Part shown: piece after piece, positions 1-64,000 of the stretch
How the letters are laid out: each line of letters starts with the position of its first letter
Position numbering within the stretch: position 1 is the stretch's first letter
IMG/VR virus record: IMGVR_UViG_3300037247_000961
Location: 1 to 64,000 of that record
Origin: a virus
Strand: one strand, 5' to 3'
Length of the DNA stretch: 64,000 nt
Program-made: the position numbers and the translations under genes
Notes under the pieces: generated by a model
Told to the model about the DNA's origin: nothing
Database searches by the model: none
Seen by the model: only the letters and a program-made list of their open reading frames with translations

Positions 1-1
1 G

Positions 2-100
2 ATGCTTCTTCCGAGGTATTTTGGTTGGCTTGCCCATGGCACTCCGCCCGTGGTCAACGTCCATGACGCCGAAAGAGCCATCGCGCGGTTGTCGAGCCAT
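2..100 (-). CDS. 5' part of a gene cut by the window edge
   Basis: An open frame starts at an ATG at 100 and runs off the left edge. A second in-frame ATG at 37 has a better ribosome binding site (GCGGAG just upstream) and begins MGKPTKIPRKKH, a basic stretch. A sigma70-like promoter lies directly upstream at 133-161. Too little is present to assign a function. Confidence 0.4.
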   Translation of the reverse strand, partial: MARQPRDGSFGVMDVDHGRSAMGKPTKIPRKKH

Positions 101-132
101 GCTCAGGCGCGCACGCGAGGCTGATGAATATA

Positions 133-161
133 CTGATACCAGAAAATGCATCAGAAGTCAA
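133..161 (-). promoter_or_regulatory. sigma70-type promoter reading leftwards
   Basis: On the minus strand TTGACT (156-161) is followed after 17 bp by TATCAG (133-138). It sits at the left end of the 101-569 non-coding region and would drive the gene leaving the window at position 1. Assigned from consensus match and position only. Confidence 0.5.
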
Positions 162-271
162 GATGTATCTGCCCAGAGGTTTAAGGAACCTTATGCTCGC
201 GCAGTATGGTTAAGCGTCTGAGGGAGATCGTAAACCGAGCCCAATAACCTTGAAATGGCCCAAGTGGGCGG

Positions 272-383
272 AAGGACATAACTTGAGAGACTTGCGACTT
301 TGGCTTTTCTTGACATTGTACCCTCTAAGTTACTATACTTTCTTATTCTTTCTTTAGAGAGAGAGAGAAGAGATACTTATATA
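272..383 (+). repeat. control-region repeat, copy 1
   Basis: This sequence, from GGACATAACTTGAGAGACTT to AGAGATACTTATATACT, recurs almost unchanged at 44213-44324 in the same orientation. The main differences are an 11-12 bp segment around 310-320 and small indels in the purine-rich run. The flanking GGCCCAAG is also shared. It lies in a 470-bp stretch without genes (101-569) that also holds an inverted repeat and promoter-like sequences. A role as a control or replication element is inferred from duplication and the lack of coding. Confidence 0.75.
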
Positions 384-536
384 CTGGTTTTATACTGAGC
401 AGTAAAATTATTAAAACGCTAGCAACTCAGAAGGCTCCTATGAAAGCTATGAATGTATCTCCTTGAACAACAAATCTAGCAAAATCAAATACATATTCGG
501 TACAACTTAAAGAAAAGCCAAAGTCGCAAGTCTCTC
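285..536. repeat. 27-bp inverted repeat in control region
   Basis: The 27 bases at 285-311 return exactly as their reverse complement at 510-536. The match resumes for 7 bp (316-322 with 499-505) after a 4-bp mismatch. The arms enclose about 200 bp containing a promoter-like sequence, an AG-rich run and several TATACT motifs. The left arm is part of the repeat shared with 44213-44324; the right arm has no counterpart there. It could form a cruciform or be the remains of a duplicated binding site. Confidence 0.75.
310..339 (+). promoter_or_regulatory. possible rightward sigma70 promoter
   Basis: TTGACA (310-315), an 18-bp spacer and TATACT (334-339) read on the plus strand. It matches consensus well but faces against all genes, so it would make an antisense or regulatory RNA. 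In the second copy of the repeat (44213-44324) the -35 hexamer is not preserved, which argues against a conserved role. Confidence 0.35.
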
Positions 537-569
537 TCAGACTCTCTTTTCTGGGCTTTTCGCCCAATA

Positions 570-800
570 TTACCGGAAACAACCCTGCGAATCGTTACCT
601 TTTGGTAATAAAAAGGATGCGCCTCGCTGTACCGGTGGACGCAGCAAGAGCCATTTTGCCTCACCCAGCTTATGACAACAGACCCGTGCCACAATCACTC
701 CTTGGTCACCAATCAGCCCATCCAACCCCTCAACGCCGTCATCTGCATCGTCATGACACTGATGGCAACACGGCCCATGTATATCTCGGCAACGGATCAT
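570..800 (-). CDS. small Cys/His-rich protein, possible zinc binder
   Basis: A 76-residue product with a cluster of cysteines and histidines near the N-terminus (CRDIHGPCCHQCHDD) and a CCH further on, suggesting a small zinc-binding protein. The ATG at 800 has GAGG about 11 bases upstream; an in-frame GTG at 812 is the alternative. It follows the 31-residue membrane peptide gene by about 20 bp and is the last small gene before the control region. Not recognised. Confidence 0.5.
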   Translation of the reverse strand: MIRCRDIHGPCCHQCHDDADDGVEGLDGLIGDQGVIVARVCCHKLGEAKWLLLRPPVQRGASFLLPKGNDSQGCFR

Positions 801-821
801 AACGTCTTTCACCCTCGTTTG

Positions 822-917
822 TTATGCAGCAAAGAACCGGGCCACCTCGAACATAAAGATCCCGCACAGGGCAATAATCATCGCCCACTCGATTGTAGTT
901 GCTCCGCTGTTTCCCAT
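822..917 (-). CDS. 31-residue single-pass membrane peptide
   Basis: A short frame starting MGNSGATTIEW with a strong ribosome binding site (CCGAGGAGTTTTAAGC before the ATG). Residues 11-30 form one hydrophobic segment (WAMIIALCGIFMFEVARFFA). Such peptides are common in phage accessory regions and may act on the host inner membrane. The function is unknown. Confidence 0.6.
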   Translation of the reverse strand: MGNSGATTIEWAMIIALCGIFMFEVARFFAA

Positions 918-965
918 GCTTAAAACTCCTCGGTTTGAATGATAGTGTCCATCTTCGACCCTCGT

Positions 966-1187
966 TTACGTTGTTTTAGCATCGCCCATCCGGTCGCGAA
1001 CCACGCCACGCAAGAATTCGAGGCGCTTTTGATATTCGACCAAGTGCTTTTGCGCCTTTTCGATCTCGCTTTCAGCATTGTCAATTGCGACCTGGACTTC
1101 ATAGATCGCAAACAGGGGATTGCGGACTTCATCTTCGGACAGTTGCTCCCACCACGGCTGGCTCATATATCTATCCAATCCAATCAT
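966..1187 (-). CDS. 73-residue coiled-coil protein
   Basis: The N-terminus contains two tryptophans (SQPWWEQL) and is followed by a charged helix (VAIDNAESEIEKAQKHLVEY) likely to form a coiled coil. The start overlaps the stop of the upstream gene by ATGA. Unknown function; an early-type accessory protein. Confidence 0.65.
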   Translation of the reverse strand: MIGLDRYMSQPWWEQLSEDEVRNPLFAIYEVQVAIDNAESEIEKAQKHLVEYQKRLEFLRGVVRDRMGDAKTT

Positions 1188-1411
1188 GACTTTATCCTCT
1201 TGAGGGCTTTGTGTCGCCGCACCTGTGCGGTCGATCTATTGTTACGTCTCAATCTGAATTCCACGCGGTTGTAATCGTCAGTGACACGAAACTGCATTTC
1301 GTGGACAAGGCCGCAATCACAGCAACTCATTTTATACCCGTTCATAACGGGGTAGACCCATCTACTCCAACCCTCTGGGTGAATTTCTTCCTCTTGTCTG
1401 ATCCTCGCCAT
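1184..1411 (-). CDS. conserved small phage protein with CxxC
   Basis: 75 residues beginning MARIRQEEEIHPEGWSRWVY, with a CCDCG motif near residue 31 and a basic C-terminus (RRNNRSTAQVRR). I recall this family from several siphophages, always without known function. The paired cysteines suggest metal binding. It overlaps the end of the upstream gene by 70 bp in another frame, unusually long for this window; both frames still look protein-like. Confidence 0.75.
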   Translation of the reverse strand: MARIRQEEEIHPEGWSRWVYPVMNGYKMSCCDCGLVHEMQFRVTDDYNRVEFRLRRNNRSTAQVRRHKALKRIKS

Positions 1412-1719
1412 GTCAAATTTCCGCTTTGATACATTGTTCCAACTTCCCTACCCGTTCCTGTAGCGCCTGGCAGGCCGACCAAATGGTAAGTACCTTTGAT
1501 GGCAGGCTTGCCGCTACGGGCTCCGCGGTTCTCGATCACATGCCCCGCATAGCGCAGTTGTGTGATGGCGAGCCTGATGATGGGTTGCCGTATTTGCAAG
1601 GCCTTTGATAAAGCGACCACGGTCATTGGCTGCAAGCGCAATTCATCCCGTACACGGAATATGGCATCGGCATCCCTCATTTCAGCGAGGAGCGATGGGT
1701 ATATAAAGGAATTGGTCAT
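1342..1719 (-). CDS. probable winged-helix protein
   Basis: 125 residues. Residues 20-70 (ELRLQPMTVVALSKALQIRQ, then AITQLRYAGHVIENRG) read as a winged-helix DNA-binding domain in which a helix-turn-helix is followed by a hairpin. The part after about residue 90 overlaps the next gene and looks less conserved. A regulator of the accessory region is plausible but inferred from the fold alone. Confidence 0.6.
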   Translation of the reverse strand: MTNSFIYPSLLAEMRDADAIFRVRDELRLQPMTVVALSKALQIRQPIIRLAITQLRYAGHVIENRGARSGKPAIKGTYHLVGLPGATGTGREVGTMYQSGNLTWRGSDKRKKFTQRVGVDGSTPL

Positions 1720-2135
1720 GACGGCATCCCTATCCTTGCCATACCAGCAGCGTGAACGAAATCAGGGTGCATATCAGCCCTTTCGCATATAACCCTAAAA
1801 TCCCGTCCGGCGCGTTCAAACCACGTGCGTGCATCGTTCCTAATGCGCTCCTTGTTGATATCGACTGTGCCATCCTTCTCCAGAATATTCATGGTAACGT
1901 CATCGTACGCTCTTTTGATGACCTCCAGCCATAGCCGGCGCTCCGACTTGAGTGTTGGTGGCGATTGAGCATCATCGTTATCCAACTCCATGCTCAACTC
2001 ATTTCGTTTCCGGATAAGGCTGGCAATCTCATCCTGGTCACAAGCTGACAGGGGCGGACCGTCGCCGCCTCCTAGTGCTTGGATACGCGCGATCTTTTGA
2101 TCGAGATCAAGCCGCATTGCCTCTTCCCTAATCAT
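1716..2135 (-). CDS. hypothetical protein, helical
   Basis: 139 residues with a charged helical N-terminal half and a C-terminal block (NDARTWFERAGRDFRVICER) that resembles short phage proteins of unknown function. ATGA overlaps exist on both sides, so it is translated with its neighbours. No catalytic motif is visible. Confidence 0.65.
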   Translation of the reverse strand: MIREEAMRLDLDQKIARIQALGGGDGPPLSACDQDEIASLIRKRNELSMELDNDDAQSPPTLKSERRLWLEVIKRAYDDVTMNILEKDGTVDINKERIRNDARTWFERAGRDFRVICERADMHPDFVHAAGMARIGMPS

Positions 2136-2587
2136 GGTCTTCCCTCCGTGTCGAGTCGGTCCTCGCGGATGGCCGCGGCGATATGCCTACAGACTCGTTC
2201 ATCTGATAACGTGTCAAGTGGCTTGGAGTATGTATCGGCTAATGCCATAGTCATGATGCGCTCCGCCAAATCCTCCGGTGTCTCACGCGGCGCAGGTAGC
2301 TTAGACGCATTCCGTGCGATCAGATGCTCACGCTTCGCTCGTTGCATCCATTTTCCCTTTTCCCGGAGCCTATTGATCATCGACGTTGATGGGACAGATG
2401 CTTCACACAAGGCTTGAGCTTCATCCAGGACTGAGGCGATGGAATCGGCCAAGTGGCAAGTTGTCTTGTAACGATAAAGGATTGCACCGGCGTCCCCCAT
2501 CAACCCGCGCACATATTTGTCCGATTGTCCGAACACAGACTCCTCGGCCAAGTTGGCAATGAGCAGGTCTAAATCATCGAGTTTCAT
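2132..2587 (-). CDS. hypothetical protein
   Basis: 151 residues, mostly helical and rich in charged residues, without recognisable motifs. The start at 2587 follows an AGGACAAC stretch acting as ribosome binding site. It is the first gene after the tRNA-like sequence at 2609-2691 and is coupled to the next gene by ATGA. Confidence 0.65.
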   Translation of the reverse strand: MKLDDLDLLIANLAEESVFGQSDKYVRGLMGDAGAILYRYKTTCHLADSIASVLDEAQALCEASVPSTSMINRLREKGKWMQRAKREHLIARNASKLPAPRETPEDLAERIMTMALADTYSKPLDTLSDERVCRHIAAAIREDRLDTEGRP

Positions 2588-2608
2588 GTTGTCCTCTTTC
2601 GTTCACTC

Positions 2609-2691
2609 GGTGGCCGCGGGCCGGATTCGAACCGGCTCTGGGACTTCAGCAGTGAGGCGCAGTCCCGCCGTGTATCAGGCCTCGCCGTGAC
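2609..2691 (-). ncRNA. tRNA-like sequence, degenerate
   Basis: A textbook T-arm is present on the minus strand at 2620-2636 (GCCGG-TTCGAAT-CCGGC), followed by CCGCGGC and a C-ACC-like end. The best 5' partner is GTCACGG at 2685-2691 (six of seven pairs including a wobble). No normal D-arm or seven-base anticodon loop can be drawn between them, so this is not a working tRNA in standard form. It may be a decayed tRNA, or the 3' end of a host tRNA kept as a phage attachment site; no integrase is in view to support the latter. Confidence 0.35.
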
Positions 2692-2794
2692 AGTATGACC
2701 AGACCATCCTATCGTTTGTTGCAAGCGCTGCACCCTTTAAGCCTAGCGCCAACGAATAGGCCAGTAACCCGACAGTAACCCTCGCGACCCTCAC
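2675..2794 (-). CDS. possible 39-residue exported peptide
   Basis: A GTG-initiated frame overlapping the previous small frame by GTGA. The product begins with basic residues and a hydrophobic run (VTVGLLAYSLALGLKGAALA) like a signal peptide or membrane anchor. Its 3' end runs into the tRNA-like sequence. Support is limited to coupling and composition. Confidence 0.35.
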   Translation of the reverse strand: MRVARVTVGLLAYSLALGLKGAALATNDRMVWSYCHGEA

Positions 2795-2853
2795 ACTTCC
2801 GAGCGTGTCCCCACCACGCCGCCGCGTCCATAAAATTGCGCCAGTACCTTCAT
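2791..2853 (-). CDS. possible 20-residue peptide
   Basis: ATG at 2853, with a weak GAGAGC site upstream, opens a 20-codon frame (MKVLAQFYGRGGVVGTRSEV) whose stop overlaps the GTG of the next frame. The tight spacing is the only support. The rest of 2854-2948 shows no feature. Confidence 0.25.
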   Translation of the reverse strand: MKVLAQFYGRGGVVGTRSEV

Positions 2854-2948
2854 GCTCTCAGGGCCCGTCGGCCCCAACGACCCCTATGTGGGGATCGATC
2901 GATTCGCATGTCCCCGCGCTGACGCGGACCACGGGGAAGGGTTCCACT

Positions 2949-3257
2949 TTATCCGATGGATGCCTCCGACAATTCATCTGACCTATCGCGGATTTCACCT
3001 TCAGGCGTAACCTCGGAGCCATTGACCTCGTCCGCCGGCACCTCGGTAAACTCCGCGTCGATGGTATCCTTGGCCGATGCAGCCTTGGCCTGCGGCTGCC
3101 GATGTATTGACGGGAAGGCCTCCTGGTGCGCCACACGGGGGGCAGCCACAAAGCAAAGCCCTTCGCCGCGGCGGTACAAGTATCCACCCTCAACTTTCAT
3201 GCGGTATGTGGAATGGGTGTAGTCATCGCCCTCGTCCACTTCTTCCCATTTATTCAT
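2949..3257 (-). CDS. acidic hypothetical protein
   Basis: 102 residues from the ATG at 3257, which has GAGGGA eight bases upstream; an earlier in-frame ATG at 3284 lacks a site. The N-terminus (MNKWEEVDEGDDYTH) is acidic and the C-terminal half low in complexity. No known domain. Confidence 0.6.
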   Translation of the reverse strand: MNKWEEVDEGDDYTHSTYRMKVEGGYLYRRGEGLCFVAAPRVAHQEAFPSIHRQPQAKAASAKDTIDAEFTEVPADEVNGSEVTPEGEIRDRSDELSEASIG

Positions 3258-3280
3258 GATACTTCCCTCTATTTCGAGCA

Positions 3281-3484
3281 TCATCCGGCTGATACAGCGG
3301 CGACAATAATTCCCAACGCGACCGAAATTGGTATTCCTGCGCCTCCGATCATCCAGACCAAGAATGCGGCGGTTTCACCAAATCGATCCTCAACCGCGTT
3401 GTGCAATTTCCAGACGAGGCCCACGTAGCCCATGAACCCGGAAAATCCGAGAAAGGCCATAAGTGCTACTCCCCAATCCATCAT
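3281..3484 (-). CDS. 67-residue membrane protein
   Basis: Two hydrophobic segments (about residues 3-24 and 43-65) separated by a charged loop (KLHNAVEDRFGET) indicate a two-pass inner membrane protein. AGAGGGCGAG precedes the ATG. It belongs to the short transcript started by the promoter at 3576-3604. Function unknown. Confidence 0.6.
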   Translation of the reverse strand: MMDWGVALMAFLGFSGFMGYVGLVWKLHNAVEDRFGETAAFLVWMIGGAGIPISVALGIIVAAVSAG

Positions 3485-3492
3485 CTCGCCCT

Positions 3493-3549
3493 CTATTTCG
3501 GACTCGGCTGCTTCGGCAACGGTGGGTCAAATCTCGGTTCCCAGTTCAA
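3493..3549 (-). CDS. possible 18-residue proline-rich peptide
   Basis: A TTG-initiated frame with GGAGG at proper spacing encodes a short peptide rich in proline (FDPPLPKQPSPK). It is the first frame after the promoter at 3576-3604. The non-ATG start and small size make it uncertain. Confidence 0.3.
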   Translation of the reverse strand: MNWEPRFDPPLPKQPSPK

Positions 3550-3575
3550 TGTCGGCCTCCAAATTCCACGCTTCT

Positions 3576-3604
3576 ATCATAACAAAATTTACGAGCCCCG
3601 TCAA
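3576..3604 (-). promoter_or_regulatory. strong sigma70-type promoter
   Basis: TTGACG (3599-3604), a 17-bp spacer and TATGAT (3576-3581) on the minus strand, in the gap between the genes ending at 3617 and starting at 3484. It would transcribe the small membrane-protein genes to its left. Confidence 0.65.
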
Positions 3605-3616
3605 GCACAATGCTCG

Positions 3617-3790
3617 TTATCGTTCACGCTTGACCTGATACAGATGACCACCCGACTCCATTCGGTTCCTATAGTCATGGTCTCCCCGTTTACGCCACCG
3701 ACGATCCGCCAAAAGAGCACCGACCCACAGACCTCCAACAAGAGCATAGGCCGCTACAATCCAGGCAATTTGTGCTTCCGTCATAGTCAT
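3617..3790 (-). CDS. 57-residue membrane protein
   Basis: One transmembrane segment (IAWIVAAYALVGGLWVGALL) followed by a basic tail (DRRWRKRGDH). The ATG at 3790 overlaps the stop of the RNA ligase gene by ATGA and has GGGGCTGAGG upstream; the in-frame TTG at 3808 is less likely. Unknown function. Confidence 0.6.
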   Translation of the reverse strand: MTMTEAQIAWIVAAYALVGGLWVGALLADRRWRKRGDHDYRNRMESGGHLYQVKRER

Positions 3791-4383
3791 AGCCTCAGCC
3801 CCTTCCAACTTTCGTCTCCGTCGATGGTCATTTTGAATAATTGACGCGCTGCCGTATGGTAGATTACTATTCCCTCGGGAGCCATGAACCCTGGTGATGC
3901 CAAAGAGCCGGTATCCTTTAGATCGTAAAGGGTTTTATGGATGGCCTCGGTTTCAAACAGGCCTTCATAGAGGACTGGTACAACATAGCAATGCTTTAGC
4001 TGTTCGTCCTCTGCCCATTGGCTGGTGTTGAAAAGGGAAAACCTCTTTTCCAAACCATACCCACGCTGGATTCCAGATCCCCACCATTCGCCAAAGTGAG
4101 TCCCGTAGCCAAGTTCAAGGACCAATGCTTCCGCATGAGCATGCACCCAACGAGCAAAGCCAAAATTGTCTCCGGCTCCTTTGGGCGTGAGAAATCTCTT
4201 ACGGCTTGCCGCCACTACGGCAAATTCATATATACCGTAGCTAACTATGAGAGCCTCCGCAGGAACCTCCCCCTGGGCATCAAGAATCCAAATACTGGCA
4301 TTGGTCCCATCGATCTTCTCCGTGATAATGCACTCACGCGAAAGACGAGGTATTTTAGGGAATGGTTCAAAAGTAATCATCAT
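3787..4383 (-). CDS. RNA ligase family protein
   Basis: A nucleotidyltransferase-fold ligase of about 198 residues. Motif I is EKIDGTN with the AMP-accepting lysine at about residue 23; a FGEWWG block matches the middle motifs, and PEGIVIY and FKMT match motifs IV and V. Length fits small T4 Rnl2-type RNA ligases (PF09414-like). Such enzymes seal broken RNA, for instance tRNAs cut by host defence nucleases; the phage also carries tRNA genes. No polynucleotide kinase/phosphatase partner is visible here. Start 4383 overlaps the previous stop by ATGA; 4380 is an equal choice. Confidence 0.8.
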   Translation of the reverse strand: MMITFEPFPKIPRLSRECIITEKIDGTNASIWILDAQGEVPAEALIVSYGIYEFAVVAASRKRFLTPKGAGDNFGFARWVHAHAEALVLELGYGTHFGEWWGSGIQRGYGLEKRFSLFNTSQWAEDEQLKHCYVVPVLYEGLFETEAIHKTLYDLKDTGSLASPGFMAPEGIVIYHTAARQLFKMTIDGDESWKGLRL

Positions 4384-4559
4384 TGCCTCGTATGCCATTC
4401 GATGGCGTGGCACATAGATACAATACCCCACGCGATCATCAAGTTAGTTGTCAGGGTTTCGGATATGGAGAGCCCTGCCCAAGCGATCAGCGTTATAATG
4501 ATGGCGCAGATGACGGCCAGACTTGCGGCGAACTTGGATGGCGGATAATCCTGCATCAT
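4380..4559 (-). CDS. 59-residue membrane protein
   Basis: A frame with ATGA overlaps at both ends. The product has a hydrophobic segment at residues 11-33 (AASLAVICAIIITLIAWAGL) and a second weaker one after residue 40. It lies just upstream of the RNA ligase. No known family. Confidence 0.55.
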   Translation of the reverse strand: MMQDYPPSKFAASLAVICAIIITLIAWAGLSISETLTTNLMIAWGIVSMCHAIEWHTRQ

Positions 4560-5410
4560 AGAAGCCTGTCCTGAAACCTGTATGCCGTAGTCAAGGCATC
4601 GACGACGGTTGCTGGTAGCACTTTACGATTGGCAATTTGGCCATGGTAAAAGGTTGGTTGTGCATCGACGCCGGCACTATCGATATATCTTTGCATTAGC
4701 GCATGTGCATCATCGAAATGGAGGTGGATGATTTCCTTTCGCTCTACATACCCAGACTGTTTGATAGCGCGCTCTACATTGGAGGTTTCCGGTCCAATAT
4801 CCCACGCTAAGAGCGGCCCAAAATAGATGGCGCTGTTCTTGAAATTGTAAGTGGCCCAACGCTTGAAGACGTTTTGAGCCTTGCCAAACACATACCCATC
4901 TTGGATCAGACTGCCGGGGTAGTCAATCCATGCGGCCATGTAAAGCCACCGCTGGGCCTTAATGGATTTATCGGCCACAAAGAGTCCCCGTCGCCGCTTC
5001 GTGTTTGACCATTCCTCTGTGAAATCGATGCAGCGTGCTCGCCAAATAGGCCAAAGCTTCTTGGCCAAGGCCTCATCGCCTTCGTCCATGGCGTCCTTAT
5101 AGTCTTTTGCCACTAGATTGGTCAAGCCATAAAACAATTCGCGACGGCGGCGCCTGTCAAATTCGAAGTACACCTTGCCAAAATTGTTACGCCTAATATC
5201 TGTGACTAGTTCATTGAACAGTCCTTCCCAGTGTCTGCAAAACAGGCACCGAGGATTGTGTTTATGATTCGTCCCAAACATTGCAAGCGGCAACCAACGA
5301 TGGCACGCCGGATAGTTAGGGTCATGGCTTGTGCATTCCTTGCGCGTGTCGTTGAGCGGCAATGTCTCCGGATCTATAAGGCGGTCCATGTTAATCTGTT
5401 GCATATCCAT
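4556..5410 (-). CDS. hypothetical protein with Cys/His cluster
   Basis: 284 residues from the ATG at 5410, which has GGGAG nine bases upstream; an ATG at 5425 is the alternative. The N-terminal part has cysteine and histidine pairs (CTSHDPNYPACHRW and CLFCRHW) that may bind zinc. A central segment (DGYVFGKAQNVFKRWATY) faintly recalls GIY-YIG type nuclease cores, too weak to assign. It lies between small membrane genes in the accessory region. Confidence 0.6.
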   Translation of the reverse strand: MDMQQINMDRLIDPETLPLNDTRKECTSHDPNYPACHRWLPLAMFGTNHKHNPRCLFCRHWEGLFNELVTDIRRNNFGKVYFEFDRRRRRELFYGLTNLVAKDYKDAMDEGDEALAKKLWPIWRARCIDFTEEWSNTKRRRGLFVADKSIKAQRWLYMAAWIDYPGSLIQDGYVFGKAQNVFKRWATYNFKNSAIYFGPLLAWDIGPETSNVERAIKQSGYVERKEIIHLHFDDAHALMQRYIDSAGVDAQPTFYHGQIANRKVLPATVVDALTTAYRFQDRLL

Positions 5411-5439
5411 TACAATCGCTCCCATTGCTCACGTTAGTT

Positions 5440-5616
5440 TTAATCTTTGTAGAAGCCCGGTCTTGCAGCGTGGTCCGTGACAGGGATCACTTGGGGCAAT
5501 TTACCTGTGCTCCAAGTCAAACCTTTGTCCCCGGCCTTTTTGCAGCCACGCAATAGGCACCGCCGCAGATAACAACGTCCACCTTCACTATGTATGCAAG
5601 GTATTGGCTCAGTCAT
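5440..5616 (-). CDS. 58-residue Cys-rich protein
   Basis: Starts MTEPIPCIHSEGGRCYLRRC, with four cysteines in the first 25 residues, probably a small zinc-binding fold. The ATG overlaps the end of the upstream gene by 8 bp. Function unknown. Confidence 0.55.
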   Translation of the reverse strand: MTEPIPCIHSEGGRCYLRRCLLRGCKKAGDKGLTWSTGKLPQVIPVTDHAARPGFYKD

Positions 5617-5944
5617 TGTCAAAGACCCCCAGATCCGTGATCTCGGTAATGATGTATGAACAATCCCTGCCCCACCACGTGATTTGGATCGGCGGCGCGC
5701 TACAGTCTGCATCCTCGTCGAGCACGGTCAACTGATCCACGATCCACTCTGGGCAACCGATACCAGCCGCCAGCAGACACTTTTGCAGCCACAACTCAAC
5801 AGCGGCTTGTCCTTGCTTGATGATCGTGTGATTGTTATCACTACCATCGTGCCAATGACAAAGGTAATAGTTCATCAGGTATGCGCGCCCTTGTTCGGTC
5901 AGTTCAAATGTATCTTGCTCCCTGGGGTTAGCTGGATTGGTCAT
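5609..5944 (-). CDS. hypothetical protein
   Basis: 111 residues. The N-terminal region (DTFELTEQGRAYLMNYYLCH) looks like the end of a winged helix; the remainder is acidic. ATGA overlap with the upstream gene. No assignment. Confidence 0.6.
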   Translation of the reverse strand: MTNPANPREQDTFELTEQGRAYLMNYYLCHWHDGSDNNHTIIKQGQAAVELWLQKCLLAAGIGCPEWIVDQLTVLDEDADCSAPPIQITWWGRDCSYIITEITDLGVFDND

Positions 5945-6510
5945 GGTGCCCCTCCCTGAGCCCTCTTAAGGACGGTGCGGATTTTTGCTAACATGATTTG
6001 AAAATCACCGTCTGGACCTTGAGCGTTTACCCAGATTACAGGACGGCCTTCTGGCGTTATCTTTTCTTCACTACCCTCCTGAAAACCCAAAATATCTTCG
6101 GCATGTTCAAGCACCTCCACCAATTCCTTGTTGATGGCCTCGGCGACTCGGGCACGCCGGAGAAGTTGTACTGTTTTCGAAAGTTCATCACGCCAGCCTG
6201 GGATAAATTCGTCCAATTCTTCTGTGCCAAATCCGCCACGACAATTCTTCTTCTCAAGATCGACCAATGCAGGCTGCGGACCATATTTCTTGCAGTACAT
6301 GTCATAGGCGCGTAGGTGCATCGACCACGGAATACCCGCGCTATAACCTTGCACAGGAGCATGTTTGTCGACCTCAAGCTCCAACACTCGCTCCCACAGC
6401 GCTTCGACGACGGCGATGAGCCGGTCAATATCTATAATGGAAAGTTGGCCATCGAATAGCTTCCGGTGTGCTTCGATCTCTTCTAACAAGTCGATATTGG
6501 TGGCGGTCAT
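5941..6510 (-). CDS. conserved phage protein, GIPWSMHLRAYDMY domain
   Basis: 189 residues. A central block (GIPWSMHLRAYDMY, then CRGGFGTEELDEFIPGWRDE) is one I recall from accessory regions of unrelated phages, function unknown. It is flanked by helical segments with coiled-coil character. The ATG at 6510 overlaps the upstream stop in a TCATGA junction carrying the repeated GEPS-type sequence. Confidence 0.65.
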   Translation of the reverse strand: MTATNIDLLEEIEAHRKLFDGQLSIIDIDRLIAVVEALWERVLELEVDKHAPVQGYSAGIPWSMHLRAYDMYCKKYGPQPALVDLEKKNCRGGFGTEELDEFIPGWRDELSKTVQLLRRARVAEAINKELVEVLEHAEDILGFQEGSEEKITPEGRPVIWVNAQGPDGDFQIMLAKIRTVLKRAQGGAP

Positions 6511-6929
6511 GACGGCTCTCCATATTTGGCTAGAACGGCACGGAGCATACCAGCCCCAACCATATCAGATCTGCCAGCCGGCGTATCTTCATAATATTCG
6601 ATAGTTTTTAATGCTACTTTCGCCGCCCACACCAACTCTTTGTTGAGGGTATTGGCTCCGTCCAAGGCATAGTCATACATCGCAACCGGCGTGTGCCCAT
6701 TATAACCACTGTGCTGTTTCACGTAATCCCCACACATGCATGTAGACTTAGCATGGCATTGCTCGACTTCTAGCCGGGCCGTTTCCACCCGCTCCCGCAG
6801 CGCCTCGATGGCAGTGATGGCCTCCTTGAGAAGATCATGGTTGTGGCCGACCTTCTCCCATTGTCGCCAATCGTTCAATCGCCCTATTAGATAGGGCAAT
6901 GCGTTCAATGCTTCTTGCGCGTTTTCCAT
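6507..6929 (-). CDS. conserved phage protein ending GEPS
   Basis: 140 residues from the ATG at 6929, preceded by AGGAGGAATTG. A cysteine-containing block (TCMCGDYV, then GHTPVAMYDYALD) is shared with short accessory proteins in other phages. The last codons (GEPS, stop) supply the ribosome binding site of the next gene. Function unknown. Confidence 0.65.
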   Translation of the reverse strand: MENAQEALNALPYLIGRLNDWRQWEKVGHNHDLLKEAITAIEALRERVETARLEVEQCHAKSTCMCGDYVKQHSGYNGHTPVAMYDYALDGANTLNKELVWAAKVALKTIEYYEDTPAGRSDMVGAGMLRAVLAKYGEPS

Positions 6930-6946
6930 GTTAAACAATTCCTCCT

Positions 6947-7099
6947 TTATGTCGCCGGCCAAAATACGTCTCCGGTCTTGTTCTCTTGATCGCCAGGGCA
7001 ACCACATTTCATGCAATACACGGCCGTCTGGCTCTCGTTATGAGCCTGCGAATCGATCTCTGCGCGCCATTTATGATCGCAGTTATACCAATCATGCAT
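6947..7099 (-). CDS. 50-residue zinc-ribbon-like protein
   Basis: Begins MHDWYNCDHKWRAEIDSQ and carries a CMKCGCPG motif, so it is probably a small zinc ribbon. AGGAGGG lies nine bases before the ATG at 7099. It matches a recurring phage pattern (CDHKW then YCMKCGC). Function unknown. Confidence 0.7.
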   Translation of the reverse strand: MHDWYNCDHKWRAEIDSQAHNESQTAVYCMKCGCPGDQENKTGDVFWPAT

Positions 7100-7113
7100 T
7101 CATTCATTCCCTC

Positions 7114-7287
7114 CTAGTCGAGCATCCCCATTGAGGGGAAATCGTGCCCTTGATGCAGCTCGCAGCTCCATTTCACGAAATAAGCCCCATGCGATTCATG
7201 GTATGGCTGTTCCTCTGGGCACTTGCACCCCAATTCCTTAGCCCGAGGGGCCCCGGGACGGATCGCGTTCCACTCTTCATCGGTCAT
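7114..7287 (-). CDS. 57-residue hypothetical protein
   Basis: Begins MTDEEWNAIRPGAPRAKELG and holds a CKCP motif plus further Cys and His residues. The ATG overlaps the stop of the upstream gene by ATGA. Possibly metal binding; not otherwise recognised. Confidence 0.6.
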   Translation of the reverse strand: MTDEEWNAIRPGAPRAKELGCKCPEEQPYHESHGAYFVKWSCELHQGHDFPSMGMLD

Positions 7288-7472
7288 GGCTTGCCTTGTT
7301 TTACGAGCGCATAAGCTAAATAGGCTGGGTAGCCGCCCTCTATCATCATCACCATTTCGTCCACTTCCTCTTGCGTGGCCGTGTCGGCTTCCGCGAGCAG
7401 TGTTTTGAAATGGTAAGAAATACTGCCGTCAGGATTGTAAAATGTGAATTCGGCATAATCAGATTCACTCAT
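7284..7472 (-). CDS. 62-residue hypothetical protein
   Basis: A small acidic protein (MSESDYAEFTFYNPDGSISY at its start). Its start overlaps the end of the upstream coiled-coil gene by 8 bp. No known domain. Confidence 0.6.
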   Translation of the reverse strand: MSESDYAEFTFYNPDGSISYHFKTLLAEADTATQEEVDEMVMMIEGGYPAYLAYALVKQGKP

Positions 7473-7896
7473 CGCTCACCTCCTGGCGGGCCTTGAGGGC
7501 GAGGCGGAACGAATCGATCCGCTTAAGATGTTTGGCGCAATCGTCCATCCATGATTGGTTGTGGCCCTTCATTATCTCGATTCCACGCTCGGCATCGCCC
7601 AGCTTCCTTCGTAAATCCTCGATTTCCTTTGCGGCCTTCTCCATCATCTCCGCGTTACCGCTGGTATCATCCAGGCTTCGCAGGTAAGCGGCCTCTGCAT
7701 GCAGGTATTCCTGCGGTGTCTGGGCGTATGGCAATCCCCGAATTATACAGGTGTTGCAAACATCAGGTAGAGTATCTTCAACATCCAATTCCTCGCCACA
7801 ATGACGACAATAATCTATTGGTTCTGGCTCCGGTCTTCCTTCAATCGCGGCAAGTCGTGATTGCCAGTGATTGTCTTTTGGCTTGTAGCTAGCCAT
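7465..7896 (-). CDS. zinc-ribbon plus coiled-coil protein
   Basis: 143 residues from ATG at 7896 (GTG at 7899 possible; GGGAG upstream). Residues 27-55 carry two Cys pairs (CRHCGEELDVEDTLPDVCNT-C), a zinc ribbon. The C-terminal half is a long charged helix (KAAKEIEDLRRKLGDAERGI). The layout suggests a small nucleic-acid or protein adaptor; unproven. Confidence 0.65.
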   Translation of the reverse strand: MASYKPKDNHWQSRLAAIEGRPEPEPIDYCRHCGEELDVEDTLPDVCNTCIIRGLPYAQTPQEYLHAEAAYLRSLDDTSGNAEMMEKAAKEIEDLRRKLGDAERGIEIMKGHNQSWMDDCAKHLKRIDSFRLALKARQEVSDE

Positions 7897-7976
7897 CACA
7901 CCAATCTCCCAGGGCTTCCCGCTAGGCCGCAGTAACCGCGCTCAGGATTGCCCGTATCAACGGCGCGGGTCGCCAT
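7896..7976 (-). CDS. possible 26-residue peptide
   Basis: A short frame beginning MATRAVDTGNPERGYC that overlaps the end of the upstream gene and ends in a TGATG overlap with the next gene. Coupling on both sides is the only support. Confidence 0.25.
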   Translation of the reverse strand: MATRAVDTGNPERGYCGLAGSPGRLV

Positions 7977-8130
7977 TTCGCCCAAGCGCCTCGACCTGCC
8001 CTTGCACGCGACACAAAGTTTCCACGTCAACATCGTTGACCTGTCCGGCTTTGATGTCCTGGATGACACCCTCAAGGTTGTCATATGGATCATCCGGATC
8101 GTCTGTTACGGTGTGTTTCTCTCCGGTCAT
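7957..8130 (-). CDS. 57-residue acidic protein
   Basis: Begins MTGEKHTVTDDPDDPYDNLE and is strongly acidic at the N-terminus. GGGGGAG lies directly before the ATG and is encoded by the remnant frame upstream, part of the repeated junction. Function unknown. Confidence 0.6.
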   Translation of the reverse strand: MTGEKHTVTDDPDDPYDNLEGVIQDIKAGQVNDVDVETLCRVQGQVEALGRNGDPRR

Positions 8131-8174
8131 GACGGCTCCCCCGCGAACCTAATGTAAATCTCGCTATCCCGCGT
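8127..8174 (-). pseudogene. remnant of a lost small gene, GEPS end
   Basis: In-frame codons upstream of the 8130 start encode DSEIYIRFAGEPS and a stop, but no start codon exists in this frame. This is the same C-terminal GEPS ending seen at the genes ending at 6507, 8282 and 9316. It looks like the 3' end of a small gene whose body was replaced or deleted. Confidence 0.45.
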
Positions 8175-8186
8175 TCACTCGTGCGG

Positions 8187-8285
8187 TCATTCGTGGCCGT
8201 CCAGCAACATGCAAGTCTGGTCGCGCCCATCTTCGGTGCAGGGGCCGTCTTCCCAGCAATGCACGATGCGCTTTTTCTCGTTCAT
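8187..8285 (-). CDS. 32-residue Cys/His peptide
   Basis: Begins MNEKKRIVHCWEDGPCTEDG and has three cysteines. The ATG is inside the repeated GEPS junction (GGGGGAGCCGTCATGA). A small accessory peptide of unknown role. Confidence 0.5.
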   Translation of the reverse strand: MNEKKRIVHCWEDGPCTEDGRDQTCMLLDGHE

Positions 8286-8494
8286 GACGGCTCCCCCAAT
8301 GCTGCTCGCGTATTCCATGCCTTGGCAGCGCCTTCCTTTTCCTCGTGATGATGAGTTCTGGCATTCATTGGACAGTCATCAAATCGTCGCTCACACTCAA
8401 AACGATGGGCCTTGGGTAAGCTCTCATCCCATTCAAACTTCAGCGTGTGAACGGCTTTACCACCGCAGAATGGACAGGGCTTCAGATCAGTCAT
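8282..8494 (-). CDS. Lar family restriction alleviation-like protein
   Basis: 70 residues with KPCPFCGGKA at the start, CERRFDDCP in the middle and AAKAWNTRA at the end. This pattern (CPFCGG, central Cys pair, AWNTR) is that of the Lar-like small zinc proteins found in many phages. Rac prophage Lar modifies host type I restriction; whether this homologue does so is unknown. Ends LGEPS, whose codons form the next gene's ribosome binding site. Confidence 0.7.
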   Translation of the reverse strand: MTDLKPCPFCGGKAVHTLKFEWDESLPKAHRFECERRFDDCPMNARTHHHEEKEGAAKAWNTRAALGEPS

Positions 8495-8823
8495 GACAGC
8501 TCCCCTGGTGGTGGGGTTAGGTCAAACCATTCGCTAAACATGAAGGCCACGCCAGCCTCTTTGTGTTCCTGCTTGGGCTCGAAACTGCCGAGACAAGCCT
8601 TGATTGCTCGCATAGTTTTGATCTGGTCAACGCCTTCTTTGGGAGTTAGGCCGAAGTCGGATAGCCGCCCACCTTGAAAGAACAGCTTTGAGACGATTCT
8701 GTTGAACGGCGTTCCGTTAAGGTGCTTGAACTCCTCCGGAATATCATCCCACGCAGGCAAAGGAGGATGCGCCGGAAACGCCATATCGACATCGGTAACT
8801 TCGGGAATTGGTAGTTTGCTCAT
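8491..8823 (-). CDS. conserved hypothetical phage protein
   Basis: 110 residues (MSKLPIPEVTDVDMAFPAHP at the start; FDLTPPPGELS at the end). The segment IPEEFKHLNGTPFNRIVSKL resembles short proteins in other phage accessory regions. No catalytic motif. Its end forms a variant of the repeated junction (GGGGAGCTGTCATGA). Confidence 0.65.
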   Translation of the reverse strand: MSKLPIPEVTDVDMAFPAHPPLPAWDDIPEEFKHLNGTPFNRIVSKLFFQGGRLSDFGLTPKEGVDQIKTMRAIKACLGSFEPKQEHKEAGVAFMFSEWFDLTPPPGELS

Positions 8824-8856
8824 ATCCTCACCTCGTCAGCGGCAGCGGCGGGCGGT

Positions 8857-9027
8857 TCAAACATGTTGTTCTGATAGACTGCAAAGAGCCCGATCCATCG
8901 TGTCCAGCCGGTCGCTCAGGCTTTCAAGCGCCCGTGATAATTCCTGCCCCCCATCTGACAGCGGGGGTTGCGCCCGCATGATGTAATGCCGCAGCACGTC
9001 GAAAGAATCGTTCGGTTGAATTGCCAT
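8857..9027 (-). CDS. 56-residue helical protein
   Basis: The ATG at 9027 follows GAGGAGGAGATGGA. The product is an amphipathic helix (ALESLSDRLDTMDRALCSLS) likely to form a coiled coil. Function unknown. Confidence 0.55.
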   Translation of the reverse strand: MAIQPNDSFDVLRHYIMRAQPPLSDGGQELSRALESLSDRLDTMDRALCSLSEQHV

Positions 9028-9050
9028 TCCATCTCCTCCTCGGGGGCGTG

Positions 9051-9110
9051 TCAGTTGATTCTCCAAAACTGCTCCAAACTCTCAAAGCCCAGCAGGTAGG
9101 CGGCGGTCAT
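9051..9110 (-). CDS. possible 19-residue peptide
   Basis: MTAAYLLGFESLEQFWRIN, starting in an ATGA overlap with the gene upstream. Tiny and unsupported except by coupling. Confidence 0.25.
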   Translation of the reverse strand: MTAAYLLGFESLEQFWRIN

Positions 9111-9319
9111 GACGTTTCTTTCTTCCGCCACGTATCCGGATAGGCTCGCAAACAGATGCGCTCTGTTTTCTCCAAGTTCCACGATAAGGCGACGGCTAAA
9201 TAACACTTGATATCATCTGGTCCCCAGCGAGAGAGTGCGAACACCCCCACGCCCCAGACCATCAGGAGGCAAACCGCAACTCTCATAGGCCATTTGTTCT
9301 TTCGTTCGGCCACGGTCAT
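9107..9319 (-). CDS. 70-residue membrane protein
   Basis: One transmembrane segment (MRVAVCLLMVWGVGVFALSR) after a short basic N-terminus, then a soluble tail with two cysteines. Starts inside a repeated GEPS junction. Function unknown. Confidence 0.6.
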   Translation of the reverse strand: MTVAERKNKWPMRVAVCLLMVWGVGVFALSRWGPDDIKCYLAVALSWNLEKTERICLRAYPDTWRKKETS

Positions 9320-9573
9320 GACGGCTCCCCCAGAGCCACCAGCCCCGCTTTCGTAATACAGTACCCAGCCCCAGCCATATCACCGTCCTCTGTGCAAAGA
9401 CCCCGGAAATATTCCGCCAGGCCCTTTCGAGCAAGCGCCCTCACATGACGCCGAACAGTTTTGCGGTCATAGCCCGTGTAATCCTGTATCGGCCGGAACG
9501 GAGAGCATCGCTCACCATCGGGGTAAGTCAATGTTTCCAGGGCTCCCAGACATATTTGCTGACCTTCAATCAT
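9316..9573 (-). CDS. winged-helix protein ending GEPS
   Basis: 85 residues from the ATG at 9573 (GGAGAAAGA upstream). Residues 25-60 (YTGYDRKTVRRHVRALARKG) form a winged helix-turn-helix like MarR/GntR-type readers. Ends in VALGEPS. A transcriptional regulator of the accessory genes is plausible. Confidence 0.6.
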   Translation of the reverse strand: MIEGQQICLGALETLTYPDGERCSPFRPIQDYTGYDRKTVRRHVRALARKGLAEYFRGLCTEDGDMAGAGYCITKAGLVALGEPS

Positions 9574-9691
9574 TTCTTTCTCCGGTATAGGTTGGCGCTG
9601 GCTCAATAGCACGCACGCCAAAGACAAGGGCTGACGTTAATAGGGCAGAGACGAACATCAGCAAAAGCAGCTTGAGCAAAAATAATTTCAT
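9566..9691 (-). CDS. 41-residue membrane peptide
   Basis: Begins MKLFLLKLLLLMFVSALLTS, a long hydrophobic stretch that is either a signal peptide or single anchor. GAGGGAGAAACCGC precedes the ATG. Function unknown. Confidence 0.55.
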   Translation of the reverse strand: MKLFLLKLLLLMFVSALLTSALVFGVRAIEPAPTYTGERND

Positions 9692-9707
9692 GCGGTTTCT
9701 CCCTCGT

Positions 9708-9962
9708 TTATGACGCTTCAATTTTTGGTGGCTCGACCGCCACATATGGCAGCCCTTTTTCGGCAGCCTCTCTGTCCCAATCCCGGTACATCGCCAGATA
9801 GCCAGCCATCGCCGGAATCGAACCGAAGCGGTCATTGACGAAGCCGAACGACAGCCAAATTTTCTCGGCGCGCACGAGAGGCACGTCATCGGCTCGATAT
9901 ATGATGGACGGACGCGGCTCGGGCGCCGGTTTTACATCGGCTTTCTTCCGTTTAAACCACAT
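9708..9962 (-). CDS. 84-residue hypothetical protein
   Basis: Basic N-terminus (MWFKRKKADVKPAPEPRP) followed by a mixed domain (RADDVPLVRAEKIWLSFGFV). Expressed from one copy of the duplicated leader at 9966-9997. No known family. Confidence 0.6.
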   Translation of the reverse strand: MWFKRKKADVKPAPEPRPSIIYRADDVPLVRAEKIWLSFGFVNDRFGSIPAMAGYLAMYRDWDREAAEKGLPYVAVEPPKIEAS

Positions 9963-9965
9963 GGC

Positions 9966-9997
9966 TCATTCCCTCCTGTTTTAAGCATGAATAATTA
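9966..9997 (-). repeat. 32-bp duplicated gene leader, copy 1
   Basis: Identical to 10156-10187. On the minus strand it contains TTAAAACAGGAGGGAATGA, a strong ribosome binding site, placed just before the start of the gene at 9962. The upstream -35 hexamer found at copy 2 is missing here. Confidence 0.8.
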
Positions 9998-10156
9998 AGG
10001 CTTATGCAGATCGCAGATATTGCCGGCCAACACTTCAAACGGCGGATTGACCGCCTTGCATTCGCCTTCACCAGTAGCGACGGGCGCTTCATGGAAGTGG
10101 CAACACGTTTGGCAACATACTGCCCACCGAAAATTAGTCTGACTGCTTTTGGTCAT
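9995..10156 (-). CDS. 53-residue Cys-rich protein
   Basis: Begins MTKSSQTNFRWAVCCQTCCH; five cysteines and several histidines suggest a zinc-binding peptide. It lies between the two copies of the 32-bp leader and directly after the promoter at 10184-10212. Function unknown. Confidence 0.6.
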   Translation of the reverse strand: MTKSSQTNFRWAVCCQTCCHFHEAPVATGEGECKAVNPPFEVLAGNICDLHKP

Positions 10157-10187
10157 CATTCCCTCCTGTTTTAAGCATGAATAATTA
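10156..10187 (-). repeat. 32-bp duplicated gene leader, copy 2
   Basis: Exact repeat of 9966-9997 with the same ribosome binding site, here upstream of the gene at 10156 and including most of the -10 box of the promoter at 10184-10212. Confidence 0.8.
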
Positions 10188-10212
10188 TAAATGAGTTAAT
10201 GTCCAAATGCAA
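10184..10212 (-). promoter_or_regulatory. sigma70-type promoter with consensus -10
   Basis: TTGCAT (10207-10212), 17 bp, TATAAT (10184-10189) on the minus strand in an AT-rich gap. It should start a transcript into the genes at 10156 and 9962 and beyond. Confidence 0.65.
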
Positions 10213-10222
10213 CGATTAATGT

Positions 10223-10391
10223 AATAGGAGGACAGTGAACAATTGCCTCGGGATCGAACCGGGACACCTCCGGCAGGTCGTCTGTCTTGGCCCTTCCGAT
10301 TATAGCGACTCCCCTGCCCTTACCAGGATCATAGCCGTCAACCTTGGGGCTGCACTTCCCAGGTGCCAAGTTTGCTCACTGTCCTCCTATT
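10223..10391 (-). ncRNA. stem-bounded tRNA-like element
   Basis: A perfect 16-bp inverted repeat (10223-10238 with 10376-10391) closes a loop of 137 bases. In the loop, on the minus strand, GTCCCGGTTCGATCCCGAGGC resembles a T-arm (one mismatch), and there is a hairpin with loop CTGGGAA near 10365. No complete tRNA fold can be drawn. The right arm overlaps the end of the gene at 10387. It may be a structured RNA, a decayed tRNA, or a terminator or antiterminator upstream of the promoter at 10184. Confidence 0.45.
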
Positions 10392-10566
10392 GCGTTGGCG
10401 TTGACGTAAACGCCCAGGAGCTTGCGCAATGGTCCGGCTGCCCAAGGGCACCGCATGTATAGCTGCAATAAGCATTGTCCGAATGTGGCATAAGGCTCAC
10501 GAACCACTTACGACAGTTTGCGCATTCACGGCGCCGGGCAGCAAAGGCCAAAATGATTGCACTCAT
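10387..10566 (-). CDS. 59-residue zinc-finger-like protein
   Basis: Begins MSAIILAFAARRRECANCRK and has a second Cys pair (YCSYTCG), a C2-C2 zinc ribbon pattern. ATGA overlap with the upstream gene. Nucleic-acid binding is possible. Confidence 0.6.
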   Translation of the reverse strand: MSAIILAFAARRRECANCRKWFVSLMPHSDNAYCSYTCGALGQPDHCASSWAFTSTPTQ

Positions 10567-10970
10567 GCGTAGGGTTCTCCCTCTTCATCAACAGTCGGCA
10601 CTGTGCGCCACTCCGAATCCCCGGTGCCTGCGCGCTCCCACTTCTGTTGCAAAACATGATTGTGGCGTTTAAGTTGCCGACGCAACTCCATCGTAGGCAC
10701 CCACACATCCTCCGCGGCAAGCAGCTTCGCCGCTTCGACGTCCGTGGCCCAGCACTGCCCACCTTGCCACGCCTCGCATGTGCCGGTTGGATTAAATTTG
10801 AGCCACTCCCATGCGTCGTGGCACGTCATGATCCATTCCCATCCCATGCCCTCCAGCAAGTCAATGACGGGCTGGCTCAGTCCACGGAGTTTCTTCGACC
10901 TTGACCATTCCTTGCCCTCGCGCAGCGTTATAGCCCGGGCGGGGGTCAATTGGTGTTCACTCATCTTCAT
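10563..10970 (-). CDS. hypothetical protein
   Basis: 135 residues; mixed domain with many tryptophans (GWEWIMTCHDAWEWLKF, CWATDVEAAKLLAAEDVW). No recognised motif. Coupled by overlaps to both neighbours. Confidence 0.6.
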   Translation of the reverse strand: MKMSEHQLTPARAITLREGKEWSRSKKLRGLSQPVIDLLEGMGWEWIMTCHDAWEWLKFNPTGTCEAWQGGQCWATDVEAAKLLAAEDVWVPTMELRRQLKRHNHVLQQKWERAGTGDSEWRTVPTVDEEGEPYA

Positions 10971-11080
10971 ACTCCTCGCGCATGCGCTTGTTGTTCGCTA
11001 CAGCCCCATCCCAGGGCCATGCGGGCGATATAAGGGGCATCCAGCCATTTGGAAGCCCCCGACAAACGGTCTAATGTCAC
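10967..11080 (-). CDS. 37-residue peptide, GTG start
   Basis: GTG at 11080 overlaps the stop of the upstream gene (GTGA) and the stop overlaps the next ATG (ATGA). The product (VTLDRLSGASKWLDAPYIAR at its start) has protein-like composition. Its support is the double coupling. Confidence 0.45.
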   Translation of the reverse strand: MTLDRLSGASKWLDAPYIARMALGWGCSEQQAHARGV

Positions 11081-11340
11081 CCTCCAGGCACCACGAGGAT
11101 CGTATTACCTGACAATGGTAACACAGCCATCGATGGAACCTTATTCGCCATGGACCGTATCTGGAGTGCGCCTTTGCGGCCGTAGTCCGAGTCAAACTTG
11201 ATATCGACGTATGTATCCACATCAAAGTAAAACCGCACCACGGCGCTATTGCGAATAGCGTCAGCGTCGTGTTGCGTAGCAAATTGATGATCCGCTGCAT
11301 CGATATAGCCACGCTCATCAATTATAATGGTCCGTTTCAT
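11077..11340 (-). CDS. 87-residue hypothetical protein
   Basis: Starts MKRTIIIDERGYIDAADHQF with GAGGAGGAACC upstream of the ATG at 11340. Beta-rich pattern, no known motif. Confidence 0.6.
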   Translation of the reverse strand: MKRTIIIDERGYIDAADHQFATQHDADAIRNSAVVRFYFDVDTYVDIKFDSDYGRKGALQIRSMANKVPSMAVLPLSGNTILVVPGG

Positions 11341-11507
11341 GCTTTGGTTCCTCCTCCACAATCCTCGGCCCGTAGCCGGCTGAACAGGATCAGGTCGACC
11401 TCATCCAGGTCCATTGTAGAGATGCGCGTGTCCGTATAGCCCAGGGCGCGCAATGCCCCAATGTCGCGCGGTGAAATCTTCACCCGGTCAGATACGGCAC
11501 TGGTCAT
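11337..11507 (-). CDS. 56-residue hypothetical protein
   Basis: Begins MTSAVSDRVKISPRDIGALR; helical, mildly basic. ATGA overlaps at both ends. Unknown function. Confidence 0.6.
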   Translation of the reverse strand: MTSAVSDRVKISPRDIGALRALGYTDTRISTMDLDEVDLILFSRLRAEDCGGGTKA

Positions 11508-12673
11508 AACACCAATCCCAGTTTAATGTCCTTGACCATGATGCAGCCTTCTTCCTTGGCGGGTTCGGTCTTGGTTATGATGCCATAATGCTGATGCGCT
11601 TCGAGGACTGCCATGTTGAAGAGAATGGCCTTGTGACGAATGCTCTTCGCGATTTCGAAGTAGTCCACGTCGACCTTCGCCGTCGGCTTCTCCCAGTCCT
11701 CCTTGACGTACGCGCCATCGCGGACCATGGACTCTTTTATCCGGCGCTCTTTACCCGAATATCCACCGCCGGGCAGGTCATCTTCGGTCCAGTCAACATA
11801 CTTCAGGAACGCCTCGCGAATCTCTGAGTACAGAAATTCACATCCCACCTCGTCCAGTTGGGCAAAGAAGGCCTTGCTTTCCTCGGGTTCGTCGAAGAAG
11901 AACTCAACCATGTCATCGATAAGCTTCTGGACCTTGTCGATCATGGTACAGTGATCATACCAGAGTCCGGCCTCATTCCAGTCGTCGGCATTCATTCGGT
12001 CGGCGCCGATCACATAGGCCTTCGGCTCTTTATCCAACGGCCCCGGCTCCCCGCGGGCATCGGCTGCCCCTTGCAGTTCCTCCAGGCTTGGAGTGTAATC
12101 GGTCTCCGGCTCTTCCACGGGTATGTCCTCGCCGTAGTTTTCCCGATCAACAACTGTGCCTTCGGGCGTTGGATCACTCAGCTCCCTCTCACGCCGCCGG
12201 CACTGATCTCCGATCTCGGAACAGGTCAGACTATCGAGATGCGGAACGATCAACTGAGCAGCGTCCCATAAGCCACATTGACCGTTCTCATCCGACTCAT
12301 TGCCCTCGGTCACGGTTTCGATCATCATATCGACCGCGGCGCATACCTTGGCCTCCCATTGGGCCTGCAGTGTTTCGGCCTCGCACTGTCGGTCGTACGT
12401 ACGTCCACCTGGCCGGCCCACGCGTTCCTCGGTATCATACTCGGGCAACACTTCCGGGTACATGCGGTCTAGTTCGTCCAGGCGAACCAGACATAAACCG
12501 CCGAGGCTCCCCGCTGTTTTGGAGTCCATTTGCTCCACGAGCGTTTTTGCGATGTTGAGCAGTACCTGTTGCTCGGCGTCCTTCATGGCATCGATGGTGC
12601 GGTCAAATTCCTCATCGCCCATAATGTTCATGAAGACATCCGTTTCGACCTTGTCGGGATTGCTTGGTAACAT
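11504..12673 (-). CDS. 389-residue acidic protein
   Basis: A large, very acidic product. A low-complexity central part rich in Glu, Asp and Pro (about residues 165-215) separates two helical halves. The second half has a recognisable aromatic/acidic block (LWYDHCTMIDKVQKLIDDMV). No enzyme motif. It lies directly downstream of CheY, about 30 bp away, and may share its transcript. Function unknown. Confidence 0.65.
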   Translation of the reverse strand: MLPSNPDKVETDVFMNIMGDEEFDRTIDAMKDAEQQVLLNIAKTLVEQMDSKTAGSLGGLCLVRLDELDRMYPEVLPEYDTEERVGRPGGRTYDRQCEAETLQAQWEAKVCAAVDMMIETVTEGNESDENGQCGLWDAAQLIVPHLDSLTCSEIGDQCRRRERELSDPTPEGTVVDRENYGEDIPVEEPETDYTPSLEELQGAADARGEPGPLDKEPKAYVIGADRMNADDWNEAGLWYDHCTMIDKVQKLIDDMVEFFFDEPEESKAFFAQLDEVGCEFLYSEIREAFLKYVDWTEDDLPGGGYSGKERRIKESMVRDGAYVKEDWEKPTAKVDVDYFEIAKSIRHKAILFNMAVLEAHQHYGIITKTEPAKEEGCIMVKDIKLGLVL

Positions 12674-12703
12674 CGTCGTCTCCTCAATTGATCGGGTTGC
12701 TTA

Positions 12704-13090
12704 CTAGAACGGCCCAAGGACCGTAGTCAACTTGCCCTTCAGCGTGGCGGCGTTGAACGGTTTGACAATGTAGTTGCTGACACCGGCCTCTTTGGCCGCA
12801 AGCACGTTCTCGCTTCGGCTTTCAGGCACAATCATGATGAAGGGAGTTTCCTTGAGCCCAGCGGCGGCGCGTACTTCCTTGAGGAATTGGAGGCCGCTCA
12901 TCGGCTCCATGTTCCAATCGGAAATGACCAAGCCATAGGGCTTGTCGCGCAGCTTCTGGAGCGCCACACTGCCGTTGGTGGTTTCATCCACATTGTTGAA
13001 GTCAAGCTGCCAGAGCAAGTTCCGGATGATCCTGAGCATGGTCTTGTAATCGTCCACGATCAGAATCGGCGTACACTTCACATCGTTCAT
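12704..13090 (-). CDS. cheY: CheY-like response regulator receiver
   Basis: 128 residues covering one receiver domain and nothing else. The acidic pair D13/D14, phospho-acceptor D58 (SDWNME), Y107 and K110 (SNYIVKPF) align with CheY. The sequence type (SENVLAAKEAGVSNYIVKPF) is the alphaproteobacterial flagellar CheY. The conserved Thr (E. coli T87) that relays phosphorylation is Val (V88), and the next Ala is Pro. It has its own promoter and no histidine kinase nearby. It may bind the flagellar motor or compete with host CheY; this is inference. Confidence 0.9.
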   Translation of the reverse strand: MNDVKCTPILIVDDYKTMLRIIRNLLWQLDFNNVDETTNGSVALQKLRDKPYGLVISDWNMEPMSGLQFLKEVRAAAGLKETPFIMIVPESRSENVLAAKEAGVSNYIVKPFNAATLKGKLTTVLGPF

Positions 13091-13117
13091 TGGATTCCCT
13101 CCTTTATCGAACCATTA

Positions 13118-13146
13118 ATTATCCCACAAATGACAAGAGGCGTCAA
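13118..13146 (-). promoter_or_regulatory. sigma70-type promoter for cheY
   Basis: TTGACG (13141-13146), 17 bp, GATAAT (13118-13123) on the minus strand. The -35 overlaps the last codons of the upstream gene, and an AAAGGAGGG ribosome binding site and the cheY ATG follow. Confidence 0.65.
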
Positions 13147-13502
13147 GCCTTAACTTGAAATTTAGCCTCCAAAGCCTTCGCCTGTAGGTACCTCAACGCT
13201 TGATATAGGGTATGGTATGTGCTCGCTTTCATAACCACGGTGCGAGCAACGAATTCGGTGTCTATTCCATGGGGCTCTCTCTCCGGATGGTTAGTATTCC
13301 AGGCAATGCCTTCTGTGATCTCGGCATCATCGATCAGTAGAACCGCCAGCCGATGCGCCAAATCGCGCTTTGTATATGCCGACACTTCCCCATGAGTCGT
13401 CCGCATCATGTGCGGTGAGGTTAGGGTAGTTTTGACACTGGCCTCACGGCAATTAGCCAAAGCCCTAAGGCACTCCTCGATAATCAGCATGTTCGCTTTC
13501 AT
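13143..13502 (-). CDS. hypothetical protein
   Basis: 119 residues from the ATG at 13502 (GGAGGATGCAGG upstream). Helical, with two cysteines near the start (ECLRALANCREA). No known family. Confidence 0.6.
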   Translation of the reverse strand: MKANMLIIEECLRALANCREASVKTTLTSPHMMRTTHGEVSAYTKRDLAHRLAVLLIDDAEITEGIAWNTNHPEREPHGIDTEFVARTVVMKASTYHTLYQALRYLQAKALEAKFQVKA

Positions 13503-13717
13503 CCTGCATCCTCCAGCCTGAGGAAGAACCATTCCTCCCCATCGAAAAAATGAACTTCGTCCGTACGGGCAATTAGTTTTTCGATTACGCTCCAATCCTT
13601 GACCTCATCGTAGCGCAGGGCAATGCTCATTGCACCTTGCATCAAACGCGCTAATCGATGCTTAACATTGTAGCCTACATGAGGCCCCAACGCTAATGCC
13701 AATTGACGACCAGTCAT
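13499..13717 (-). CDS. 72-residue hypothetical protein
   Basis: Begins MTGRQLALALGPHVGYNVKH; the ATG at 13717 overlaps the upstream stop by ATGA with GGAGAAAAGC before it. Possibly a small helix-turn-helix at residues 1-35. Function unknown. Confidence 0.55.
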   Translation of the reverse strand: MTGRQLALALGPHVGYNVKHRLARLMQGAMSIALRYDEVKDWSVIEKLIARTDEVHFFDGEEWFFLRLEDAG

Positions 13718-13932
13718 GCTTTTCTCCATACCCAGAAGGCACGTATGTTTAGGATTGCAGCGCCAAAGTTTGTTGCCACTACCCCGTAAGCCTCGATGGA
13801 CCAGCCAAACAGTCCCATCAAGACGGCTCCGATTCCGAGTAAAACAGGTGCCCAGAGGGATTTTCGTTCCATTAGGAACAGTCCTGCTAAGATGCCTGCC
13901 GCTCCCGCCCATTGAAGAAGGAAATCGATCAT
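13714..13932 (-). CDS. 72-residue multi-pass membrane protein
   Basis: Three hydrophobic segments (for example FLLQWAGAAGILAGLFL and LLGIGAVLMGLFGWSIEAYG) and a C-terminal INIRAFWVW-type motif (LNIRAFWVWRK). The pattern resembles small YgjV/PnuC-like inner membrane proteins. It could be a transporter fragment or an accessory protein; not assigned. Confidence 0.6.
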   Translation of the reverse strand: MIDFLLQWAGAAGILAGLFLMERKSLWAPVLLGIGAVLMGLFGWSIEAYGVVATNFGAAILNIRAFWVWRKA

Positions 13933-14174
13933 GGTTGCACATTTGAAAACTTGGTGTTGCCACTGAGCGCCGCTGCTGCATTGATCTTTGCCTCGGCTAC
14001 GTCTAACTGCTCCAGTAGCCATACAACTAGATCCGCATGGTCCGGCCACGTAAGGTCGCGGCCCGTAGCGGCTTGCCACCTTTTGATAGCGCGCATGTCG
14101 GCTGCCCAACGCATGTCGAAGATTGCTTCGATCTCCACCACACTCTCTCGCAACTCCTCAATCTCTTCAGTCAT
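13929..14174 (-). CDS. conserved helical phage protein
   Basis: 81 residues from the ATG at 14174 (GGAGG six bases upstream; ATG at 14177 equally possible). The block MRAIKRWQAATGRDLTWPDH recurs in other phage proteins of unknown role. It overlaps the end of the upstream gene. Confidence 0.6.
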   Translation of the reverse strand: MTEEIEELRESVVEIEAIFDMRWAADMRAIKRWQAATGRDLTWPDHADLVVWLLEQLDVAEAKINAAAALSGNTKFSNVQP

Positions 14175-14394
14175 CATAATCCTCCGGGCCTGCCGGATAC
14201 ACGGTTTCAGCCTTCCCGTCCCATCCCGATACCAATGGAAAGCCTCGCCACTCCCTATGGCCATCGGGTATTGGCGACGTCGGCCGACGCACGGCCGGAT
14301 CGCCGGGCTGGCACTCGACATACATCTGTTCGAAGCGTGTGCCCTTACGGCCTACGTTGGCACGGATTCGCGTCGTTGGAACCATGATGTTCAT
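14167..14394 (-). CDS. 75-residue hypothetical protein
   Basis: Begins MNIMVPTTRIRANVGRKGTR. The start overlaps the upstream stop as TAATG. Basic N-terminus, acidic C-terminus, no known motif. Confidence 0.55.
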   Translation of the reverse strand: MNIMVPTTRIRANVGRKGTRFEQMYVECQPGDPAVRRPTSPIPDGHREWRGFPLVSGWDGKAETVYPAGPEDYDD

Positions 14395-14900
14395 TAGGGA
14401 CCACCTCTAAAGTATGTGGAAGGCGCAGCTTGCGGAGGCTTAGGTGGCCGCGCCCGCTCGGGCGGAGGATTAACAAACTCCGGCGACTTTGGACTCCATA
14501 AATCAAAGATAAACCGCATCCTAAATTTTCCCTTGCGGCCCTTACGCTCTGATTCCTTCCGTTTCTCTTGCATCTTTTCAGCTTGCTTATCTGACCACGG
14601 TAAGGAAATTGCACGAGGCTGTCCCGGCCCGGCATCGATATAGAGATATATCGCTTCGCCTCGCACCAACTTGAACGATAAGACCACCACGTCGCCGTCC
14701 AAGCGTACCGCTGCCCAATGCGGTCGGTGCCAGCCGAGCGTCTCTAGCGATGCCGGGCCGAGCGCGCCAAGGATGACAATGAATCCAAGGACCGCCAAGC
14801 CCCGGACTCGTGTCTCCCGTCGCGACCAAATAGTTGCCCACGTATACAGCGCAAACAGTACTGCAACGCCGCAGAAAATGAGAAAGGCCTGTCCCATCAT
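14394..14900 (-). CDS. membrane protein of the proton-channel cluster
   Basis: 168 residues: two N-terminal membrane segments (about residues 4-24 and 33-53), a soluble middle domain, a very basic stretch (QEKRKESERKGRKGKFRM) and a proline-rich tail. It overlaps by ATGA with the ExbD/MotB-like gene, which in turn overlaps the ExbB/MotA-like gene, so all three are probably made together. It may be a third subunit; no family recognised. Confidence 0.6.
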   Translation of the reverse strand: MMGQAFLIFCGVAVLFALYTWATIWSRRETRVRGLAVLGFIVILGALGPASLETLGWHRPHWAAVRLDGDVVVLSFKLVRGEAIYLYIDAGPGQPRAISLPWSDKQAEKMQEKRKESERKGRKGKFRMRFIFDLWSPKSPEFVNPPPERARPPKPPQAAPSTYFRGGP

Positions 14901-15484
14901 AGATCGTCTCTTACCCCACTTGTATCACGTAATGATTCAAACAAATGACTCATAGATCCAGGAACAAGTTTGCCTTTCCGGTCCAGTTCAAATCGAACCA
15001 TGGTGATTTCTTCTTTCGATGCAACCAGTTCGGCCTCAGTATAGGTAATCGTCGTCATTGCTCCATTGGGCTTGACCTTAACCGTGACTTCCAATTTGAC
15101 CAGGACCGGTAAGTACCCGCCGCACTTGTAGCAGTGGACATTGATGATGTATTCACCGGCCGGCACCCCTCGGGTATAGGCGTTTTCATAATTGATGCCA
15201 GACAAATCCGATCCAGTGCCAGTATCATCGCGCAACAAATTCCAAAGTTGACCACTCTTGTTTGAATAGCCTACCGGCACAATTTCCTCCGGTCCCCATA
15301 ACCAAAGGTCAACGTCGATATTGCCGTTCGGCCATACAATGTGGACGATGACATTGCCAGGCGGATTGGATTGATCTTCCATTGCAGGAGGGTTGAGATG
15401 CGGAAGCATCCACACTACAAAGACAAAGAACGCCATGACCAAAAGCAACGTGAAATCACGCCATGTTGTGCCACCTGCGTTCAT
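14897..15484 (-). CDS. ExbD/MotB-like subunit with DUF2135-like domain
   Basis: 195 residues. A short cytoplasmic N-terminus ends in Asp10, directly before a single membrane helix (DFTLLLVMAFFVFVVWML). This matches the N-terminal anchor of TolR, ExbD and MotB, where an Asp at this place carries protons. The periplasmic part (IDVDLWLWGP, then GVPAGEYIINVH) resembles DUF2135/YfaP-type beta domains rather than the usual ExbD or OmpA-like domain. It is coupled by ATGA to the ExbB/MotA-like gene. Family assignment rests on topology and motif, not strong similarity. Confidence 0.55.
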   Translation of the reverse strand: MNAGGTTWRDFTLLLVMAFFVFVVWMLPHLNPPAMEDQSNPPGNVIVHIVWPNGNIDVDLWLWGPEEIVPVGYSNKSGQLWNLLRDDTGTGSDLSGINYENAYTRGVPAGEYIINVHCYKCGGYLPVLVKLEVTVKVKPNGAMTTITYTEAELVASKEEITMVRFELDRKGKLVPGSMSHLFESLRDTSGVRDDL

Positions 15485-16023
15485 GGGGTATCAACACAGT
15501 CCGCAATCATGCACGCCATGGCCGTGCGTAATATACGCTGATTGATCTCGTTCCACATGCTAAAGACTGCACCGACAATGGTTGTATTCAGCGCCACACG
15601 CATTCCATCCATCAATGGCCCAATGGCGTCGGAGACTCCGCGGGCACTGCCAAGGCTCACTTCATTAACGCCGGACAATGCATAACTGAATCCGATAATT
15701 GTTCCAAGCAACCCGAGCCCCACAAGCCAGCCGCTTACGTCCCGGAGCCACGCCACTTTGGCCCAAGCCTTATCGACGGCCCCTGGCGGCATGTGCCATC
15801 CTCCCTCTTTCTTGATGCGATTTAACTCGTATCCCCCGCGGAGTATGCGACGAAAAGTAGTCGCCCAACATGCGACGAACAACAAGGCAATGATTGACGT
15901 GATGTAAGTAAAATCGTTCCCGTAGAGCGGTTGAATCCAGCCATGGTCGAATGCCATGACGCCGGCCAGCACTGCAAGTAAATTGACAAGTAGGAAACGG
16001 TAAATGAGTAAATTGTTAAGCAT
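15481..16023 (-). CDS. MotA/TolQ/ExbB-like proton channel protein
   Basis: 180 residues with membrane segments near residues 8-26, 37-56, 98-116 and 140-158. The GLGLLGTIIGFSYALSG segment and the ALNTTIVGAVFSMW segment match the two core helices of TolQ/ExbB/MotA, including the paired threonines of the last helix that line the proton path. It is shorter than host MotA and close to ExbB/TolQ in size. Together with the 15484-14897 product it could form a proton-driven machine in the inner membrane. Its role in infection is unknown. Confidence 0.75.
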   Translation of the reverse strand: MLNNLLIYRFLLVNLLAVLAGVMAFDHGWIQPLYGNDFTYITSIIALLFVACWATTFRRILRGGYELNRIKKEGGWHMPPGAVDKAWAKVAWLRDVSGWLVGLGLLGTIIGFSYALSGVNEVSLGSARGVSDAIGPLMDGMRVALNTTIVGAVFSMWNEINQRILRTAMACMIADCVDTP

Positions 16024-16210
16024 GGCTGGTCACTTCAATCAAAAGCATCTTGGCGGCAATATGGCTCGGAGGCTTACGACCTTGGTTGCGAGGCTGACGC
16101 ACCCATCGCAATGCCCGATTGGCGGCGCGTATGATATCCTCGCGGCGCAGATAGCCTTGAGCATTGCCCTCATCGGTTTTCAGTTGCAGCTTGTGAGTCT
16201 GGTTTGCCAT
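16016..16210 (-). CDS. 64-residue basic protein
   Basis: Begins MANQTHKLQLKTDEGNAQGY at the ATG at 16210, just after the upstream stop. Helical and basic; overlaps the start of the channel gene by 8 bp. Unknown function. Confidence 0.55.
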   Translation of the reverse strand: MANQTHKLQLKTDEGNAQGYLRREDIIRAANRALRWVRQPRNQGRKPPSHIAAKMLLIEVTSHA

Positions 16211-16211
16211 G

Positions 16212-16484
16212 CTAGTCCTTCGGCTCCATGTCGACACGTTTGACTTCAAAAGGCCACGGCCCTTTAGATGGGTCTGAATCATCCAGGGAATATGTGTATT
16301 CGCCCCGCGCCGTCATAACCGTCAAAGGGTCGTCATCATGGGACGCTTCCTCGGAGCAGTGCCCGAGCAGCTTGTGCCACGTCCACCCCTTCGCCTTGTG
16401 GGCCACAGTCACGTAAGGCTTGTCAGCTATCGGTACATCAAAGGCCTTATGTAAATCGCGCACCATGTCCAGTGTATTGGTCAC
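16212..16484 (-). CDS. 90-residue hypothetical protein, GTG start
   Basis: GTG at 16484 overlaps the upstream stop (GTGA) and has TTGGAGGGAGAAGAA before it. This start is preferred to the in-frame ATG far upstream, which would overlap the neighbour by 120 bp. Product begins MTNTLDMVRDLHKAF when read from GTG. No known domain. Confidence 0.6.
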   Translation of the reverse strand: MTNTLDMVRDLHKAFDVPIADKPYVTVAHKAKGWTWHKLLGHCSEEASHDDDPLTVMTARGEYTYSLDDSDPSKGPWPFEVKRVDMEPKD

Positions 16485-16678
16485 TTCTTCTCCCTCCAAA
16501 TAAGCACTAATGAAAGCAGGATCACGAACGGCCACAAAAAGAAAACAAGAAGGTTGGCCAGTTTGCCCATCGGCTGCAACCGCCATCTTCCTTTCGTCCA
16601 TCTTATACCCTCAATAAATGCAAGGCCGATGGCAAAGTAGCCTAAAATGATCCAATGAATTTCATTAAGCACTATCAT
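16481..16678 (-). CDS. 65-residue two-pass membrane protein
   Basis: Hydrophobic segments at residues 6-24 (EIHWIILGYFAIGLAFIEG) and 40-60 (LANLLVFFLWPFVILLSLVL) with a basic loop between. Small two-pass layout; a holin-like or accessory membrane role is possible but not shown. Confidence 0.6.
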   Translation of the reverse strand: MIVLNEIHWIILGYFAIGLAFIEGIRWTKGRWRLQPMGKLANLLVFFLWPFVILLSLVLIWREKK

Positions 16679-16877
16679 CGTCCTTGTGTTTACGTTCTCG
16701 TGGGTGCTTTTTAGTTTTGTCCTGCGTTCGTTTCGGTCTGAACCGGGCGTCGGCTAGGGATGCCGCCACCCGGTTCTTAAGGTTGATCTTGACCGGCGAT
16801 GTTGGATTAAGTGAGGATCTGTTCGATGGTCCGCATTGCGCACCTCCTTGGTTTTTGGTCATCGGAATCATTTCCAT
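16665..16877 (-). CDS. 70-residue very basic protein
   Basis: Lys/Arg-rich C-terminal half (RFRPKRTQDKTKKHPRERKH), likely to bind nucleic acid or to be disordered. Start 16877 or the in-frame ATG at 16862. Lies directly after the promoter at 16889-16917. Confidence 0.5.
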   Translation of the reverse strand: MEMIPMTKNQGGAQCGPSNRSSLNPTSPVKINLKNRVAASLADARFRPKRTQDKTKKHPRERKHKDDDSA

Positions 16878-16888
16878 TCATCTTATCA

Positions 16889-16917
16889 ATGATAGACTAA
16901 TGAGACGCAGAAGGCAA
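16889..16917 (-). promoter_or_regulatory. possible sigma70-type promoter
   Basis: TTGCCT (16912-16917), 17 bp, TATCAT (16889-16894) on the minus strand, across the end of the upstream gene. Moderate match. Confidence 0.4.
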
Positions 16918-17454
16918 CCTTAATTTTGCCATTTGACAACGGATGATGGCCTCAGCATTACCGACCGGTAAAAAGCGCCGCAGGTCGGAAGGTATCTTTC
17001 GGTTCTCCAGCCGGATTGCATCTTTGACCGGCATGCCACAAAAGTCGATACGGTCATTGATACGTTCGGCTAAAGTCAAAACCATCTGCTCGCCAACGTC
17101 GTAGCAGCCTTCATTCTCTCGAATGTTCGGCCACGGGCGCTCATGTAATGGCGGCAAATCAACGGAGAAGCCTTCAGGATTACAGATATCAGCCTCTATC
17201 TCAATTGGCCCAAAGCGATTGGACTTGACACCTTGGCCATTGCCGCTGCGAAAATCTGGGAAGCGCAGCCCTCGAATAATGTCATTGATGGAGCATTCAT
17301 TGATTCCATCAGGATCTGCCATAAATGCAAATTCACATCCATCCTGGACATACACATACGGCCCCAATTCACTCAGGACGCGAGCATCACCAGCATCCTG
17401 CGTTTCCAGGCGGACACCTTCCGTGTCCCGAGAGATTTGAACAATGGCACTCAT
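16897..17454 (-). CDS. 185-residue hypothetical protein
   Basis: A globular protein with no recognised motif (starts MSAIVQISRDTEGVRLETQD). ATGA overlap with the SprT-like gene upstream suggests joint translation. Unknown function. Confidence 0.6.
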   Translation of the reverse strand: MSAIVQISRDTEGVRLETQDAGDARVLSELGPYVYVQDGCEFAFMADPDGINECSINDIIRGLRFPDFRSGNGQGVKSNRFGPIEIEADICNPEGFSVDLPPLHERPWPNIRENEGCYDVGEQMVLTLAERINDRIDFCGMPVKDAIRLENRKIPSDLRRFLPVGNAEAIIRCQMAKLRLPSASH

Positions 17455-18041
17455 TTCACAAAATCCTCCATCTCATCACCCCACGGGTCCACGGGTCGTC
17501 CATGTTCCTCCATGACGCGCGGTGAAATCGTCACTGTGTAGCTGCGGTCATTGACACTCATCAAACGGCTCCATTTGTAGGGGTAAACCCGCGCACTATC
17601 CTTCTTCGTCATGGCGGCGTGCGGGTACGGCCCAAGGCTGTCAGCAATCCCAATCAGCAATCCCTCCAAGGCACTGCCCTCCTCGGCGTAGGTCGTGGTC
17701 ATCTTGCCGGCGAAACCAATCTCCTTGGCCAATGTGCGGAACGGGCCTTTATGCCCATGCTCGCAACCGACAACGGCGTGGATCATTTCATGCAACAGGA
17801 TATCCAACACCTTGACCGGCTGTGCCTCGGTCGGACTGATGTACATCTGTGTCGTCTCATCAGCACTGGCATTCGGCGACCAGCACTGGCCAATCGCCCG
17901 TCGTGAGGCCTTGGGCCAACCGCACGCGGCTTGAAGCTTGACCGGCACCTTGTGACCGTGGCTTGTGAAAAATTCCTTGCCCAAGTGACCGATGGCGTCA
18001 ACCAACCAGCCCTCGCGCGTAGTGTGGTTTTTGGTGGTCAT
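17451..18041 (-). CDS. SprT-like zinc metalloprotein
   Basis: 196 residues. HEMIH at residues 84-88 is the HExxH zinc site of the SprT/Wss1 family; surrounding LLHEMIHAVVGCEHGHKGPF fits SprT-like phage proteins. The C-terminal part carries a beta-rich region with few cysteines. The family includes DNA-protein crosslink proteases; the role in phages is unknown. Confidence 0.75.
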   Translation of the reverse strand: MTTKNHTTREGWLVDAIGHLGKEFFTSHGHKVPVKLQAACGWPKASRRAIGQCWSPNASADETTQMYISPTEAQPVKVLDILLHEMIHAVVGCEHGHKGPFRTLAKEIGFAGKMTTTYAEEGSALEGLLIGIADSLGPYPHAAMTKKDSARVYPYKWSRLMSVNDRSYTVTISPRVMEEHGRPVDPWGDEMEDFVK

Positions 18042-18229
18042 CGCACCAACTCCAATTCGTCATCAATCACCTCGGCAGGAGGCATTGGGTTGTGGTCATT
18101 GAACGCCGGGGCGAAATCTTCACCTTCTACCGCTGGCGCAACACTGCGGCCGAGGCCCCTGCCTCGCCGGAAGATTTCGTCAACTTGGTGAACGGACAAA
18201 TTATCAAAGTTTCGGATTCGGTATGCCAT
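18038..18229 (-). CDS. 63-residue hypothetical protein
   Basis: Basic N-terminus (MAYRIRNFDNLSVHQVDEIF), acidic C-terminus; stop overlaps the SprT-like start by ATGA. Unknown. Confidence 0.55.
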   Translation of the reverse strand: MAYRIRNFDNLSVHQVDEIFRRGRGLGRSVAPAVEGEDFAPAFNDHNPMPPAEVIDDELELVR

Positions 18230-18247
18230 GGACTCCCTCCTTGGCGG

Positions 18248-18400
18248 TTAGCTGCGCGGCACAAACATCCAAATTTGCTGTGGCACATGCCGATTGCGCC
18301 CTCGGTCATCCACCCAGTGTAGGCTCCACACTCCGTCATATACAACAACCGTAGTCTTGCCGGCGGCGCGGGCCTCTTTGAGCATCTGGGTGATCGGCAT
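18248..18400 (-). CDS. 50-residue hypothetical protein
   Basis: ATG at 18400 with GGAACAAGC upstream. Product starts MPITQMLKEARAAGKTTVVV. Unknown function. Confidence 0.5.
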   Translation of the reverse strand: MPITQMLKEARAAGKTTVVVYDGVWSLHWVDDRGRNRHVPQQIWMFVPRS

Positions 18401-18419
18401 TTGCTTGTTCCAGGTGTTG

Positions 18420-18725
18420 CTAGGCGATCCGGCCCATCTCGTTGGCCACATCGCGCTCGGTGCGGCCGGTGAAGTGTACCCGCACCGGGCCGAAGCGCCA
18501 TCCGCTTTCCTTCATGTAGGTTACATGATCAACGGGGGTACCGCGATCAAGCATCGGTAGGATTTGATGCCAATGATCCTCGGCAATGCGCAGGAGCGCC
18601 ATTTTGCCGCGCCGCGCAGTGAATGTCAGGCGAGTCGTTACGTCGCCGACCGTTACCGCAACCTCGTAGGAGGTGCCGTAACGCTGCATCTGGGTCAGGG
18701 TGCGAGGGTCTGGCTGGCGGGTCAT
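18420..18725 (-). CDS. 101-residue hypothetical protein
   Basis: ATG at 18725 has AGGAGCAAGCCC upstream; earlier in-frame ATGs lack a site. Beta-rich centre (YEVAVTVGDVTTRLTFTARR). No family recognised. Confidence 0.6.
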   Translation of the reverse strand: MTRQPDPRTLTQMQRYGTSYEVAVTVGDVTTRLTFTARRGKMALLRIAEDHWHQILPMLDRGTPVDHVTYMKESGWRFGPVRVHFTGRTERDVANEMGRIA

Positions 18726-18760
18726 TGGGCTTGCTCCTGTTCGAGTCCGAGGAAGGAGGC

Positions 18761-19015
18761 CTAAGCCTCCCATCCCCATGTCCGTGGCGCGTAAGTTTTG
18801 CGGCTGACCTTGCCATCATCGCGCCTGGTGAAAACCACCAACGAGTCATCGGCCAGCATGACCAGTGCGCCGCCAATCTGTGCAGCATACTTCCGGGCGG
18901 CAGTTGCCCAGGAAACGCTGCGGTATGCAGCCCGTGAGAGGCGGCACCATTCCTGAACCGTAAGGAGGTTCGTGGGCATGGCGCGGGGGTCGAAGAACGT
19001 GAAGGTCGGGGTCAT
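18761..19015 (-). CDS. 84-residue hypothetical protein
   Basis: ATG at 19015 with AAAGGAGCTTGCC upstream. First gene after the promoter at 19069-19098. Product starts MTPTFTFFDPRAMPTNLLTV; unknown function. Confidence 0.6.
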   Translation of the reverse strand: MTPTFTFFDPRAMPTNLLTVQEWCRLSRAAYRSVSWATAARKYAAQIGGALVMLADDSLVVFTRRDDGKVSRKTYAPRTWGWEA

Positions 19016-19068
19016 GGCAAGCTCCTTTGCCTGGGGGTTAAGGGATGTAGCTGTGCTTGTCATGATGT

Positions 19069-19098
19069 ATATATAGCGATTGGAAGTGGCCCCGTCAA
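19069..19098 (-). promoter_or_regulatory. sigma70-type promoter
   Basis: TTGACG (19093-19098), 18 bp, TATATA (19069-19074) on the minus strand between tRNA-Tyr and the gene at 19015. Confidence 0.55.
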
Positions 19099-19148
19099 GA
19101 ACTTTCTTCAAGAAAAGCCAACTTTTTTGTTCCCCTCATGTTCCAGGT

Positions 19149-19235
19149 TGGTGGGAGGGTATGGACTTGAACCACTCCCCCGAAGGGCACGGTTTTACAG
19201 ACCGCGTGCTAAAAAACCCCCAGCTTTACCCTCCC
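19149..19235 (-). tRNA. tRNA-Tyr (anticodon GTA)
   Basis: An 87-base class II tRNA. The acceptor GGGAGGG/CCCTCCC pairs fully; the anticodon stem GCGGT/ACCGT holds loop CTGTAAA; the long variable arm CCC-TTCG-GGG is typical of bacterial tRNA-Tyr; the T-arm contains GGTTCAAGTCC; and CCA is encoded. The D-stem is short (GCT/AGC) with a T-rich loop, and the outermost T-stem pair is missing. Probably functional. No gene overlaps it. Confidence 0.85.
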
Positions 19236-19252
19236 TCCGACCTTGGCCCTAG

Positions 19253-19453
19253 TCACTTAGCGGTGGTTGCCTTTTTAATAGCGGCGGTTGTGATTTGCCA
19301 GATCAGACCACCGATATGTGCAGCAGCATCTTCGGGGCAGGGGTTGTCACCATTGGCCTCGTAATCAATACCGCTTGGCAGGTCTTGGATCATTTCGCTG
19401 ACTGACTGCATTGCGGTTAGCAAATCGGCAACAGTTTTCTGGGATTTTGTCAT
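19253..19453 (-). CDS. 66-residue hypothetical protein
   Basis: Begins MTKSQKTVADLLTAMQSVSE; helical. Lies just before tRNA-Tyr. Unknown. Confidence 0.6.
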   Translation of the reverse strand: MTKSQKTVADLLTAMQSVSEMIQDLPSGIDYEANGDNPCPEDAAAHIGGLIWQITTAAIKKATTAK

Positions 19454-19483
19454 AGCTAAAATACTCGCACCGCGACCGGCTCA

Positions 19484-19786
19484 TTAGACCTTTTGGCCCA
19501 GGGGGATTTGCTCCATGTTGCGCCAGCCCTCGCCGGTGGCGGTTAGGCAACTCATGCCTTGGGGCGACGTGATGATGATGCTCCAGGTGCCGCTCTTGCT
19601 ATTGGTCAGAACCTCCAACAGGGCACCACCGCTGGTGACGCCGGCCGCGACAGGCGTCTCGCTGTACTTCTTGGCCAGCAACTCCAGAACCTTGTCGCGA
19701 TCATCGCATGGTAAAGATTGGGCCATTGCAGCCGTGGACACGAGGCTCACGGTCAAGGCTGCTATCAGGACGATCAACTTACGCAT
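19484..19786 (-). CDS. secreted periplasmic protein
   Basis: 100 residues. A clear signal peptide (MRKLIVLIAALTVSLVSTAA, cleavage after MA-Q near residue 22) precedes a small domain with two cysteines. The pattern resembles short secreted proteins of rhizobia and relatives. It may alter the host envelope, for example against other phages; inference only. Confidence 0.65.
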   Translation of the reverse strand: MRKLIVLIAALTVSLVSTAAMAQSLPCDDRDKVLELLAKKYSETPVAAGVTSGGALLEVLTNSKSGTWSIIITSPQGMSCLTATGEGWRNMEQIPLGQKV

Positions 19787-19816
19787 CGAAAATCTCCTTT
19801 ACCGTAACGCGGGTTA

Positions 19817-20032
19817 TCAGTCCTCCTCAACATGCAACGTGTCGTTATAGGCGACACAGAAGCTCATGCCAAAGCCTGCATCCACTTCCGGGCAATACAC
19901 CCAAGGATTCATCTCAGGCCATTTCACATACTTGACCCGGCACATTTTACCGTGGGCTTCGATGTACGTCCGATGGCCAAGGTCGTTATTGCCTTGGTCG
20001 ATGAATTCTTTGACGGTAATTTTACGGGTCAT
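19817..20032 (-). CDS. 71-residue hypothetical protein
   Basis: ATG at 20032 with GAGGGGAATC upstream, overlapping the stop of the gene before it. Begins MTRKITVKEFIDQGNNDLGH. Unknown. Confidence 0.55.
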   Translation of the reverse strand: MTRKITVKEFIDQGNNDLGHRTYIEAHGKMCRVKYVKWPEMNPWVYCPEVDAGFGMSFCVAYNDTLHVEED

Positions 20033-20199
20033 TGGAACGATTCCCCTCGCCAATGATCTGGGCCACGGGCCACGTGGACGTTACGGCGCCCCTGTCTATG
20101 CTCCTTGTCTCGTTGCCTTTTAGCGAAAAGCTTGGAATCGAAAAACTTTGGTTTGCCTTTGGTACTGGTGAGTACCTTGAAAAGCTGCAAGGTCATCAT
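20029..20199 (-). CDS. 56-residue basic protein
   Basis: ATGATG start at 20199 with CCAGGAGGAATGCAG upstream. Very basic (DSKLFAKRQRDKEHRQGRRN), suggesting nucleic-acid binding. ATGA overlap with the next gene. Confidence 0.55.
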   Translation of the reverse strand: MMTLQLFKVLTSTKGKPKFFDSKLFAKRQRDKEHRQGRRNVHVARGPDHWRGESFQ

Positions 20200-20224
20200 C
20201 TGCATTCCTCCTGGTTACTCATCA

Positions 20225-20548
20225 TCAAAACTCCAAATATCGACGACCAACTTTGGCTACCTGACGCACTTTAATCAAGTGCTTGAGCGCGCCTTGGACA
20301 ATAGATGTCTCCAACTCAGTCACCTTGCGAATCTTGCCCACAGTATCGGCGCCGCCTTGAACGGCCCAAAGTACAGGGCGCCGAGCATCTTCCCGAGCTT
20401 TGCGCTTGGCTTTCCGGGCCATCTGCTTTTTCACTGAATCAGGCATTTCCCACTTTACCGGTTTCAGGGGCGGGGCCTTAGGGGTATTTTCTCGGGTCCG
20501 CCGCAGAAAGGCAGGTACGGCTAGGTCATTGTTAGGTTGATCGGTCAT
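20225..20548 (-). CDS. winged-helix-like basic protein
   Basis: 107 residues from ATG at 20548 (GGAGGGAAAA upstream). A basic middle (KKQMARKAKRKAREDARRP) is followed by a winged-helix-like C-terminus (VGKIRKVTELETSIVQGALK). Probable DNA-binding protein. Confidence 0.6.
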   Translation of the reverse strand: MTDQPNNDLAVPAFLRRTRENTPKAPPLKPVKWEMPDSVKKQMARKAKRKAREDARRPVLWAVQGGADTVGKIRKVTELETSIVQGALKHLIKVRQVAKVGRRYLEF

Positions 20549-20638
20549 TTTTCCCTCCGTGACCGGCCAGCGCGCCCCCGTGGTGCGTCTCATGGGGTCG
20601 CGGCTGGGGGTTTATGCCTCCGCGGCGACCTCGCGCGC

Positions 20639-20863
20639 CTATGGGGCCGGTGTCAACTTGATGCCATAAGACTTGAGTGCTTGGCTCGGGGTCGGCCATC
20701 CCTTACGGCTCGGCTTAGCCGGAACTGCGGGGTAGAATCGCCAGCCGTCCCGGCGCCGATAGACAAGGACACCCAAGCAAATACCATCATCGTTGCGGAT
20801 CACGAGGAGGTTCCTCCCTTCGCCCCCGCCGGCAACCCTTCCCGTGTGAGCTAGGATGGTCAT
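20639..20863 (-). CDS. 74-residue hypothetical protein
   Basis: Beta-rich (RNLLVIRNDDGICLGVLVYR). No known family. The ATG is four bases after the stop of the gene upstream. Confidence 0.55.
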   Translation of the reverse strand: MTILAHTGRVAGGGEGRNLLVIRNDDGICLGVLVYRRRDGWRFYPAVPAKPSRKGWPTPSQALKSYGIKLTPAP

Positions 20864-20866
20864 AGA

Positions 20867-21073
20867 TCAGCCCTCCAGTTCATCTAGGCACAATTCCGAA
20901 CAAACCTTCTTCGCGGCATTTGGGACCGAATAGGTTCTGGGGATAGTTGCAACGATCTCGGCGACCTCGTGAAACAATTCTCCCTCATTCAGGTCACGAT
21001 TCGCCAGACCATATACCCGCTTCGCCGCTCTAAGAACGATGGCGAAAACGGCACAGTTTCGGTTGAAGCTCAT
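20867..21073 (-). CDS. 68-residue hypothetical protein
   Basis: Begins MSFNRNCAVFAIVLRAAKRV. First gene after the promoter at 21098-21126 with AAAGAGGAACCG before the ATG. Unknown. Confidence 0.6.
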   Translation of the reverse strand: MSFNRNCAVFAIVLRAAKRVYGLANRDLNEGELFHEVAEIVATIPRTYSVPNAAKKVCSELCLDELEG

Positions 21074-21097
21074 CGGTTCCTCTTTGTTGACAATGTA

Positions 21098-21126
21098 AAG
21101 ATAATCTCGCTTACATCACAAGTCAA
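21098..21126 (-). promoter_or_regulatory. sigma70-type promoter
   Basis: TTGACT (21121-21126), 17 bp, TATCTT (21098-21103) on the minus strand. The spacer and -10 hold a palindromic stretch (AGATTATCT inside TGTAA...TTACA) that could be an operator. It marks the border between the replication module and the accessory region. Confidence 0.6.
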
Positions 21127-21138
21127 GAAGTTTTTTGT

Positions 21139-21435
21139 TCACCCTTTGTTCGTCGCCAAAAATTCCCCTGTTAATTCGATGGTCCACAACCCGTCGTCAT
21201 CGTCATCGACCGTGGCCAGTATGCTGTCCGGGCCGACGTCCAGGATGACCAGGACATCACCGATCTCTCCCACGAATCCAGTATAACTGATCTCGGGCCA
21301 GCGGACCAAATCTTGTTCGTCCATTTCCTGAAAGCTACCTATCAACATGCCGCCGAAAATTGCGGCCACGCTAATCGGACAACTAGCGCCCTCCGGTTCG
21401 CCGGTCATGAAAACGTCTACTGGTTTCGTCGACAT
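21139..21435 (-). CDS. 98-residue hypothetical protein
   Basis: Acidic beta-rich protein (GDVLVILDVGPDSILATVDD). Directly downstream of the clamp loader. Unknown; not recognisable as a sliding clamp. Confidence 0.55.
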   Translation of the reverse strand: MSTKPVDVFMTGEPEGASCPISVAAIFGGMLIGSFQEMDEQDLVRWPEISYTGFVGEIGDVLVILDVGPDSILATVDDDDDGLWTIELTGEFLATNKG

Positions 21436-21447
21436 AGTCCTTTGACC

Positions 21448-22380
21448 TTATTGTCTGATGTGGAGAAGCCTAGCAACTCTGAGAGCAATATCTCCAATCT
21501 TGTTTTGCTCCAAGCATGCCGTTTCGAATTGACCAAGAACCTTCGCCGCCCATATTGCTTGACTTTGGTTCTTGGCATTTAACCAAATAGTGGTCGCATA
21601 AGTAAAAACAATTATTCGAATGCTCTCTGGATTCACGTCCTTCAATTCTTTCAGCAGAGACCGAACCTTGATTGGAGAAAAATCTTGACTAAAGATACAA
21701 CGTGCTATGTCGAATGCTTCTGTCGACCCAACCGCCTCTCTTAGTAACTGTTTTGCAGTGTCAGTATCAATTGCATCATGGCATATTGACAAATTCATTA
21801 AAGCCCGCCGGGGCGAACCATCTGCGGTCTTGGCAAGTAATTCAATGATTTCGTCTGATGTCTCCCATTTCTCTTTGGATACGATCCCAGATAGCAATTC
21901 CTGCAATACGGCGACCCGCACAGGATCGAGCCTAAATTGAGCACAACGCGACCTGATAGTTGCAGGAACCTTTGTTAATTCGGTCGTGCAAAATACCCAG
22001 GTGACATGTTCCGGCGGCTCTTCCACATGTTTCAAAAGAGAATTCCAAGCTGCCTTGGATAGCATATGGCACTCATCCACGATGTAGCAACTGTGGCCGG
22101 ATTCGCTGAATGACCTGTAATGTGTAGTATCAGCAACTTTCCTCATCGCATCAATGCCGGTGTAGGTTGCCGCGTCGATTTCCATTATGCCCAAGCCTTC
22201 GCATCCTGACTTTTCAGCAATGATCCTGGCCAGGGTAGTCTTGCCTGTGCCCGGCGGGCCAGATAGTAAGAACGCCCTGGATGTTCCCTCCTTGACAACG
22301 CGCGCCAAATGGTTGGTGACGAGTTTCTGGCCAATCACTTCATCAAAAGATGTCGGGCGATATTTTGTATGCAGTGTCAT
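21448..22380 (-). CDS. AAA+ clamp loader subunit, RFC/gp44-like
   Basis: 310 residues. Walker A GPPGTGKT at 41-48, Walker B YIVDECH with DECH at 102-105, sensor-1 CTTEL, and the SRC motif (RSRC at 143-146) that reads neighbouring ATP sites in clamp loaders. This is the layout of RFC small subunits and T4 gp44, which load the sliding clamp at primer ends. No clamp or gp62-like partner was recognised in the window. Confidence 0.85.
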   Translation of the reverse strand: MTLHTKYRPTSFDEVIGQKLVTNHLARVVKEGTSRAFLLSGPPGTGKTTLARIIAEKSGCEGLGIMEIDAATYTGIDAMRKVADTTHYRSFSESGHSCYIVDECHMLSKAAWNSLLKHVEEPPEHVTWVFCTTELTKVPATIRSRCAQFRLDPVRVAVLQELLSGIVSKEKWETSDEIIELLAKTADGSPRRALMNLSICHDAIDTDTAKQLLREAVGSTEAFDIARCIFSQDFSPIKVRSLLKELKDVNPESIRIIVFTYATTIWLNAKNQSQAIWAAKVLGQFETACLEQNKIGDIALRVARLLHIRQ

Positions 22381-22396
22381 CGTTTCCCTCTAATTC

Positions 22397-22471
22397 TGGC
22401 TCCACGGGTAGGGCTCGAACCTACACTCTGCGGATTAACAATCCGCTGCTTTACCATTAAGCTACCGTGGA
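22397..22471 (-). tRNA. tRNA-Asn (anticodon GTT)
   Basis: 75 bases with perfect cloverleaf: acceptor TCCACGG/CCGTGGA, D-stem GCTT/AAGC, anticodon stem GCGGA/TCCGC with loop TTGTTAA, T-arm GTAGG-TTCGAGC-CCTAC, and encoded GCCA end. Located between the clamp loader and a methyltransferase gene. Confidence 0.95.
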
Positions 22472-22480
22472 TTATGAAAC

Positions 22481-23173
22481 TCAAAATAATCCTTTCTGAA
22501 CAGGTTTCGCTTCGACGACGAACATGTCCGGCTTCTTGCGGGCCTCCTTCAAACGTGAACATGCTATATCGAAATACTTTGAATCGATTTCTATTCCAAT
22601 AAAACAACGTCCCATGTTAACACAGGCAACCCCTGTCGATCCACTGCCCATGAAGGGATCAACCACAACCTTCTCATTTGGAATGAAGGTAAGGCACCAT
22701 TCCATAATTTCAATAGGCTTTTGCGTCGGATGAAAATTCCCATCTCGCCGCGATAAAGCTTTCCCTCGCGAATAGGTCTTGATACGCATGGCCTTCATCT
22801 GATTGGTCCACGCGACTTCCCCATCGGCTAACGAAAAATCCCGTTGCCCCTTGTCCCAAATTAACCATCGCATCGTTGGTGGCAAATAATCAGTGAAGTA
22901 ATTTCCCCCCCAAATAATTTGGAGATCACTCTGCTCTAGCATTAAATCAAAGATTTTTTGATCTGGGCGCTCTATGTCCCAACTGCTCTCGCCGTAATAC
23001 TTCCAGCCAAAGCTGCCCTTATGTTTGGCACGCGCCTCATCGGCGCCGATCCCATAGGGAGGGTCAGTGACTATCGCATCTATGTGCCCGAGGGCCGGGA
23101 GAATTTTCAGATTATCTCCTAGATAAATCGTGGAAGCCCCAATAACAACCCGCTTGATCCATGGATCGGTCAT
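22481..23173 (-). CDS. DNA methyltransferase (N4/N6 type)
   Basis: 230 residues. The catalytic DPPYG (motif IV) comes first and the SAM-binding DPFMGSGSTGVAC (motif I) last, giving the beta-class order. A FHPTQKP block lies between. Probably methylates adenine or cytosine amino groups in phage DNA against restriction. ATGA overlap with the second methyltransferase upstream; no restriction endonuclease is encoded nearby. Confidence 0.85.
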   Translation of the reverse strand: MTDPWIKRVVIGASTIYLGDNLKILPALGHIDAIVTDPPYGIGADEARAKHKGSFGWKYYGESSWDIERPDQKIFDLMLEQSDLQIIWGGNYFTDYLPPTMRWLIWDKGQRDFSLADGEVAWTNQMKAMRIKTYSRGKALSRRDGNFHPTQKPIEIMEWCLTFIPNEKVVVDPFMGSGSTGVACVNMGRCFIGIEIDSKYFDIACSRLKEARKKPDMFVVEAKPVQKGLF

Positions 23174-24018
23174 AACTTGAAGCCCTCCTGAACAGGCTTG
23201 GTGTATGAAAAATCCAGTGCGCCTTGCCGGTTGGCCTTTTCAATGTTTGTACAGGCCAAATCGAAGTATTTCGGGTCCAGCTCGATCCCGATAAATTTAC
23301 GTTCCATACGGACGCATGCTACTCCCGTAGCCCCGCCTCCCATGAAAGGGTCAATGACAACGTCACCCGGCGCTGTATGGACAGATAAGAATTTCTGCAC
23401 CAACTCCGGAGGCTTGTCGTTGGGGTGTACCTCCCCATAGCGTCTAGGCTTGGAAAATGAAACGATGTTCGGCATACTGCCTGGATTAGTGGACGAGCCC
23501 CCACCGGGCCACGCAATTTTAGATCCCTCCCGCATGCCCACAATGATAAGCTCGTGCTGCCGGCGGTAACGCCATCCGGTGCCGGGATTCTTCTTGTCCC
23601 AAATCACCATATGAAAAAAGGTCATTCCCTTTTCGTTCATGCGGTCGCTGATCCAGGTATAAGATGGATCACCTTCAGCGCCCCCGCCCATTGAGCAATA
23701 GCATGCCGCGGAGAAATCCTTCTTGAGAAGCCGTGCCGCATGGATCAAAGTGCCATCGATCACGTGGCGCATGGCTGCCTTATCATCGTTCTCAATCGCC
23801 GCTTGGGCTTGAATGTCACCTTTGCGCGTGCTTGTGCCATCGGTGAACGGTAGCGAATAGCCCCTGGTCGAGTTCAGCGTAGCGAATCCCTTAGCGTTGT
23901 TCTCGTTGCCATACGGCGGGTCTGTCCAGACCATATCCACGGATTCATCCGGCAAGCCGGCCATGACTTCCAAAGAGTCCCCCAGGTATAGCGTGCAATC
24001 TCCTATGACTTTTTGCAT
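23170..24018 (-). CDS. DNA methyltransferase (N4/N6 type)
   Basis: 282 residues from the ATG at 24018 (GAAGGCGG upstream, right after the previous stop). DPPYGN near the N-terminus and DPFMGGGATGVACV near the C-terminus mark a beta-class amino-methyltransferase. It is related to but distinct from the next gene, so the two probably recognise different sites. Confidence 0.85.
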   Translation of the reverse strand: MQKVIGDCTLYLGDSLEVMAGLPDESVDMVWTDPPYGNENNAKGFATLNSTRGYSLPFTDGTSTRKGDIQAQAAIENDDKAAMRHVIDGTLIHAARLLKKDFSAACYCSMGGGAEGDPSYTWISDRMNEKGMTFFHMVIWDKKNPGTGWRYRRQHELIIVGMREGSKIAWPGGGSSTNPGSMPNIVSFSKPRRYGEVHPNDKPPELVQKFLSVHTAPGDVVIDPFMGGGATGVACVRMERKFIGIELDPKYFDLACTNIEKANRQGALDFSYTKPVQEGFKL

Positions 24019-24019
24019 G

Positions 24020-26440
24020 TCAACCGCCTTCATTTGGGCTTTCATCTTCGATCACCGAATCCCAATCGGTTTTCCCGTACTGCTCTTCCCATAAGGAACG
24101 GGCCTTTTCCAATGGAGGAAGGTGATACCAACGCGCACGGCGATGCACCCAACGGGAATAGTGTTCTTCCTGAATTTCATAACTCGTTTTCCTGGACGAG
24201 GTTGTGATGCAAGGGCAAACCTTACTCAAGAAACGGCCCATCGCCGTTGCGTTGCCGCGCTTAGTAATATTGAACCGCTTCACCTCGGCGACATAATCAT
24301 TGACCAAATGCTCAACGGGCAAATCGGTTTGCCATTCATCGCCGTTGGTAATGGTACAACCGTTTAGCAGTTTTTGATACCACCATTCCTCAACCACTGA
24401 TAAACTCAGAAGCTTCTGCTCCCGGAGGGCTGGTGTATTTGGTACATGCCGAACTTCGAAGTCCTCGATGTCCATGGTTCGAAGGTAGTTAAGGAGCGCC
24501 TTGTAACCAGAATTCTCGTCCTTCTTATCCGTACTCTCCTTGCCATCCTTGTCAATCTTGCGTTCCATCTGCTCTGTGATGGCGCGGAAATAGTCAATAT
24601 TTTGCTTCTTCGCATCTCCCACGTCCACCATAAAGAAGCGCCGCTCATCGCCGCCCGCTGGAATCACGTGCAAGTCGTTCGATGCCATTATCAGATGGAT
24701 GCAGTTCGGTGCCATCTCCACGTCAATTCCCTTGGCTTCAATGGCCATTTGTTCCTCGGTGACCAATGTCTTGAGAATCGACTCGTGTTTTTTATCGCCT
24801 GCGAAGAAAGCCTCATCGGCAAAGAGCACCACAAGATCGCGCAGATGGCTATTGAAGTTACCGACCAAGTGCCCAGAGTTGCTGATCTGCATATAGTGAC
24901 GCCCAAACAGCTTCCCGAATGTATGAGCAAAGAAGGACTTGCCCACGCCGCGGCCTCCGCGCAGAACAATGGCCACGAGCCCAGGACGCTCGGGATGTTT
25001 CACGGCGCGTGCCATCCAGTTCAGGAGGTATTCATAATAAACCTCGTTGCCACCACACACGTTTTCACGAACGTGGTCCAAGAACAATCCACATTCGCCA
25101 GGCACCGATGTCACCGAAAAACCTCGCCACAGATTGTAGACATCATCGGGCAACGTGACCTCGGGAGCAAACGCTATAGCGCTATACTGGCGCCGATGCT
25201 CATTCTCCAGCCACCATTTTCCAGCCGGCATGTACTTCGGATTATTGAACTTATCAGTGCCGATTTGGACTCTTTTGTTGTTGTAGGCGTCCTTGAACGT
25301 ATTAAAGGTCTGCCGGGTGAGGCGTTTTCGATCCAACGAATGATCATGCTGGTCACTGATGACCAGACATTTTCCACCATAGTTTTGCACAACAGCATAT
25401 TTATTGTTGAATTTATGGAGCCATGGATCGATGGCATGGAACTTGGCAGACTCGATCTGTTTAATTGCATACTTTTCGATGTGACCCTTTTTCTCTAGAA
25501 CGGATTCACTGATGCCCCATGCAGAGTCCGTTATAATTGCGAAAATCACATCGTCGGGCACGCCTCGGCGGAGCGTGCCACAAACAAAATCGAACAGCCA
25601 AGCCGACCGACTGTTGTCACCTTTCTTTGGCTCATCAGGATGCTTCCCTTGGCCCATGATCACCTTGATGCGCTCCTCCACACCCCACTCGTCCAATTCG
25701 TCCGTGCTATCTATGCGGTCGATGTTACCAGAGATGGTTACGATCTGTGAGGCATTGCTATCAAAGATGGTTTCCCCCTGCCTCTGAACACTTTGTGCCG
25801 CAATAAATGCCGATAAGGGATACGCCACATCATCAAACTGAACGCATACCGCCAACGTAGGCACCCTCCCTTTCTTGATCTTGCGTGCATCGGGGATGTT
25901 CATCGTGTTTGGCAACCGCATGATGCGGTCGATGTTGTGACAGTTGTCGGCACCGAAACGCAGCTCAAGCTGAACGTTATACCGCTTGGCGTCCTCCCCC
26001 TTGGGCAAGTCCCCATCGATCTTGATCGGATCTTCCAACTTCCAAAAAGCCTGATAGCCTCCGCCACTGAAGATGATGACGGTCGGCTTCGGAACTCCAT
26101 CTGGTAAATTGTTGGTAAGTACATCGAGTGCTCGTTTGCGCTCCGCGTCCAAATCTTCGCCGGCGCGGGGGTCGATGTCGATGTGGAACCAATCAACCGA
26201 GAGAATATCTTCACGATCAGCTTTTTTCGTCAAATCCCTCATCGGCGAATTGACATGGAAGTACAGGTTGCGCTTTCCATTGTATTCATTGATCCATTTG
26301 AGCAGGGCGTCCTCCGTCTTTGGGTAAAACGTCCGGGTTTCTATACCCTTCTTGTTCACACAAATCGCCGTCAGAACCCACGGGCCTTCCGGTGCCCAGC
26401 GGCGCAAAAAATCAATTGTTTTTTCATTGTCTTGTTTCAT
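24020..26440 (-). CDS. primase-SF3 helicase fusion
   Basis: 806 residues. The N-terminal third has an archaeo-eukaryotic primase-type core: HIDIDP (acidic residues about 88 and 90), SGGGYQAFW and the NIDRIMRLPNTMN block. The C-terminal half is a DUF5906/D5-like superfamily 3 helicase with Walker A GGRGVGKS near residues 495-502, acidic LFADEAFF and MASNDL. Such proteins prime and unwind at phage origins. TAATG overlap with the HTH gene upstream. Confidence 0.85.
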   Translation of the reverse strand: MKQDNEKTIDFLRRWAPEGPWVLTAICVNKKGIETRTFYPKTEDALLKWINEYNGKRNLYFHVNSPMRDLTKKADREDILSVDWFHIDIDPRAGEDLDAERKRALDVLTNNLPDGVPKPTVIIFSGGGYQAFWKLEDPIKIDGDLPKGEDAKRYNVQLELRFGADNCHNIDRIMRLPNTMNIPDARKIKKGRVPTLAVCVQFDDVAYPLSAFIAAQSVQRQGETIFDSNASQIVTISGNIDRIDSTDELDEWGVEERIKVIMGQGKHPDEPKKGDNSRSAWLFDFVCGTLRRGVPDDVIFAIITDSAWGISESVLEKKGHIEKYAIKQIESAKFHAIDPWLHKFNNKYAVVQNYGGKCLVISDQHDHSLDRKRLTRQTFNTFKDAYNNKRVQIGTDKFNNPKYMPAGKWWLENEHRRQYSAIAFAPEVTLPDDVYNLWRGFSVTSVPGECGLFLDHVRENVCGGNEVYYEYLLNWMARAVKHPERPGLVAIVLRGGRGVGKSFFAHTFGKLFGRHYMQISNSGHLVGNFNSHLRDLVVLFADEAFFAGDKKHESILKTLVTEEQMAIEAKGIDVEMAPNCIHLIMASNDLHVIPAGGDERRFFMVDVGDAKKQNIDYFRAITEQMERKIDKDGKESTDKKDENSGYKALLNYLRTMDIEDFEVRHVPNTPALREQKLLSLSVVEEWWYQKLLNGCTITNGDEWQTDLPVEHLVNDYVAEVKRFNITKRGNATAMGRFLSKVCPCITTSSRKTSYEIQEEHYSRWVHRRARWYHLPPLEKARSLWEEQYGKTDWDSVIEDESPNEGG

Positions 26441-26778
26441 TATTTCTCCCAATAACTGAGCAATTCTTCACACGGCACCAAGCCACGCTCCATTTTGTTG
26501 ATCCACCAACGGGATCGACCCAACTGGCGAGCAACTTTCTCTTGAGACGTGCCGGCACGGCGCCTGTACAGCAAACACCGCTCATACATTTGCAGAGGCC
26601 TAACGGAGCGAATTGAGGGTCCGTCATCGTCATCCCGCTCCCATCGACCATAAATAAATGGGGTTGTATCGAGACGCTTCGCGGCACTGGCCTGTGTTTC
26701 TTTCCGGCGACGCCTATCTGTGATTAAGCGTTCACCACAGGACAACAGTCCCAATGGTCCCAGTCTCTTTGGAGGCAT
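26440..26778 (-). CDS. protein with two HTH segments
   Basis: 112 residues. Two XRE-like helix-turn-helix segments: RKETQASAAKRLDTTPFIYG and AGTSQEKVARQLGRSRWWIN. The stop overlaps the start of the primase-helicase gene. It may regulate the replication operon or assist at the origin. Confidence 0.65.
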   Translation of the reverse strand: MPPKRLGPLGLLSCGERLITDRRRRKETQASAAKRLDTTPFIYGRWERDDDDGPSIRSVRPLQMYERCLLYRRRAGTSQEKVARQLGRSRWWINKMERGLVPCEELLSYWEK

Positions 26779-27164
26779 GTGATTAGACCCTCTTTCTTTA
26801 TACCATTGGTCCAGCGCGCGCGCGCGACCTCATATAAACCCTTGCGAGTCAAAAAACCGACATAATTCTTTGCATCACGGCCCGTAAATAGAAGCCATTC
26901 CCGTTGGACTTGGAGAAGCAACCAAGCATTACCCCCGGCCATGTAACGCTTCTTGAGCCATCGCCTCTGGGCAACGGTGAAATGGTCTAAAGTGACCGGA
27001 GTATCTTCTCCCTTGGGCCACGCTCGGCGCCACTTTAACTCAATCCATCCTTCAATGTAATTAACGTCCGGGCATCCCATCACACCGACGCGGTTTTCAA
27101 CTGGGATGGCATGTAGGGGCTTGAGCAGGCGAATGATCTTGGCGCGTTGTGTGCTTTCACTCAC
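26724..27164 (-). CDS. possible PD-(D/E)XK nuclease
   Basis: About 146 residues from a GTG at 27164 (TTG at 27173 possible). GCPDVNYIEGWIELKW places a PD and an ExK at the spacing of the PD-(D/E)XK nuclease core, followed by AQRRWLKK like the helix after it in VRR-NUC and related small phage nucleases. Could act in recombination or DNA processing. Overlaps the next gene by 55 bp. The assignment is motif-level only. Confidence 0.5.
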   Translation of the reverse strand: MSESTQRAKIIRLLKPLHAIPVENRVGVMGCPDVNYIEGWIELKWRRAWPKGEDTPVTLDHFTVAQRRWLKKRYMAGGNAWLLLQVQREWLLFTGRDAKNYVGFLTRKGLYEVARARWTNGIKKEGLITCLQRDWDHWDCCPVVNA

Positions 27165-27603
27165 GATGCACAACCGTTATCTTCACACCACAATCATCAA
27201 GGATGCGCTTCGCCCGTGCGACGTTCATCTTATGCTCAGCGGTGAGTGTCCGTTCCGAATGGTCTGACCATACTACCTCGGACAAACCCCAAGACGCAAT
27301 ATGTTTCGCACATTCTTTGCACGGCGGGCGTGTCAAGAAAATAGTATAACCTTCGATGTCCTCGGCCGCATGTTTGATGGCGTTCATCTCAGCATGGATC
27401 ACACGGTCATATTTTTCCGCGCGGTCCTCATACCACTCGACTCGGTCCTCCATGCTTTTGGGGAATCCGTTGTAACCTTCCGAGCAGACGGTTTTGTTAT
27501 GGCGAATGATGACTGCGCCACACTTCGTCGACGGATCGCGAGAACGTATAGCGACAACAGCCGCCTTGTGAAGTTGCCACTCATTGTATCCGGGTCTCAT
27601 CAA
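27157..27603 (-). CDS. dCMP deaminase
   Basis: 148 residues. Zinc site HAEMNA (H70, E72) and PPCKEC (C95, C98) as in deoxycytidylate deaminases, plus the usual N-terminal SRDPSTKCGAVI. Converts dCMP to dUMP. It sits in the nucleotide/replication module with RNR, the HD phosphohydrolase and the thymidylate synthase homologue. Confidence 0.9.
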   Translation of the reverse strand: MMRPGYNEWQLHKAAVVAIRSRDPSTKCGAVIIRHNKTVCSEGYNGFPKSMEDRVEWYEDRAEKYDRVIHAEMNAIKHAAEDIEGYTIFLTRPPCKECAKHIASWGLSEVVWSDHSERTLTAEHKMNVARAKRILDDCGVKITVVHRE

Positions 27604-28874
27604 TTTACCTCCGCAAACATACCAGCGTCCATCTGTATTCGCTTTCTAGCCATGTCCGCATATTCCGGGTTCAACTCAATCAGGATGGCACTGCGCTTGA
27701 GCCGGTCGGCAACCAGCCCCGTGGTCCCGGCTCCACCGAAGGGATCAAGCACGGTGCAGGGCACCTCTGCCAAGCCGCAGTCGCATGATGGGCTCCAGCC
27801 GACTATCTGCGTTTTGTAGCGATCACCAGCTTGTGTGCGGTCGCCGCCGTCTCGGTCTCGTGTTTTACCACGATCAAAAGCACTGCCCTTAAGATCATCG
27901 CGCAACTCGGTTGTTCTCTCCACGTCTCGCATCCACAGCGCCCCGCACTTCGGACAGCAACCTTTCTCACTCGTGCCCGCCTTGATACAGGGCTCGATCA
28001 GCGCCGGGGGGAAAGTGGCAAAGTGGGCACCAGGGAAAGGTTGCGTGGCCACGGTCCAAACATTGCGTATGTTGCGACCTAACTTCTCCTGCCGCATAAG
28101 TTTCTCGTGTTGATTATTAAGTGTCTTTTTATGTGACCGATTACCTGTTAATGTATCCTTAGGTCCACCTGTCTGGTTCTCAAAGTTGGGTTGGCTTAGG
28201 CGCGCAATCGAAACATCACTATAGGGCTCTTTCACAGCTTCAACGTCGTAGTAATACCGCTGCGACTTCGCCAATAGATATATCTTCTCGTGGCTTGACG
28301 TAGGTCGGTCAGTGACACTCTCGGGCATGGGATTCGGCTTGTGCCAAATAATCTCCGAGCGCAGCCACCAACCGTCCGCTTGCAAGGCCAGTGCCACACG
28401 GGCAGGCATCATGCAAAGGTCTTTTTCTTTAAAAGTGTCATTTCTTGTTCGTTCCAATACCGACAATCCTCGATTGGCGGATTCACAATCCAGCCCCCTA
28501 GCATTTCCAAGTGACGCATCAGCATTGTCTTTTTGCCAAGCACGAGAACGCTGTCCCCTGCCGTAAATATCTCCAAGATAGGCATGTTCCTTTCCTCCAT
28601 GTCCGCTACCGCCCTTTGCAGGATTACGGTAATAACTATCCCCAAGATTGAGCCAAACCGTTCCATCCTTCCGCAATACTCTACGCACTTCCTGAAACAC
28701 ATTGACTAATGCATCAATATAATCTTGAGGTATTTGTTCAAGGCCTATCTGCCCATCCACACCATAATCCCGTAAACCCCAATAAGGCGGACTTGTGACG
28801 ACACAATGCACAGACTCATCCGCCAAACTAGAAAGCTTCTCTTTGGCATCTCCGACAAGAATTTTTACGCTCAT
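27600..28874 (-). CDS. DNA methyltransferase, SPPYWGLRDYG type
   Basis: 424 residues from the ATG overlapping the polymerase stop (ATGA). TSPPYWGLRDYG is the S/DPPY motif of N4-cytosine or N6-adenine methylases, and DPFGGAGTTGLVA the SAM-binding motif at the C-terminus. Residues about 310-380 hold a Cys pair (CCPKCG) and a second CDCG, a probable zinc ribbon in the target-recognition part. Third methyltransferase of the window. Confidence 0.85.
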   Translation of the reverse strand: MSVKILVGDAKEKLSSLADESVHCVVTSPPYWGLRDYGVDGQIGLEQIPQDYIDALVNVFQEVRRVLRKDGTVWLNLGDSYYRNPAKGGSGHGGKEHAYLGDIYGRGQRSRAWQKDNADASLGNARGLDCESANRGLSVLERTRNDTFKEKDLCMMPARVALALQADGWWLRSEIIWHKPNPMPESVTDRPTSSHEKIYLLAKSQRYYYDVEAVKEPYSDVSIARLSQPNFENQTGGPKDTLTGNRSHKKTLNNQHEKLMRQEKLGRNIRNVWTVATQPFPGAHFATFPPALIEPCIKAGTSEKGCCPKCGALWMRDVERTTELRDDLKGSAFDRGKTRDRDGGDRTQAGDRYKTQIVGWSPSCDCGLAEVPCTVLDPFGGAGTTGLVADRLKRSAILIELNPEYADMARKRIQMDAGMFAEVN

Positions 28875-30865
28875 TTTGCTTCGCCCCAACTTGGACCGAT
28901 TTCCACGTCCACCTTGAACGGGACAAGTGCGGGTATAGTGTTCCGCATAATGCCGGCTATATGTTCACCCTCGGCGCGATCCGCAACAGAGTTGCCCGCT
29001 TCATCATGCACCTGGAGCATCAACCAATAGCCAGCAGCATCGATTTCCACGATGGCTTTCTTCATTTGATCTGCGGCAGAACCTTGAATCACTCGGTTAA
29101 AAGACTTATGCGTCCATACATACTTGTTCCCTTCCTTGACAAAATGAAGGTGCCGGCCAAGGATCGTAGTCACATAACCTCGTTTGTTAGCACGCTTCTT
29201 TGCAGCATTGGCAACTTTGCGAATGAACGGTGCATGCTCATCAAACTTGTCAAGGATGACCTGCCCTTCCACGCCAGCGGCGCGCCATACGAATCCTTCA
29301 CCAAGTTCATCATGCAAAGCATCGGCCTCTCCCTGAGTTTCGAAATGCTGAATTTTACGATTATCCCAGTTTCCCCAGGCACATGCCCAACGGGTAGAAA
29401 GTTTCAGTTGGTCACAAAGATGTGCTCCACCTTCACCATAACACAGCCCAAGGTAAATCGTTTTGGCGGGGTAGCGGTCCAAGCCTGTCAATTTTGCCAT
29501 CATGGCATGATTATCGAGCGTCGGGTCGTCGTGGTAGCGTTGCGCCATTTCCTTGGCACCAGGGAAGTCCATCAGCGCTGCAAAGTGTGTCGTCCAACGA
29601 GGCTCCTGTTGGCTGTAATCTGCAACACACCACTGTGCACCTTCCTCCGGGAGGAATATTTTTCGCCACTCGCCGGCAATCTCCGGATCTTTCTCCGGGT
29701 TGGGCTGTTGCTGCAAGTTAGGGTTCGTGGCTGAAATGCGGCCGTAGCGAACGCCCTTCTGTTCACCTGTTTCCGACTCTCGGGCAACCGGGTTAAAGGT
29801 GCAGTGGATTCGGCCATTTGTCATATGAGACCGCATCGATGCAGCGAAGGTCGTGCGCAGCTTGTTCACTTTGCGTGCACGGCCCAAGGCCTTAGTCACG
29901 GGATGATCCACCATCCCGAACACTTCCTGGGACACGCTCTTTTTACCGTTGCTTGTCGTGGGCAACTCGATCCCAATATACTCCAGCGCTGGAACCAAGG
30001 ACTCCGCCTTCCAGACGTTGCCTACTTCGATGTTAACGCCGGTCGCCGTCCGCACATAGTCCAGGGCCTTGGCCTCTTGCTTAAGTGACCAATCCTCAAT
30101 TTGTGATAGCTTATCCTGATCAATCCGAACGCCGCGGCGCCGCATGCGAACGAGTACGGGTAAGACGCGACTTTCCAGATCGTAAATACCCCAGAGATCT
30201 TTCTCTTCTATCTGGCGCTCCTGTTGTCTTAGGATAAGCAGGGGCTGCCGTGCGTCGGCCTCGGCGTATTTCCCAACGTAGCGGGCCGGCAGGCGCCACA
30301 GGCCCCCTTTGGGGTCTACCCCATAGGCCGAAGCCGCCTCCCTGAGTTTCGTTTCGTCTTTGCCAGGCCGCCCGTGACGTTCGGCAATGTTCTGGAGGCT
30401 GTAGGAGTTGTGCAGTTCATAAATCAAAGGATCAGCAATTTGAATATCCCTAAAGAATCGTATGGCAGGGAAATTGATTCCAGCTTCCCAAAAATAGTCC
30501 AGGTCATAGCTCAAATTCATTCCTACAATGTCACCGTCGAACGTGGCTCCTTGTTCCCGCATGTACCCGAGCACTTGCTCCTTGTCCAAGTTGTCGCCGC
30601 CTTCGTGAGCGAAGGGGAGATAGTAGGAAGGCCCATCCTCAATGGCGAAGCTAATGCCCACCATGTAGGCGCCGCGGCGTACCCCAACCCCCAATTCCTT
30701 GAGATGGCGGTCGTTGGTTTCACTATCAATGCCAACGCGCTTTGCGCCCTTCCACGATGGCAAATCGCTCATGGACGGAAGCTTCCAATTGCACTCTGGC
30801 TCAATCAAAGGCAACTGCAGAGGCTTAAGCTGCATCCCAATGCGGCCATCGAGGACGTCAGGCAT
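28871..30865 (-). CDS. family A DNA polymerase
   Basis: 664 residues from the ATG at 30865 (GAGAGGAACC upstream). A 3'-5' exonuclease starts with GIDSET (D47, E49). The polymerase part has motif A VADYSQQEPR, the YLGLCYGEGG block of motif B and motif C LQVHDE near residue 620. No 5'-3' exonuclease domain, as in most phage replicative family A enzymes. It copies phage DNA and probably works with the primase-helicase and clamp loader. Confidence 0.95.
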   Translation of the reverse strand: MPDVLDGRIGMQLKPLQLPLIEPECNWKLPSMSDLPSWKGAKRVGIDSETNDRHLKELGVGVRRGAYMVGISFAIEDGPSYYLPFAHEGGDNLDKEQVLGYMREQGATFDGDIVGMNLSYDLDYFWEAGINFPAIRFFRDIQIADPLIYELHNSYSLQNIAERHGRPGKDETKLREAASAYGVDPKGGLWRLPARYVGKYAEADARQPLLILRQQERQIEEKDLWGIYDLESRVLPVLVRMRRRGVRIDQDKLSQIEDWSLKQEAKALDYVRTATGVNIEVGNVWKAESLVPALEYIGIELPTTSNGKKSVSQEVFGMVDHPVTKALGRARKVNKLRTTFAASMRSHMTNGRIHCTFNPVARESETGEQKGVRYGRISATNPNLQQQPNPEKDPEIAGEWRKIFLPEEGAQWCVADYSQQEPRWTTHFAALMDFPGAKEMAQRYHDDPTLDNHAMMAKLTGLDRYPAKTIYLGLCYGEGGAHLCDQLKLSTRWACAWGNWDNRKIQHFETQGEADALHDELGEGFVWRAAGVEGQVILDKFDEHAPFIRKVANAAKKRANKRGYVTTILGRHLHFVKEGNKYVWTHKSFNRVIQGSAADQMKKAIVEIDAAGYWLMLQVHDEAGNSVADRAEGEHIAGIMRNTIPALVPFKVDVEIGPSWGEAK

Positions 30866-30881
30866 AATGGTTCCTCTCGGG

Positions 30882-31370
30882 TTATGCGTCCACAATGCGA
30901 ATAGATCGAGGTTGATCCGGCGTGTAAGTGATAAAACCACGCTCAGTCAGACGTCTGACGAAATTAGTGACGCATCCCACGTATTTTAATCCAAGACCCT
31001 TGGCAATCTCAGCGTAACTTGGCGAATAGCCATTGATATTCCGGTAATTGATAATGAATGCTAGGGCCTTCTTTTGTCGTTTCGTAATTCCACCGTTCCG
31101 TCGCGAATCAGGATGGCGCATATCATAGGCCATCCTGGAGCACTCAATGCAGTAGTTAGTTGAAACCGTCCGCTTCGCCATATGACCATACAAGCAAGGA
31201 TCACCGGTAGAATACTGCTTCAATCCACGGTCGCGGGCCTCTTTCCGGCAAGTTGCCGCACGCTTCCGATGGTCACGGGCTTCCTTCCAACGATTTAACT
31301 CATGTTTTTGATGCACTTTCTTTATGTTGGTTAGCCCTTGGGCGTATTCGACGGAAGTGTTTTTGCTCAT
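30882..31370 (-). CDS. zinc finger plus LexA-like HTH protein
   Basis: 162 residues. Residues 55-80 hold a CLYGH...CIEC zinc module typical of phage HNH or homing-type proteins, and the C-terminus (KALAFIINYRNINGYSPSYA, then EIAKGLGL) is a LexA-type DNA-binding winged helix without the LexA protease part. Probably a DNA-binding regulator. ATGA overlap with the gene upstream. Confidence 0.65.
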   Translation of the reverse strand: MSKNTSVEYAQGLTNIKKVHQKHELNRWKEARDHRKRAATCRKEARDRGLKQYSTGDPCLYGHMAKRTVSTNYCIECSRMAYDMRHPDSRRNGGITKRQKKALAFIINYRNINGYSPSYAEIAKGLGLKYVGCVTNFVRRLTERGFITYTPDQPRSIRIVDA

Positions 31371-31615
31371 TGCTGTCCCTTTTCATACTTGACAAGGACG
31401 TCCTCGATCTGGGCAGCAAACTTCGTAGCCACATTACGCCGATCTGCCGGCGTCGGACAGGTATTGAAAATCACCATACCGAACCAACGCGCAATGGCCA
31501 AGAACATCACCTCGATTGAGACGGGTCCGAAGATTTCGTGGAACGTTTCAATGACTTGTGTGGTGCGCGCCTCAAGAATTTTCTCGGCTCGCGCAGCTTC
31601 GGGAGTTAGTGCCAC
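31367..31615 (-). CDS. 82-residue helical protein
   Basis: Begins MALTPEAARAEKILEARTTQ; helical with a hydrophobic middle (VSIEVMFLAIARWFGMVIFN) that could be buried or membrane-associated. Overlaps both neighbours. Unknown. Confidence 0.6.
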   Translation of the reverse strand: MALTPEAARAEKILEARTTQVIETFHEIFGPVSIEVMFLAIARWFGMVIFNTCPTPADRRNVATKFAAQIEDVLVKYEKGQQ

Positions 31616-31884
31616 GCTTTTTCTTTCCTTGCTATTGCATCGTCGTGAAGAATTTTGGTGATTGCCGCTCGACGAATGTTTTCGGCCAAGGACTCCGTAT
31701 GCTTCTGGATATTGCTCGGTTTACCATCAGCGATAGATGCCACAAGCTGACCCGCCAAGTTACACACCACAGTTAATGCCGACTCAACATCGGACTCGCC
31801 GATTTGCTCCATAATTATGTTGGTCAGCCGCGTCACCTCATCTTGTAGGGGCGCGGCAATTGGTGGAATGGGAGGTTTAGCCAC
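31606..31884 (-). CDS. 92-residue helical protein
   Basis: All-helical pattern (LTNIIMEQIGESDVESALTV) with proline-rich start. No motif. Overlaps neighbours by 8-10 bp. Confidence 0.6.
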   Translation of the reverse strand: MAKPPIPPIAAPLQDEVTRLTNIIMEQIGESDVESALTVVCNLAGQLVASIADGKPSNIQKHTESLAENIRRAAITKILHDDAIARKEKAWH

Positions 31885-32065
31885 GAGATTCCATCTCCTT
31901 GATAATACTCAATTCGGCCTCTCTAATTGCCTTAGCAACACGGCGCTCAACTTCACCATAGATCGGAGGCATTAGTTGATGCAACGCCGCTCGGGCACGG
32001 TCAATCGGGTCCATACGCTTGTCGCTTAGTGGACTCTCCCACCAGCGTTCGGCCCCTTCTGTCAT
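31877..32065 (-). CDS. 62-residue hypothetical protein
   Basis: Helical, charged (GEVERRVAKAIREAELSIIK). ATGA overlap with the DUF3310 gene. Unknown function. Confidence 0.55.
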   Translation of the reverse strand: MTEGAERWWESPLSDKRMDPIDRARAALHQLMPPIYGEVERRVAKAIREAELSIIKEMESRG

Positions 32066-32475
32066 ATGCCGGCGCTATCATCATTGATCAAAGATTGAAT
32101 CGCCGCGCGGCAACCAAACAAGTCTTCAACACACGACCAACGAGAAATCACGGTTACCGCAAACTCCTCCGTTTTGTCCAAGTCCTGCATGACACTGAAA
32201 TACTGTATATCGCTAAGCGATGCACATCCCTTGGGTACGCGGCGATGGTTCTTGTGCAAATCGATCAACTTATCCACAAAATGGATTGCTTTCTCCAAGT
32301 CCATCATGCCGTTGCCCTTATCGCGCCATCGGCACATATACTTGATGATGCACATTTCCAGCCCACCAAGGCCATGCTTTTCCGTAAAATCCCAGACCTG
32401 ATACCCCGCTAGATAATGATCCCCGCCAATTTGCATAGCGTTTGGATTGGCCCCGCGCCCTTCATCCTGGCTCAT
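32062..32475 (-). CDS. DUF3310 protein
   Basis: 137 residues. IGGDHY, YQVWDFTEKHGLG and IKYMCRWRDKGNG, then DLEKAIHFVDKLI are the signature of DUF3310, a family common in phage nucleotide-metabolism regions and sometimes named nucleotide kinase without proof. The C-terminal part after residue 85 is less conserved. Confidence 0.8.
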   Translation of the reverse strand: MSQDEGRGANPNAMQIGGDHYLAGYQVWDFTEKHGLGGLEMCIIKYMCRWRDKGNGMMDLEKAIHFVDKLIDLHKNHRRVPKGCASLSDIQYFSVMQDLDKTEEFAVTVISRWSCVEDLFGCRAAIQSLINDDSAGI

Positions 32476-32489
32476 TGATGGACTCCTGG

Positions 32490-33023
32490 TTAGTTCCGGT
32501 TTTCAGGCAGCCGCGTCCATTTGTACTTGGCATAAAACTTGATGCACGGCTCGGGAAAGTTCAAAGCTCGACGCTCAATGGATTGTGTTAAGTATAGCAG
32601 ACTTTTTTCACAATGTCGATTCCCAAATGCAATTTGCTCCTGGCACCACACCCAAGACTCCAGAAGATCGATGGCGTTAAGCCAGTGGAAATCTTCATCC
32701 GTGAGAGATTCAAATCCTTCATACATCCCCCACGTTTGAAGCGCAGCCATGTTGGCTTGATCGTAGGCTTCAAAAAGAGATTCATGGTACTGAGGCGCAG
32801 GCCGCGGCATATCGCCAACCCATCGCTCAGCTCCATCGTGCCAAAGCAAAGCCTTGATCAAAGGGACTGAGGGACTTGGGTGCAAGACGAGCAACATGCT
32901 CACTGCGTCATAGCTATGCTTGCCCACGGTGTATTCGCCCATGTGGGGCACGACATGGAACCGCCGAACGTTGCCGGCTTCCCTGGTAGCCTTGACGCGG
33001 TCTACCTCGCTAAGTTCGATCAT
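32490..33023 (-). CDS. HD-domain phosphohydrolase, YfbR-like
   Basis: 177 residues. H36 (GKHSYDA) and HD at 62-63 (LWHDGAERWVGD) are the metal-binding HD residues of the YfbR/5'-deoxynucleotidase family. Probably removes phosphate from deoxynucleoside monophosphates and adjusts dNMP pools. Overlaps the thymidylate synthase homologue by 14 bp. Confidence 0.8.
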   Translation of the reverse strand: MIELSEVDRVKATREAGNVRRFHVVPHMGEYTVGKHSYDAVSMLLVLHPSPSVPLIKALLWHDGAERWVGDMPRPAPQYHESLFEAYDQANMAALQTWGMYEGFESLTDEDFHWLNAIDLLESWVWCQEQIAFGNRHCEKSLLYLTQSIERRALNFPEPCIKFYAKYKWTRLPENRN

Positions 33024-34014
33024 CGATTCTCCTTAAAAGCCATTCGTTCGCGGCACCTTGCCAATCGGAGGCCCGTACTAGTGATACAGTATCCAGCGCC
33101 TTTCGGGCGCCGTCCATATTGAGGCCGGCTGTCGATTTGTATTGATCCCAAACTTGCCACATGGGCGCCGCCACGTGCCGGAAGAAAGGATCACGCATTC
33201 CCATGACCGGCCCTTCATCGAGGAACATGGACAACTCTCCAAGCCAGGCATCCGAATCGATGGTCGCAATAGGGACAAGGACCGCTAGAGGAGGATAAGG
33301 ATTGCTTGGAGGAAGCTTGTGAAATGAGTTCTTGATTAAATCCAATACCTTGGTTTCCGCCCCAAGGCAATTGGCTACAATTGTCATGCGCCCAATAGGG
33401 ACACTGATCGCCTTAGCAATGAACTCTTGCATCATGGAAAACACGATAGCGTCCAGACGCATGTCGAAGATATCGGCGTCCCTGTATACCACCATCATAT
33501 CCAACCGTTGAGCGTGGTTGATGCTTAGATATAGATGCGTCGCTGCAGGTAGATTCCGGCTTGTACTGCCGAAGTCCTCCCCAGCATCCCACAACGAGAT
33601 CACTGCAGCCTTGTGCCCAGGGTTGTTACGGAGCATATGAACCACGGATTTCAGTTGATCAATAGTGCCAGCCTGGTAATCCATGCCAGGATCGAAGTGC
33701 GCCCGCATGCGTTGTCCATATGCCCCATGAAGTATCTTACCATCATCACTCGTGCCCCCTTGATAGCCATCGAACTTAGCCAGAAACGTAACGTCATTGC
33801 GGCCACCGAGCACCCATAGACTTGTGAACAGTGCGACGAACGGATTCAGGTCATACTCAGTCCCACGTGACAATCGCTCCATGGGCTCCGTCATCATGAG
33901 GGCCACGGGACTGGTTATCTCGGTCATGTGCCTCTTGGGCTGTCCCTCATCGAAAAGCAATTCCAGACCCTGGGGTATGACCTCGTGCATGTTGCGGCCA
34001 TAGATCATTTGCAT
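33010..34014 (-). CDS. thymidylate synthase homologue lacking catalytic Cys
   Basis: 334 residues from the ATG at 34014 (AAGGAGCG upstream). HGAYGQRMR, the DQL.SVV.ML helix, SRNLPAATHLY and RDADIF...LDAIVFSMMQEF follow the thymidylate synthase/dCMP hydroxymethylase fold in order. The catalytic Cys of the LPC(N)TH loop is Ala157 (codon GCA), and a second conserved residue there is also Ala. As read, it cannot form the usual covalent dUMP adduct. It may bind substrate or RNA, pair with another subunit, or catalyse something else. Confidence 0.75.
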   Translation of the reverse strand: MQMIYGRNMHEVIPQGLELLFDEGQPKRHMTEITSPVALMMTEPMERLSRGTEYDLNPFVALFTSLWVLGGRNDVTFLAKFDGYQGGTSDDGKILHGAYGQRMRAHFDPGMDYQAGTIDQLKSVVHMLRNNPGHKAAVISLWDAGEDFGSTSRNLPAATHLYLSINHAQRLDMMVVYRDADIFDMRLDAIVFSMMQEFIAKAISVPIGRMTIVANCLGAETKVLDLIKNSFHKLPPSNPYPPLAVLVPIATIDSDAWLGELSMFLDEGPVMGMRDPFFRHVAAPMWQVWDQYKSTAGLNMDGARKALDTVSLVRASDWQGAANEWLLRRIDDRT

Positions 34015-34035
34015 TATTGACGCTCCTTCCATTCT

Positions 34036-34323
34036 TCAAACTTCCGTGGATTGCTCAGCGGCTTCCATTTCCACCACCTCAGCGAGCATCGTCTGCAACA
34101 GAACCACCTCAGCACGGTCACCGCGGTCCAAAGGATAGCCGGCCTTTTCCAACAACGACCAGTGATCAAGCTTGGCCACGATCCTTTCGTGCAGGCCCCT
34201 GCGTTTGATAGCATCAACACTGGATTGGTGTTTGGCCCGCGCATCTTCGCGGAGTTCGACTTGCTCGTCGGTCAATTCCGGGAATACCTCGTCCGGGCTA
34301 ATCGATTCTTTTGGTCTATCCAT
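34036..34323 (-). CDS. 95-residue acidic helical protein
   Basis: Helical, acidic (ELTDEQVELREDARAKHQSS). Unknown. Lies between a coupled small gene and the thymidylate synthase homologue. Confidence 0.55.
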   Translation of the reverse strand: MDRPKESISPDEVFPELTDEQVELREDARAKHQSSVDAIKRRGLHERIVAKLDHWSLLEKAGYPLDRGDRAEVVLLQTMLAEVVEMEAAEQSTEV

Positions 34324-34582
34324 TGGAACTTCCTACCTCAAGCTGCCCATGCTCGACCAACTCCGCGCGGATGATGTCGCGCAGTTCCAATAGGTGCGCC
34401 AGTTGCTCGCGCTCGTTATCGGCAAACTCGAAGCCATCCTTGCCTGCCCATGCTTTTCGTTCCCAGTCATGCATCGAGGCGATCTTGTTCAACACGCGCT
34501 CGTATGCCAAGCGGCGATGGACGGCGCGGACGCCGTCCATGTGCTTTTGATGAATCAACATGCGGTCGGATAGCTTTGTCAT
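34316..34582 (-). CDS. 88-residue helical protein
   Basis: Charged helix (EFADNEREQLAHLLELRDII). ATGA overlap with the DUF3489 gene. No known motif. Confidence 0.55.
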   Translation of the reverse strand: MTKLSDRMLIHQKHMDGVRAVHRRLAYERVLNKIASMHDWERKAWAGKDGFEFADNEREQLAHLLELRDIIRAELVEHGQLEVGSSNG

Positions 34583-35154
34583 GAAGCGATCTGGTACACG
34601 TTGCCACGGCCCTCGACCCGGCTCTTGGTCACCGGCAAGCCAAGGCGCTTCTTCACATCCCGACTGATGGCCCCGCGTGCCGTGTGATTAAGCCAGTTCA
34701 ATGCCTCGGCAATCTCCTTGATCGATGCGCCCTCGGGCCGCTTGAGCAAGGCGATAAGAGCCGCTTGCTTAGAGCCGTCACGCACCTTGCTCTTAGGCTC
34801 CTTACCCAAGGGCGCCAAAGGCTCCTTGCCGGTGGTAGGCACCACCGGCGCTGCCCCCGGTACTGGTTCCGGCATAGGCAGGCCTTTCATCGAGTCCGGC
34901 AGATCGTCGTTGAACTCCTCCATATCGTCGAAGGCGACATCGTACTTGAGCAGCAAGTCGATCACTGCTTTGATGCCCTTGGCCTTGTTCTGGAACATCT
35001 TGATGCGACGGCCCAAATCCAAATTGGAAACGAGAAGGTTGCGCAACTCGACCAGCTTCTCCGCGGCCAAAGTGTCCAGAAAGATAGCATCTTCTGGGGC
35101 ACCCACGCTGCCCTCAACGATGTACTTCTTACCTAAGAATTCGACGGTTTTCAT
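34579..35154 (-). CDS. DUF3489 DNA-binding protein
   Basis: 191 residues from the ATG at 35154 (AAGGAGCAGAAGCC upstream). The C-terminal 65 residues (KQAALIALLKRPEGASIKEI, then GRGNVYQI) match the DUF3489 winged helix common in proteobacteria; the N-terminal part is helical with a proline linker. It has a strong promoter and possible operator at 35201-35259, so it may regulate itself. The frame upstream of the ATG is occupied by that promoter. Confidence 0.75.
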   Translation of the reverse strand: MKTVEFLGKKYIVEGSVGAPEDAIFLDTLAAEKLVELRNLLVSNLDLGRRIKMFQNKAKGIKAVIDLLLKYDVAFDDMEEFNDDLPDSMKGLPMPEPVPGAAPVVPTTGKEPLAPLGKEPKSKVRDGSKQAALIALLKRPEGASIKEIAEALNWLNHTARGAISRDVKKRLGLPVTKSRVEGRGNVYQIAS

Positions 35155-35200
35155 GGCTTCTGCTCCTTGACCAGAAAGGGTTGAATCAATGATGTTATCC

Positions 35201-35229
35201 ATTATCCCATCGCCATCAAGAAATGTCAA
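35201..35229 (-). promoter_or_regulatory. strong sigma70 promoter
   Basis: TTGACA (35224-35229), 17 bp, GATAAT (35201-35206) on the minus strand, the best promoter match of the window. Drives the DUF3489 gene and those downstream. Confidence 0.75.
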
Positions 35230-35259
35230 CACCTTATTTTAAGGTGAAATCTTCACCTT
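35230..35259. promoter_or_regulatory. possible operator with three half-sites
   Basis: CACCTT, AAGGTG and CACCTT lie at 35230-35235, 35241-35246 and 35254-35259, forming two nested palindromes (for example AAGGTGAAATCTTCACCTT). They end right beside the -35 box, a position suited to control the DUF3489 promoter. Confidence 0.5.
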
Positions 35260-35483
35260 CCCGGACAAATTTCAAATTCGCCTAATTGCATGCCGGCCTT
35301 ACACCAACGAGCCCAATCGAGCATGGACTGGCGTTCGTCATATGCCAACCGTCCCCGCTTCCAACTCAGGTCCGTAAACTGCCTAATGATCTGCGTATCA
35401 TTTTCCTCGGCAAACAGGATTCCATGATAGGCCAGCGTAACCCCTATGATGATAACTGACGCAGCTTGACTCATCAATCGCAT
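35253..35483 (-). CDS. 76-residue exported or membrane protein
   Basis: Hydrophobic start (MSQAASVIIIGVTLAYHGIL) followed by a soluble part with two cysteines. Overlaps the RNR stop by 10 bp. May be secreted; unknown. Confidence 0.55.
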   Translation of the reverse strand: MRLMSQAASVIIIGVTLAYHGILFAEENDTQIIRQFTDLSWKRGRLAYDERQSMLDWARWCKAGMQLGEFEICPGR

Positions 35484-37291
35484 TCTTTGCGCCCCGTAAC
35501 TTCATCGATGTGGCACATGGTGGTTGCCACCAAGTCCGTTGGGCTGGGCAACGAATCATCCCCTTTCACAGTAAAAATGCCAGTGCGCATCCCGTCAATG
35601 CGAAATGTGGTCAACCCCTTTGCCCCACGGCGCCAGGCCTCGGTGTACAGTTCCTTGAACTCATCCCACTTCACAGAGCCAGGTACATTGCAAGTTTTAG
35701 ATACGGCACTGTCAATGTGGGTTTGCGCCGTACAAAGGACGTCAAGATGCTCTTGTACCGTAACGAACTCGCTGATCTTGCCGCGAACCCCAAACACGCG
35801 AAGGCCATAATCTTCAACGTCCTCGTGAATAACTCCCTCCGCCGTATTGATCTCACGATTAAAGGAATAGGCAAAAACTGGCTCCAAGCCACTCGACACG
35901 TTGTCAGCACAAAGGCTAATTGTGCCAGTTGGCGCAATGCTTGTGAGATGGCTATTGCGAATGCCGTAGCGCGCAATCCCTTCCCGGACATCATCGTCGA
36001 GCGTAGCTATAAATGCGCCCGACAAATATGAATCTTTGTCAAATAGCTTAAATGACCCTTTCTCACGGGCTAAATCAATCGATGCCAAATAGCATTCCCG
36101 AGTTAGCCGTTGCAGAATCATGTTTTCCAATCGAAGGAAATCCGGCGAACCATAGCCACCTGGAATCATGGCCTCGATACAGTTGGCCATTCCAGTTACA
36201 CCAATCCCCATACGACGCTTCCTCTGGGCTTCCTTCTTTTGTTCATATGTAGGATATTTGGCCTGGTCAATCACATTATCCATGGCACGGACGACACAGG
36301 GAATGTCTTTACCAAAACGATCCCAATCGAATATGCGACGCATCCCTTCCGTCTTGACATATTTGACAAGATTCATGCTGCCCAAGAGGCAAGCACCGTG
36401 AGGCGGAAGTGGTTGCTCAGCACAGGGATTCGTCGCCGCGATTTTTTCGCAATACCATAAATTATTCATGCGATTGATCGTATCAATGAACAACACCCCA
36501 GGTTCACCCCAATCCCAGGTTGAACGCATGACCATTTCCCAAAGCGCACATGGATCGATGTGGCGGTATACCCGACCATCAAACCGCAACGGGAAGGGTT
36601 TGCCCTCGGCAAGACACTCCATGAACTCATCAGTCACCGCAATGGACATATTGAACGCGGTTAAAGGCAATGTTTTTTGCAGCGCCTTCCATGCCCGCAG
36701 GCGGACGTTGGGGTCTTTGATCTGTTCAACCAACTCCCAAAGCACGCGCTGCTCTGGCGACGGGTGCTTGGCATTGATAAACATTTCGATGTCCGGGTGA
36801 TCAATTCTCAGAACTGCCATTTGTGCGCCGCGTCTATGGCCGGCGGAGGCAATCGTCTTACACAGGCTGTTATGGATCGACATGAATGAGACTGGCCCAG
36901 ACGCATAAGTATGCTGTGTTCTGATCAAATCCTTATAAGGACGCAACGTTGAAAAGTCGTAACCAATACCCCCTCCCATGCGCATCGTCGCCGCAGCCTC
37001 GGCCAACCGACCCATGATGGAACCGTTGCCATCGACCATGCTGTCCTCGATAATGCCAGACACAAAACAATTGTATGGTGTCACTTCCCAAAGCGCGCCA
37101 ACTGCGGCCTGTATTCGACCAGCGGGGAGGAAGAATTGATTGAGAAGGAGTTGGCTAAAATGTTTAAAATGGTCGTCGTCGTCTTTGAGCGCGGCGGCAA
37201 CTCGGTAGCCATAATCCCGAAACGTCTCTTGTGGTCCACGGTACTTTTCACCGTGCATAGCATCACTGAATGCGAGTTGTGGGCCTTGCAT
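35474..37291 (-). CDS. nrdJ: class II (B12-dependent) ribonucleotide reductase
   Basis: 605 residues. The active-site NPCAEQPLPPHGACLLGSMN block, PYNCFVSG (first redox Cys), and RRGAQMAVLRIDHPDIEMF fit adenosylcobalamin-dependent NrdJ; ending is MTGRKECD with the C-terminal Cys. No ATP-cone is seen and no small NrdB-like subunit follows, as expected for class II. It makes dNTPs from ribonucleotides and needs B12 from the host. Confidence 0.9.
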   Translation of the reverse strand: MQGPQLAFSDAMHGEKYRGPQETFRDYGYRVAAALKDDDDHFKHFSQLLLNQFFLPAGRIQAAVGALWEVTPYNCFVSGIIEDSMVDGNGSIMGRLAEAAATMRMGGGIGYDFSTLRPYKDLIRTQHTYASGPVSFMSIHNSLCKTIASAGHRRGAQMAVLRIDHPDIEMFINAKHPSPEQRVLWELVEQIKDPNVRLRAWKALQKTLPLTAFNMSIAVTDEFMECLAEGKPFPLRFDGRVYRHIDPCALWEMVMRSTWDWGEPGVLFIDTINRMNNLWYCEKIAATNPCAEQPLPPHGACLLGSMNLVKYVKTEGMRRIFDWDRFGKDIPCVVRAMDNVIDQAKYPTYEQKKEAQRKRRMGIGVTGMANCIEAMIPGGYGSPDFLRLENMILQRLTRECYLASIDLAREKGSFKLFDKDSYLSGAFIATLDDDVREGIARYGIRNSHLTSIAPTGTISLCADNVSSGLEPVFAYSFNREINTAEGVIHEDVEDYGLRVFGVRGKISEFVTVQEHLDVLCTAQTHIDSAVSKTCNVPGSVKWDEFKELYTEAWRRGAKGLTTFRIDGMRTGIFTVKGDDSLPSPTDLVATTMCHIDEVTGRKECD

Positions 37292-37309
37292 TGAATTCTC
37301 CCTCCGGCG

Positions 37310-37564
37310 CTATTTCGTGCTCAACTGTTCAACAACGCGCTGGACCGTCTCCAGATCTTTGGACCGGCGTTCTTGCATGCGCCAGACTTGACTGGCTTGG
37401 AGTGCTCGCAGAAGTCTTTCACAGGGCTCCACGAAGGCATCGTCACCTATGCGACTTTCACAGATAGATATCGCATCGATCTTCGCCCACTGCGTCAACG
37501 TTTGCTCGTCCGCTTTCGCAATCAGCGGAACAGCAACCGCCAAAAAGAAAATTAGGTGTTTCAT
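37310..37564 (-). CDS. 84-residue secreted protein
   Basis: ATG at 37564 (AAGGAACCTTG upstream). Signal peptide MKHLIFFLAVAVPLIAKA with likely cleavage at AKA-D, then a small helical domain with two cysteines (AISICESRIGDDAFVEPCER). Periplasmic; unknown role. Confidence 0.6.
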   Translation of the reverse strand: MKHLIFFLAVAVPLIAKADEQTLTQWAKIDAISICESRIGDDAFVEPCERLLRALQASQVWRMQERRSKDLETVQRVVEQLSTK

Positions 37565-37579
37565 GTTCAAGGTTCCTTT

Positions 37580-37655
37580 TGGTAGCGGGGGCCGGATTCG
37601 AACCGGCGACCTTCAGAATATGAATCTGACGAGCTACCAACTGCTCTACCCCGCA
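37580..37655 (-). tRNA. tRNA-Met (anticodon CAT), initiator-like
   Basis: 76 bases with encoded CCA. Acceptor pairs 2-71 to 7-66 are formed, but the first pair is T1-T72 and so is unpaired, as in bacterial initiator tRNA. The D-stem GAGC/GCTC carries A11-T24, another initiator trait. The anticodon stem TCAGA/TCTGA lacks the three GC pairs of initiator tRNA. The anticodon loop TTCATAT reads CAT; tRNA-Ile2 is an alternative. Its first ten bases overlap the end of the HNH gene. Confidence 0.85.
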
Positions 37656-37999
37656 TTAAAATGGTCTTTCCAATGTTCTTTCCGATGGCAATTTGAGCAT
37701 AACACTTCACATTTTGCAATCTCTTTCAAGATTCTAGCCCACGAGATGTCTCGGATCATTTTGCCAGAAATTCCAAATTCCTTCTTGCTTGGGTCTAAAT
37801 GATGAAAGTCTAAACAAGCGGGATGATCTTCTGGGCAACGATTGCAAGATAATTGAGCCTTCAATTCTTTAAATCGAATAATCCTCTTTCGTTTATTTTC
37901 TGTAGTCCTTGCTCGATGCACCTTCTTATTTTTTGGATACCAAATCTCCCTCATGTATTTTGCATGGTACTCTTTACGTTTGATAGGGTCTTTAATCAT
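37646..37999 (-). CDS. HNH endonuclease, possibly homing
   Basis: 117 residues. CNRCPEDHPACLDFHHLDP and CEVLCSNCHRKEHW form the zinc-bound HNH core (HH and the final H). Very Lys/Arg-rich N-terminus. The stop TAG lies inside tRNA-Met (its positions 8-10), so gene and tRNA share ten bases. Free-standing HNH genes often spread by cutting nearby sites. Confidence 0.8.
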   Translation of the reverse strand: MIKDPIKRKEYHAKYMREIWYPKNKKVHRARTTENKRKRIIRFKELKAQLSCNRCPEDHPACLDFHHLDPSKKEFGISGKMIRDISWARILKEIAKCEVLCSNCHRKEHWKDHFNAG

Positions 38000-38007
38000 A
38001 GTGTAGT

Positions 38008-38196
38008 TTACCCCAACGGCGACGTGCCGTCAATTAAATTCTGCAACGCCTTCACGGCTTCCGTCGCTTTTTTGTAAGCCTCTCGTGTGTTCACCGGACG
38101 ATATCGCTTGAGTACGATCTGCACCACTAAGAAAAAGGATGCTTGGCAAAGCAACTGGTGGGCACGGCCCAATTCAGATTTGATCGGGTAGCTCAC
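38008..38196 (-). CDS. 62-residue protein, GTG start
   Basis: GTG at 38196 overlaps the helicase stop (GTGA). Product has a hydrophobic stretch (LLCQASFFLVVQIVL) and a helical end. Unknown. Confidence 0.5.
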   Translation of the reverse strand: MSYPIKSELGRAHQLLCQASFFLVVQIVLKRYRPVNTREAYKKATEAVKALQNLIDGTSPLG

Positions 38197-39476
38197 ATCC
38201 TCACTACAACAACACGCTCTGCGGCGCGGGTGATGCCGGTGTAAAGCCATCGCCATTTGTCAGCGCGGAAACAATGGGACTCATCAAACAAAAGCACATC
38301 ATCCCATTCACTGCCTTGAGCCTTATGAACCGTTAAACTATATCCATAATCAAATTCCTCGGCGTTTTTGCGTTCCCACCAAGGCAATGCCTCACCTTGG
38401 CCAAGGAAATACTGCGTATGCGCCTCGACCTCTAGCGGAGGGCCATCATCCTCCGGCCGCAGGATCATGAACACCCGTTCATCCTCGATAAGGCCGACTT
38501 CATTCACAAACCAAATGGCCCCATTAAGCAGGCCGCGGTCATGATTATTGCGAAGACACACCAACTTGTCCCCGGCCACTGGCAATGTGTCCGTGCGGCC
38601 ATACAGCGCGCGCATACGGCGATTAGATGCATGTCGGGTCTTATTTCTGCCTACGAGAATTTGATCTGCCGCTTGAGCATGAGACTCATTTATGTGAACC
38701 TTCTCCGCAACTAAGCTGTTCCCATAAGAACCAATTGCCAAGTCCTCCTGGTTGCGTACACGAGTCGCCATAGCGATAATAGGGTTGCTTTCGGCTTGGC
38801 GATGTATGTCAGTCAGCATGACATCGGGCTCAATTCCTTCGGTAAAGAATCCTGCACCATAGACCGGCGGCAACTGGGCAGGATCACCCAGAACCAATAT
38901 CTTGGTCCCAAATGATTCCAAGTCCTCCCCCATAGGTCCATCCACCATTGACACCTCATCAATGATGACCAGCTTGGCATCCTTAACCACTGATTCTGTG
39001 TTCAGTGTGAACATGGGACGGCTTAACGCCTCTCGCTCGCGCTTGACCTTGGCCACCAAGTCCATCACCCTCGGATGATTCTCTACTTGCTCATCGACTG
39101 TAAATTGTGGGGGGCCTCCCTCCAACTCCATTTCTGGGGAGGCTCCAATCTCCAACTTCAATTCGGCGCGCAATTCCACTAAGGACCGCTCCAAATCCCG
39201 CAATTTTTCTCGGCTCAGTTCCTTGGAATTGTAGATTATGCTATGGATCGTTGATGCGTCTGGACATCCCTTCTGCCGCAACACATATGCCGCCTTACCT
39301 GTATACGCCATGTACAGTACCGTCCCATCGATACCTTGGCCGAAATGGCGCGCGAGCGTAGTCTTACCGGTACCGGCGTAACCAAACAGGCGAAAGACTT
39401 GCGGCGCCTGAGGATCAGCGAGCCATTGCGCTACAGCCACAAGGGCAGCGTCTTGTTGGGGACTCCATATAGTCAC
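38193..39476 (-). CDS. SF1B helicase, RecD/Dda-like
   Basis: 427 residues. Walker A GYAGTGKT at 32-39, IIDEVSMVD as motif II, LGDPAQLPPV (motif III), and VHKAQGSEW plus YTGITRAAE near the C-terminus (motifs V-VI). This is the RecD2/T4 Dda set, a 5'-3' helicase that helps origin melting and removes proteins from DNA. ATGA overlap with the gene upstream. Confidence 0.9.
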   Translation of the reverse strand: MTIWSPQQDAALVAVAQWLADPQAPQVFRLFGYAGTGKTTLARHFGQGIDGTVLYMAYTGKAAYVLRQKGCPDASTIHSIIYNSKELSREKLRDLERSLVELRAELKLEIGASPEMELEGGPPQFTVDEQVENHPRVMDLVAKVKREREALSRPMFTLNTESVVKDAKLVIIDEVSMVDGPMGEDLESFGTKILVLGDPAQLPPVYGAGFFTEGIEPDVMLTDIHRQAESNPIIAMATRVRNQEDLAIGSYGNSLVAEKVHINESHAQAADQILVGRNKTRHASNRRMRALYGRTDTLPVAGDKLVCLRNNHDRGLLNGAIWFVNEVGLIEDERVFMILRPEDDGPPLEVEAHTQYFLGQGEALPWWERKNAEEFDYGYSLTVHKAQGSEWDDVLLFDESHCFRADKWRWLYTGITRAAERVVVVRM

Positions 39477-39832
39477 GCAGGCACCCGACAGTCTCGCAGG
39501 CCTTTAGTCGCGTGAAATTCTAGGAGTCGGCCCTTGCGAATCGTTGACGCAATGATACGGCGATAATCTTGTCCACGCTTACCAAAGGACGACGTCTCCT
39601 TGCGGTACTTGCGCTTGATGGCTTGTTGGAGAAGATAGTCACGGCGCCGATGCTCATTGCCCCATTCACGAGCGACACAAGGCATCATGCCTTTGCCCAA
39701 TAAGATTGCCTCGATCTCGCCGCCCTTGGCCTCCTCACACATGGCATTGATGAAATCGTGAAGTTGCCGGCGCGTATTCACGTCGCGGCGCTTGAAATTC
39801 TTGATGATCTTATCGTTTTGTTGGTCAGCCAT
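39473..39832 (-). CDS. 119-residue basic protein
   Basis: ATG at 39832 with GAAGGTGC upstream. Basic, helical (NFKRRDVNTRRQLHDFINAM). Probably nucleic-acid binding; no known family. Confidence 0.6.
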   Translation of the reverse strand: MADQQNDKIIKNFKRRDVNTRRQLHDFINAMCEEAKGGEIEAILLGKGMMPCVAREWGNEHRRRDYLLQQAIKRKYRKETSSFGKRGQDYRRIIASTIRKGRLLEFHATKGLRDCRVPA

Positions 39833-40346
39833 GTTGCACCTTCGCTTTTTCGCGCGCCACATCCAGCTTCCGCGTATGGTACTCGATGTCTTTTTGGGCA
39901 CGTCGAATACATCCTCGATGGTAGGTGGCATTCCAAGCCCACGACTTGGTGTCTTTTTCCTTGCAGGCGATCCGTTCCAATTCCTGTTTGCTCGCCTCGT
40001 CAGCCAGTATCTGCGCCATTTCCAATGCCGCTTCTTCGGTTAACCAAAGTCGATCTTCCTCCACGATGTACGACGACGGAATGCGGTACTCGGTTTTGGT
40101 GGATGTAACGTCCATGCCGGTGATTTTTGTTTTTTCCGCCCTCGGGGTGCGCTCATAGGTTCTGATGCGCCCACGGGAGAATTGCTCATACCCGATATGA
40201 CAGTTTTGGCAATCGATGGTTACTTCCGTTCCATCACCCATGATACAGCGGATATAGCCACTACCCACACAATCCGGACACTCCACGGATGTTTCGACGG
40301 TGTCAAATCGCGCCCACCAAACCTCTTGCCCGATTTCATAGTTCAT
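39825..40346 (-). CDS. conserved phage zinc protein
   Basis: 173 residues. CPDCVGSG and CQNC form a DnaJ-type zinc repeat near residues 23-50, then a helical C-terminus. Similar proteins occur in other phages without known function. Starts 100 bp after the terminator downstream of the SSB-like gene. Confidence 0.65.
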   Translation of the reverse strand: MNYEIGQEVWWARFDTVETSVECPDCVGSGYIRCIMGDGTEVTIDCQNCHIGYEQFSRGRIRTYERTPRAEKTKITGMDVTSTKTEYRIPSSYIVEEDRLWLTEEAALEMAQILADEASKQELERIACKEKDTKSWAWNATYHRGCIRRAQKDIEYHTRKLDVAREKAKVQHG

Positions 40347-40376
40347 GGCTCAGTGCCCCTGATTTATGCAGTACCT

Positions 40377-40424
40377 TAAAGGAAACGCGGGCCGGCTTAG
40401 GAGGGAGCAGAAGCCGGCCCGCGT
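40377..40424 (-). terminator. intrinsic terminator after SSB-like gene
   Basis: A perfect 14-bp GC-rich inverted repeat (40385-40398 with 40411-40424), loop of 12, followed on the minus strand by TTTCCTTT. It lies about 25 bp beyond the stop of the SSB-like gene. A second weak hairpin spans that stop codon. Confidence 0.75.
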
Positions 40425-40450
40425 GCGCGCTGTGTCTAGGCTTAGCAGAC

Positions 40451-41323
40451 CTAGAACGGCGCGTCTTCTCCGTCACCCCCGTCTGCCGCGGGGTCTCCTC
40501 CCTTGCCTGAGGCGGCATGCTGCGACGCGAAGTCGGCTTTGGCCATTCCGCTCACGACCATGTCGCGAAAGTCACGGGCCTCGTTCAACAGTTCCTTGTT
40601 CTCGACCGGGTTGATGAGGCTTCCCTTCCATGTTGCACCGAGCGGATCAATGCGGAAGTTGAAGAAGGTACCGCTGTCATTCTTCTGCTTCACCGTGCGC
40701 AGGATTGCACGATTTGCGAACATCGGGGGCTTGCCCTTCAGCGTGTACATCGCCGTGATCCAGTCCCGATAGGGCTTGATCTTGGTCGACGTGAAGCTCA
40801 CCACACCGAATCCGACCGTCGAAATACCGTCCTCGTCCAGGAAGAGCCCATAGACGTAGAAGGTTTGGACCAAGTCGTTCATTGCGCCAGACTTTGCATC
40901 CGACCGCGAGTCGGGGCAATGCAACTTGCCGAAAGGCTTGCCGTCATTGTCCTCAATGGCCTTTTCGACCACATCGCCGTTGGGATCGTGCATGCCAACC
41001 ATGCCGCCGCCAGCGTCACGCGGCACCCACTCCACATAGACCTGTTCCTTGTGGACGGGGATGAAGGCGACGCCATCGGCCGTGGGGCCTTCGCCATCCC
41101 ACATTTGCTTGGTCACGGTATTGAACAACATGCCACTTTCGGCGCCGACTGGATCTTTGTCGACGACCTGGGGGCTGTTGCTTTGCAGGATGGCCAGGAA
41201 CGGCACGGACAGGTCTTTGCTCTGCGTGCCTTCGAAGCCGGCACCCGAGTCATCACCATAATCATAACTCGTGGCTGGAACGCCCGCGGGTGTGGCCACA
41301 GCCACCTCTTTCGATTCACTCAT
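40451..41323 (-). CDS. SSB-like protein
   Basis: 290 residues; the N-terminal region is flexible and acidic, a large beta-rich core follows, and the C-terminus is low complexity ending in GEDAPF, like the acidic tip of single-stranded DNA-binding proteins. It lies alone between a terminator and a non-coding stretch, as for a highly expressed gene. Assignment as ssDNA-binding protein is inferred from tail, size and place. Confidence 0.55.
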   Translation of the reverse strand: MSESKEVAVATPAGVPATSYDYGDDSGAGFEGTQSKDLSVPFLAILQSNSPQVVDKDPVGAESGMLFNTVTKQMWDGEGPTADGVAFIPVHKEQVYVEWVPRDAGGGMVGMHDPNGDVVEKAIEDNDGKPFGKLHCPDSRSDAKSGAMNDLVQTFYVYGLFLDEDGISTVGFGVVSFTSTKIKPYRDWITAMYTLKGKPPMFANRAILRTVKQKNDSGTFFNFRIDPLGATWKGSLINPVENKELLNEARDFRDMVVSGMAKADFASQHAASGKGGDPAADGGDGEDAPF

Positions 41324-41568
41324 CTTCGTTCTCCAGTTCTCGGTTCATAGTTCATAGATTGCAGCCCATCACACTCACCACTTCGCAGGTGACGCGGTGC
41401 GCCCCTCTAAGGACGCTGGGGGTTTCATTTATAAAGGCATTGAACCCCTAAGCTCTAGCCTATACAATATGCGCCGGCCGGGGCGTGACTCCTAGCACAG
41501 CATCCGCTTTCCCTTATCCAATATGGGCGTCTTAATTCAACAGGCTGATTAGACCTATTGGTATCCGG
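41324..41568. other. 245-bp non-coding stretch upstream of SSB-like gene
   Basis: No gene found. A weak minus-strand promoter (TTGAAT, 16 bp, GATAAG at about 41514-41541) and a GAGAACTGGAGAACGAAG ribosome binding region before 41323 are the only signs. A small hairpin (CCGGT/ACCGG) overlaps the end of the gene at 41569. Confidence 0.4.
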
Positions 41569-41781
41569 TTATGTGACCGGCTCCTTATGACACCTCGGCG
41601 CATGTAGAATATCAGACCAATTCCACAGTCCAGTTGTATGCTCATCTGGCGCAGGCTCTATCACATGGAGCATCTGGGATAAGTGATAATGCAATCGATC
41701 ATCGATGTAACTATCACAATCTCTCGGCTCAGACTTTGCACCGCAGACTAACGTCCCGTCGCATCGCCATCTAAGGCTCAC
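41569..41781 (-). CDS. 70-residue conserved phage protein
   Basis: Begins MSLRWRCDGTLVCGAKSEPR with three cysteines, followed by YIDDRLHYHLSQ, a pattern seen in short phage proteins. Ends KEPVT and stop. Unknown. Confidence 0.6.
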   Translation of the reverse strand: MSLRWRCDGTLVCGAKSEPRDCDSYIDDRLHYHLSQMLHVIEPAPDEHTTGLWNWSDILHAPRCHKEPVT

Positions 41782-42347
41782 GCCTTCACCTTAACATCGG
41801 TGAAGCGTTGACGATAGGCGCCGAAGGTATCCAGCGGAATTGCAATGCCATCCGCAAGCGCCCCTTTGATGAAGGCGCGAAGGGTGTTGGTGTGAACGCC
41901 ACGCACCAATTTGAGATTGAGAGGCTTCTTGCGCTGCGCACAGTCCCGCATGAACTTACGTGCCCAAGCCTCTTGGTCCTTATTGAAGTCGATGGTCACT
42001 GTGCGCTTGATCAGATTGGCGTTGCCATTGTCCTCAAGCCAGGCATGAGCCTTTTCCTCATTGCCCTTGGGGATGGACCCACGAATCACTTCCTTGAGAT
42101 TGATAATGATGCCACCGGGGGTGATCACCTTGGACTTGTCAAGCTGGGCCTCCTCCAAAAGGTTCGGCAACTTGGTTTCCTTAACCAACGTCACCGCGGC
42201 CTTAGCCTCGCCCAATTGGGCCTCCAGCGCAGAAACACGAGCCTCCGCATCAAGCTGCTCTTGGGCAAGGCCTTCGATCCGGCTCATCAAATTGCCGCCG
42301 GGCTCGTTAGTCTCCCAAGCACTGTAATCGTGTTCTTTGTCCATCAT
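41778..42347 (-). CDS. conserved phage protein, coiled-coil plus domain
   Basis: 189 residues from the ATG at 42347 (GGGAGCATCG upstream). A coiled coil (residues 20-70) precedes a compact domain (SKVITPGGIIINLKEVIRGS, then AWLEDNGNANLIKRT) found in replication regions of other phages. May be a replication accessory factor; unproven. Confidence 0.65.
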   Translation of the reverse strand: MMDKEHDYSAWETNEPGGNLMSRIEGLAQEQLDAEARVSALEAQLGEAKAAVTLVKETKLPNLLEEAQLDKSKVITPGGIIINLKEVIRGSIPKGNEEKAHAWLEDNGNANLIKRTVTIDFNKDQEAWARKFMRDCAQRKKPLNLKLVRGVHTNTLRAFIKGALADGIAIPLDTFGAYRQRFTDVKVKA

Positions 42348-42363
42348 CGATGCTCCCTTCCCG

Positions 42364-42717
42364 TTAAATAATGTTAGCTTCGTCCCTCGCCATGTCCTCA
42401 AGATGAGCCTGCAAGGCCTCTGGGATATCGTCCCACGTGATGCCATCTGGGCCAATCACTTCCAAGTCCTCGACCTCGCCGCCCTCTGCCGGGTAGCCAG
42501 GATCGCCATTGCTCAAATACCAGACTGCCGGATAGTAATCCGTGATCTTGGCGCTTACATCAAGCATCAACGTCGGATAGTTGCCGTCCGCATCGGGCTT
42601 AAGCAACTCATACTCATATTCAAAATTGACGTCGGTTCCACGGATCACTGAATCGCTCCTCAAGCCATGATCAAGTTTAAACAGTGTGGCGTCAAAAGTC
42701 AATTCATTTAAATCCAT
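42364..42717 (-). CDS. 117-residue hypothetical protein
   Basis: Acidic, beta-rich (YPTLMLDVSAKITDYYPAVW). It overlaps the helicase gene by 10 bp. Similar proteins accompany phage helicase genes; unknown function. Confidence 0.6.
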   Translation of the reverse strand: MDLNELTFDATLFKLDHGLRSDSVIRGTDVNFEYEYELLKPDADGNYPTLMLDVSAKITDYYPAVWYLSNGDPGYPAEGGEVEDLEVIGPDGITWDDIPEALQAHLEDMARDEANII

Positions 42718-44189
42718 TCGCGCAGCATGTCTCCGGTCAATCGAGATGCAATATCATATTTACCTCGGAGATTTTCAACGATGTGCATATCGACCGTATC
42801 GTGGGCAAGCACATCGGCATACAGCACACCAAATCCATATTCACCGTGATCCACTCCATCTTGTCCAATGCGATGATTACGATCTTCAGATTGCATGCGG
42901 TCGCGGTATTTGAACGAATTGGAATAATACATCGTCGTCTTTGCCGCATTGATCGTGATACCTCGGGAGCCTTTGCTCGGGTTGCCCACAAACCAGTCCG
43001 CGTCGCCTGCATTGAATGCTAATTTAGACCGTTCGCATTCATCATCATCCAATGTGCCGTCATAGCGCACGGCCCTTGGGCCAAGGGCGTCCATAATTTG
43101 ATCAATATCGCGAGTGAAGCGGGACCAAACAATGGCCGGGTGATTTAGCTTCTCCAAAAACGCCAACGAGCAATCCAATCGAGGATTCTTGACGTCGCAC
43201 AGTTCAACCGGCTCCTCGGCATCCGTCACCATATACCCACACGTGATTTGCTGAAGCCGCAGCAAACGGGTCAGGGCCAAGTTGCCATCAACGATACGGC
43301 CATCCTGCAATTCGATCTCGAACTCGTCCCGCATCTTGTCGTAATACGCTTGTTGCTTCGGCGTCATGTCGAACCATCGTTTAGTGTACAGCTTATCAGG
43401 TAAATCCAGAACGTCGGTTTTCAACAGGCGATCACTCACCGATGCAAGTATCTCGGCCAACTCATCGATGTTCTTATAGCGCAGCAATTTGTCATATCCG
43501 GGATCGTAGCCGTGAAGCGCCTCACAATCCGCAGCCGTGAACCATTCTGCATAATGCTGTTTGAATGAGCGAAAGTTTTCCATTCCAAGGCGGCGCCAGA
43601 TTCCTTCATCAAGGAACCGTAACTGCGAATAAATATCAAAGGGCTTGTCTGCCGGGGTGCCGGTCAAGATGCGCTTATACGCGGGATAAGCGCCCGAGGC
43701 TACTACGGAGCGCGTCCGCTTGGCGCTTGGCGTCCTGATATCATCAGACTCGTCCAATGTCATGAACACCTTGCGACGTTTTAAGAATCGCCAGACGGCT
43801 TTCTTCCCTTTGGCCGTCATGAATCCATCATAACTGATGCAAAAGAAAGCCAAGCCCTGGAACTTGATCAGATTATTAAACGCCGCAGCATGCCATTTGG
43901 TGTTAGCCCGTTTGGTTTGCCAAAGGAAGATCATCATTTTCTTCATGACCGCATCAGGCATGTGCTTCGGCAATTCGTCCGTGACCCAGTTTCGCTCGAC
44001 ACCCCCCGGAGCCACGATCAGCGCCCCGTCGATCTGCCCGCCTATGAATAAATAGGCAATGGAGTCAATGATTGGTTTGCTTTTTCCCGTGCCCTGTTCC
44101 CAGAGAATACCGTGGAACGGCAGTTCCCGCGTTTCCTTAAAGATGCGGTCTTGATGATCAAATGGATCAGTTTTGTATTGGTATGCCAT
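42708..44189 (-). CDS. SF2 (SNF2-like) helicase
   Basis: 493 residues. Walker A LWEQGTGKS at about 29-37, LDESDDIRTPSAKRTRSV as motif II, ILTGTPADKPFDIYSQL as motif III, and a C-terminal half ending with RMQSEDRNHRIGQ (motif VI). This is the SNF2-type ATPase common in phage replication regions, thought to act on replication forks or recombination intermediates. First gene after the control region. Confidence 0.85.
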   Translation of the reverse strand: MAYQYKTDPFDHQDRIFKETRELPFHGILWEQGTGKSKPIIDSIAYLFIGGQIDGALIVAPGGVERNWVTDELPKHMPDAVMKKMMIFLWQTKRANTKWHAAAFNNLIKFQGLAFFCISYDGFMTAKGKKAVWRFLKRRKVFMTLDESDDIRTPSAKRTRSVVASGAYPAYKRILTGTPADKPFDIYSQLRFLDEGIWRRLGMENFRSFKQHYAEWFTAADCEALHGYDPGYDKLLRYKNIDELAEILASVSDRLLKTDVLDLPDKLYTKRWFDMTPKQQAYYDKMRDEFEIELQDGRIVDGNLALTRLLRLQQITCGYMVTDAEEPVELCDVKNPRLDCSLAFLEKLNHPAIVWSRFTRDIDQIMDALGPRAVRYDGTLDDDECERSKLAFNAGDADWFVGNPSKGSRGITINAAKTTMYYSNSFKYRDRMQSEDRNHRIGQDGVDHGEYGFGVLYADVLAHDTVDMHIVENLRGKYDIASRLTGDMLREWI

Positions 44190-44212
44190 GGGAACTCCTC
44201 AGGCCCAAGGGG

Positions 44213-44324
44213 GACATAACTTGAGAGACTTGCGACTTTGGCTTTTCGTACTTGTTGGACCCTCTAAGTTACTATACTTTCTTATCTTTCTTTCAGAAAG
44301 AGAGAGAAGAGATACTTATATACT
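44213..44324 (+). repeat. control-region repeat, copy 2
   Basis: Second copy of the sequence at 272-383. The two agree from GGACATAAC through CTTTGGCTTTTC, then over ACCCTCTAAGTTACTATACT and the GAGAGAGAAGAGATACTTAT run. A related segment also follows (44396-44424 against 531-560). It lies between the M15 endolysin stop and the helicase start, where leftward transcription of the replication module should begin. Confidence 0.75.
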
Positions 44325-44330
44325 TCTTTC

Positions 44331-44365
44331 AAAACGTTGCGGTAAAAACTTTCTTTCCCCGCAAC
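44331..44365 (-). terminator. possible terminator after the endolysin gene
   Basis: GTTGCGG/CCGCAAC (44336-44342 with 44359-44365) forms a 7-bp stem followed on the minus strand by GTTTTG. The loop is 16 bases and the T-run short, so strength is doubtful. The rest of 44325-44487 shows no gene. Confidence 0.4.
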
Positions 44366-44487
44366 CCCAAAAAGGCCTCTGAAAGTTGAAAAGTATGTCT
44401 TTCTCAGATTCACTCTTTTGGGCCAGGGACTTACCCCGAGTATCCTGGGAAATCCCTACCTCTGAAAGTATAGTCTCAAGTCTCTCC

Positions 44488-45282
44488 TTAGGTCATTTCG
44501 TAGTGAGGCGCGTCAATGAAGGCCGGCTTGTCCCTGGCCCGCTTGCGCTCCGCATAGGCCTGTACCAGCTTTTCAGGGGCCTGGAGGGGGGTCTCGTTAT
44601 AGAGGGGTACCCAAGCGCCCCCCCAACGTAATAGGCCCCCACAGGCGAACGAGGCCCGCCGTACGGCCTCCATGATCTTGTAGCAGGCCAGTAATTCCCA
44701 TCGGGCACGTCCATTGATCCATGGAACCAGGTCCACGGCATGGCTAAAGCCATCGCTCTGAATCAGGTGCTTGGACTTCATGGTCTGGGATACCCTGGTA
44801 CGTACGTATTCTGCCTGTTCCTCGCGAGTGCGCACGCCATCGGTCACAGTGAAATCTTGTGCCGTGATTCCGATGGCATGGTGAACGATCCTCACAAGAT
44901 CAGGATGAACGCCTTCCAGGTTTTTGAGGCTGCTTTTGCCCAGCTTGTAGGAGCCAATCTCCACGTCGTCCAGCAACGGGTCTGTTGCCTCTTGCTTCGC
45001 ACCGTGTGGGCGTGTGGGCGCCTTGGGCGCGCGGGCTGGCGCACCATGGTCCTCCATGCAATGGACCGCGATGCCTGCCATCTTTCGCATCACGTCGAGG
45101 GCTTTGGTGTCGCCGGGGTTGAGGGTCCAGTCCCGAATCAGTTGGGCCTGATAATGTGCCATCATTGTGGTATAATCGCCCACGGAATGAGGCTCGGGAG
45201 TCGGCTCCATTCGGTTGGGGCCGAGGCTGTCCTGGTAACGGCGCTCGCCGTCGATCAGGTTGTAAACATCTTTGCGTTTCAT
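44488..45282 (-). CDS. M15 peptidase endolysin with extra N-terminal domain
   Basis: 264 residues. From about residue 108 the protein is an M15 L-Ala-D-Glu/VanY-type peptidase: LEGVHPDLVR, then GFSHAVDLV (H181, D184) and DAPHYEM (H260) provide the zinc site. It should cut peptide crosslinks in the host wall at lysis. Residues 1-85 (IDGERRYQDSL, HSVGDYTTMMAHYQ, MAGIAVHCMEDHGAP) match a separate domain known to me from phage proteins linked to small accessory genes, not to lysis. A linker rich in Ala, Pro and Thr joins them. Confidence 0.8.
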   Translation of the reverse strand: MKRKDVYNLIDGERRYQDSLGPNRMEPTPEPHSVGDYTTMMAHYQAQLIRDWTLNPGDTKALDVMRKMAGIAVHCMEDHGAPARAPKAPTRPHGAKQEATDPLLDDVEIGSYKLGKSSLKNLEGVHPDLVRIVHHAIGITAQDFTVTDGVRTREEQAEYVRTRVSQTMKSKHLIQSDGFSHAVDLVPWINGRARWELLACYKIMEAVRRASFACGGLLRWGGAWVPLYNETPLQAPEKLVQAYAERKRARDKPAFIDAPHYEMT

Positions 45283-45308
45283 GATTGGTTCCTAATTATG
45301 AGGGTGAA

Positions 45309-45334
45309 GCGGGGCTGTTACATAACAGCACCGC
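45309..45334. other. stem-loop upstream of the endolysin gene
   Basis: GCGG-t-GCTGTTA / TAACAGC-c-CCGC forms an 11-bp stem with a two-base loop and one internal mismatch. It lies about 27 bp before the endolysin start. No T-run follows, so it is more likely a regulatory or RNA-stabilising hairpin than a terminator. Confidence 0.45.
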
Positions 45335-45342
45335 TGCAAAGG

Positions 45343-45654
45343 TTACTTTGCGTCGACCAGTTTTGGCAAACTAGTCACCAATTTGTTCTCCGGCCTATAG
45401 GTATCAACCGTTTGGCCTTGATTGTTTAGGACGTAGCAGTATCCCGTCAACAGGTAAGTTGATGAGATATCTGTATCCGGGAACGTGCATTCGGCCACAC
45501 ATACAGTCCACACTTTTCCCTTTGGTGTTTCGCTGAGGTTGAACAGTCCGCATTCATATTTTGTTGCAAGGATGCGGCAAAACTTGATCTCTTTGATGCC
45601 ACCGATGATTCGATAATTCTTGTCCTTGCCCGACATGATTTTCAAGGTCAACAT
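45343..45654 (-). CDS. 103-residue hypothetical protein
   Basis: Beta-rich with three cysteines (KFCRILATKYECGLF). Between the endolysin and the T5 A1-like gene. No family recognised. Confidence 0.55.
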   Translation of the reverse strand: MLTLKIMSGKDKNYRIIGGIKEIKFCRILATKYECGLFNLSETPKGKVWTVCVAECTFPDTDISSTYLLTGYCYVLNNQGQTVDTYRPENKLVTSLPKLVDAK

Positions 45655-45729
45655 GACCTATCTCCTTCTACTTCTACTGATTGCGCTACGTCAACTCACG
45701 ACGCGCCTCGCGCTTAGCGGCGCCGCTTC

Positions 45730-47370
45730 TTACGCTCTCCATCTCCCATTCCACATTGTGTATATGGCTCGTTTGCCTGTGCAATAGGTCACGATATGGG
45801 AAGGTGACCACGACGACGGCCCTTTATTATACCCTTGATCCATATCGCCACTCAAGCCTGAAGTATAAGTGCCCTCCAGAATTCCGGCGGAGTGTTCGTG
45901 GGCTCGATTAGCCTTGCGTCCCATGCGCGCCATATTAGAAGCACTTCCGCGGCTACCGTTAGGCCCAAGATGTCCGTGCATTCCGTGCTCGATGTCGAGC
46001 AACACAAAACTCTCATCCTCGTTCAGGAATCGAATTGGCACAGCGCTTCCATCTTGCATCGTGTCGAATTCTCGGAGTATTGCCCAACGGAGTAGATTGT
46101 GAGGTTCATCCGGATTATCCCGAATCGCACGGTAAACCTCAATCTGGGCTTCCAAGAAGTAAATGGCATTGACAGGATCATTCTTATAATCACCGATACG
46201 TAGCCACTCTTTGAAAAACCCATCGTGGTTTGAATTCACTACTACAGTCTGGCACCACTCCCGGCTTGATTCTTTCAGGAATCGTGCCACATTATTGACT
46301 TCTGTCTGAACAGAGTCGTGGCCCTGGATATAAGCCAAAAAACGGTCATGAATCAGATGCTTCTTGAGTGTGTGACCATTGCGCGCCCGGAAGTCCATAA
46401 CGTCGTGCATCATTTGATACTCTGGGCGCAGGACATCCATCATGCCCCCCTTGCCCCATGCCAACTCTGCAACTTCGGGGTCAAGTGTAGCTTCATGGAT
46501 ATCGCCCCATGTAATTGACTTGGCGCGGTGCCTATGGGTAATTTTGATGCCATCGATTTTCAGGTCCATGTCGCAGATGACACCCTTGTTCGTGGAAATC
46601 AACTGGCGCACAAACCAATCACCTCGGCAATTTACTTCGACGATTAGGCCTCCATATACGTGATGGAAATCCGCCTTGAGGCCTGCCTTCTTGGCGATAT
46701 AGTTCCGCTTGGTCACGGTGCCCGTCGTATAGGTGAACTTCGTCGGTTCATTCTTGCCACTAGCAACCGATGACATGTGCATCTTGACGTGGGGGAAAAT
46801 CGAACTATGCCTTCCGGTGTAAACCTCAAGTCCTTGTAACGGCTTTACCGCGGTCGGTTCGATGTTCATTTCCCCGCAGAAGATTAGTCCCGGGGCCAGC
46901 TCAACTTGGTCATCGCAGATGTAAGGCTCAATGATAGGATCATACCAGACAGGTGCAAGGTCGGACGCTGTTGGTTCTTGGCCCCGCTTGACGGCCTTAT
47001 TACCGAAACGTGCCTTGTTATAGGTGAACGTCGCCACCATCAACCTCGACGTCTCGACGCGCTTTTCTTTGCGCTTGGAATAGGTTATCAAAGAATCCCA
47101 GGCTTTCGAAAAAACTTTGGTGTTATTCTGAGCGGAAGTTAAAATGTAACGATTGATTTTGCCTTTTGAGGGCAACGGGAGGGAGGTTTGCTCGAACGGC
47201 GCAACGCGGCCCGCGAACAAGGGCTTGTCGTCATAGATACCAGCGGCTCTGATGCAGTCCCGAATCGTGCCGCGGACGTGACCGGTTTCCAATGCCGTGC
47301 CATATATCGTTCCGATGCGTTGATAAACTTCGACGATGCGCGCAGATTGCGCGTCTGTCAATGCGGCCAT
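45730..47370 (-). CDS. metallophosphoesterase, T5 A1-like
   Basis: 546 residues. The calcineurin-type core shows GDIHE (D290, H292), a later H near 351, NSNHD (residues 379-383) and a GMHGHLG block near residue 470, in the order of metallophosphoesterases. An N-terminal HTH-like segment (ARIVEVYQRIGTIYGTALET) precedes it. Length and layout resemble the A1 protein of phage T5, which is needed for host DNA breakdown and completion of DNA entry. Function here is inferred. Confidence 0.65.
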   Translation of the reverse strand: MAALTDAQSARIVEVYQRIGTIYGTALETGHVRGTIRDCIRAAGIYDDKPLFAGRVAPFEQTSLPLPSKGKINRYILTSAQNNTKVFSKAWDSLITYSKRKEKRVETSRLMVATFTYNKARFGNKAVKRGQEPTASDLAPVWYDPIIEPYICDDQVELAPGLIFCGEMNIEPTAVKPLQGLEVYTGRHSSIFPHVKMHMSSVASGKNEPTKFTYTTGTVTKRNYIAKKAGLKADFHHVYGGLIVEVNCRGDWFVRQLISTNKGVICDMDLKIDGIKITHRHRAKSITWGDIHEATLDPEVAELAWGKGGMMDVLRPEYQMMHDVMDFRARNGHTLKKHLIHDRFLAYIQGHDSVQTEVNNVARFLKESSREWCQTVVVNSNHDGFFKEWLRIGDYKNDPVNAIYFLEAQIEVYRAIRDNPDEPHNLLRWAILREFDTMQDGSAVPIRFLNEDESFVLLDIEHGMHGHLGPNGSRGSASNMARMGRKANRAHEHSAGILEGTYTSGLSGDMDQGYNKGPSSWSPSHIVTYCTGKRAIYTMWNGRWRA

Positions 47371-47383
47371 CCTTAACCCCTTC

Positions 47384-47650
47384 TTAGAATCCGAATTTGG
47401 ATTTAATGCCGAGACCTATCGCCGTCGCTGTAACGCCGATGATAATAACGACGATGGTCATTAAGCTTTTGTCTTGTATGCGCTCAATACGCAAACGCCA
47501 CTCTCTTAAGTGTAGCATATCCTTCTGGAATTCTAAAGGATTTTCTGGATCGATGCCGTGAGAAATAAGCGTCCGTTCCACGGCCTGGCAAGCAGCATCG
47601 TAGGCGATCTCACGCAAAAGGGCTTCGACTTCGGGAGTTACGTCCTTCAT
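47384..47650 (-). CDS. 88-residue C-tail-anchored membrane protein
   Basis: A cytosolic helical part (NPLEFQKDMLHLREWRLRIE) and one membrane segment at residues 63-82 (LMTIVVIIIGVTATAIGLGI). ATGA overlap with the lipase gene. Could be a holin or holin partner in the lysis module. Confidence 0.6.
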   Translation of the reverse strand: MKDVTPEVEALLREIAYDAACQAVERTLISHGIDPENPLEFQKDMLHLREWRLRIERIQDKSLMTIVVIIIGVTATAIGLGIKSKFGF

Positions 47651-48300
47651 GGTACGACCCTTATATACTTGGCGACACTGTGACGAGACACGGGGCCAGG
47701 CCAGCCTCCACTGTTGATCTTAACCTGGTTCTTCGGGTGATCAAAGCCAGGAATCGGAGGCCAAAAGGGGGCAAAGTCATAGCGATTCGTAAAGCGGAAA
47801 ACAGGGCAAGCGATGCTCGCTATAGCTTCATCGCTCAAACATTTGGGGGCACCATAGGTGATAAGCCCAGCCAACTTATGATCATCAATCCCGCCTGAGG
47901 CAACCCATGAGGCATAAAGTGTTGCAAGGCAACCACCCATGGAATGACCAGTGACGATTAATGGAATCGGAGTTGGAATACGCTCTGCAAAATCTCTGGC
48001 AGGCCCACGGATATAGGAGAAGTGTCGAGCATAGCCACTGTGGGCTTTACCTTTTCCAATCCAGTCCCTTGGGACACCGAAATTGGAAATAAGGTCTCGA
48101 AGTTTTGCTCGTGATACCTCGGTGCCTCGGAATACGAGATATGCGTGTGTAGGCCCAAGGACGAGCATGCCCTGTGAGCCCATGATATCGAAGGGCTCAC
48201 AAACCATGTCCATATCCATGGTATCCAAGCCAAGATTGACGTGGGGCCATTCTTCATAGATTAAGCCTGAGAGAATGGCCCCAGTCTTGAAGTTTGTCAT
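47647..48300 (-). CDS. class 3 lipase-like alpha/beta hydrolase
   Basis: 217 residues from the ATG at 48300 (TGATG overlap; GTG at 48303 is the alternative). VTGHSMGGCLA puts the catalytic Ser at about 120 in a GxSxG elbow; RYDFAPF and SRHSVAKY supply likely Asp and His. HAYLVFRGT is also typical of the class 3 lipase family. Without signal peptide. It may attack host lipids during lysis or release. Confidence 0.8.
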   Translation of the reverse strand: MTNFKTGAILSGLIYEEWPHVNLGLDTMDMDMVCEPFDIMGSQGMLVLGPTHAYLVFRGTEVSRAKLRDLISNFGVPRDWIGKGKAHSGYARHFSYIRGPARDFAERIPTPIPLIVTGHSMGGCLATLYASWVASGGIDDHKLAGLITYGAPKCLSDEAIASIACPVFRFTNRYDFAPFWPPIPGFDHPKNQVKINSGGWPGPVSRHSVAKYIRVVP

Positions 48301-49115
48301 CACACTATGGGCCTTCCAATGCCCTTGCGCTCATTCGGCGCAACGCCGTCGCGCGTGATGATGTCATACTCGGCCATCCACACAGCCCAATCGCCCGCGC
48401 TGCCGCCATCACCCGGGTATATTAAGTCTAATTCCCCGGTCTGTGTGCCGCCGTAGGGTCCAGTGCCACCCCCGCCGCTGATGAATCCTGGCATAGGTAA
48501 CATAGTTTCCGTGGAAGACAATGTCGGTCCGCCGGTTAGAGCGCGCAAAGTATTACGGTTCATTGCCGTTCGATCCTCGCAAGCTTTCCAAGCGGCGACC
48601 TTTTGCATTTCGCCGGCTTCAACCGCCGTAAGGACTCGATTGATATCCTTCATGACCGCATGCCCCTTGACCGTCAAGACCATAATCCGCTTGGCCACGT
48701 TCAAGAAGTTCGTCACGGTTGGTCCGCCAAGCAAGATTTGGGATAATCGGGACTTGTCCACGTCTTTCAAAACGGCCGCAAACAGTAGGGCCACATCGGC
48801 AGTGTCCGTTTCGATCCAGAACGGATCGGTCATGCGCGCCTTGTCAATGGCGCCCTGCAACAATGCCAAATGCCCGAGTGCTCGTACGGCTTCGGCGCCC
48901 CCGGCCTGTTGGGCCAAGTCCGTCATCACTTCGACCGCGCCGGCTGCAAGCCAGCACACCCGGAGATCTCGGTTCTCATTGCTCACGTCGACGACGGCAC
49001 CTGCCACTTGTTGCCCAAGAGAACCGAGCGGTATTTTGCCATCGTTTGGAACAATGCTACAGGCCCCAAGGGCCAGCATGCAAAGTCCGATGAAAAGTGC
49101 CTTGAATGTATTCAT
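48300..49115 (-). CDS. lipoprotein
   Basis: 271 residues. A signal peptide ends in the lipobox LALGAC (Cys19), so the product should be lipid-anchored. The rest is mostly helical with a glycine-rich stretch (FISGGGGTGPYGG). Coupled by overlaps to the lipase and to a small membrane protein. Could be a spanin-like or superinfection-exclusion lipoprotein; not assignable. Confidence 0.65.
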   Translation of the reverse strand: MNTFKALFIGLCMLALGACSIVPNDGKIPLGSLGQQVAGAVVDVSNENRDLRVCWLAAGAVEVMTDLAQQAGGAEAVRALGHLALLQGAIDKARMTDPFWIETDTADVALLFAAVLKDVDKSRLSQILLGGPTVTNFLNVAKRIMVLTVKGHAVMKDINRVLTAVEAGEMQKVAAWKACEDRTAMNRNTLRALTGGPTLSSTETMLPMPGFISGGGGTGPYGGTQTGELDLIYPGDGGSAGDWAVWMAEYDIITRDGVAPNERKGIGRPIV

Positions 49116-49384
49116 GATTTTGTCTCCTTGTCGGATTGAGGTGCGCGTTCCCCTGTATCGAATGCAGGGTGTTGCACAATTGGCGCCTTTGTCGTAAAGC
49201 GCCGGATTACGTTGACCAATGCCGTGGAAACCACGCCAAAGGCTGCTGTGAGGGCCGCATACTTGATCTCTGACAAGTCAGGCGGAACGAACTGCCACGA
49301 TTCGCCGTAGGTCATCCAGATCGTTGAAATCGCCAGCCCGACACTGCCGGGGGCAATCTGATCTTGTAATTGTTCCTTGTTCAT
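49112..49384 (-). CDS. 90-residue membrane protein, holin candidate
   Basis: ATG at 49384 with GGTGGAGGAAATTG upstream. A hydrophobic segment (YAALTAAFGVVSTALVNVI) and a weaker one near residue 15 (VGLAISTIWMTY), then a charged tail. Position among cell-wall and lipid-degrading enzymes makes it a holin candidate. Confidence 0.55.
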   Translation of the reverse strand: MNKEQLQDQIAPGSVGLAISTIWMTYGESWQFVPPDLSEIKYAALTAAFGVVSTALVNVIRRFTTKAPIVQHPAFDTGERAPQSDKETKS

Positions 49385-49908
49385 TTCAATTTCCTCCACC
49401 AGAAGTCGTGGCCAGGCCATTCTTCTGAAATCCATATGTAGTTGCCGCGCTGGCGCTTACGCCAGAGGCTCTCGGTACGGTTGTCCAGGATCACTGCGTC
49501 GCCATCGTCTAGATACACCAAGAGGACGCAATGGTAAACTTGGCTCAACCCAATTTGGCAAATAGCCAGGCGCAACGCCCCGCGGGGGTAGCCCCGCGCC
49601 ACAAGAGCTTGTAACTTATGGACGGCATAGTCGTCACAATCCCCAACACGGAATCCGTTGACCAATTTCCACGGCCCCCAGACGTCCTTGCCCGGGTCAT
49701 CTGCCACATACATGGCAGACCGGTTGACTTGCTCAGTTACCTCGGCCAATGCCCACTTCAAATGGGATGAATTGGCCAACCCATCCGGGCGCACCTTCCA
49801 CATTGAAAGATGTTGGTAGCGAGGCAGCTTCATCATTTCGCGATAACCTTTCGGCGCCCATGCGAAGATGGGCGTCGCGATGCCAATGGCCTGTGCTAAC
49901 GATGGCAT
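49381..49908 (-). CDS. transglutaminase-like cysteine protease
   Basis: 175 residues. GDCDDYA (Cys91), YHCVLLV (His126) and ILDNR (Asp142) are the catalytic triad of bacterial transglutaminase-like cysteine proteinases (BTLCP, the LapG family). Such enzymes cut proteins in the periplasm; the role in phages is not known. ATGA overlap with the small membrane protein downstream. Confidence 0.75.
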   Translation of the reverse strand: MPSLAQAIGIATPIFAWAPKGYREMMKLPRYQHLSMWKVRPDGLANSSHLKWALAEVTEQVNRSAMYVADDPGKDVWGPWKLVNGFRVGDCDDYAVHKLQALVARGYPRGALRLAICQIGLSQVYHCVLLVYLDDGDAVILDNRTESLWRKRQRGNYIWISEEWPGHDFWWRKLK

Positions 49909-49938
49909 GATGTATTCCTATTCCCTAGCTACTTTAGA

Positions 49939-49967
49939 AGTTTACACGTCCCACGGCTAGAACGCAA
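49939..49967 (-). promoter_or_regulatory. possible promoter of the lysis module
   Basis: TTGCGT (49962-49967), 17 bp, TAAACT (49939-49944) on the minus strand, in the 66-bp gap between fibre gene and protease gene. Moderate match. Confidence 0.4.
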
Positions 49968-49974
49968 GCCTTAT

Positions 49975-50697
49975 TTAGCTCGCAGCCTTCCGCGTGTACT
50001 CGATCCAAGCCGCCCGGAGCCTCACGGCGTCGGTTCCATGTGCGCCGGGCACCAGGGATATGTTGAAATATCCTAAAGGCCCACCAGAGATGTCGGCGTT
50101 GGCTATCGTGACGATCAACTCCGCCGCTGTCACAGACAGCGCCGCCGTGGGGCCACCCATCTCCGTGTCGCCGGTCTTGTCGAAGACTTGCACGTCGACC
50201 GTCGGCGTGTCCGCCCCACCGCTCATGTCCATAATGAGGTGGATCGTCACATCCACCGTCTCGTCAAGGTCGGGCGGCATGGGGAACGTCGGGAACTGTA
50301 CCTCGTCCACGTTGCCGAGCGGCCAGTTGACGACGAGGGCCTTGTCGGTGGCCAGATTAACCCGCTTCAAAGACGGCGTGGTGTCGGCTGCAAGTATGCC
50401 GCCCGAACCTTTGGCGGCGCCGTCGGCCGCGTCGCCGATTTCGTTAGCGGTATCCACTCCAATCTCTCGGAGGGATGTGATGTCGAGTGCTTGGAACCCC
50501 TTGCCAGCTATGAGCGTCCGAAGTTCCGCCATGGTGAACTTCGCGCTCGTCCCACCATCATTGGTATAGCCCTCGTCGCCGTCGGTGAGCGTGGCGGAGG
50601 GGAGCGCAGACAGTTTCGTATCTACCGCGTAAAGGGGGTACGGCGCAGTCGCCACGAGGGCGAGCAGGAGCGCCGCAGTGCAGAGTCTCTTGAGCAT
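49975..50697 (-). CDS. tail appendage protein with N-terminal signal-like segment
   Basis: 240 residues. A hydrophobic leader (MLKRLCTAALLLALVATAPY, then PLYAVDTKLSALPS) is followed by Thr/Ala-rich repeats and a beta-rich C-terminal domain (DVTIHLIMDMSGGADTPTVD). The KLSALPSATLTDGDEGY stretch is typical of phage fibre proteins. A signal peptide is unusual for a virion protein; possibly it mimics one or the product is exported. Confidence 0.6.
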   Translation of the reverse strand: MLKRLCTAALLLALVATAPYPLYAVDTKLSALPSATLTDGDEGYTNDGGTSAKFTMAELRTLIAGKGFQALDITSLREIGVDTANEIGDAADGAAKGSGGILAADTTPSLKRVNLATDKALVVNWPLGNVDEVQFPTFPMPPDLDETVDVTIHLIMDMSGGADTPTVDVQVFDKTGDTEMGGPTAALSVTAAELIVTIANADISGGPLGYFNISLVPGAHGTDAVRLRAAWIEYTRKAAS

Positions 50698-50709
50698 TGG
50701 TCTCGTCTC

Positions 50710-51459
50710 CTAGTCTGAAGGTGAAGTTATTGAATCTGTCACCGCGCCAGAACCACCTTCCATTGTGAAGTTCTGTGCGGTTCCTTTATTCGTCCCAGCG
50801 TTCCATACCGCAGCATCTCCTTGGAAAAAGATAACTGGGCCAGTAGCTGTGGGTAATTCTCCATTGTTACCAAGAAATACCGGCTTCCCCGCAACGCTCC
50901 TGAATAGGAGGCGATTTGCTGCCATACTCAAGTCGATATATTGGTTGGGCGCGAACCAGAAGTCTGCAAGGTTTTCTTTTAAATTGTTCAGGTCAGTTCC
51001 CTCTTGCGAGCCCACAGCATGATTTGTTCGTTGAAAGATGATGTTATCATTCACATAAGTTGTCCACGTTGCATCACTGACGCCATCAACATACAAATGC
51101 CTTTTACCTGTATCAGTAAGGTCGAAACTGATTATGAAATGGTGCCAAGATGTTGTATCAGTAATAGCTGTGGTAGTTTGTGCATCTATTCTACTTCCGC
51201 TAGAGACAACTCTTATTTGGTCACTCGACCAGCGTATTTCTAATCGTGCCCCTTGGTTGTGGTAGAATCTCCCAGCAGTCCCTGAAGCTGGCCTCCTAAA
51301 CCAGAAGGAACAAGTAAACAATTTACCGTCGCCCATATTAGGGCCGGTGAGAGAGCCGTTGCTCTCTACCCTGTCTTGATCAAACTTCACGCCAGTCGTG
51401 ATGTAACCTGCTGGCGCAGCCTCACGACTCATGGCAACTCTAAGTGCTGATGCAAACAT
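50710..51459 (-). CDS. LamG/concanavalin-like tail protein
   Basis: 249 residues with a jelly-roll LamG-type pattern: FTCSFWFRRP, then SWHHFIISFD and RHLYVDGV. Such domains bind sugars and occur in tail fibres. It is followed by a short phage-type C-terminus. TAATG-type overlap with the paralogous fibre gene upstream. Confidence 0.7.
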   Translation of the reverse strand: MFASALRVAMSREAAPAGYITTGVKFDQDRVESNGSLTGPNMGDGKLFTCSFWFRRPASGTAGRFYHNQGARLEIRWSSDQIRVVSSGSRIDAQTTTAITDTTSWHHFIISFDLTDTGKRHLYVDGVSDATWTTYVNDNIIFQRTNHAVGSQEGTDLNNLKENLADFWFAPNQYIDLSMAANRLLFRSVAGKPVFLGNNGELPTATGPVIFFQGDAAVWNAGTNKGTAQNFTMEGGSGAVTDSITSPSD

Positions 51460-52295
51460 TATGTGAAGTCCAATCCACCGAGGAAACCGTCCCAGGTACT
51501 ACCGCCGTCAAGTGTGATGAAGGAAAGCCAGTCAACATCGTTCGCCCCCACACTCAATGACGGCACTATTCCTCCTGCCCATGCGACTTCCGCAGGGAAT
51601 GTCGAGGTCCATCCTCCTGTTCCATCTTGGACAACCCTCAAGGAGAAACTTCCTGCGCTACCACTCGCAGGAGGATTGCTAAAGACATAGGTAGTGTCCT
51701 CTGTAAGAGTAACATCAAACACATTACCATTTTCAAGATCGAGTGTCAGCGTTCCTGCTACACTTGAAGGACTTGTAAAGGTCTCCCCGTAATCTTTCAA
51801 CTCCGCCTGCGTAATCTTCTTGTCGACCCAGTCGAAGTTCCCGGTCGCCGGGACCGAGCCGTCCGCCTTGAGGGCGCCCGTCTCCAGCGCGTCGTCCGCG
51901 ACTATGGTGATCTCTATGCCCCTCACGTGGATCGTCTTGGTGGCACCAGATGCTATATCAACCGGTGGAGTCGCGCCCGTGACTGTATCAATCGTGGTCG
52001 CCTGGGTCGAGGCGTTCTCGAAGGCGACCCGTATGTTCCCGTCCGGCACGATGATGGTGGTCGCTGCGCCGGGCGAACCCGTCAGACGGATCAGACCGTT
52101 CTCCAAGTAAAGGTCGAGGTTCGCCTGGGGTGTGTCCAAGTTGAACGTGCCGCCCGCTCCGACGGCGAGGACCGAGGTCTTGTTTTGGGAATTGTCCAGC
52201 AACGCATCCAGGAGATTGGAGGTGACCTCCTTATCGTCCTGGCCCTCTGTGACTGTCCCGCCATCCGTATGCGCGCCTCTGTTTGGAAGTACCAT
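51459..52295 (-). CDS. fibre protein, paralogue A
   Basis: 278 residues. Shares with the gene at 53207 the start (LPNRGAHTDGG), the middle domain (IRLTGSPGAATTIIVPDGN) and the C-terminus (DGTGGWTSTFPAEVAWAGG, then WLSFITLDGGSTWDGFLGGL). Beta-rich, probably trimeric tail appendage. The pair arose by duplication. Confidence 0.7.
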   Translation of the reverse strand: MVLPNRGAHTDGGTVTEGQDDKEVTSNLLDALLDNSQNKTSVLAVGAGGTFNLDTPQANLDLYLENGLIRLTGSPGAATTIIVPDGNIRVAFENASTQATTIDTVTGATPPVDIASGATKTIHVRGIEITIVADDALETGALKADGSVPATGNFDWVDKKITQAELKDYGETFTSPSSVAGTLTLDLENGNVFDVTLTEDTTYVFSNPPASGSAGSFSLRVVQDGTGGWTSTFPAEVAWAGGIVPSLSVGANDVDWLSFITLDGGSTWDGFLGGLDFT

Positions 52296-52304
52296 TATTT
52301 TTCC

Positions 52305-53207
52305 CTACTTCATATCAAGGCCAAGGACAAAAGCATCCCACGTCGTTCCGACATCTACAGTCACGAATGAATAGATATCCTTAGCATCCGGGTCCAACGT
52401 TTGACCTTCTGTGGAGGTTAATTCAAGAAGCAGCACACCAGTTCCATCTTCGAGTAACAAACTGTCCACTCCGTTCTCTAGCAGTAGCTTATCAGAGAAT
52501 TTACCCCATGAAACGGAAGCGGGCCATGTAATTGTCCAACCTCCTGTGCCATCTTGTTTCGCGAAGAGTGTGAAGGAACCAGAGCTACTTGGAGGATTAC
52601 TAATAGTGAGCGTTGTTACGTCTTCCGTGAGGGTAACTTCAAATACATTTCCGAGAGATAAGTCTAGGACGAGTGTTCCACTCGAACTCGACGGCGCAGT
52701 TCTCGTAAGTGCTGTATCCTTAAACTCGGGTCGGGCGATCTGGAAATCGGCCAGGTCTATGTCGCCGGTCGGGTCCACCTGCCCGGAATGCAGGAGGGCT
52801 CCAACCTGAAGGCCCACGATGCCCAGGACCGTAAAGTCTGTGCCGCGCAATTGCAGCAGCACTGTCGTCCCCGACGTGACCGAGGGGGGTGATGCTGCCC
52901 CCGTGGCGCTCTCAATCGTCGCCGTCTGACTGGTAGCGTTCTCGAACTCCATCTGCTTGTTGCCGTCGGCCATCTCTATCGTGAAGCCGGCCCCCGGTGT
53001 CCCGGTCAGGCGCACAAGCTGCGCGGCATACCGCTGAGTGACGGTAAGGACGATGGTGCCCCCGGCCGTGCAGTCGACGTCAATGACGTCATTGTTGCTC
53101 CATCCAAGGAGTCTGTCGCGCACGTTCGAGATGATCTCGCGCCACAGACCCGTCGCAGGCATATCGACCGCGCCATCTGGGTGGGGAGATAGGTTCGGGA
53201 GCCCCAT
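52305..53207 (-). CDS. fibre protein, paralogue B
   Basis: 300 residues. Same layout as paralogue A, but with an insertion of about 25 residues near 240 in which LLLENG, LLLEDG and LLLE repeat. It ends in TTWDAFVLGLDMK. The insertion repeats are known to occur in phage virion proteins and may mark an adhesion or stability segment. Confidence 0.7.
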   Translation of the reverse strand: MGLPNLSPHPDGAVDMPATGLWREIISNVRDRLLGWSNNDVIDVDCTAGGTIVLTVTQRYAAQLVRLTGTPGAGFTIEMADGNKQMEFENATSQTATIESATGAASPPSVTSGTTVLLQLRGTDFTVLGIVGLQVGALLHSGQVDPTGDIDLADFQIARPEFKDTALTRTAPSSSSGTLVLDLSLGNVFEVTLTEDVTTLTISNPPSSSGSFTLFAKQDGTGGWTITWPASVSWGKFSDKLLLENGVDSLLLEDGTGVLLLELTSTEGQTLDPDAKDIYSFVTVDVGTTWDAFVLGLDMK

Positions 53208-53208
53208 T

Positions 53209-56200
53209 CTAGCCCCCGATCAACGTCTGTTCAATCGAGAAGCCCCGGCCAACTCCGCCCAGGCTGATGGGGTAAATCTTGAACGTGACCGTTGTCTGAG
53301 GTGATCCAAAGTCCACACTCTGATCTGCATCGTCATAGAAAAATTGATGGCTTGCGCCGGTAACAACCGAGCCGTTTGCCGATGCCGTTGACGTGTAAGT
53401 GGCCAGGACCGTACCCCCAGGGCCGCTCAGTATATCGACCTCATAATCAAAGGTGCCAGGAGCAGCGAGTCCTTGTAGGTTGCGCCATCGTCCGTTAATG
53501 CGATTGCGCCACGTCCAGTTAACAGTCCAGTCGTTTGCGGTGATTGAACCATTTACATGTACGGGTGCCCATGTCCACTGGGACTTACCAAGCACCGTTC
53601 GAATCTTTCGCAGCGCCTCGCTCAATGACCCGCCTCGGGTGACGCCTTTGTAAAAGAACGGATCTCCCTGATCAGACAAGTCCATTGCTTTACGGATGAG
53701 CGTATCCGCGGAAATCACAATCACACGTTCCTCGGCGATGTGGTTATCTATCTCGCCTTCTGTGCCGCCTCGGCCGCGTAACAAGGTTGAAACAGTAAAG
53801 GAGCTATTCCCATTATCAACCGAGGTAACATAGCACAAAAGCTCGTTTCCTACAAGCAAAAGTCCAGCACCGTCCAAGGCAAGAGCCTCGGTCGTTGATG
53901 GCAAAGTACCACGCGACATTGTGATAGTGATTGATGTATCCCGGTCCCATACCCCAGGGTCTGCGTCAGCCGGGATAGTTGTCGTGAAGCCATGATCAAC
54001 CGCACGGGAGCCAGGGATAAAGGCGAATGGCGCATAATCCATACCATCAAGGGATCGAAAGATTTCTTCACCTTTCCATCCAGTAGAATTATTGAACGGT
54101 CCACCGCCAACATACACCCCAAAGCCGTCATCCTGGTCACGGAGCAATGAGATATCCAGGATAAAGAATTGAGACGCTGCAGTGTTGCTGATCGTCTGCC
54201 CCGGGATCTCGCCACTGAATCCAGTGGCCACACTGACCAAGTCTCGCGGGTCATCTGCCGATCCTCGAATCTCAAGCACGTTGTTTGCGCCTTGGTCAAT
54301 TTGCCCAATGACCATTTGATGTGAAAGGCCTTCAGCCTGGACCGTAATTACATCAGCCGGACTTAGCTTGAGCCATTTCTGGGATGTGCGGATTACGACT
54401 GGGAGTCGCTTGTTCCAAATCTGGTAAAGCAACGTCTCAAGTCTCTTGGCTGCATCGGTGTCCGAGATAAAAGTACCGGGGAAAGATAGGAACCGGCGTC
54501 GCCTGGAATTGGTTGTTGTCCTCGGCCACTTCGCGACTTGAATCTGGGCTTGATATTCCCGTTTTTCACCTGCCGATTCCATCTCAAGGACTTCAGGCAA
54601 TTCAATTTCGCTGATAATTTCCTCAACTAACTTGTCCACTTCAACCCGCACATCTCCATCATCCCCAGCAGCCAAATCATCCTCGGGGATGGTGGCAATG
54701 GAAGCTGTGCCCAATAGTGGAAACTTTATTTTGAAATCCTCGCTAATGGGATTGAAGAAGAAGAAACGTCGCAATGGGTCGATTGCTGTATTCGCTGCTA
54801 CGCGCTGCGCTATAAGGTAACCGTGAAGTTGCTGCGTTAAGTTGGAAGTAACAAATTGGGGAAGCTTGAGGCCAATGCGCAAACAGATGAAGTCCACAAT
54901 CTCCTTAACGGTGATAGGGTCGCCAGTCTTGCGGTCAAAGTACAACCAATGAATCTCAAGGCTTACGTCCTCTCGTTTCATCATGGCATTGCGGCTTTCG
55001 TCCATCATGCCACGATGAATCGCGCTACTTGGTAGGCCCCAATCACCGGCAGGTGACCATATTCGCGGTTCAGCCGACATGGAATGGACGTTGTATTCCT
55101 GGAAACCACCAAGCGTGGCCCCCACTTGGATGTACATGGTCCCGTCGCTGTTTGGTCCATTCCAAAACACAGAATCGTTTTTGTCGCCACCGGCATAGGT
55201 GAACGAGTCATCCCTGGCATCAATAACATGACTATCCAAACCCCAACGCACCATTCCATTAGTCACATTTCCAAGGATCAAGCTATTTGTGACAGGATCA
55301 TATGTCATTAGGTCGAAGGTTTCACCTGTGATTGTGTAAGTCTCAATCGGCTGACCTGAGCCAGGATTGATTCGGTTTAGTTCAGTGTCCGCTCCATTTT
55401 CAGCAGCCGTCCACAAAAAACGCTCACCATCAACCACTATAGTATCTATATGCTTAAGCGGACTGTAGAAATTGATGCACCCTCCACCGCGCTCAAGCAA
55501 ATTGTCTATTGCAAAGACCCCAGTTTCCGCCGTAGCACTAAGCGTATCACGTTGACAATAGATCATCTCCCCAATGAGATTACCCTCAGGCGACCTTATA
55601 CCACCAAAAACACGGGCCTTAGACCAGTTGAGACTTCCCAAGATTTTAGCATCCGTGAATGGATCTCGAAGCTGCGCACTTTCTAGAAGTTGATTCAAAG
55701 TTTCCCCACTGACCTTTGTGATCCGCCCACCCTTCTGTTCTGGATCACCAAAGCCATCTCGGATGCGATAGAAATTTCCTTCACCATCGACGCACGGGAA
55801 CTGAGGCTCACCGCCTCCAAAGCCCCCTTTTTTCAAAATCTGTTGATTGGCATTGCTAATGCGTGTTTGTTCACTTGTAAGAAAGGACTGTTTACCGGGC
55901 TGCCATTCCCACTCACTGTTTCCACCAGGCGCACCGGTTAATGTGGTGATTGGAAGAATCTCGGTTGCCTTCATCGCAATGAGTACTGTGATCTGCGGAG
56001 GCAATCCCCCGGAATCATCCAACGGGTAGTTTTGGAAGAAGGCACCAACGATCCCACGATAAGCCGGCGTAGCATTTACACCCTTGTCAGCTTGCTCGGT
56101 CGGATCGGGAAGCTGCGTCTCTGTGCCAAGATACAGGCGAATCGCATTAACACCTGGTGCACGTTCGAGTCGCGCTAAATCAATGATAGGTTCGGTCGTA

Positions 56201-56688
56201 TTTGTTGCATCATAGATTAAAACACGATTCATCCAAATCTTGAGGATTGCATCGGCAGGGCCTTCACAGAAATTGGCCCGGAATGAGCCGGTATAGGTAT
56301 AGGAGCGAGACGTCTGGGTTGGGCCCATCTTGCCACCCAATTCCTCAGTGATCTCGTGTTCAACAAACCCCGGATAATAGGATATAATGCCGCCAACCAC
56401 AAATTGGCCGAAACCAATTGGAATCGGGGTGCCATATGCAGCCACCATTCTTTTGTTGGGGTCTAGACGCGAGCCCACAATGTCGGGCAGTATTTGTGGA
56501 AACAGGATATTTCCTAACAGCGTTCCGCCTATGAAACCTGCCTGTGCGCCGAACGCGGCTGCACCAAAAGGACCACCAATGGCGAATCCTATGGCAGCAC
56601 CAGCCAGTCCCAGTCCCAATCGGCCAATAGTACTAGAGTCCCCAGACTCATCTGACCATATATCCCTGAGGACATTGAGGATATTCAT
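53209..56688 (-). CDS. tail hub/tip protein, GTA/J-like
   Basis: 1159 residues. The N-terminus has a glycine/alanine-rich hydrophobic segment (GRLGLGLAGAAIGFAIGGPF) as in siphophage central tail proteins. The middle (TQTSRSYTYTGSFRANFCEG, then AILKIWMNRVLIYDATN) matches the large phage tail protein of the gene transfer agent hub family. It should form the tail tip that contacts the host surface and guides DNA exit. Confidence 0.8.
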   Translation of the reverse strand: MNILNVLRDIWSDESGDSSTIGRLGLGLAGAAIGFAIGGPFGAAAFGAQAGFIGGTLLGNILFPQILPDIVGSRLDPNKRMVAAYGTPIPIGFGQFVVGGIISYYPGFVEHEITEELGGKMGPTQTSRSYTYTGSFRANFCEGPADAILKIWMNRVLIYDATNTTEPIIDLARLERAPGVNAIRLYLGTETQLPDPTEQADKGVNATPAYRGIVGAFFQNYPLDDSGGLPPQITVLIAMKATEILPITTLTGAPGGNSEWEWQPGKQSFLTSEQTRISNANQQILKKGGFGGGEPQFPCVDGEGNFYRIRDGFGDPEQKGGRITKVSGETLNQLLESAQLRDPFTDAKILGSLNWSKARVFGGIRSPEGNLIGEMIYCQRDTLSATAETGVFAIDNLLERGGGCINFYSPLKHIDTIVVDGERFLWTAAENGADTELNRINPGSGQPIETYTITGETFDLMTYDPVTNSLILGNVTNGMVRWGLDSHVIDARDDSFTYAGGDKNDSVFWNGPNSDGTMYIQVGATLGGFQEYNVHSMSAEPRIWSPAGDWGLPSSAIHRGMMDESRNAMMKREDVSLEIHWLYFDRKTGDPITVKEIVDFICLRIGLKLPQFVTSNLTQQLHGYLIAQRVAANTAIDPLRRFFFFNPISEDFKIKFPLLGTASIATIPEDDLAAGDDGDVRVEVDKLVEEIISEIELPEVLEMESAGEKREYQAQIQVAKWPRTTTNSRRRRFLSFPGTFISDTDAAKRLETLLYQIWNKRLPVVIRTSQKWLKLSPADVITVQAEGLSHQMVIGQIDQGANNVLEIRGSADDPRDLVSVATGFSGEIPGQTISNTAASQFFILDISLLRDQDDGFGVYVGGGPFNNSTGWKGEEIFRSLDGMDYAPFAFIPGSRAVDHGFTTTIPADADPGVWDRDTSITITMSRGTLPSTTEALALDGAGLLLVGNELLCYVTSVDNGNSSFTVSTLLRGRGGTEGEIDNHIAEERVIVISADTLIRKAMDLSDQGDPFFYKGVTRGGSLSEALRKIRTVLGKSQWTWAPVHVNGSITANDWTVNWTWRNRINGRWRNLQGLAAPGTFDYEVDILSGPGGTVLATYTSTASANGSVVTGASHQFFYDDADQSVDFGSPQTTVTFKIYPISLGGVGRGFSIEQTLIGG

Positions 56689-57122
56689 CGGTCCAAATCC
56701 TCAATGCGGAATGCCATCGTTGGAATCCAGCCAGCCGGGAGGCTGGTTTTCATCATTCTCCTAGCATCGCGATCAGCGTGGAAAAATTGCAAGGGCTTGA
56801 GGCTGGCAATGAGGGCAATGTGGTCTGGCCGACCATTGAGGCGGAACAGTAACATGTCGCCTGGGATGGCATCTTGCACCATAATAGGCACCATATGCTC
56901 TTGCATCGCATCGACCATCATGCGCGGAGTTAAGGGCCTTGGGAGCATAGCCAGTGGTGTTCCAAGCGCCACAAGTTCATTATATCCACCCATCTCACGT
57001 GCCACGCCGATAGGATAACCGATGCAGTTCGCACCTTCACGTGTCGAACCAACTTTGCGCCACGGCACCTCGTCATCAACCCATAATTGGGCAATGCGAA
57101 GAAATTCATTACGCGCCGGCAA
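56685..57122 (-). CDS. NlpC/P60 endopeptidase, tail-associated
   Basis: 145 residues. ANCIGYPIGVA holds catalytic Cys33 and PDHIALI holds the His (near residue 108), the NlpC/P60 core. In gene transfer agents and similar phages this gene sits between DUF2163 and the hub, and the protein cuts peptidoglycan peptides during DNA entry. Overlaps both neighbours. Confidence 0.8.
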   Translation of the reverse strand: MPARNEFLRIAQLWVDDEVPWRKVGSTREGANCIGYPIGVAREMGGYNELVALGTPLAMLPRPLTPRMMVDAMQEHMVPIMVQDAIPGDMLLFRLNGRPDHIALIASLKPLQFFHADRDARRMMKTSLPAGWIPTMAFRIEDLDR

Positions 57123-58215
57123 CGGGGGGTCTCACAATTTTGTTAGTGCCTGGCACGTGAGGCCAACCACGGTAATTGTTGATGTTGAAGAATCCTCCGC
57201 TACATCGGCCAATGCTCTTATCGCAGCCTGCGCTTAGGTTGAGATCTTCTCCAACTGTAATGGTGAAAGGTAAGGGCCGAGCAAAAAGGATTGTACCTGT
57301 GGCTAAATCCCAGTCTTTGACCGCGGATCGCAACGCGAGGTTAGTGTTGGGGCCATCGATAAACTTGGCAGTGCCCTCACGCAAATGAATGTCTGGGGCA
57401 TCCGCCGCTGGGCTCATTGTGATTGTAATCTCACTCTGATCCACCACAGTCGCCACGGTCCCGACCAAACGGTTAGCGTGCATCGTGGTCCACTCAACGC
57501 CGCCCGTCTCCGTAGTCACGTTGCCAATGGTCAAATCCCACGTTGGCTCACTTGCATCGGTTGTACCTCCCTTGGTGCAACGAAAGATTCGATTCTTATC
57601 GGACGCACCTGTTGGACTTACATAATCTCCGATGCTGGCGTCGGCAGTATTAGTTTCGGTAACGGCCGTTGTTCCCTGCCAATTGGTTGGAACTTCAATC
57701 ACCTTGCACTTACTATCGAATAGGTCTACAGGGCACTCCTCAACGACAATATCGCCAATCTCATTCAGGAATAATTCAAGCAGATCGCGGAATTCTGCAA
57801 CAAACAAATTGTCGTGGATGCTGATACGTCCAAGGAAACCGGTTTGGAGTTTGATCTCTTTATGTGTGAGGTTTTTCCAATTGACTTGGAAAATCCATAC
57901 CTGAGCAAAGTCGTAGCGCTCCGCGCGAATATCTTCCTTGGTGATAGTGGTGCTTTCAATGATGCCTTGGATTTCCATATTGCCGACTTTGAAATCGGCC
58001 GTACTCTCCAGGGCAGTGCGATTGAAGCCGGTATCTGACTTATAAATGAGCAAGCCGTCACTTTCACCATCGTCGACAAGGTCAAACGGCACATCAATAT
58101 CAAGTGATGTGGCAGCAATGATAACACCATCGGTGCGCTTGAGTTTCCAACACGTCGTCATCGACGTGGTGATCCCTTGCATGTGGGTATCAAGCGTCGA
58201 ATCGATTACCTTCAT
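57109..58215 (-). CDS. DUF2163/BR0599 tail-tip protein
   Basis: 368 residues. N-terminal DUF2163 part (STADFKVGNMEIQGIIES, then VWIFQVNWKN) and C-terminal BR0599 motif (GCDKSIGRCSGGFFNINN, RGWPHVPG). The cysteines near the end probably bind a metal. Sits between DUF2460 and NlpC genes as in gene transfer agents. An extra 60-residue segment (about 175-245, with KNRIFRCTKGGTTDASEP) interrupts the family pattern. Confidence 0.8.
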   Translation of the reverse strand: MKVIDSTLDTHMQGITTSMTTCWKLKRTDGVIIAATSLDIDVPFDLVDDGESDGLLIYKSDTGFNRTALESTADFKVGNMEIQGIIESTTITKEDIRAERYDFAQVWIFQVNWKNLTHKEIKLQTGFLGRISIHDNLFVAEFRDLLELFLNEIGDIVVEECPVDLFDSKCKVIEVPTNWQGTTAVTETNTADASIGDYVSPTGASDKNRIFRCTKGGTTDASEPTWDLTIGNVTTETGGVEWTTMHANRLVGTVATVVDQSEITITMSPAADAPDIHLREGTAKFIDGPNTNLALRSAVKDWDLATGTILFARPLPFTITVGEDLNLSAGCDKSIGRCSGGFFNINNYRGWPHVPGTNKIVRPPVAGA

Positions 58216-59087
58216 TGTTTTTCTTCCACGAGCGGGATATTTTGCCAGGAGCCCCGCCGGAACATGAGCAAGTTGAGTTTCAATTTGTCCGTATCGAATC
58301 GCATTGGAATATCGAACTCAAGGGCCACCTGAATATCGACACCCACGGCCGGCCAAAATCCGGCGAGCCATGTAATGATACCCGTGGTAAGATTGACGGT
58401 GTAATGTGTGTTTTCGGTCTGGACGACATTGTCCTTGAGCACAATAACGCGGCCACTGACAAGGTGTGTGATTGGACGGTCATAGTTGATACCACCATCA
58501 CTGTACCGTTTGAAAATTGAATCTGTCTCACGGAGCAACGTAATTGTGACGCTGGCTCCGGCACCCTCATTCACAATACCACTGGGCACTGTAATAGTGC
58601 CGGCCGATGTGGTACTGATTAGGAAAGTACCATCGTTGCTTGCGCTCCCGGAAATCTCGATGTAGTCAGCCGCAAGGAATTTCTCTAGGTCGTTCCCGCT
58701 GTCCGAAATAGTGTCTGTCGCTGTAAATGAGATCGTCGAAGCCGTAAGTGTGATCGACGTGCCACCGGTTGCAACGGACTGATTATCTGTTGTGGGATTC
58801 TGCCAATCCCCGATCTTGAAGTCCGACCAATCCTTGAATCGAAACGTGTGGGCTTTACCCTCGCGCGTGTAGAAAAAGGCCAAAAGGCTGTCGATGGTTG
58901 CCTCAAGGATGACACTGTCTTGATCCATCAGGCCATAGCCAATATCGAATTCAGCGCGTGTCCGCGCCCAATCAATATTGCGTTGCTCTTTACCTGAGCC
59001 CAACGGAGTAACAGTTGTTTTGAATCCTGGCCCGCCAAGCGCGCCGCGTTCTACGTCAACTGGAAGCCTGGTATCATGGAACGCCAT
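58212..59087 (-). CDS. DUF2460 distal tail protein
   Basis: 291 residues. MAFHDTRLPVDVERGALGGP and FFYTREGKAHTFRFKDWSDF are typical DUF2460, and the C-terminus (ITWLAGFWPAVGVDIQVALE, then FDIPMRFDTDKL) also fits. About 90 extra residues between 100 and 190 (TASTISFTATDTISDSGND) are not part of the usual 210-residue family. TAATG overlap with the tape measure stop. Confidence 0.8.
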   Translation of the reverse strand: MAFHDTRLPVDVERGALGGPGFKTTVTPLGSGKEQRNIDWARTRAEFDIGYGLMDQDSVILEATIDSLLAFFYTREGKAHTFRFKDWSDFKIGDWQNPTTDNQSVATGGTSITLTASTISFTATDTISDSGNDLEKFLAADYIEISGSASNDGTFLISTTSAGTITVPSGIVNEGAGASVTITLLRETDSIFKRYSDGGINYDRPITHLVSGRVIVLKDNVVQTENTHYTVNLTTGIITWLAGFWPAVGVDIQVALEFDIPMRFDTDKLKLNLLMFRRGSWQNIPLVEEKQ

Positions 59088-61984
59088 TAACCTCTCCCTC
59101 GCGCAGCGGCAATCCCACTGCCTGCTTGGCCCATGATCTGATGGCGACTGCGGTTAAACCCGCCGACGTCCGGCGATTCAATGTTCCAAATTTGTGTGAT
59201 GTTTCCACCTTCCTGTCGCGCTTGCTCTGGCGTTCGTACAGACACTTCTTCGCCGCGGGTTGCCTTGAATTGAACTAATGTTCTATCTATGCCGCCTGGC
59301 CCTCCAACGGTGAAGTCTCCGCCATGTCGGAAGGATGGGCCTAGGGGGAGCAGAGCCGCGCTGGCCCCGGCGCTGCCGGCGCCGGTCAGTGGAGCAGCGC
59401 CGCCTCCTAAACTAAACAGGCTCTCTAAGAAGCCCCCACCCCCTCCACTTGCAGCAATGGTTTGAAGGGATAAGGCTGCGGCTTCGGCTGCAACGGCAAG
59501 CGTTGTTAATGATGTTGTCGCGGTTACCGTTGCCGCTGTCTCGGTTGCGGTGCCAATCGCGGCCTCTAAGGTGCCCTTTACCAGATCCGTACCAAGAGCC
59601 GTTGCCGCTGGCAGTGCCGCGCTTGTTACATTCTCAATTGCCGGTGCGGCGTTTGTTAAAGCCTGCGTAACGGTATCTGCCGCTGTGCCTATTGCGGTCA
59701 ACGCAGGGTCGACGCTAAATCCGCGACCTCCAGGATCTGAACCTGCTGGTGGTAAAGTGTCCTCAGACCCGAAGAACTTATTGAACAATCCCTGTAAACC
59801 CTTGGTCGGATCTTCATCACCGATACCAGTTTTGCCTAAGCCAAGTAAGTTGGCCAATGGATTGACGATGGCCCCCTGGATTGCCAAACGGGCCAGATCT
59901 GAAATGATGCTATTGATGAGGCTGGCAAAATCCAATTTGCCCGTGGTGACGAATTCGGCCAATGCATCACCGGCACCACGGAAAGCATTCGTGAGCACAG
60001 ATTCAATCCTTGACGCAAGGTCTTCCGAGTCACGTCCCATCTTGAGGAACGAGCGCTCGATGCCGGATACAAGGTCTGTTTGTTGATCAAGGAACGCAAT
60101 GCGCGCGTCGCGCATGGCCTGCGTCCGTTCCTTCTCGGAAAGTGCAGCCGTGGCCATTGAACCATTTAGCGCATCGATAGCATGCTTATAATCTTGTACC
60201 GGCCCAAGGATATCCTCGATCACTTCACGCTGATCTCGGAGCGCCTGATTCTCACGTGCCAAATTCTCGATGAGTAGTTTATGTGCGGGCTGGAGTGCGT
60301 CATCGGCAGCAGCCTTGGCATCAAGCAGCACTTGTTGAATCTCGCGTTCGCGGTTAGACACCTTGAGCAGGTCCGCTTCTTGAATTAAGGCTTGCCTAAG
60401 TTCCTCTAACTTTGGCGGAAGCGCCTTTGGGTCACGCCCCGAACCATCGTCGACGACTAACCCCTTTCCGGCTTGAACGCCACGAAGCCTTTGTAATGCT
60501 GCGTCCAGATTCTCCACGTGGGCAGTCAAAGTTTTCACGGCTTCGGAACCAGGAGCCAAAAATTCCGTGATTAGAAGCTGGTCCGAAATCCGAGTTTTCA
60601 ATTCCTCAATGGTATCGATGAAGGCGGTAAATTCATCGCCGGTCAATTTCCCATTCTTCGTGGCTTTTTTCAAAGCCCCTGCAATTTCCCCAATCTCTTC
60701 CGAAAAGCCTTGGATTGCATCGGTTGGAATCACAATATCCTTGAAGAAACCTACAATTTGCTCCTTCATCTTCTCAAAAGTTTCCGCGATGTCTTCACCA
60801 TTTGCCTTAGCGATAGCGGCCAAAATGGCAAATGCAGCAATTGCTGCCGCAGCCATTGCCGGAATAATGCGTGCACTAAGCAAAGTCATCGTAACAACCA
60901 ACTTTTTAAGTTGACTGATGAGGATGGCAATGGCTCCAACGACGAGCCGTCCCAAGATCACAGTGCCCATGATGGTTAGGGCCTTCGCCAACATGTCCGC
61001 ATTATTGGCAACGATGCGCAAGAACTGCGCAGTCTTTTCGAGCAACGTACGTAACCCGGATGTTCCCCCCTCGTCTCCCAGTTCAAGGATCACACCTTCA
61101 AAGGCAGACTTCACACGTAGCAAAGCGCCATTAAGGTTATCATCCATGACCTCGGCCATCTCTTCAGCAGTGCCAGCGGCTTCCCGATTCAGTCGGGCCA
61201 GTTCCTTGAGACGTGGCAAACTATCAATCAGGATTAGGAGATTATTCGCTTGTCGTATACCGACCAATTCATATGCTTGTGTCAATCCAATGTTGGCCGC
61301 ACGGAGCGTCTCAAGAACTGGAATAAGCCCGCGGGATTCGATGTTGACGTCTTTTAGGCTCAGATCAACGGCCTTAAGAGATTTCTTGGCAGCACCTGCA
61401 CCAGCGAGCAATTTGATGAAGGATGTACGCAAGCCTGAGCCGGCTCGCGTACCCTGAATAGCAGCGTCAGACAGTACACCAATCGCAGCCGCGGTCGTCT
61501 CAACGGAAACACCCAAGGCAGCCGCGGCCGGCGCCGCAAAGGACATAGCGTCACCAAGCTGTTCGACATTGGTATTAGACTTAGATGACGTTTTCGCGAG
61601 CACATCAATAACACGATTCATGGAATTGGCTTCCAATCGGAAACCCTTTAAGACGTTGGATGCAATATCTGCAGCCCGCGCCACATCAATCAATCCAACT
61701 TGCGCAAGGTTGAGTGTGCCCTGAATTGTTTGCAAAACCTGATTTGCATCGAAGCCCGTACGGGCAAGAAATACCATTCCCTCCGCTGCCTGTGTCGCGC
61801 TGAACCGGGTTTCAATACCAAGTTTCTTTGCTCGATTACGAAGCGCATCGAAGGCGGCACCTGTCTCCCCCGTGATAGCCTTAATCGTCGACATGGACTG
61901 CGAGAAATCCGCAAGCGTACGAATGGTACTGCGTAGAATCAGCGCCCCGCCGAGCGCGCCCAGAGCGGAGCGGAGGAGCGACAC
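59087..61984 (-). CDS. tape measure protein
   Basis: At least 965 residues; sets tail length and crosses the membrane during DNA entry. The first 250 residues are the TP901-type domain (KAITGETGAAFDALRNRAKK, then FAAPAAAALGVSVETTAAA); membrane-like segments occur near 345-400; the C-terminus is glycine-rich. The GTG at 61984 is the first usual start in frame. However, the frame stays open and protein-like upstream to about 62089 (AVERLDIVVSERGSRR), which is how such proteins usually begin. The real start is therefore probably upstream; see the short frame at 62080-62124. Confidence 0.9.
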   Translation of the reverse strand: MSLLRSALGALGGALILRSTIRTLADFSQSMSTIKAITGETGAAFDALRNRAKKLGIETRFSATQAAEGMVFLARTGFDANQVLQTIQGTLNLAQVGLIDVARAADIASNVLKGFRLEANSMNRVIDVLAKTSSKSNTNVEQLGDAMSFAAPAAAALGVSVETTAAAIGVLSDAAIQGTRAGSGLRTSFIKLLAGAGAAKKSLKAVDLSLKDVNIESRGLIPVLETLRAANIGLTQAYELVGIRQANNLLILIDSLPRLKELARLNREAAGTAEEMAEVMDDNLNGALLRVKSAFEGVILELGDEGGTSGLRTLLEKTAQFLRIVANNADMLAKALTIMGTVILGRLVVGAIAILISQLKKLVVTMTLLSARIIPAMAAAAIAAFAILAAIAKANGEDIAETFEKMKEQIVGFFKDIVIPTDAIQGFSEEIGEIAGALKKATKNGKLTGDEFTAFIDTIEELKTRISDQLLITEFLAPGSEAVKTLTAHVENLDAALQRLRGVQAGKGLVVDDGSGRDPKALPPKLEELRQALIQEADLLKVSNREREIQQVLLDAKAAADDALQPAHKLLIENLARENQALRDQREVIEDILGPVQDYKHAIDALNGSMATAALSEKERTQAMRDARIAFLDQQTDLVSGIERSFLKMGRDSEDLASRIESVLTNAFRGAGDALAEFVTTGKLDFASLINSIISDLARLAIQGAIVNPLANLLGLGKTGIGDEDPTKGLQGLFNKFFGSEDTLPPAGSDPGGRGFSVDPALTAIGTAADTVTQALTNAAPAIENVTSAALPAATALGTDLVKGTLEAAIGTATETAATVTATTSLTTLAVAAEAAALSLQTIAASGGGGGFLESLFSLGGGAAPLTGAGSAGASAALLPLGPSFRHGGDFTVGGPGGIDRTLVQFKATRGEEVSVRTPEQARQEGGNITQIWNIESPDVGGFNRSRHQIMGQAGSGIAAARGRG

Positions 61985-62079
61985 TCCACCCTGAGCGGCT
62001 CGTGACGCAGTCCCGATCTTCGCGATATTACGCGAAACGCGCCGGGAACCGCGTTCACTGACGACAATGTCCAGACGCT

Positions 62080-62124
62080 CTACGGCGATGGCACACCTGC
62101 CTTTCGATTAGAGGGTTCGGCCAT
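62080..62124 (-). other. short frame at the expected tape-measure start
   Basis: ATG at 62124 overlaps the upstream stop as TAATG, the normal layout here, but the frame ends after 14 codons (MAEPSNRKAGVPSP). A shift of one base at about 62095 would join it to AIAVERLDIVV in the tape-measure frame. Either one base is missing or the gene needs a frameshift or an unusual ATC start at 62089. Confidence 0.5.
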
Positions 62125-62531
62125 TACTTAAAAACCCTCGTCTTAGCAAGTACCGCAACTGCTGCCAATACAGCAAGTTGAACAAATCCAGCCGGTGCCT
62201 GAGACGATGACCCCTCATTCAATTCGTTAATGTAAGGAACATTATTCGACAAAATAATGTCCACACGCTTTTCGCGTGCCCGAATCAGTGTATTGTTCCG
62301 TGCAATAGTGGCTGCTCCGTCTATGTCCTCGGCATCAATCTCCTTTGTGATTGGTGCGACTAACCCAATTTGCCAATTCGCGCGTGCGTGTCCTGTCTTG
62401 ACCGGGGTCTCTAGTATTACAACCTGGTTAATAACTAGCGCTGCGGACTTGACAGCGTCCGACGCGCCCGACTCAACTTGCCGAGCGCGTCGTCGAATCC
62501 GTCTTGCAAAAATCTCTGGACTCGCCATCAA
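62124..62531 (-). CDS. HK97 gp10-like tail completion protein
   Basis: 135 residues. TPVKTGHARANWQIG and NNVPYINELNEGSSSQAPAG are the signature of the HK97-gp10 family, which joins the tail to the neck or ends the tail tube. A basic helical start (FARRIRRRARQVESG) precedes them. Start may be the second Met (62528). Confidence 0.8.
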   Translation of the reverse strand: MMASPEIFARRIRRRARQVESGASDAVKSAALVINQVVILETPVKTGHARANWQIGLVAPITKEIDAEDIDGAATIARNNTLIRAREKRVDIILSNNVPYINELNEGSSSQAPAGFVQLAVLAAVAVLAKTRVFK

Positions 62532-62932
62532 CCGTTGCCTTTATTCTTCTCACGGTGCCATTCCACATACCAAGCATCAAGTGCTTGAACGCAGTAAATC
62601 AGGTCTATCCGCTGATCTCCAATTACTCCAATTCGGTCGCAGTAATCATAGATCGTTAACCACGGAATCCGCCCCATCGACATGCTGTTGAGGCGGCTTG
62701 AGTCTAAATCCATGAAGGCTTGCATATACAAGCCCAACCCCATATCAAGCTCCGGCGCGTCGCGGATGCTGTTCGGATAAGGTTGTTTCGTCTGCAAGCA
62801 AGCCCTCAAGATTGCCTGTTCATGCGGTCCTTGCTCCAGTGTGTACTGGAGGACCGCGATTAGTTTCCCGTGTCTGCCTCCTGATACTGAATCAGGTACA
62901 GTGCCAGCTTCTCCGCATCTTCCTTGAACCAC
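62528..62932 (-). CDS. tail assembly chaperone, frameshift extension
   Basis: This frame is read mainly by -1 frameshifting from the gene at 63309: after the slippery GGGAAAC at 62863-62869 the sequence continues GKLIAVLQYTLEQGPHEQAI. Upstream codons of the frame are shadow sequence. The fused product corresponds to lambda gpGT: the short form coats the tape measure and the long form recruits the tube protein. No independent start with a good ribosome binding site is seen. Confidence 0.7.
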   Translation of the reverse strand: MVQGRCGEAGTVPDSVSGGRHGKLIAVLQYTLEQGPHEQAILRACLQTKQPYPNSIRDAPELDMGLGLYMQAFMDLDSSRLNSMSMGRIPWLTIYDYCDRIGVIGDQRIDLIYCVQALDAWYVEWHREKNKGNG

Positions 62933-63309
62933 ATGAACAATTCCGGCAAATCGATCATCGCCTGGACCACGTTGTCACGGGTGAATGGAACCAGCTTGAT
63001 GGGGTCACCCGCCTTCTTGGACTTGGCCTCGATGCCAATTTCCCATTCGCCCTTGGCATTTTTGGTTTCCCAATGGAGGACGATTGAATCAGCATAAACC
63101 TCGCGCAGGATCTCGATGGCCACGTCATTATCCATGGTCCCGGTTTTCCTAGCACGTTCATGTGGCTTCGCCCGAGCGTCCAAAAGCCTTTCATATTTCT
63201 TGTTAGACCCGCCAGCACGGGCCAATGTGACACGGAACGAACCGTAATTGATCTCCACGCCCTTGGTCTCAAGGGCTTTGTCGGTTTCGAGTTGTTCATA
63301 CATGCTCAT
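62860..63309 (-). CDS. tail assembly chaperone, short form
   Basis: 149 residues from the ATG at 63309 (AGAGGAGCAACACC upstream). Helical and acidic; located between the major tail protein and the HK97-gp10 and tape-measure genes, the place of lambda G. Its stop (62860-62862) immediately follows the slippery heptamer. Confidence 0.75.
   Translation of the reverse strand: MSMYEQLETDKALETKGVEINYGSFRVTLARAGGSNKKYERLLDARAKPHERARKTGTMDNDVAIEILREVYADSIVLHWETKNAKGEWEIGIEAKSKKAGDPIKLVPFTRDNVVQAMIDLPELFMWFKEDAEKLALYLIQYQEADTGN
62863..62869 (-). promoter_or_regulatory. -1 ribosomal frameshift site GGGAAAC
   Basis: The heptamer is in the right frame (G GGA AAC, then TAA) at the end of the short chaperone, and the -1 frame stays open for 113 codons. 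Same X XXY YYZ type as lambda gpG/gpGT. Confidence 0.8.
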
Positions 63310-63336
63310 GGTGTTGCTCCTCTGCAATTGGGGTTG

Positions 63337-63415
63337 ACGCGAGGGCCATGTGACCCTCGCGTTTAGTGCCATCCCGATTAGGTGTCCAAGGAATCGGGCC
63401 ACAATGGCCCGATTC
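63337..63415. other. two stem-loops between tail genes
   Basis: A 9-bp stem (63337-63345 with 63354-63362) and an 11-bp stem (63391-63401 with 63405-63415) lie in the 115-bp gap between the major tail gene and the chaperone gene. No T-run follows on the minus strand. They may slow transcription or protect mRNA so that more tail protein than chaperone is made. Confidence 0.55.
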
Positions 63416-63424
63416 ATGGCCCGT

Positions 63425-64000
63425 TTAGATGTCCGCGGAATCGGGAAGGAAGTCGAAGAACACGAACATCGCGACATAATCGAGGGTAGAATCGATTATC
63501 GCCGCAGTGGCCGCGGTCATATCCAACGGCAACGTGATTGCTTGGTCTTGCACAACGTTCAATCGCGCATCGCCCAAAGTGATCAGCGGCAAATCAAGCA
63601 CGAAGCCCGCTTTGCTCCCTGCTACACCCTTGACACATGCGAAGTCGAGGGTCACATTGGCATTGTCCTTGACCGCTTCAATCGACGCCACACTGGCGAA
63701 GTACGCAGTAATCGACCCGCCGATGTTCAGCGTGCCATGACTAATCTCGAAAGAGCCCAACGTGCCAACGGCTTTGTTCGGAGTCAGGTTTTCGTTGAAC
63801 GTGATTTCGAGGTTCTGTGCGAAAGCGAACAGTGGAGTCGGCGCCTCGGTGCCGTCCACGTGTACCGCCAGCCGAATGCGACTAAAGTCGGACGAAGTGT
63901 TGAAAGCGTCCGATTCAACTACGGCCGGGCGCGTCCCGGTCTTGAGCGCAGTCGGCCCGTCAACCGTTGAACTGTCGCCGGCGATGAACGAAAGGTTGGC
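63425..64000 (-). CDS. major tail protein, 5' end outside window
   Basis: 192 codons from the right edge to the stop at 63425. LSFIAGDSSTVDGPTALKTG and RIRLAVHVDGTEAPTPLF look like siphophage tail-tube proteins, and position before the chaperones fits. The start of the gene lies beyond 64000. Confidence 0.7.
   Translation of the reverse strand, partial: ANLSFIAGDSSTVDGPTALKTGTRPAVVESDAFNTSSDFSRIRLAVHVDGTEAPTPLFAFAQNLEITFNENLTPNKAVGTLGSFEISHGTLNIGGSITAYFASVASIEAVKDNANVTLDFACVKGVAGSKAGFVLDLPLITLGDARLNVVQDQAITLPLDMTAATAAIIDSTLDYVAMFVFFDFLPDSADI

Follow-up and report, generated by a model that had tools for sequence, protein, structure and literature searches.

A three-gene set carried by phages and bacterial chromosomes that appears to be an undescribed relative of the Tol, Ton, flagellar and Zorya motors

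Swimming, gliding, the uptake of nutrients, the upkeep of the outer membrane and defence against phages are all driven by known motors of the MotA/TolQ/ExbB superfamily, each branch of which has put one engine to a new use. In the Zorya systems, both the tail of ZorA and the binding of peptidoglycan by ZorB matter (PMC11890865). Non-flagellar, MotAB-like A/B pairs carrying assorted unknown domains have been described in a survey of generic ion transporters (GIT); the portion of that survey covered here mentions no viral copies, omits Zorya from its trees, and does not contain the A-B-C family that is the subject of this work (PMC12505986).

The gA-gB-gC locus and its products

The window analysed here, a stretch of 64,000 bases, covers positions 1-64000 of a viral record that is 94,430 bases long. 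Reading down its minus strand from position 16023, three genes follow in the order gA, gB, gC, all of them overlapping (Table 1). The preliminary description of this DNA had placed three open reading frames with ATGA overlaps here, and had read them as a TolQ/ExbB/MotA-type channel core, a single-pass partner with an Asp at its membrane helix, and a third membrane gene. The frames and the overlaps, at 15481-15484 (gA/gB) and 14897-14900 (gB/gC), are exact, and the three readings are borne out by the relatives of each protein. The genes around the trio in the record are for phage tail, replication and nucleotide metabolism, and the trio is therefore phage-borne.

Table 1. Features of the trio, with positions in the window, and of the lipoprotein-like genes that follow gC in chromosomal loci, with positions in the locus named.
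Feature	Position	Strand	Basis
gA, 180 aa, MotA/TolQ/ExbB-type channel subunit	15481..16023	-	PF01618, relatives, PDB profile matches, hydropathy
gA third helix, residues 101-119, core motif GLLGTIIGF	15667..15723	-	Pfam match 15553-15723; conserved G107, G111
gA fourth helix, about residues 138-160, ALNTTIVGA	15544..15612	-	T148 conservation
gA Thr148 codon	15580-15582	-	Thr in 135/142 relatives
gB, 195 aa, single-pass partner with beta-sandwich outer domain	14897..15484	-	AlphaFold2 model; 146 unique relatives
gB membrane helix, residues 3-30	15395..15478	-	Model and hydropathy
gB Asp10 codon, candidate ion-carrying residue	15455..15457	-	Conservation near helix start
gB beta-sandwich, about residues 42-170	14975..15361	-	Model and invariant residues
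gC, 168 aa, two membrane helices, b-b-b-a-b domain, proline-rich C-terminal tail	14394..14900	-	Model; conserved third gene
gC membrane helices, residues 2-25 and 32-54	14739..14897	-	Model; hydropathy of relatives
gC small b-b-b-a-b domain, residues 69-130	14511..14696	-	Model
Lipoprotein-like genes after gC	L197 8162-8857; L216 10858-11568; L217 11428-12216; L218 8384-9085; L224 10772-11485

Several other genes of the window were also recorded. A DNA polymerase A gene (28871-30940, minus strand) shows about 55-60% identity to its relatives in phage Simon, Pseudomonas phages PaMx11 and Ab18 and Bordetella phage MW2. A full-length CheY-like protein made up of a single receiver domain is encoded at 12704-13090 (minus strand), 1.3 kb downstream of gC. 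Against solved structures it matches enteric CheY best (3.8e-36, with 3e-15 for CheY2, 1p6q), and it keeps the CheY positions Asp57, Tyr106 and Lys109, the position of Thr87 being occupied by Val; such a phage-coded CheY could bias host swimming. The relatives of the polymerase, together with an enteric-type CheY, point to no one host for the window phage. An SprT-like gene 1.4 kb upstream of gA (17451-18041, minus strand) scores 21.7 bits in Pfam, under the cut-off, and matches phrog_6361 at 5.6e-34. A class 3 lipase gene (47647-48303; Pfam 9.8e-16) lies in a minus-strand group spanning 47384-49435 that also holds small membrane proteins and a putative lipoprotein, and this group is possibly an unrecognised lysis or release block.

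Taken alone, window gA is a borderline member of the Pfam family MotA_ExbB (PF01618), with 22.2 bits by hmmscan and 22.9 bits in the genome search against a cut-off of 22.9. PF01618 was matched by 41 of 48 diverse gA relatives (E <= 0.01; best 5.5e-10), and a profile of the gA family matched the solved chains of ZorA (4.1e-8), MotA (7.7e-7), TolQ (6e-4) and ExbB (0.02). On sequence grounds, gA belongs to the MotA/TolQ/ExbB superfamily. Hydropathy analysis gives four helices in 102 of 142 relatives, and gA probably has four membrane helices and a short cytoplasmic loop; the loop between helices 2 and 3 has a median length of about 17 residues in phages and 59 in chromosomes. A long cytoplasmic tail is absent from the window protein, which stops at residue 180, and from its relatives, where a median of 70-83 residues follows the GxxGT motif within the matched region. 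The core is strongly conserved, with G107 present in 138, G111 in 137 and T148 in 135 of the 142 relatives, and we take the position of Thr148 to be that of the conserved Thr of TolQ/ExbB. The idea that gA is a unique gene, which an empty single-sequence scan of viral sequences would have allowed, was discarded when alignment-based scans found relatives.

The AlphaFold2 model of gB (mean pLDDT 91.9) has a helix at residues 3-30 followed by an eight-strand beta-sandwich. A single membrane helix is found in 140 of the 146 gB relatives and Asp10, near the start of this helix, is Asp in 133 of them; in ten chromosomal relatives of one lineage the Asp stands four residues earlier instead. Residues W51, D57, D59, D86, D87, G89 and E100 are invariant (146/146), a pattern which suggests that they may form a working site, perhaps for a metal. 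gB has a C118xxC121 pair in common with the group of phage 16-3, and some other relatives lack it. Locus L201 (9018-10254) has two tandem gB genes, the second lacking the membrane Asp, and no gA profile match nearby.

The outer part of gB had been likened in the preliminary description to DUF2135 and set apart from the normal ExbD or OmpA-like domain. The second part of that statement stands and the first does not: among 46 gB relatives there was no profile match to ExbD/TolR (PF02472) or to an OmpA-like domain, and none to DUF2135 up to E = 0.1. Across nine trio-bearing genomes PF02472 found no match at the trio, though eight of the nine have ExbD/TolR matches elsewhere. The MotB plug profile gave one weak match (E = 0.059) among the 46 relatives, and the nearest weak profile matches of gB are to the C-terminal domain of a subtilisin-like protease (0.017) and to the membrane segment of ZorB (0.73). 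Assignment of gB as an ExbD, OmpA or MotB protein was rejected on the lack of ExbD/TolR and OmpA-like matches.

The gC model (mean pLDDT 88.5) comprises two helices, the b-b-b-a-b domain and the proline-rich tail, and two membrane helices are found in 123 of 134 gC relatives. A positive-inside count over the family is ambiguous as to the side of the membrane on which the small domain lies. gC has no Pfam, NCBIfam or relevant PDB profile match, and in Foldseek searches of the PDB neither the model of gB nor that of gC retrieved a structure at E <= 0.001. Searched against viral models, gC matched two unnamed entries (E 2.5e-5 and 4.6e-4), and its fold resembles that of a 143-residue transmembrane protein of Rhizobium phage RHph_Y68 (E 1.6e-3, TM 0.58/0.66).

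The trio in phages and in bacterial chromosomes

The search for the same trio in other phages that had been proposed earlier was successful: the trio occurs in many phages that are unrelated to one another, and of the 92 distinct viral loci reached by alignment-based scans, 80 carry A, B and C by profile. The 80 complete loci comprise 49 with the arrangement ABC, 29 PABCM, one PABC and one CPAB; among the incomplete loci, seven show, where A or C would be expected, a diverged form of it, and most of the others are truncated by a contig end. A scan seeded with A agrees with that seeded with B, all of the loci that it found also having B. In one viral sub-lineage (L097, L103 and L104) the A-B-C layout is kept and the A protein, encoded just upstream of gB, is without the GLxGT motif. 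Between related phages, dN/dS is 0.09-0.28 for A, B and C, and all three are under purifying selection. The recurrence of the trio, the agreement of the two scans and these ratios show that the arrangement is not a chance one.

Twenty-seven of 50,697 annotated phage records hold gB, a count returned identically by three different queries, and all are Rhizobium or Sinorhizobium phages; the features listed under the matches in these records bear no functional name. The first gB matches were to phage 16-3 (p040) and its relatives. In phage 16-3 the genes run p036 (protease), p038 (A), p040 (B) and p042 (C), and the layout of 16-3-like phages is a trypsin-like protease, A, B, C and a metallophosphoesterase-like gene, the series being interrupted by homing endonucleases and small genes. 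A general tie of the trio to the metallophosphoesterase-like gene was considered and set aside; it is strong in 16-3-like phages only, so we take it as their layout. Rhizobium phages of several lineages carry the trio, and carriers include both temperate 16-3-like phages and the 150-kb Pootjesviridae, in which it is flanked by gyrase A on one side and a late sigma gene on the other. Two annotated 16-3-like phages have a lysozyme gene a few kb ahead of the cassette; a lysis-gene neighbourhood as a general rule was dismissed, since it fails beyond some 16-3-like phages. The position of the trio differs between phages and gives little clue to its purpose. A few contigs of the viral collection that fall next to cell copies may be misassigned host DNA, and the claim that phages carry the trio therefore rests first on the 27 isolate records.

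Many of the phage copies are paired with an exported trypsin/HtrA-like protease. In 16-3-like phages this protease belongs to Trypsin_2 and bears an apparent export signal, RHph_N3_19 has a Trypsin_2 gene at a distance of 2.3 kb from the trio, and in the marine C-P-A-B locus the protease is HtrA-like, with Trypsin_2 plus PDZ_2. Residues His81 and Ser180 are invariant in 14 members, three of which have an apparent lipoprotein signal. No protease of the 16-3 type is visible to the profile in the window or in the rest of its record.

The trio is also found in bacterial chromosomes. A gB match was obtained in 61 of 385 sampled genomes of the class of a Rhizobium genome (E <= 1e-6, a few of them weak) and in 29 of 274 sampled genomes of the class of genome G401 (E <= 1e-15); the listed genomes of the two samples do not overlap, and the G401 sample is therefore probably from another class. 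As a mostly single-copy gene, gB is present in 68 of 81 genomes in one genus, in 29 of 32 in a streamlined family and in 3 of 3 in a third group, and the trio is near-core in streamlined genomes of 0.9-2 Mb. Thirty chromosomal neighbourhoods have the look of ordinary chromosome and are common within lineages and different between them. A prophage origin of the chromosomal copies in general was rejected on these neighbourhoods, several of which have annotated neighbours. By contrast, within the genus of a Rhizobium genome gB occurs in only 3 of 120 genomes; one of these copies lies clearly among 16-3-type prophage genes, by the protease, and the other two apparently do so, one of them next to a fragment of the protease where the stretch ends and the other with a flank too short to tell. 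Nearly all of the nine trio-bearing genomes have other MotA_ExbB genes, and the branch that separates trio-A from their TolQ/ExbB/MotA-type genes has support of 97/93, with a long-branch warning. The chromosomal trio is a vertically inherited gene set, distinct from TolQR, ExbBD and MotAB. Neither this gene set nor the protease pairing was noticed in the preliminary description, because databases are needed to see them.

Phage and cell copies are mixed in the gB tree, where well-supported branches force at least six changes of the phage label, and there have therefore been several transfers. The window gB falls in a group of 43, nearly all from phages, with moderate support (83). In at least five chromosomal loci a lipoprotein-like gene, faintly DUF3108-like in one, directly follows gC (Table 1), and it is a candidate fourth component of the cellular system.

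A proposed machine and its use by phages

We consider it probable that gA, gB and gC together make up a single ion-driven machine of the inner membrane. Observed in its favour are that gA belongs to the superfamily, that the motif residues are conserved, that A, B and C constantly occur together and are under purifying selection, and that there is a distinct chromosomal counterpart. In such a machine a ring of gA would enclose a gB dimer, as in MotA/MotB, ExbB/ExbD, TolQ/TolR and ZorA/ZorB, and ions crossing at the interface of the gA Thr and the gB Asp would turn or shift gB. The beta-sandwich of gB could then do mechanical work in the periplasm, and gC, in the place of TonB or TolA, might pass on or regulate that work. 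The 5:2 assembly, the ion, the direction of force and the part of gC as a transducer are inferred by analogy with the known relatives. The loss of GLxGT in L097, L103 and L104 counts against this reading, since it would be odd were the channel indispensable.

For the use that phages make of the trio, our tentative choice, made with modest confidence, is that they bring their own energised envelope machine to guard or remodel the envelope of the infected cell, with superinfection exclusion as the likeliest form. We favour this because many copies travel with an exported protease, which recurs in two gene arrangements, and because the trio is found in temperate and virulent phages alike; the lack of a profile-visible protease in the window record counts against it. 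Most known carriers infect a host genus without a chromosomal trio, and the phage trio must therefore work alone there, with no host copy for it to poison or replace. This also bears on the closest rival, a somewhat unlikely one in our judgement, by which the phage supplies a host-type envelope energiser that sustains outer-membrane integrity or uptake during infection. The interleaving of chromosomal and phage copies in the gB tree, with its forced label changes, would fit a physiological role of this kind, as would the lipoprotein-like gene right after gC in several cell lineages. However, a chromosomal copy is generally absent from Rhizobium, which the phages of most of the 27 records infect, and no transporter or receptor gene keeps the trio company.

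The remaining explanations appear weaker. An anti-phage unit of the Zorya kind, in which the motor senses the envelope disturbance caused by another phage and a partner kills or cuts DNA, is unlikely: ZorA models are the best matches of gA, and anti-phage defences are known on phages and prophages, but the curated cut-offs for ZorA are widely missed, gA has no long cytoplasmic tail and gB no OmpA-like domain, no effector-like neighbour recurs in the neighbourhoods compared, and near-core presence in 0.9-2 Mb genomes would be unexpected for a defence system. It is equally improbable that the motor acts like an energised spanin late in infection, by pulling on the outer membrane or opening it. 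Such help in lysis or release would suit the lysozyme gene before the cassette in two annotated phages and the protease that often adjoins, but not the place of the Pootjesviridae trio beside DNA gyrase and a late sigma gene, that of the window trio among small genes past the replication block, or vertical inheritance in chromosomes. Very improbable, finally, is interference with motility by gA and gB acting as decoy or replacement flagellar stators. The similarity of gA to MotA, the CheY-like protein encoded by the window phage and the fliG gene that follows the trio in one chromosome all point that way; against them stand the missing large cytoplasmic loop of gA and OmpA-like domain of gB, the absence of a CheY comparable to the window's from the other phage trio loci, and the restriction of the fliG adjacency to that one genome.

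In its widest form the proposal is that A-B-C joins flagellar stators, ExbBD, TolQR, gliding motors and ZorAB as one more class of ion-driven 5:2 motor, marked by a beta-sandwich head and a third subunit of its own, a standing part of the envelope in many Pseudomonadota which several phage lineages have adopted as an energised guard, often armed with a protease; taken as a whole we hold this to be possible but doubtful. The branch is widely phage-borne and is near-core in certain groups of bacteria; in some streamlined genomes, genes that are near-core yet unnamed thereby gain a likely mechanism. Phage 16-3 and Sinorhizobium meliloti are an old laboratory pair, so that use of an ion-driven envelope machine by a phage is directly testable.

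Comparison with known motors

The closest relatives of the window trio are p036-p042 of phage 16-3 and the corresponding genes of its relatives, which share the order protease-A-B-C. They differ in a shorter A and in the homing endonucleases and small genes between the subunit genes, and they are annotated as p-numbers or hypothetical proteins only. No description of the trio was found in the mainly open-access literature covered on phage-coded ExbB, TolQ, MotA or stators, on Zorya, on phage 16-3, on the Pootjesviridae or on phage proteases.

With ZorA/ZorB the trio shares a two-protein motor core; ZorA is the best-scoring solved relative of gA, and the gB helix aligns, very weakly, to ZorB. 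It differs in lacking the long tail and the OmpA-like domain, in having the extra gC, and in that no effector was seen. Against the curated ZorA models gA scores 23.2, 15.8 and 15.8 bits, where the cut-offs are 100, 190 and 500, and a PADLOC run on the trio genes gave no match for gB and gC. The link to Zorya that had been raised at the outset does not hold, and membership was rejected on these scores together with the absence of the tail and of the OmpA-like domain.

TolQ/TolR/TolA and ExbB/ExbD/TonB resemble the trio in having a ring subunit with a conserved Gly/Thr core, an Asp-bearing single-pass partner and a third membrane subunit. In contrast to these systems, gA, which widely misses the TolQ cut-offs, is probably a four-helix protein with a short loop, gB carries a beta-sandwich and has no match to PF02472, and gC has no profile match to TolA or TonB and two helices, not a single N-terminal one. 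MotA/MotB share with the trio a four-helix A subunit and an Asp near the start of the B helix, and differ in the large cytoplasmic loop and the OmpA-like domain, neither of which the trio has; the adjacency to fliG is limited to a single genome.

The Asp-bearing helix is thus present and the profile, score and domain features of TolR/ExbD, MotB, ZorA and TolA/TonB that gave a clear outcome are not, and we therefore file the trio under no named system. As the preliminary description had thought possible, it appears to be an undescribed system, akin to the Tol, Ton, flagellar and Zorya motors, which had been overlooked and which phages have taken up.
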